Positions 1 to 11,741 of a DNA stretch of 11,741 nucleotides are shown here, in pieces. The translations under genes were made by a program, and so were the position numbers. The notes beneath the pieces are model-generated. The model had not been told where the DNA came from. It made no database searches and saw only the letters and a list, made by a program, of their open reading frames with translations. Source of the stretch: Candidatus Cloacimonadota bacterium (lineage in GTDB: Bacteria; Cloacimonadota; Cloacimonadia; JGIOTU-2; B8-G9); contig QMNM01000016.1 of NCBI GenBank assembly GCA_003647765.1, forward strand, positions 1 to 11,741. The letters run 5' to 3'. Within the stretch, counting starts at the first letter, position 1. Every line of letters begins with the position of its first letter.

Positions 1-17
1 ACATCAAATTGTTTCAT
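1..17 (-). CDS. Partial 5' end of a leftward gene, product unknown
   Basis: Read on the minus strand, an ATG at 17-15 opens a frame reading MKQFD before the window ends. It is preceded by a perfect GGAGG (CCTCC at 25-29 on the plus strand) with a 7-nt spacer, the best-formed ribosome binding site in the window. This makes a real start codon likely although only five complete codons are visible. The gene diverges from the small membrane-protein gene at 281. Its function cannot be judged from five residues. Confidence 0.6.
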
Positions 18-280
18 AATACAACCTCCACATTTTTACTTTCACCCAAAAAGGCATAATATGAAATTCTAATGTCAAACTTTACATAAGCAAAATTTTT
101 TCTTTACAGCTAATCTCAAATCCAAAGAATTTTGATAAAAAATAGATAGTCCACCCAAAGTAGGGGTGAATGATTTATTAAATAAAGCATCTCAAATTGA
201 ATGCAACTATTTATACAGGATTACCAAGAATTAAAAGTTGAGTTCAGTAAAAAATATAATATAAAATATAATATAAGATA
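18..280. other. Divergent intergenic region
   Basis: This 263-bp gap separates the leftward gene starting at 17 from the rightward gene at 281. It is very AT-rich and has no credible reading frame or RNA gene. It contains an imperfect inverted repeat, CACCC (152-156) and GGGTG (164-168), around a 7-nt loop. The 8-mer CACCCAAA occurs both at 43-50 and at 152-159. Either could be an operator for a divergent promoter pair, but nothing in the sequence proves it. The right end holds an exact 12-bp tandem duplication, listed separately. Confidence 0.5.
252..275 (+). promoter_or_regulatory. Duplicated -10-like element before the gene at 281
   Basis: The 12-mer AAATATAATATA occurs twice in exact tandem (252-263 and 264-275), giving TATAAT boxes at 255-260 and 267-272. 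Only weak -35-like hexamers are visible upstream (TTGAGT at 238-243, TTCAGT at 243-248), so the match rests mainly on the -10 boxes. If the second box is used, transcription would start about 279-281, practically at the ATG. No Shine-Dalgarno sequence precedes that ATG. The site could instead be chance in AT-rich DNA. Confidence 0.35.
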
Positions 281-607
281 ATGGCAAAAAAAAATAAAGT
301 TATTATTCCAATTGAGGAAAAAGATTTGAACCGATATAGAATTGATGAAAAGACATATCAATTCTATATAAAACAGGGATTACATCCTTATCGCAGTTCC
401 TCTGGCAATATAAAATGGCTTACTGATTTTCAATATACTATACAATTATCAAAGGACATTAACAAAAAGGGACATAAGAGGAAAAGATATGAAATTAAGA
501 CGATTGACAAAACAATTATAACTTTTGAAAAAATACTATTTGGACTAGGCACAATTTTATTTTTATTATTGGCATATTACATAGGAAAAATCATAGGATT
601 ATTTTGA
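281..607 (+). CDS. Small hypothetical protein with one C-terminal membrane segment
   Basis: The gene encodes 108 residues that I do not recognise as a named family. The first ~80 residues are soluble and lysine-rich, with a basic patch at about 60-70 (NKKGHKRKRYE). Residues ~84-107 form one hydrophobic segment rich in I, L, F and G, so the protein is probably a tail-anchored or single-pass membrane protein with its basic part in the cytoplasm. Its TGA (605-607) shares one base with the surE ATG (607-609), a TGATG junction typical of translational coupling. This supports a real gene cotranscribed with surE. No Shine-Dalgarno sequence precedes the ATG at 281; a leaderless transcript from the TATAAT at 267-272 is possible. 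Function unknown. Confidence 0.7.
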   Translation: MAKKNKVIIPIEEKDLNRYRIDEKTYQFYIKQGLHPYRSSSGNIKWLTDFQYTIQLSKDINKKGHKRKRYEIKTIDKTIITFEKILFGLGTILFLLLAYYIGKIIGLF

Positions 608-1404
608 TGAAAAGAATTTTATTAACTAATGATGATGGTTTCTTTGCTTCTGGAATAACTGCGTTAGAAAAAGTATTGGACACAAAGTACGAAGTTTTCA
701 TTGTAGCACCGGATAGAGAACGGAGTGCAGTTTCTCATTCATTAACTTTACACAATCCTTTACGGATTCGTAAAATATCTGATAAGAAATATATTACAGA
801 TGGCACACCAACCGATTGTATTCTTTTAGCATTACACAATATCATCTTAAATATCCCACCTGATTTGATTATTTCAGGGATAAACAATGGTGCTAATATG
901 GGCGAGGATGTGCTTTATTCAGGCACAGTAGCCGCAGCAATAGAGGGAATGAACTCAGGAATACCATCTATAGCTGTATCACTCACTTCTCGTGAAAAAG
1001 GTAGCTTTGAACAAGCGGCAAAAATTGTAGATTTTCTACTTCAAAATGATTTGAAAAGTATCATCTTTCCAGATACTATTTTGAATATCAATATTCCACC
1101 TTTATCAATTAAAGAAATAAAAGGGGTTAAACTTACAAGTTTAGGACATCGTAAGTATAGTGATTTTATTTTGGAAAGAAAAGATCCTCGTGGCGAATCA
1201 TATTATTTTATCGGCGGAGATCCACCTAAATGGTTCGGAAATGATAAGTCCGACTATTCAGCTATAAAACAGGGCTATGTATCTATAACTCCTCTAAAAG
1301 TTGATATGACATATAAAGAAATTTATGCTAAAATTCAACCATGGTTTGACAAGTTGAGAATAAATAGCAATATAATGCCAGAGCTTGATATGCCTATGGC
1401 ATGA
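607..1404 (+). CDS. surE: 5'/3'-nucleotidase SurE
   Basis: SurE is a cytoplasmic, divalent-metal-dependent phosphatase that removes phosphate from 5'- and 3'-nucleoside monophosphates and, in some species, short polyphosphate. The 265-residue length is typical. The protein opens with the family signature MKRILLTNDDGF. D9 and D10, S40 in PDRERS and N93 in SGINNG correspond to the four metal ligands known in E. coli SurE (D8, D9, S39, N92). Further family blocks are GTPTDC (~66-71) and GEDVLYSGTVAAAIEG (~99-114). I chose the ATG at 607 over the in-frame TTG at 604 because the family starts with MKRILL and the ATG overlaps the upstream stop as TGATG. pcm follows after 69 bp, reproducing the widespread surE-pcm pairing linked to stress and stationary phase. 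There is no sign of damage. Confidence 0.97.
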   Translation: MKRILLTNDDGFFASGITALEKVLDTKYEVFIVAPDRERSAVSHSLTLHNPLRIRKISDKKYITDGTPTDCILLALHNIILNIPPDLIISGINNGANMGEDVLYSGTVAAAIEGMNSGIPSIAVSLTSREKGSFEQAAKIVDFLLQNDLKSIIFPDTILNINIPPLSIKEIKGVKLTSLGHRKYSDFILERKDPRGESYYFIGGDPPKWFGNDKSDYSAIKQGYVSITPLKVDMTYKEIYAKIQPWFDKLRINSNIMPELDMPMA

Positions 1405-1417
1405 TTGGTGCTTACAC

Positions 1418-1440
1418 CGTTAGATGATTGTTATCTAATG
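1418..1440 (+). other. Small hairpin between surE and pcm
   Basis: CGTTAGAT (1418-1425) and ATCTAATG (1433-1440) form an 8-bp stem with one G-T pair around a 7-nt loop, 13 bases after the surE stop. It lacks the G+C-rich stem and T-run of an intrinsic terminator. At most it might modulate mRNA stability between the two cistrons. It could be chance in AT-rich sequence. Confidence 0.25.
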
Positions 1441-1473
1441 ATGGCTAAAAATTTTTACCTATTAGGAGTATGA

Positions 1474-2127
1474 ATGAGATTTGAAGAACAACGAGAATTG
1501 ATGGTACAGGAACAGATTATTAGTCGTGGTATTACTGATGAGAAAGTGCTTGATGCAATGAGGAAAGTTGAAAGACATCTGTTTGTGCCTGAACATAGTA
1601 GATACAATGCTTATCAGGATTTCCCAATACCTATAGGTGAAGGACAGACCATTTCTCAGCCATATATTATTGCACTGATGATAGAACTTCTGGAATTGAA
1701 ATCTTCTGATAAAGTATTAGAAATTGGCACTGGCTCTGGATATCAAACAGCGTTATTGGCAGAGATGGCTGATACAGTTTGCTCTATTGAACGAATAGCT
1801 TCATTAGCCAGGAAAGCAAGAGATTTACTAAATAAATTGAATTATGAGAATATTTACATAAAAGTATCAGATGGAACAAAAGGATGGGGAAACACATATC
1901 CTTCAATAAAAGAATTTGATGCTATCATTATATCCGCAGGTGCACCTAAAATTCCAGAAAAATTAGTTGAACAATTAGCAAACAATGGAAGAATGATTTT
2001 ACCTTATGGAAATCGTTTTAGTCAAATTTTAACCCGTTTAACTAAAAGAGGAAATGATATAGATAGAGAAGAATTCGGTGGATGTATATTTGTACCTTTG
2101 ATAGGAAAATATGGATGGACTTATTAA
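1474..2127 (+). CDS. pcm: Protein-L-isoaspartate O-methyltransferase
   Basis: Pcm transfers a methyl group from S-adenosylmethionine to the alpha-carboxyl of isoaspartyl residues in aged proteins, starting their repair to aspartate; it is cytoplasmic. The 217 residues match the usual ~210. Family blocks appear in order: the N-terminal helix with RxxMVxEQIxxRGI (~7-20), FVPE (~37-40), the substrate-loop block GEGQTISQPYIIALM (55-69), the AdoMet motif I VLEIGTGSGYQTALLA (81-96), the acidic end of the second strand at SIER (~104-107), and FDAIIISAGAP (148-158). The ATG at 1474 has AGGAG at 1464-1468 with a 5-nt spacer. The gene sits 69 bp behind surE, its usual partner, and its 3' end overlaps the start region of the next membrane-protein gene, so all are probably one transcript. 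Confidence 0.97.
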   Translation: MRFEEQRELMVQEQIISRGITDEKVLDAMRKVERHLFVPEHSRYNAYQDFPIPIGEGQTISQPYIIALMIELLELKSSDKVLEIGTGSGYQTALLAEMADTVCSIERIASLARKARDLLNKLNYENIYIKVSDGTKGWGNTYPSIKEFDAIIISAGAPKIPEKLVEQLANNGRMILPYGNRFSQILTRLTKRGNDIDREEFGGCIFVPLIGKYGWTY

Positions 2128-2813
2128 GAAAAATGCAACGAAATGGATTCTACACATTACGCACTACGCACTATGCATCTCTGATAATTGCTTTATTGTT
2201 ATTAACTATCAATATTGTATGTTTTGCCCAAGAAAATCAAAAAGACGATAAAACAGGAAAAATTACACATTATTTAGAAAGCAAAAATATTCCCAATGAA
2301 CTGATTGTAACGAGTATAGCAACTTTGCCTATTTTTGAACTACGCGGAGCAATCCCTATTGGTATAAATTATTACAAAATTCATTGGCTAAAAACTTATA
2401 TACTCGCTGTTGTTGGCAATATGATTCCTATAATATTCGTATTGCTTTTCCTTAAATATATAACTAAAGTTCTTTATCCCATTCCAATTTTCAAAAGATT
2501 CTTTGATTGGCTATTTGCCAGGACACGGAAAAAAGGTAAAATCATTGAGAAATATGAGGAAATTGGACTAATTATTTTTGTAATGATCCCTCTGCCTGTA
2601 ACAGGTGCCTGGACTGGCTCTATTGCGGCATATCTTTTTGGCATAAACTTTTTTACATCTTTACTGTGCATTTTTATTGGCGTTTGTTTAGCAGGGATTA
2701 TTGTAACTACACTTAGCTTATTAGGAATTTGGGGAGCCGTTATTGCTACAATTGTATTATCTTTTCTTTTTATATCGTGGCTATACAGATATATTAAGGG
2801 ACGAAAAAGATAA
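2115..2813 (+). CDS. Small multidrug-export-family (COG2426) membrane protein with signal peptide
   Basis: From the ATG at 2115 the protein has 232 residues. A basic N-terminus (R5, K6, R9, R16) precedes a hydrophobic core at ~22-38 ending in CFA-Q, which looks like a signal peptide cleaved after A38. The mature part carries the blocks I recognise for the Sm_multidrug_ex family: SIATLPIFELRGAIPIGI (~67-84), a membrane segment ~94-113, an amphipathic KRFFDWLFARTRKKGK stretch, IPLPVTGAWTGS (~158-169) and two more membrane segments to the C-terminus. The family is named after a proposed export role, and real substrates are unclear. In-frame ATGs lie at 2082, 2115 and 2133; 2115 is preferred because AGGA at 2103-2106 precedes it by 8 nt, giving a 13-nt overlap with pcm. 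Residues 15-21 are encoded by three copies of the heptamer repeat. Confidence 0.8.
   Translation: MDLLRKMQRNGFYTLRTTHYASLIIALLLLTINIVCFAQENQKDDKTGKITHYLESKNIPNELIVTSIATLPIFELRGAIPIGINYYKIHWLKTYILAVVGNMIPIIFVLLFLKYITKVLYPIPIFKRFFDWLFARTRKKGKIIEKYEEIGLIIFVMIPLPVTGAWTGSIAAYLFGINFFTSLLCIFIGVCLAGIIVTTLSLLGIWGAVIATIVLSFLFISWLYRYIKGRKR
2156..2176 (-). repeat. Heptamer array (3 units) inside coding sequence
   Basis: The units ATTACGC, ACTACGC and ACTATGC are the reverse complement of the GCGTAAT/GCGTAGT family found between genes elsewhere in the window. Three units make 21 bases, exactly seven codons, so the array leaves the membrane-protein frame open. It encodes LRTTHYA just ahead of the signal-peptide hydrophobic core. 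Confidence 0.85.
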
Positions 2814-2937
2814 TAGCAAATTCTATTTTGATAAATATATAACGGGATTTAATCGCTAACTAATACAAACTCAACAAACTAACATTAACTTTTTGATTAT
2901 ACTATAGAAATGAAATATATGGAAGAGTGGAGTGCAA

Positions 2938-3450
2938 ATGAAATTTTTATCTATAAAAAAGCCCATAGAACAAGAGGACAAAGAAATGATAAAGTTCCTA
3001 TCTAAATTTGAGCTATTTACCAATTTAAGTTCTACTGAGTTGCATCATTTGGCAAAATGTATTCATAAAAGAGAGTTCTCCCAGGGAGAGATAATTTTTA
3101 AAAATGGTTATCCTAATATTGTATTTTATATTATCAAGAGTGGCGAAGTAAAGATATACATTGAAAAGGAAAATGGTGAGGAAATTGAATTAAATATACT
3201 TGGTGAATACGATTTTTTTGGTGAATTTGGACTTTTTTTAGATACTTCTCGGACTGCTTCTTGTATGGCTGTAAAAGAAACAGCAATGTATGCAATCTCA
3301 AAAACAGAATTTAAAAGTTTTATTAACAAATTTCCCAGAGGTGGAAATAAAATCTTATTTAGTTTAGGAAAAATCCTTAGCCAACACATTATTCATCTTA
3401 ATGAAAAATTAAAACACAGCCGATTGACAAATGAATATAAAGAACATTAA
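2938..3450 (+). CDS. Stand-alone cyclic-nucleotide-binding domain protein
   Basis: The 170-residue protein consists almost entirely of one cNMP-binding (CAP_ED-like) domain spanning ~18-150. It starts with LSKFELFTNLSSTELHHLAK, typical of the domain's entry helix. It continues through glycine-bearing beta-barrel turns (SQGEIIFKNG, IIKSGEVKIY) to a phosphate-binding cassette FGEFGLFLDTSRTAS (94-108). E96 and R105 stand where CRP-type proteins bind ribose and phosphate, so ligand binding looks possible. No helix-turn-helix follows; the C-terminus is a short helix (SLGKILSQHIIHLNEKLK), so it is unlikely to be a DNA-binding CRP/FNR regulator. The ATG at 2938 is favoured over the GTG at 2932 because GGAG (2929-2932) precedes it by 5 nt. 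The last 20 bases overlap the AI-2E permease gene, which suggests coupled expression and possibly joint function. Confidence 0.88.
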   Translation: MKFLSIKKPIEQEDKEMIKFLSKFELFTNLSSTELHHLAKCIHKREFSQGEIIFKNGYPNIVFYIIKSGEVKIYIEKENGEEIELNILGEYDFFGEFGLFLDTSRTASCMAVKETAMYAISKTEFKSFINKFPRGGNKILFSLGKILSQHIIHLNEKLKHSRLTNEYKEH

Positions 3451-4507
3451 TATCGTTAAACTCACATTTTATCTTATTGTTCTATTTGCTGTAATTTTAT
3501 GTATTTATTTATATAAATTTATTATATCTTATCTTATTGTATCTTTTTTGTTAGCTTATCTAATTTCTCCATTAGTTCATTATTTTGAAAGATATCATAT
3601 AAAGCGTACATTATCTATTTTATTTATTTATGTAATAATTGCTGTAATATTGACTTTCTTTATTTTGGGCTTAATCCCACAGATTGTAGATCAGATTATA
3701 GATTTTACAAATCTATTAACGGAAATGATACAAAAAGAGGAGCCAATTAACTTACAATCCATAGGCTTAGGAAAGTTGGATACTTTCTTTGAAAAGATAA
3801 AGGCAGCACTTCCATTTATTAAGTTTGACCAATATAACGAATTATTAAGTCAGCGTATTGGTGCTTTTATAGGGCAATTACCACAAATTGTGATTAAATC
3901 AATAAGTGGTATTTTTGCTGGATTATCATTTCTGATTATTGTGCCGGTAATCGGGTTTTTTTTATTAAGAGATGAGGACACATTCAGAAAGAATTTTTTC
4001 AGAATTATCCCAAACCGCTATTTTGAGTTCACTTTACATCTATTTCAGAAAATTGAAGAAAGCTTTGGTAGATTTTTTCGTGCATTGTTAATAGAGACAT
4101 TGATAGTAACTATATTATCAGTAGTTGGATTGCTTGCTTTAGACATCAAATATGCTTTAATATTGGGCATTATAATTGGATTGTCTAATCCAATAAAATA
4201 TTTTGGACCTATTATTGGCATAATTCCTGCTCTAATAGTAGTATTAGCAAGTCCTAAGCCGAACATCTATGTTATCTATGTGTTAATAGTGCATCTTATA
4301 ATCCAGCAGATAGATAGCATAATTCTTTTCCCTTCAATTATGGGTAAAGAGATAAAAATGCATCCACTTTTAGTTTTACTTACTGTTATTGCTGGTGGAT
4401 ATGCATTTGGCATACTTGGAATGTTCTTCACTGTCCCAGCTGTATATTTGATAAAAACTATTATGGTCGTCTCTTATAACAGCTTAAGACAATTTGAAAT
4501 TATATAA
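3431..4507 (+). CDS. AI-2E family (PF01594) membrane permease
   Basis: This 358-residue protein has the AI-2E-transporter architecture. Two or three hydrophobic segments lie in the first ~85 residues, followed by a soluble middle stretch (~86-150), then FLIIVPVIGFFLLRDEDTFR (~167-186), an amphipathic helix region, and five or so membrane segments at ~220-345. Family blocks include LGIIIGLSNPIKYFGPIIGIIPA (~245-267), SIILFPSIMGKEIKMHPLLVLL (~296-317) and GGYAFGILGMFFTVPAVYLIK (~322-342). Members include the AI-2 exporter TqsA and several proteins with cation-antiport roles, so a quorum-sensing function should not be assumed. NPIKYFGP replaces the more usual LIPYFGP-like motif. The start at 3431 lies inside the upstream cNMP-domain gene. 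The downstream gap is repeat DNA, so this is probably the last gene of its transcription unit. Confidence 0.93.
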   Translation: MNIKNINIVKLTFYLIVLFAVILCIYLYKFIISYLIVSFLLAYLISPLVHYFERYHIKRTLSILFIYVIIAVILTFFILGLIPQIVDQIIDFTNLLTEMIQKEEPINLQSIGLGKLDTFFEKIKAALPFIKFDQYNELLSQRIGAFIGQLPQIVIKSISGIFAGLSFLIIVPVIGFFLLRDEDTFRKNFFRIIPNRYFEFTLHLFQKIEESFGRFFRALLIETLIVTILSVVGLLALDIKYALILGIIIGLSNPIKYFGPIIGIIPALIVVLASPKPNIYVIYVLIVHLIIQQIDSIILFPSIMGKEIKMHPLLVLLTVIAGGYAFGILGMFFTVPAVYLIKTIMVVSYNSLRQFEII

Positions 4508-4539
4508 AATTAGGATAGAAACAAATGGACATACAAAAT

Positions 4540-4581
4540 GCGTAGTGCGTAATGCGTAATGCGTAGTGCGTAATGCGTAAA
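4540..4581 (+). repeat. Heptamer array, 6 units of GCGTARt
   Basis: Six head-to-tail 7-mers run without interruption: GCGTAGT, GCGTAAT, GCGTAAT, GCGTAGT, GCGTAAT and a final GCGTAAA. This is the longest array of the family in the window. It lies between the AI-2E permease stop and the SPT-like start, directly before the CACAGAG repeat block. The design resembles the short tandemly repeated heptamers (STRR) known from cyanobacteria; relatedness is not implied. Confidence 0.95.
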
Positions 4582-4583
4582 TT

Positions 4584-4635
4584 CACCACAGAGACACGGA
4601 GGGCACAGAGAGAGAATTATGCCACAGAGAACACA
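4584..4635 (+). repeat. CACAGAG/ACACGGAG repeat block
   Basis: The block starts CACCACAGAGACACGGAG, continues with GGCACAGAGAGAG, and ends with GCCACAGAGAACACAG (4621-4636). It is purine-rich on one strand and G+C-richer than its surroundings. It contains no reading frame. A second copy of the last part, with one difference over 15 bases, lies at 11460-11475. From memory, similar CCACAGAGACACAGAG strings are scattered in intergenic DNA of many environmental bacteria. Confidence 0.8.
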
Positions 4636-4656
4636 GCGTAATGCGTAGTGCGTAAC
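4636..4656 (+). repeat. Heptamer array, 3 units
   Basis: GCGTAAT, GCGTAGT and GCGTAAC follow the CACAGAG block without a break; the G at 4636 is shared by both. The CACAGAG block is therefore flanked on both sides by heptamer arrays in the same orientation, as if it had been inserted into an array or the two had spread together. Confidence 0.9.
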
Positions 4657-4709
4657 AGGGGTTTTTTAAGATATATATGTTTGTTGCAAAAGACATTATG
4701 GAGTAATAA

Positions 4710-5888
4710 ATGGATATATTTGAAAAATGTTGGAATTATGAAGAGCCAGAGAGAGTAAAGAAATTAGGTTTTTACCCTTATTTTCGTGTTATTAATTCTG
4801 AACAGGATACAGAAGTAATAGTTGATGGCAAGAGGACTTTGATGCTTGGTTCAAACAGTTATTTAGGTTTAACTAATCATCCTAAGGTAAAAGAAGCGGC
4901 AATAAATGCCATAAAGAAATATGGAACTGGTTGTGCTGGTTCACGCTTTCTTAATGGCACATTAGACATTCATATTGAGCTTGAAGAAAAATTAGCAGAT
5001 ATGGTACATAAGGAAGCGGCTCTAGCCTTCTCTACTGGATTTCAATCAAATTTAGGCACAATATCTACACTCGTGCAGAGAGATGATATTGTGATAACTG
5101 ACAAGTTAGACCATGCAAGTATTATTGATGGTTGCCAATTATCTTATGGCAAAATGCAAAGATTTAATCATAACGATATGAATGACCTAGAAAGGGTTCT
5201 ATCCAAAACAAAAGATAAGGCAAAATTGATTATAGTTGATGGTATTTTTAGTATGGAAGGGGATATTGCTCATTTGCCAGAGATTACTGAATTAGCCAAA
5301 AAATACTCTGCTCGGGTTATGGTTGATGATGCTCATTCTATTGGAGTATTAGGCGATAAGGGTTCAGGCACTGCCAGCCATTTTGGTATAGATGACGAAA
5401 TTGACATCATTATGGGAACTTTTAGTAAATCATTGGCTTCAATTGGTGGATTTATTGCGGCTAAAAAAGAAGTGATTGAATATATAAAGCATAATTCAAG
5501 ACCTCTTATATTTAGTGCCAGTATTCCGCCAGCCTCGGCCGCTGCTGTAATTGCCGCAATAGATATAATGCAGCAAGAACCTGAACGGATTGAAAATCTA
5601 TGGCATAATACTAAAAAAATGAAAAATGGATTTGACAAAATGGGTTATAACACAGGAAATAGTGAGACGCCTATTATACCACTTCATGTGGGCGAAATGA
5701 TGACCGCATTTAAAATGTGGAAATATTTAGCAGAAGAAGATGTATTTATAAATCCTGTTGTGCCACCAGCAGTACCACCTAATGATACACTAATTAGAGC
5801 AAGCTTTATGGCTACTCATACAGATGCACAATTAGATTTAGCTCTGGAAAAATTTGAAAAAGTCGGTAAAATAGTAGGCGTAATTTGA
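4710..5888 (+). CDS. Serine palmitoyltransferase-like alpha-oxoamine synthase
   Basis: This PLP-dependent enzyme of the alpha-oxoamine synthase group would condense an amino acid with an acyl-CoA with loss of CO2. The 392 residues are the usual length. Features seen: [10 protein letters not shown] (19-29), GSNSYLGL (47-54), [13 protein letters not shown] (72-84), H135 in KLDHASI (expected to stack on PLP), D206 and H209 in MVDDAH, the PLP lysine K240 in GTFSKSLAS, and R363 in [16 protein letters not shown], the MATHT end and overall wording recall Bacteroides/Porphyromonas serine palmitoyltransferase, which makes 3-ketosphinganine. 2-Amino-3-ketobutyrate CoA ligase (Kbl) and BioF are alternatives: there is no tdh or bio gene nearby, and no other sphingolipid gene either. 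The ATG at 4710 follows GGAG (4700-4703) by 6 nt. The family is certain and the substrate probable. Confidence 0.85.
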
Positions 5889-5896
5889 ACACAATT

Positions 5897-5910
5897 TTTA
5901 CGCACTACGC
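5897..5910 (-). repeat. Heptamer pair, reverse orientation
   Basis: TTTACGC followed by ACTACGC is the reverse complement of GCGTAGT-GCGTAAA. It sits nine bases after the SPT-like stop codon, in the 65-bp gap before the ABC ATPase gene. Only two units remain, so on its own it would be weak; it is accepted because the same family is abundant in the other gaps. Confidence 0.7.
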
Positions 5911-5953
5911 TATACTATAACTTATTATTAGCACTATAAGGATTAAGATAAAA

Positions 5954-6619
5954 ATGTTAATTAAAACAGAGGGCATAAAAAAGATATATGAAATGGGAAA
6001 GGTGAAAGTTCTGGCATTACGAGGTATTGACATTCAAATTGAAAATGGGGAATATGTAGCAATAACTGGTCCATCTGGATCTGGAAAATCCACTCTGATG
6101 CATATATTAGGATGTCTTGATACTCCAACACAAGGAAAATATTTCCTAGAAGGAGAAGAGGTCAGCACATTAAACAAAAAAAAATTAGCAGCTATTCGTA
6201 ATTGTAAAATAGGATTTGTATTTCAAACTTTTAACTTACTACCACATATAAATATATTAAAGAATGTTGAATTACCTTTACTTTATTCTGGATTAAGTAG
6301 ACGAAAGCGTAGAGAAATTGCAGAAAAGACATTAACAGAGGTTGGTTTAGGCGATCGTCTTAATCACAAGCCATCAGAGCTATCAGGAGGTCAAAGACAG
6401 AGAGTAGCAATTGCACGAGCATTAGTTAACAATCCTAATGTAATCCTTGCAGACGAGCCAACAGGAAATCTGGACTCTACTGCTGGCTCTAATATATTAT
6501 CCATATTTGAAGAACTACACAAATCAGGACACACTATTATAATGGTTACTCATGAACAGTATTTAGCAAAGAGAGCTAGCAGAACAATTATGCTAAAAGA
6601 TGGAAATATAGTAAAATAA
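5954..6619 (+). CDS. ABC transporter ATP-binding protein, LolD/MacB type
   Basis: This is a 221-residue ATPase subunit of the LolD/MacB/FtsE group. All nucleotide-binding motifs are intact: Walker A GPSGSGKST (39-47), Q-loop Q91 in FVFQTFNLLP, signature LSGGQRQRVAIARAL (143-157), Walker B VILADEPTGNLDS (163-175) with catalytic E168, and the switch H200 in MVTHE. FNLLP after the Q-loop and TGNLDS after Walker B are typical of this group, whose partners are four-helix permeases that move lipoproteins, peptides or drugs out of the inner membrane by mechanotransmission. No such permease is encoded on either side: the SPT-like gene is upstream and glyS downstream. The partner must be elsewhere, and the substrate cannot be named. 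AAGGA-like bases at 5938-5942 form a weak, distant ribosome binding site. Confidence 0.95.
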   Translation: MLIKTEGIKKIYEMGKVKVLALRGIDIQIENGEYVAITGPSGSGKSTLMHILGCLDTPTQGKYFLEGEEVSTLNKKKLAAIRNCKIGFVFQTFNLLPHINILKNVELPLLYSGLSRRKRREIAEKTLTEVGLGDRLNHKPSELSGGQRQRVAIARALVNNPNVILADEPTGNLDSTAGSNILSIFEELHKSGHTIIMVTHEQYLAKRASRTIMLKDGNIVK

Positions 6620-6622
6620 AAA

Positions 6623-6657
6623 GCGTAATGCGTAAAGCGTAGGGCGTAATGCGTAAT
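6623..6657 (+). repeat. Heptamer array, 5 units, ahead of glyS
   Basis: The units are GCGTAAT, GCGTAAA, GCGTAGG, GCGTAAT and GCGTAAT, beginning three bases after the ABC ATPase stop codon. Two units are degenerate, so this array looks older than the one at 4540. The ATG at 6649-6651 is formed across a unit junction (..AAT-GCG..) and is in frame with glyS, which makes a false longer N-terminus possible in automatic annotation. Confidence 0.92.
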
Positions 6658-6704
6658 GCCAGTTATAGAAAATCAGGATGCCGTAATCATAAATTCTCTA
6701 AACT

Positions 6705-6714
6705 AAGGAAGGAG
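6705..6714 (+). promoter_or_regulatory. Ribosome binding site deciding the glyS start
   Basis: AAGGAAGGAG is a strong purine-rich Shine-Dalgarno stretch with no ATG after it. It lies 3 nt before a TTG (6718) and 6 nt before a CTG (6721), both in the glyS frame; counting from its first AGGA the spacing to the TTG is 8 nt. Family alignment also puts the start here, so glyS most likely uses the TTG. Confidence 0.8.
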
Positions 6715-6717
6715 CAA

Positions 6718-8811
6718 TTGCTGAACAAAAAATTTTTATTAGAAATTGGAGTTGAGGAGGTTCCATCTTCTATTATTAAAGATGCAATGGATTTTATAGA
6801 AGTTTTTTTTGTTAAGAATTTGATGAATAGTCGTCTACATTTTACAGAAATGAAAAGATATTCCACGCCACGACGATTTGCAATAACGATTTTTGGATTA
6901 CCAGACAAACAAGAGGATTTAATTGAAGAAGTAATGGGTCCACCTGCAAAAATTTCTTATGATAAACAAGGCAATCTTACTAAAGCAGGTCTGGGCTTCT
7001 TGAAAAGTAAAAATGCTAAACAAGAGGATATTTACCTTAAACAAACTGATAAAGGAAAATATTTAGCATTAAAAAAGATTATTTATGGAAAGGATACAAC
7101 TGAAATATTAGGACAGATAATTCCACAACTCATTGAGCAAATACCTTTCAAAAAATCAATGAAATGGGGAACTAACAAGTTAACTTTTGTACGACCTATT
7201 CGTTGGATACTTGCCCTATTAAATGAACAAGTGATTTCAGTTAAATTAGAAGATATTTGCTCTGATAGAATTACTTTTGGTAATCGTTTTGAAAATTTGG
7301 ATAACACAATTATAATCAATAATGTGGATGAATATGAGAATAAACTAATGCAACATTTTGTTATCCCAAATGTTGAAAAAAGAAAAGAACTCATAAAGCA
7401 ACAAGTGAAAGCGATTGAAAATGAAATTCATGGAAAAATTGCTGATGAGAAATTGTTTGATACTGTAACCAATCTTGTAGAATATCCATTAGCGATTTTA
7501 TGTAAATTTGATAAAGCATTTCTTAATCTGCCACAAGAAATTTTGATCACTACTCTAACTGAGACACAAAAATATTTTGCATTAAAAGGTTATGACAATA
7601 AATTACTCCCTTACTTTATATGTATAAGCAATGGTAGTCCACAAGCAAAGGATAATATTAGATATGGTAATGAAAAAGTAATTCGTGCTCGTCTATCTGA
7701 CGCTAAATTTTATTATGATGAAGACCAGAAAGTTCCTTTACATAGCAGAATTGAGCAATTGAATAAGATAGTATATCAAGAAAAATTAGGTACTTTATAC
7801 GAAAAGAGTATTCGTATGCAAAAAATAGGTAAATTTTTAGCAAAGGAACTGAATGTTTCACCAGAGAAAGTCATCCGAGCTGCAATGCTATCCAAAGCAG
7901 ATTTGACAACATTGATGCTTAATGAGAAGGAATACACATCATTACAGGGATTTATTGGCTATCAATACGCTCTAAATGACGGTGAAAATGAGGAAGTAGC
8001 AAAAGCAATTTATGAGCAATATCTACCGAAATTTAAAAATGATATATTGCCAAACACAAATACAGGTATAATATTATCTCTTGCAGAGAAGATTGATAAT
8101 ATTGTTAGCTGCTTTTGTGTTGGACTAATTCCAAGCGGTTCTAATGACCCTTTTGCTTTGCGAAGAGCCGCACAAGGAATATTGAAAATTTTGTATAATT
8201 ATAAAATCAATCTGAATTTAGAAAAAGTATTTATATTCACACTTGATATCTTACAGGACAAAATCATTTCTGAAAAAGGGAAAGTCAAAATGCAAATTGA
8301 TGATTTTCTCCAACAGAGAATCAAAACATTTCTTTCTGACCCTGATATAATTGGTGTTGAATACGATGTAATTGATGCTGTGATGGCAGGAGATTTTTAT
8401 CATATTTTGGATTTAACACGAAGAGCAGAAGATTTACAAGCATTTAAAAATAGAAATGACTTCCGAAGATTGGTTATTGGCTATAAAAGAGTGGCTAATA
8501 TTTTGATGAGTTCACAATCTGAAAATGAATTGGATATATCGTTGTTTCAGGAAGATGCAGAAAAATCACTCTATCAAAAGATAATGCTAATTAAACCAGA
8601 ATTTGAGACGGAGTTGTACAAAAAAAATTATCACAGAATTTTTGAATTACTTCTCTCTTGTCGCACAGAAATTGATAATCTGTTTGACAATGTGATGATA
8701 ATGGTAAAAGATAAAAAAATAAGAGAGAATAGAATGGCACTATTACGAATGGTAAAGAGCTTATTTTTAAAAGGAGCAGATTTATCAAAATTAGTTGTGG
8801 AAGGGGTGTAA
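6718..8811 (+). CDS. glyS: Glycyl-tRNA synthetase beta subunit
   Basis: GlyS is the tRNA-binding beta subunit of the bacterial alpha2beta2 glycyl-tRNA synthetase, which charges tRNA-Gly in the cytoplasm together with the catalytic alpha subunit GlyQ. From the TTG at 6718 the protein has 697 residues, close to the usual ~690. It begins with the family opening FLLEIGVEEVP. YSTPRRFA, a GPPAK block, MKWG and FVRPIRWILALL follow. The HD-like region has KADLTTLMLNEKEYTSLQGFIG, LAEKIDNIVSCFCVGLIPSGSNDPFALRRAAQGI follows it, and an anticodon-binding C-terminus ends near RMALLRMVKSLF. An in-frame ATG at 6649 would add 23 residues coded by repeat DNA (MRNASYRKSG..); it is rejected because the family starts at FLLEIG and the only strong ribosome site is at 6705-6714. 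glyQ, usually adjacent, is not in this window. Confidence 0.95.
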   Translation: MLNKKFLLEIGVEEVPSSIIKDAMDFIEVFFVKNLMNSRLHFTEMKRYSTPRRFAITIFGLPDKQEDLIEEVMGPPAKISYDKQGNLTKAGLGFLKSKNAKQEDIYLKQTDKGKYLALKKIIYGKDTTEILGQIIPQLIEQIPFKKSMKWGTNKLTFVRPIRWILALLNEQVISVKLEDICSDRITFGNRFENLDNTIIINNVDEYENKLMQHFVIPNVEKRKELIKQQVKAIENEIHGKIADEKLFDTVTNLVEYPLAILCKFDKAFLNLPQEILITTLTETQKYFALKGYDNKLLPYFICISNGSPQAKDNIRYGNEKVIRARLSDAKFYYDEDQKVPLHSRIEQLNKIVYQEKLGTLYEKSIRMQKIGKFLAKELNVSPEKVIRAAMLSKADLTTLMLNEKEYTSLQGFIGYQYALNDGENEEVAKAIYEQYLPKFKNDILPNTNTGIILSLAEKIDNIVSCFCVGLIPSGSNDPFALRRAAQGILKILYNYKINLNLEKVFIFTLDILQDKIISEKGKVKMQIDDFLQQRIKTFLSDPDIIGVEYDVIDAVMAGDFYHILDLTRRAEDLQAFKNRNDFRRLVIGYKRVANILMSSQSENELDISLFQEDAEKSLYQKIMLIKPEFETELYKKNYHRIFELLLSCRTEIDNLFDNVMIMVKDKKIRENRMALLRMVKSLFLKGADLSKLVVEGV

Positions 8812-8813
8812 TT

Positions 8814-9209
8814 ATGCAAACTATATCAGTAAGCACAAAAGGCAGATTTGATTTTGTAGAAATAACTCATCAAATACGAGAAGTTGTGAGAGAATCAGGA
8901 GTAAAAAATGGGATTTGTGTAGTATATGCTCCTCATACAACTGCTGGTATAACTATCAATGAAGGAGCGGATTTTTCTGTTAGAAAGGATATACTAAAAG
9001 AGTTGGATAAGATTATTCCTCTTGATGATAATTACAGTCATTTAGAAGGGAATTCAGCAGCTCATATAAAATCCAGTATTATCGGATGCAGTGAACAACT
9101 CATTATTGAGAATGGAGATTTGGTATTAGGCACTTGGCAATCATTGTATTTTTGTGAATTTGACGGTCCCAGAAATAGAAAAGTGTATGTAAAAATTATT
9201 GAAGAATGA
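8814..9209 (+). CDS. yjbQ: YjbQ family protein (UPF0047)
   Basis: The 131-residue protein covers the whole UPF0047/YjbQ domain. Signature blocks are YAPHTTAGITINEGAD (38-53), HLEGNSAAHIKSSIIG (76-91) and LGTWQSLYFCEFDGPRNRKV (105-124). The conserved histidines H41, H76 and H84 and the TWQ-FxExDGPR end are in place, consistent with the metal-site trimer seen in family structures. Members have been annotated as secondary thiamine-phosphate synthase because overexpression of E. coli YjbQ can give thiamine-phosphate synthase activity; the physiological role is uncertain. The ATG follows the glyS stop by two bases with GGAAGGGG at 8799-8806 (7-nt spacing), so it is cotranscribed and probably coupled with glyS. 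It is the last gene of the rightward series. Confidence 0.95.
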   Translation: MQTISVSTKGRFDFVEITHQIREVVRESGVKNGICVVYAPHTTAGITINEGADFSVRKDILKELDKIIPLDDNYSHLEGNSAAHIKSSIIGCSEQLIIENGDLVLGTWQSLYFCEFDGPRNRKVYVKIIEE

Positions 9210-9274
9210 ATCATATTGGGGTAGTCCTGTATAAGTCTAATAAAATATTAAAATCCAAATTTCTAATGGGGTAA

Positions 9275-9292
9275 AAATGGTTAAAGCCATTT
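9275..9292 (+). repeat. Small inverted repeat upstream of the mini-palindromes
   Basis: AAATGG (9275-9280) and CCATTT (9287-9292) pair around the loop TTAAAG. It lies five bases before the first triloop palindrome, so the two may belong to one REP-like unit. The 6-bp stem is weak by itself. Confidence 0.45.
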
Positions 9293-9297
9293 ATATC

Positions 9298-9310
9298 GCT
9301 CCTACGGAGC
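9298..9310. repeat. Triloop mini-palindrome 1
   Basis: GCTCC-TAC-GGAGC is a perfect 5-bp inverted repeat with a 3-nt loop, preceded by TATATC. It shares its layout with two further copies about 50 bp apart downstream, and its stem differs from them by matched changes on both arms. Confidence 0.75.
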
Positions 9311-9347
9311 TATGATTTACTATTGTAATTATTGCTATAATTATTTC

Positions 9348-9360
9348 ATCCCTACGGGAT
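9348..9360. repeat. Triloop mini-palindrome 2
   Basis: ATCCC-TAC-GGGAT is a perfect 5-bp inverted repeat with the same TAC loop, preceded by TATTTC. It starts 50 bp after copy 1 and 54 bp before copy 3. Confidence 0.75.
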
Positions 9361-9401
9361 TACAGAGGCAAAATCAATAAGAATATTCTGGAAAGTATCT
9401 C

Positions 9402-9420
9402 ATCCCTATGGGATTTTTTT
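9402..9420 (+). repeat. Triloop mini-palindrome 3, with T-run (possible terminator)
   Basis: ATCCC-TAT-GGGAT (9402-9414) repeats the pattern of copies 1 and 2, preceded by TATCTC, and runs into seven T residues (9414-9420). The stem plus T-run could act as a weak Rho-independent terminator for yjbQ transcripts, though it lies about 190 bases after the stop. A 5-bp stem is short for that role. Confidence 0.5.
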
Positions 9421-9424
9421 CACA

Positions 9425-9463
9425 GAAACTCGACTCGGGTTCTTTGAACTCGAGTCGGGTTTC
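9425..9463. other. 18-bp hairpin between convergent genes
   Basis: The left arm 9425-9442 (GAAACTCGACTCGGGTTC) and right arm 9446-9463 (GAACTCGAGTCGGGTTTC) pair over all 18 positions with only two G-T pairs, closing on a TTT loop. It is markedly G+C-richer than its surroundings. The arms also read as near-direct repeats (ACTCGACTCGGGTT and ACTCGAGTCGGGTT). Its place between yjbQ and the leftward phosphatase gene suggests a bidirectional transcription or mRNA-end barrier, but neither side has a T-run outside the stem, so it is not a textbook intrinsic terminator. Confidence 0.7.
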
Positions 9464-9469
9464 ACGGTT

Positions 9470-9484
9470 GTAATGCGTGAAGCG
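9470..9484 (+). repeat. Degenerate heptamer remnant
   Basis: GTAAT-GCGTGAA-GCG fits the GCGTAAT family with mismatches and follows the 18-bp hairpin by six bases. It ends eight bases before the phosphatase gene's stop codon on the other strand. It is the weakest member of the family in this window. Confidence 0.45.
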
Positions 9485-9491
9485 ATACTAT

Positions 9492-10268
9492 TTACTTCTC
9501 ATTTAATACAGAGAGCATTTGTTGATGTATAATGCCATTACTTGCAATGATTTTCTTATCAAAGATATTGAATTCTGTGCCATCAAATTTTGTAATTTTT
9601 CCACCTGCTTCTTGGACAATTACCATAGCTGCGGCTGTATCCCAAGGATGAAGTTTTAATTCCCAAAATCCGTCAAATATACCATTAGCCAGATAGCATA
9701 AATCTAAAGCAGCGCTTCCAGCTCTGCGTATTGCCATACATTTCATTATCATTCTCGCAAAATGATCCAAATTATTCTCTTTGCTTACTGCAACATCATA
9801 AGGAAATCCTGTTGCTAAAAATGCTTTGCTTAACTTATTCGTTTGTGATACACATATTTTTTTATTACCCACGAAACTACCTTCACCTTTTATTCCCCAA
9901 AATAGTTCATCTAAAATAGGATTATATACTATTCCAATTACACTTTCGCCTTTGATTTGCAATCCTACGGAAACTGCTACAAAAGGAAACCGATGAGCAT
10001 AATTTGTCGTGCCATCTAAAGGATCAATAACCCAGCAATATTCAATATTTTTATCAATAGTAGTTTTGGTCTCTTCTGTTAATATATTATGTTCAGGAAA
10101 ATGCTTACGAATTATCCTCATTATTTCTTGTTCTGCTTCTCTATCCACATTTGTAACTATATCTATTCTTCCTTTATATTCTATTTTTTTCTGCTTCAAA
10201 AAGTTATCTTTTAATATTTTCCCAGCTGACAAAGCAGACTGCTTAGCAATCTTAAAATATTTATACAT
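9492..10268 (-). CDS. suhB: Inositol-1-monophosphatase family protein
   Basis: This 258-residue protein belongs to the Mg-dependent, lithium-sensitive phosphatase family of SuhB/IMPase. Metal-site motifs are intact: E65-E66 in LTEET, D82 and D85 in WVIDPLDGTTNYAHRFPF (79-96) and D210 in HPWDTAAAMVIVQEAGG (207-223). RRAGSAALDLCYLANGIFDGFWE (181-203) is the substrate-side block typical of SuhB-like members. It would remove phosphate from myo-inositol 1-phosphate or a similar sugar phosphate; 3'-phosphoadenosine phosphatase (CysQ) and fructose bisphosphatase activities occur in related families, so the substrate is not settled. The ATG overlaps the coaBC stop by 8 bases (ATGTATAA), indicating one leftward transcript with coupled translation. 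The symbol reflects family resemblance, not proven orthology. Confidence 0.9.
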   Translation of the reverse strand: MYKYFKIAKQSALSAGKILKDNFLKQKKIEYKGRIDIVTNVDREAEQEIMRIIRKHFPEHNILTEETKTTIDKNIEYCWVIDPLDGTTNYAHRFPFVAVSVGLQIKGESVIGIVYNPILDELFWGIKGEGSFVGNKKICVSQTNKLSKAFLATGFPYDVAVSKENNLDHFARMIMKCMAIRRAGSAALDLCYLANGIFDGFWELKLHPWDTAAAMVIVQEAGGKITKFDGTEFNIFDKKIIASNGIIHQQMLSVLNEK

Positions 10269-11445
10269 TTAAATTCTTTATCTCATCTAATATAAGATTA
10301 GCTGCTTGAAATTTAGGAATATTAACGAAACTATTTTTTACAGTTTTACTGAAAATAGTGAAGCTAGTATTATCTTGTCCAGCTATTGAAATGTCATTTG
10401 CTATAATCATATCCAAGTTCTTCTCTTGCATCTTTATCATAGCGTATTTTTTTAGATGTTCCATCTCAGCGGCAAAGCCCACTAATATTTGTCCTTGCCG
10501 TTTAATACTGCCTAATTTTTTCAATGTATCAATAGTAGAAACCAATTTTACAGAAATCTTATTTTTCTTTTTCATTTTGCCTTTTATCTGTTCTGCAAAT
10601 TTATAATCAGCCACTGCCGCGGTCATAATGATAATATCGCTATCTTTATTATACTGCATAACAGCATCATACATCTCTTTTGCAGAAATTACCTGTTTAA
10701 CATCAACACCTTTTGGATTGGATAAACTTGTTTGCCCACTGATGAGCGTTACTTTTGCACCTCGTATAGCTGCTGATTGAGCAATAGCATAGCCCATTTT
10801 GCCAGAGGAATCATTTGTAATACAGCGAACCTCATCCCAATATTCTCTTGTAGCTCCGGCTGTTACCAATATTTTTGTATTTGTCAAATCATAGGAATAA
10901 TTAGAAAGGACTTTTACATAATCCACAATTACTTTTGGCTGTGGTAATCTTCCCAAACCTTCATAGCCACAAGCTAAATGCCCTTTGTCCGGTCTTATGA
11001 AAAAATAGCCCAATTCTTTTAGTTTGGCAATATTCTGCTGAACAATAACATTTTCATACATTTTCACATTCATTGATGGTGCAAAAACTGTTTTAACTTT
11101 AGTTGCTATTATTACTGTTGAGAGCAAATCATCTGCTATGCCATTAGCAACTTTCCCTATAATATTTGCAGTTGCAGGGGCTATCAAAAATAAATCTGGC
11201 CAATCAGATAAAGATATATGCTCCACCTTACCGTAAAATGATGTAATTTCAGAAAACAAATCATTTGCTACTTTATTCCCAGAAATTGTCTGAAATGTTA
11301 ATGGATGGATAAAATTCTTGGAATGTTCTGTCATAATGACTTTAACTATTGCATTAGATTGTCTCAATCTACTGACTACATCTACAATTTTATATGCGGC
11401 AATCCCACCACTAATCCCAATTAAAATTTTTTTATTTTTTAACAT
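10261..11445 (-). CDS. coaBC: Bifunctional CoaBC (phosphopantothenoylcysteine synthetase/decarboxylase)
   Basis: CoaBC performs two successive steps of coenzyme A synthesis: joining cysteine to 4'-phosphopantothenate, then decarboxylating the product to 4'-phosphopantetheine. The 394 residues are typical. The flavoprotein CoaC half (1-~180) has ILIGISGGIAAYK (7-19), the active-site H76, APATANIIGKVANGIADDLLST (89-110), PSMNVKMY (123-130) with N126, and C159 in GHLACGYEGLGRL. The CoaB half (~188-394) has VTAGATREYWDEVR (194-207), N211 in TNDSSGKMG, AAVADY (276-281), a lysine cluster (288-296) and NDI (350-352). E. coli equivalents are H75, N125, C158 and N210. The start is fixed: the third codon upstream is a TAA in frame. 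No strong ribosome site is visible. The usual upstream partners gmk and rpoZ are absent from the adjoining 296 bp. Confidence 0.97.
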   Translation of the reverse strand: MLKNKKILIGISGGIAAYKIVDVVSRLRQSNAIVKVIMTEHSKNFIHPLTFQTISGNKVANDLFSEITSFYGKVEHISLSDWPDLFLIAPATANIIGKVANGIADDLLSTVIIATKVKTVFAPSMNVKMYENVIVQQNIAKLKELGYFFIRPDKGHLACGYEGLGRLPQPKVIVDYVKVLSNYSYDLTNTKILVTAGATREYWDEVRCITNDSSGKMGYAIAQSAAIRGAKVTLISGQTSLSNPKGVDVKQVISAKEMYDAVMQYNKDSDIIIMTAAVADYKFAEQIKGKMKKKNKISVKLVSTIDTLKKLGSIKRQGQILVGFAAEMEHLKKYAMIKMQEKNLDMIIANDISIAGQDNTSFTIFSKTVKNSFVNIPKFQAANLILDEIKNLNV

Positions 11446-11459
11446 AGTCCATTAAAAGT

Positions 11460-11482
11460 AGCCACAGAGGACACAAAGTAAT
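11460..11482 (+). repeat. Second CACAGAG copy
   Basis: AGCCACAGAGGACACAAAG followed by TAAT matches the element at 4621-4642 with few differences: GCCACAGAG then A or G, then ACACA, then a degenerate junction, then GTAAT. It lies 14 bases upstream of the coaBC start, on the opposite strand to that gene. Confidence 0.7.
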
Positions 11483-11649
11483 ATAAAATAAGTTATAGTT
11501 GTATTCAAATTAGACCTACTGCTGTGTAAAGTAAATTCTGATTGATAGACAGTGAACGCAGAATGATATATTCATAACCGTTTTAACGATTTTACAATAT
11601 TAGGACTTACGCAGTGTAGTAATTTTATTATTATAAGTTTAAACTAATT

Positions 11650-11671
11650 GCGAGTGGATAAATCCACGCGC
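11650..11671. repeat. Interrupted hairpin in right-edge repeat DNA
   Basis: GTGGA (11654-11658) and TCCAC (11663-11667) pair around TAAA. After one A/G mismatch, GCG (11650-11652) pairs with CGC (11669-11671). The neighbouring CGCTAAG and the self-complementary layout look like a REP-type palindrome rather than a terminator, because no T-run follows on either side. Confidence 0.5.
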
Positions 11672-11741
11672 TAAGTTGAAGAAAGCATTCTAAAGAACGC
11701 TATTTATTTGTGGCTAACAAGGTTTTGTGTGTTTTCGTGTA

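Follow-up and report, generated by a model that had tools for sequence, protein, structure and literature searches.

How a short tandem repeat comes to lie within the coding sequence of an export signal, and whether it is read there as protein, is the question raised by a membrane protein gene in the window, the 11,741-nucleotide stretch of DNA that we analyzed. The window comes from contig 16 of the 1.97-Mb, fragmented genome of a Candidatus Cloacimonadota bacterium. The array and its immediate surroundings consist of the following features.

1474 to 2127, forward strand: pcm, protein-L-isoaspartate O-methyltransferase (PF01135, E 4e-60; NF001453 above cutoff)
2103 to 2106, forward strand: Shine-Dalgarno-like AGGA, 8 nt 5' of ATG 2115 (read from sequence)
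2115 to 2813, forward strand: COG2426/PF06695 membrane protein gene (putative small multidrug export), 232 aa from ATG 2115 (Pfam PF06695, E 7e-41)
2115 to 2150, forward strand: start and basic n-region 5' of the array, MDLLRKMQRNGF (sequence, homologues)
2150 to 2177, forward strand: heptamer array of four degenerate units, CTACACA TTACGCA CTACGCA CTATGCA, encoding YTLRTTHYA (TRF; core scan)
2178 to 2228, forward strand: hydrophobic core and end of the signal-peptide-like segment, SLIIALLLLTINIVCFA (hydropathy scan, alignment)

The protein scores 140 bits against the PF06695 Sm_multidrug_ex profile, for which the cutoff is 30.7, and its signal-peptide-like N terminus reads MDLLRKMQRNGF[YTLRTTHYA]SLIIALLLLTINIVCFAQ. 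Together, TRF, the profile match, and the sequence bear out the original prediction that a heptamer array stands in frame in a COG2426 gene, just before the hydrophobic core. That prediction had also described three heptamers encoding LRTTHYA. The peptide is indeed encoded, by positions 2157 to 2177 (TTACGCA CTACGCA CTATGCA), but TRF resolves the 28 nt at 2150 to 2177 into four 7-base units; the first unit contributes YT, and the full segment, YTLRTTHYA, spans 2151 to 2177. Because four units do not make a multiple of three bases, the frame must be kept by something other than the 21 bases of "three heptamers" to which it had been attributed. The four units all differ, with adjacent ones identical at five to six of seven positions. 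In an array scan against the core TACGC, 18 of 20 core positions matched, and the first unit, CTACACA, agreed at four of five.

The start of the gene is constrained by its upstream neighbor. The pcm stop and the COG2426 start overlap by 13 nt, and in homologues with the same gene order, the COG2426 ATG overlaps the end of pcm at a place equivalent to ATG 2115. At this junction one homologue reads ...YVCPPYWTIW-MERVKRIIFIIILL, compared with ...YICTFDRKIW-MDLLRKMQRNGF[YTLRTTHYA]SLIIALLLL in the window. A second in-frame ATG, at 2133, is likewise upstream of the array. Downstream of the array, where a translation start would have spoken against the original prediction, we found no credible start codon; the first start-like triplet there is a TTG that falls within the hydrophobic core. 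The array must therefore be translated if the protein keeps its N-terminal hydrophobic segment or is exported.

Comparison with relatives suggests that the array is an addition. The window protein belongs with the PF06695/COG2426 family by its domain match and is unlike it in having an n-region that is longer owing to the array. By one hydropathy rule, 0 to 10 residues precede the hydrophobic core in 26 aligned homologues versus 18 in the window protein. None of these 26 contains the heptapeptide, whose conservation among homologues had been named as a reason to abandon the idea of an insertion. The excess length relative to most homologues is about 15 to 16 residues, nine of which are accounted for by the array. 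Since the natural n-region of one relative (L003) is about 10 residues long, part of the excess may be ancestral.

The window array is one member of a family, GCGTANN/NNTACGC, and represents its readable (stop-free NNTACGC) strand. In the 1.10 Mb of the genome that we read for array scans, the family comprises 57 separate arrays of 3 to 17 units on 39 contigs, that is, 7-nt tandem units at many loci, as expected of a dispersed heptanucleotide tandem repeat (STRR-like). The two free positions are mostly AT, GT, GG, GA, AG, or AA. Across the whole genome, GCGTANN yielded 250 overlapping three-unit matches. A backward-read pattern used as a control gave 10 matches each way genome-wide and 9 in the 1.10-Mb scan; these matches probably trace to the same arrays, since an NN of AT makes ATGCG recur as well. 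Arrays of period 7 far outnumber those of periods 5, 6, and 8 to 10, and further heptamer families (AACAACT, TTCTGNC, ATTAGAA, and others) are present. Among 124 genomes of the phylum, four exact units are abundant in the source genome only (90 forward, 99 reverse), while two others have one to two. A plasmid search returned a single weak Burkholderia record, and viral contigs contained 12 stretches with four exact units. A CACAGAG repeat lies within 120 nt of 17 of the 57 arrays, compared with 2.9% of random positions.

Three other arrays of the family occur in the window itself (TRF, array scan).

4537 to 4580, forward strand: intergenic GCGTANN array, opposite in orientation to the window array, in the gap between an AI-2E transporter gene and a PLP-enzyme gene
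4636 to 4655, forward strand: second small GCGTANN array, adjoining CACAGAG repeats
6620 to 6659, forward strand: GCGTANN array immediately 3' of an ABC-ATPase stop codon and extending into the 5' end of the next gene

CACAGAG-type repeats (CCACAGAGACACGGAGGGCACAGAG) at 4583 to 4636 and 11461 to 11477 accompany the heptamer arrays, and degenerate TACGC-type heptamers (TTACGCACTACGCTATAC) directly follow the 3' end of the PLP-dependent enzyme gene (5895 to 5922). In the region 6649 to 6720, the longest reading frame of a glycyl-tRNA-synthetase-like gene (named from sequence) begins at an ATG within the heptamer array; TTG 6718, which has AGGAG 5' of it, may be its true start. Elsewhere in the window are a short palindromic intergenic repeat, two copies of TCATCCCTAYGGGATT (9339 to 9415), and an inverted repeat, AACTCGACTCGGGTTC...GAACTCGAGTCGGGTT, between convergent genes (9429 to 9465), possibly a terminator or a repeat.

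Most arrays avoid genes. Using a simple home-made gene caller (869 genes, coding fraction 0.85), we placed 34 of the 57 arrays between genes, 14 across gene ends, and 9 wholly within called genes; the family is thus mostly noncoding, as in STRR-like repeats. It also shares their strand bias: GCGTA is on the coding strand in 34 of the 43 arrays close to the 3' end of a gene. Ten of these 34 extend into the last codons of the gene, where the stop codon is array derived in nearly all cases. At least 10 genes have GCGTANN arrays running into their 3' ends (on L163, L166, L182, L190, L102, L118, L156, L159, L070, and L160). The distribution of stop codons between the strands explains the bias around genes: GCGTAAN and GCGTAGN carry TAA or TAG, and the complement, NNTACGC, is stop free. 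Since 7 and 3 share no common factor, the stops of the one strand fall in every frame within 21 bases, and NNTACGC gives the same cyclic heptapeptide, L-R-x-T-H-Y-A (LRxTHYA), in all three frames.

Much of this has precedent. The TAACTGA repeats of marine Beggiatoaceae, cyanobacteria, and Bacteroidetes are likewise dispersed, mainly intergenic tandem heptamers with stops on one strand and a repeating heptapeptide on the other; the same stop-strand/translatable-strand argument has already been made for them, and its authors anticipated that such repeats would be tolerated at protein termini (PMC4679880). The GCGTANN family differs in its heptamer, in having two free positions, and in that several arrays of the source genome lie precisely in signal-peptide n-regions. 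Hundreds of dispersed degenerate arrays are also formed by the G-rich GGGAATC/GGGGAYT repeats of Xanthomonas and Nostoc, along with three tandem heptanucleotides of Calothrix (PMC4692102). The strand bias of GCGTANN around genes agrees with that of the Xanthomonas and Nostoc heptamers, which favor the coding strand downstream of or overlapping stops and the noncoding strand upstream of starts (PMC4692102), but GCGTANN lacks a G run, and no quadruplex is expected. Rickettsia palindromic elements similarly appear as a genomic repeat recurrently in frame within unrelated genes (PMC10969869). They are palindromic, about 150 bp long, and carry a conserved open reading frame, whereas the window array is 28 nt without palindrome or structure and so lacks the palindrome or stable hairpin of about 100 to 150 nt that marks Rickettsia-type elements (fold z = +0.91). 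The repeat class, the strand bias, and the in-frame capture of repeats are therefore all known in kind (PMC4679880, PMC4692102, PMC10969869). The recurrent niche in signal-peptide n-regions appears to be a new detail: a narrow search of the literature on repeats in n-regions found no description of it, and neither the array sequence nor the heptapeptide gave a match when searched for in the literature.

The same placement recurs in three other genes of this genome, where a heptamer array occupies precisely the interval from the start to the hydrophobic core.

L163, from 1283: ABC-auxiliary lipoprotein (PF03886), MKRF[FTLHALRITPYA]LLFLFLISC, with a GCGTANN family array in the signal peptide
L163, array at 1909 to 1945: gene adjoining the lipoprotein gene, MIN[KQLTTNNYH]FFIFLFIWLLNVVFA, with AACAACT, an unrelated heptamer family
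L174: C25-family peptidase, MKKIFA[LRSTHYPLRSTHYALRITL]LLTAFIILITTSLSFS, with a heptamer array in the signal peptide

Judged by where matches start, homology to relatives sets in at the end of the array, after it, or in its last residues. Matches to the lipoprotein begin mostly at residues 15 to 18, with one same-order match at 11; those to the adjoining gene begin at residues 11 to 14 or 32 to 33; and those to the peptidase begin at residues 17 to 31. Against about 4 units in the window array, there are about 3.5, 5, and 8 in the siblings, which does not fit the expected variation in steps of three heptamers. By a simple rule, n-regions make up about 0.5% of coding bases; of the roughly 15 clear heptamer arrays in reliable genes, 4 fall there. 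The probability of this by chance is about 1e-6 (6e-5 with the niche tripled) in a post hoc test for which the gene calls, signal-peptide calls, and list of 15 arrays were home-made.

Arrays also persist elsewhere in coding sequence. An archease gene contains an internal five-unit array (FRHTPYALRIMP); its matches to four relatives cover 136 codons versus 150 here, with the matched homologues about 14 residues shorter, and in a PDB search with the archease insertion the alignment was confined to the part after the array. Where genic arrays lie on the stop-bearing strand, GCGAA replaces GCGTA at critical units, and stops are so avoided, as in genes for a UvrD-like helicase (L082), a 979-aa frame (L178), and an 1870-aa frame with 13 units (L077). 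This stop avoidance, as read from the sequence, indicates that segments on the stop-bearing strand are really translated. The helicase gene has two such arrays with GCGAA units (8555 to 8587 and 9939 to 9957). In the 1870-aa frame (contig 11), the 13-unit GCGAANN array at 8872 to 8960 encodes EERRAKSEMRKAKSEERNAKGEERRAKS, and the T-to-A change abolishes the stops expected from GCGTANN.

We conclude that the window array probably arose when a dispersed heptanucleotide repeat was captured passively in a permissive basic segment that precedes the hydrophobic core. Several findings support capture: the array keeps the reading frame, it is one of a genome-wide family, homologues lack it, and the only usable starts lie upstream of it. 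A further one is that only 9 of the 57 arrays fall wholly in genes, even with 85% of the sequence coding. Capture is reinforced by three independent siblings at the equivalent position, and the proposal that a repeat insertion was captured as coding sequence in a signal-peptide n-region has thereby gained support. A GCGTANN repeat, accumulating between genes in this lineage, would have inserted or grown in the 5' end of the signal-peptide-like N terminus and been retained there because it was harmless. The heptapeptide would add an arginine and a histidine and no acidic residue, lengthening the basic n-region with its positive charge unspoiled. The export machinery would presumably tolerate the extra residues, which may be lost with the signal peptide or left in the cytoplasm. 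Purifying selection would purge most coding arrays, with survivors at signal-peptide n-regions, loops, and gene ends.

Other explanations account for parts of these observations. That the periodicity arose by chance might be suggested by so short and degenerate an array, but it can be dismissed: 20 Mb of sequence simulated with an order-4 Markov model trained on the source genome contained no four-unit array scoring at least 18/20 and no three-unit array scoring at least 14/15, versus 181 and 228 overlapping windows, respectively, in the real 1.10 Mb. Nothing beyond the oddness of the array suggests that it is untranslated 5' sequence with the true start downstream. This is highly improbable given that the next candidate is the TTG within the hydrophobic core, that the conserved pcm overlap sets the start at 2115, and that the L163 lipoprotein gene has no start codon from its array to the lipobox cysteine.

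The arrays could instead work as phase-variation (contingency) switches, in which gaining or losing one heptamer through slippage would move the frame just after the start and toggle surface and secreted proteins. A heptamer is not divisible into whole codons, the arrays are at gene 5' ends, the affected genes encode exported proteins, and two siblings have near-perfect, slippable units (AACAACT three times in L163 and an alternating 14-mer in L174). The identical tandem units of a contingency locus are absent from the window array, however; its four differing units disfavor slippage and are too degenerate for a good switch, and the majority of arrays are intergenic, away from starts. We consider a switch unlikely overall, though some siblings with regular units may work in this way. 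A DNA or RNA regulatory element, as proposed for the TAACTGA or G-rich heptamer repeats, might overlap the coding start by coincidence, in keeping with the proximity of arrays to gene ends and a strand bias like that in Xanthomonas and Nostoc. Yet RNA folding around the window array is unremarkable, promoter-like matches are no commoner there than in shuffles, no terminator signal was seen, and stop codons on one strand account for the bias, which leaves little probability for such an element.

Under passive capture, the COG2426 export signal appears to have been lengthened by about nine residues through an in-frame heptamer repeat, and at least three other export signals seem to have undergone the same event; the site therefore seems tolerant of such insertions. 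More tentatively, and with considerable doubt, signal-peptide n-regions may be a general recurrent niche for heptamers, where a stop-free strand and a basic, frame-independent heptapeptide lengthen export signals and some arrays also serve as frame switches. The locus offers a clean, repeated case of noncoding repeats turned protein sequence. It also carries a warning for gene callers, as arrays in the source genome provide stop codons and possibly false starts. The survival rule that it suggests has three elements, namely a strand without stops, a basic peptide that is the same in every frame, and a signal-peptide segment that tolerates additions, and is testable across repeat-rich genomes. 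If n-regions are indeed such a niche, repeat-rich genomes would keep lengthening their export signals.
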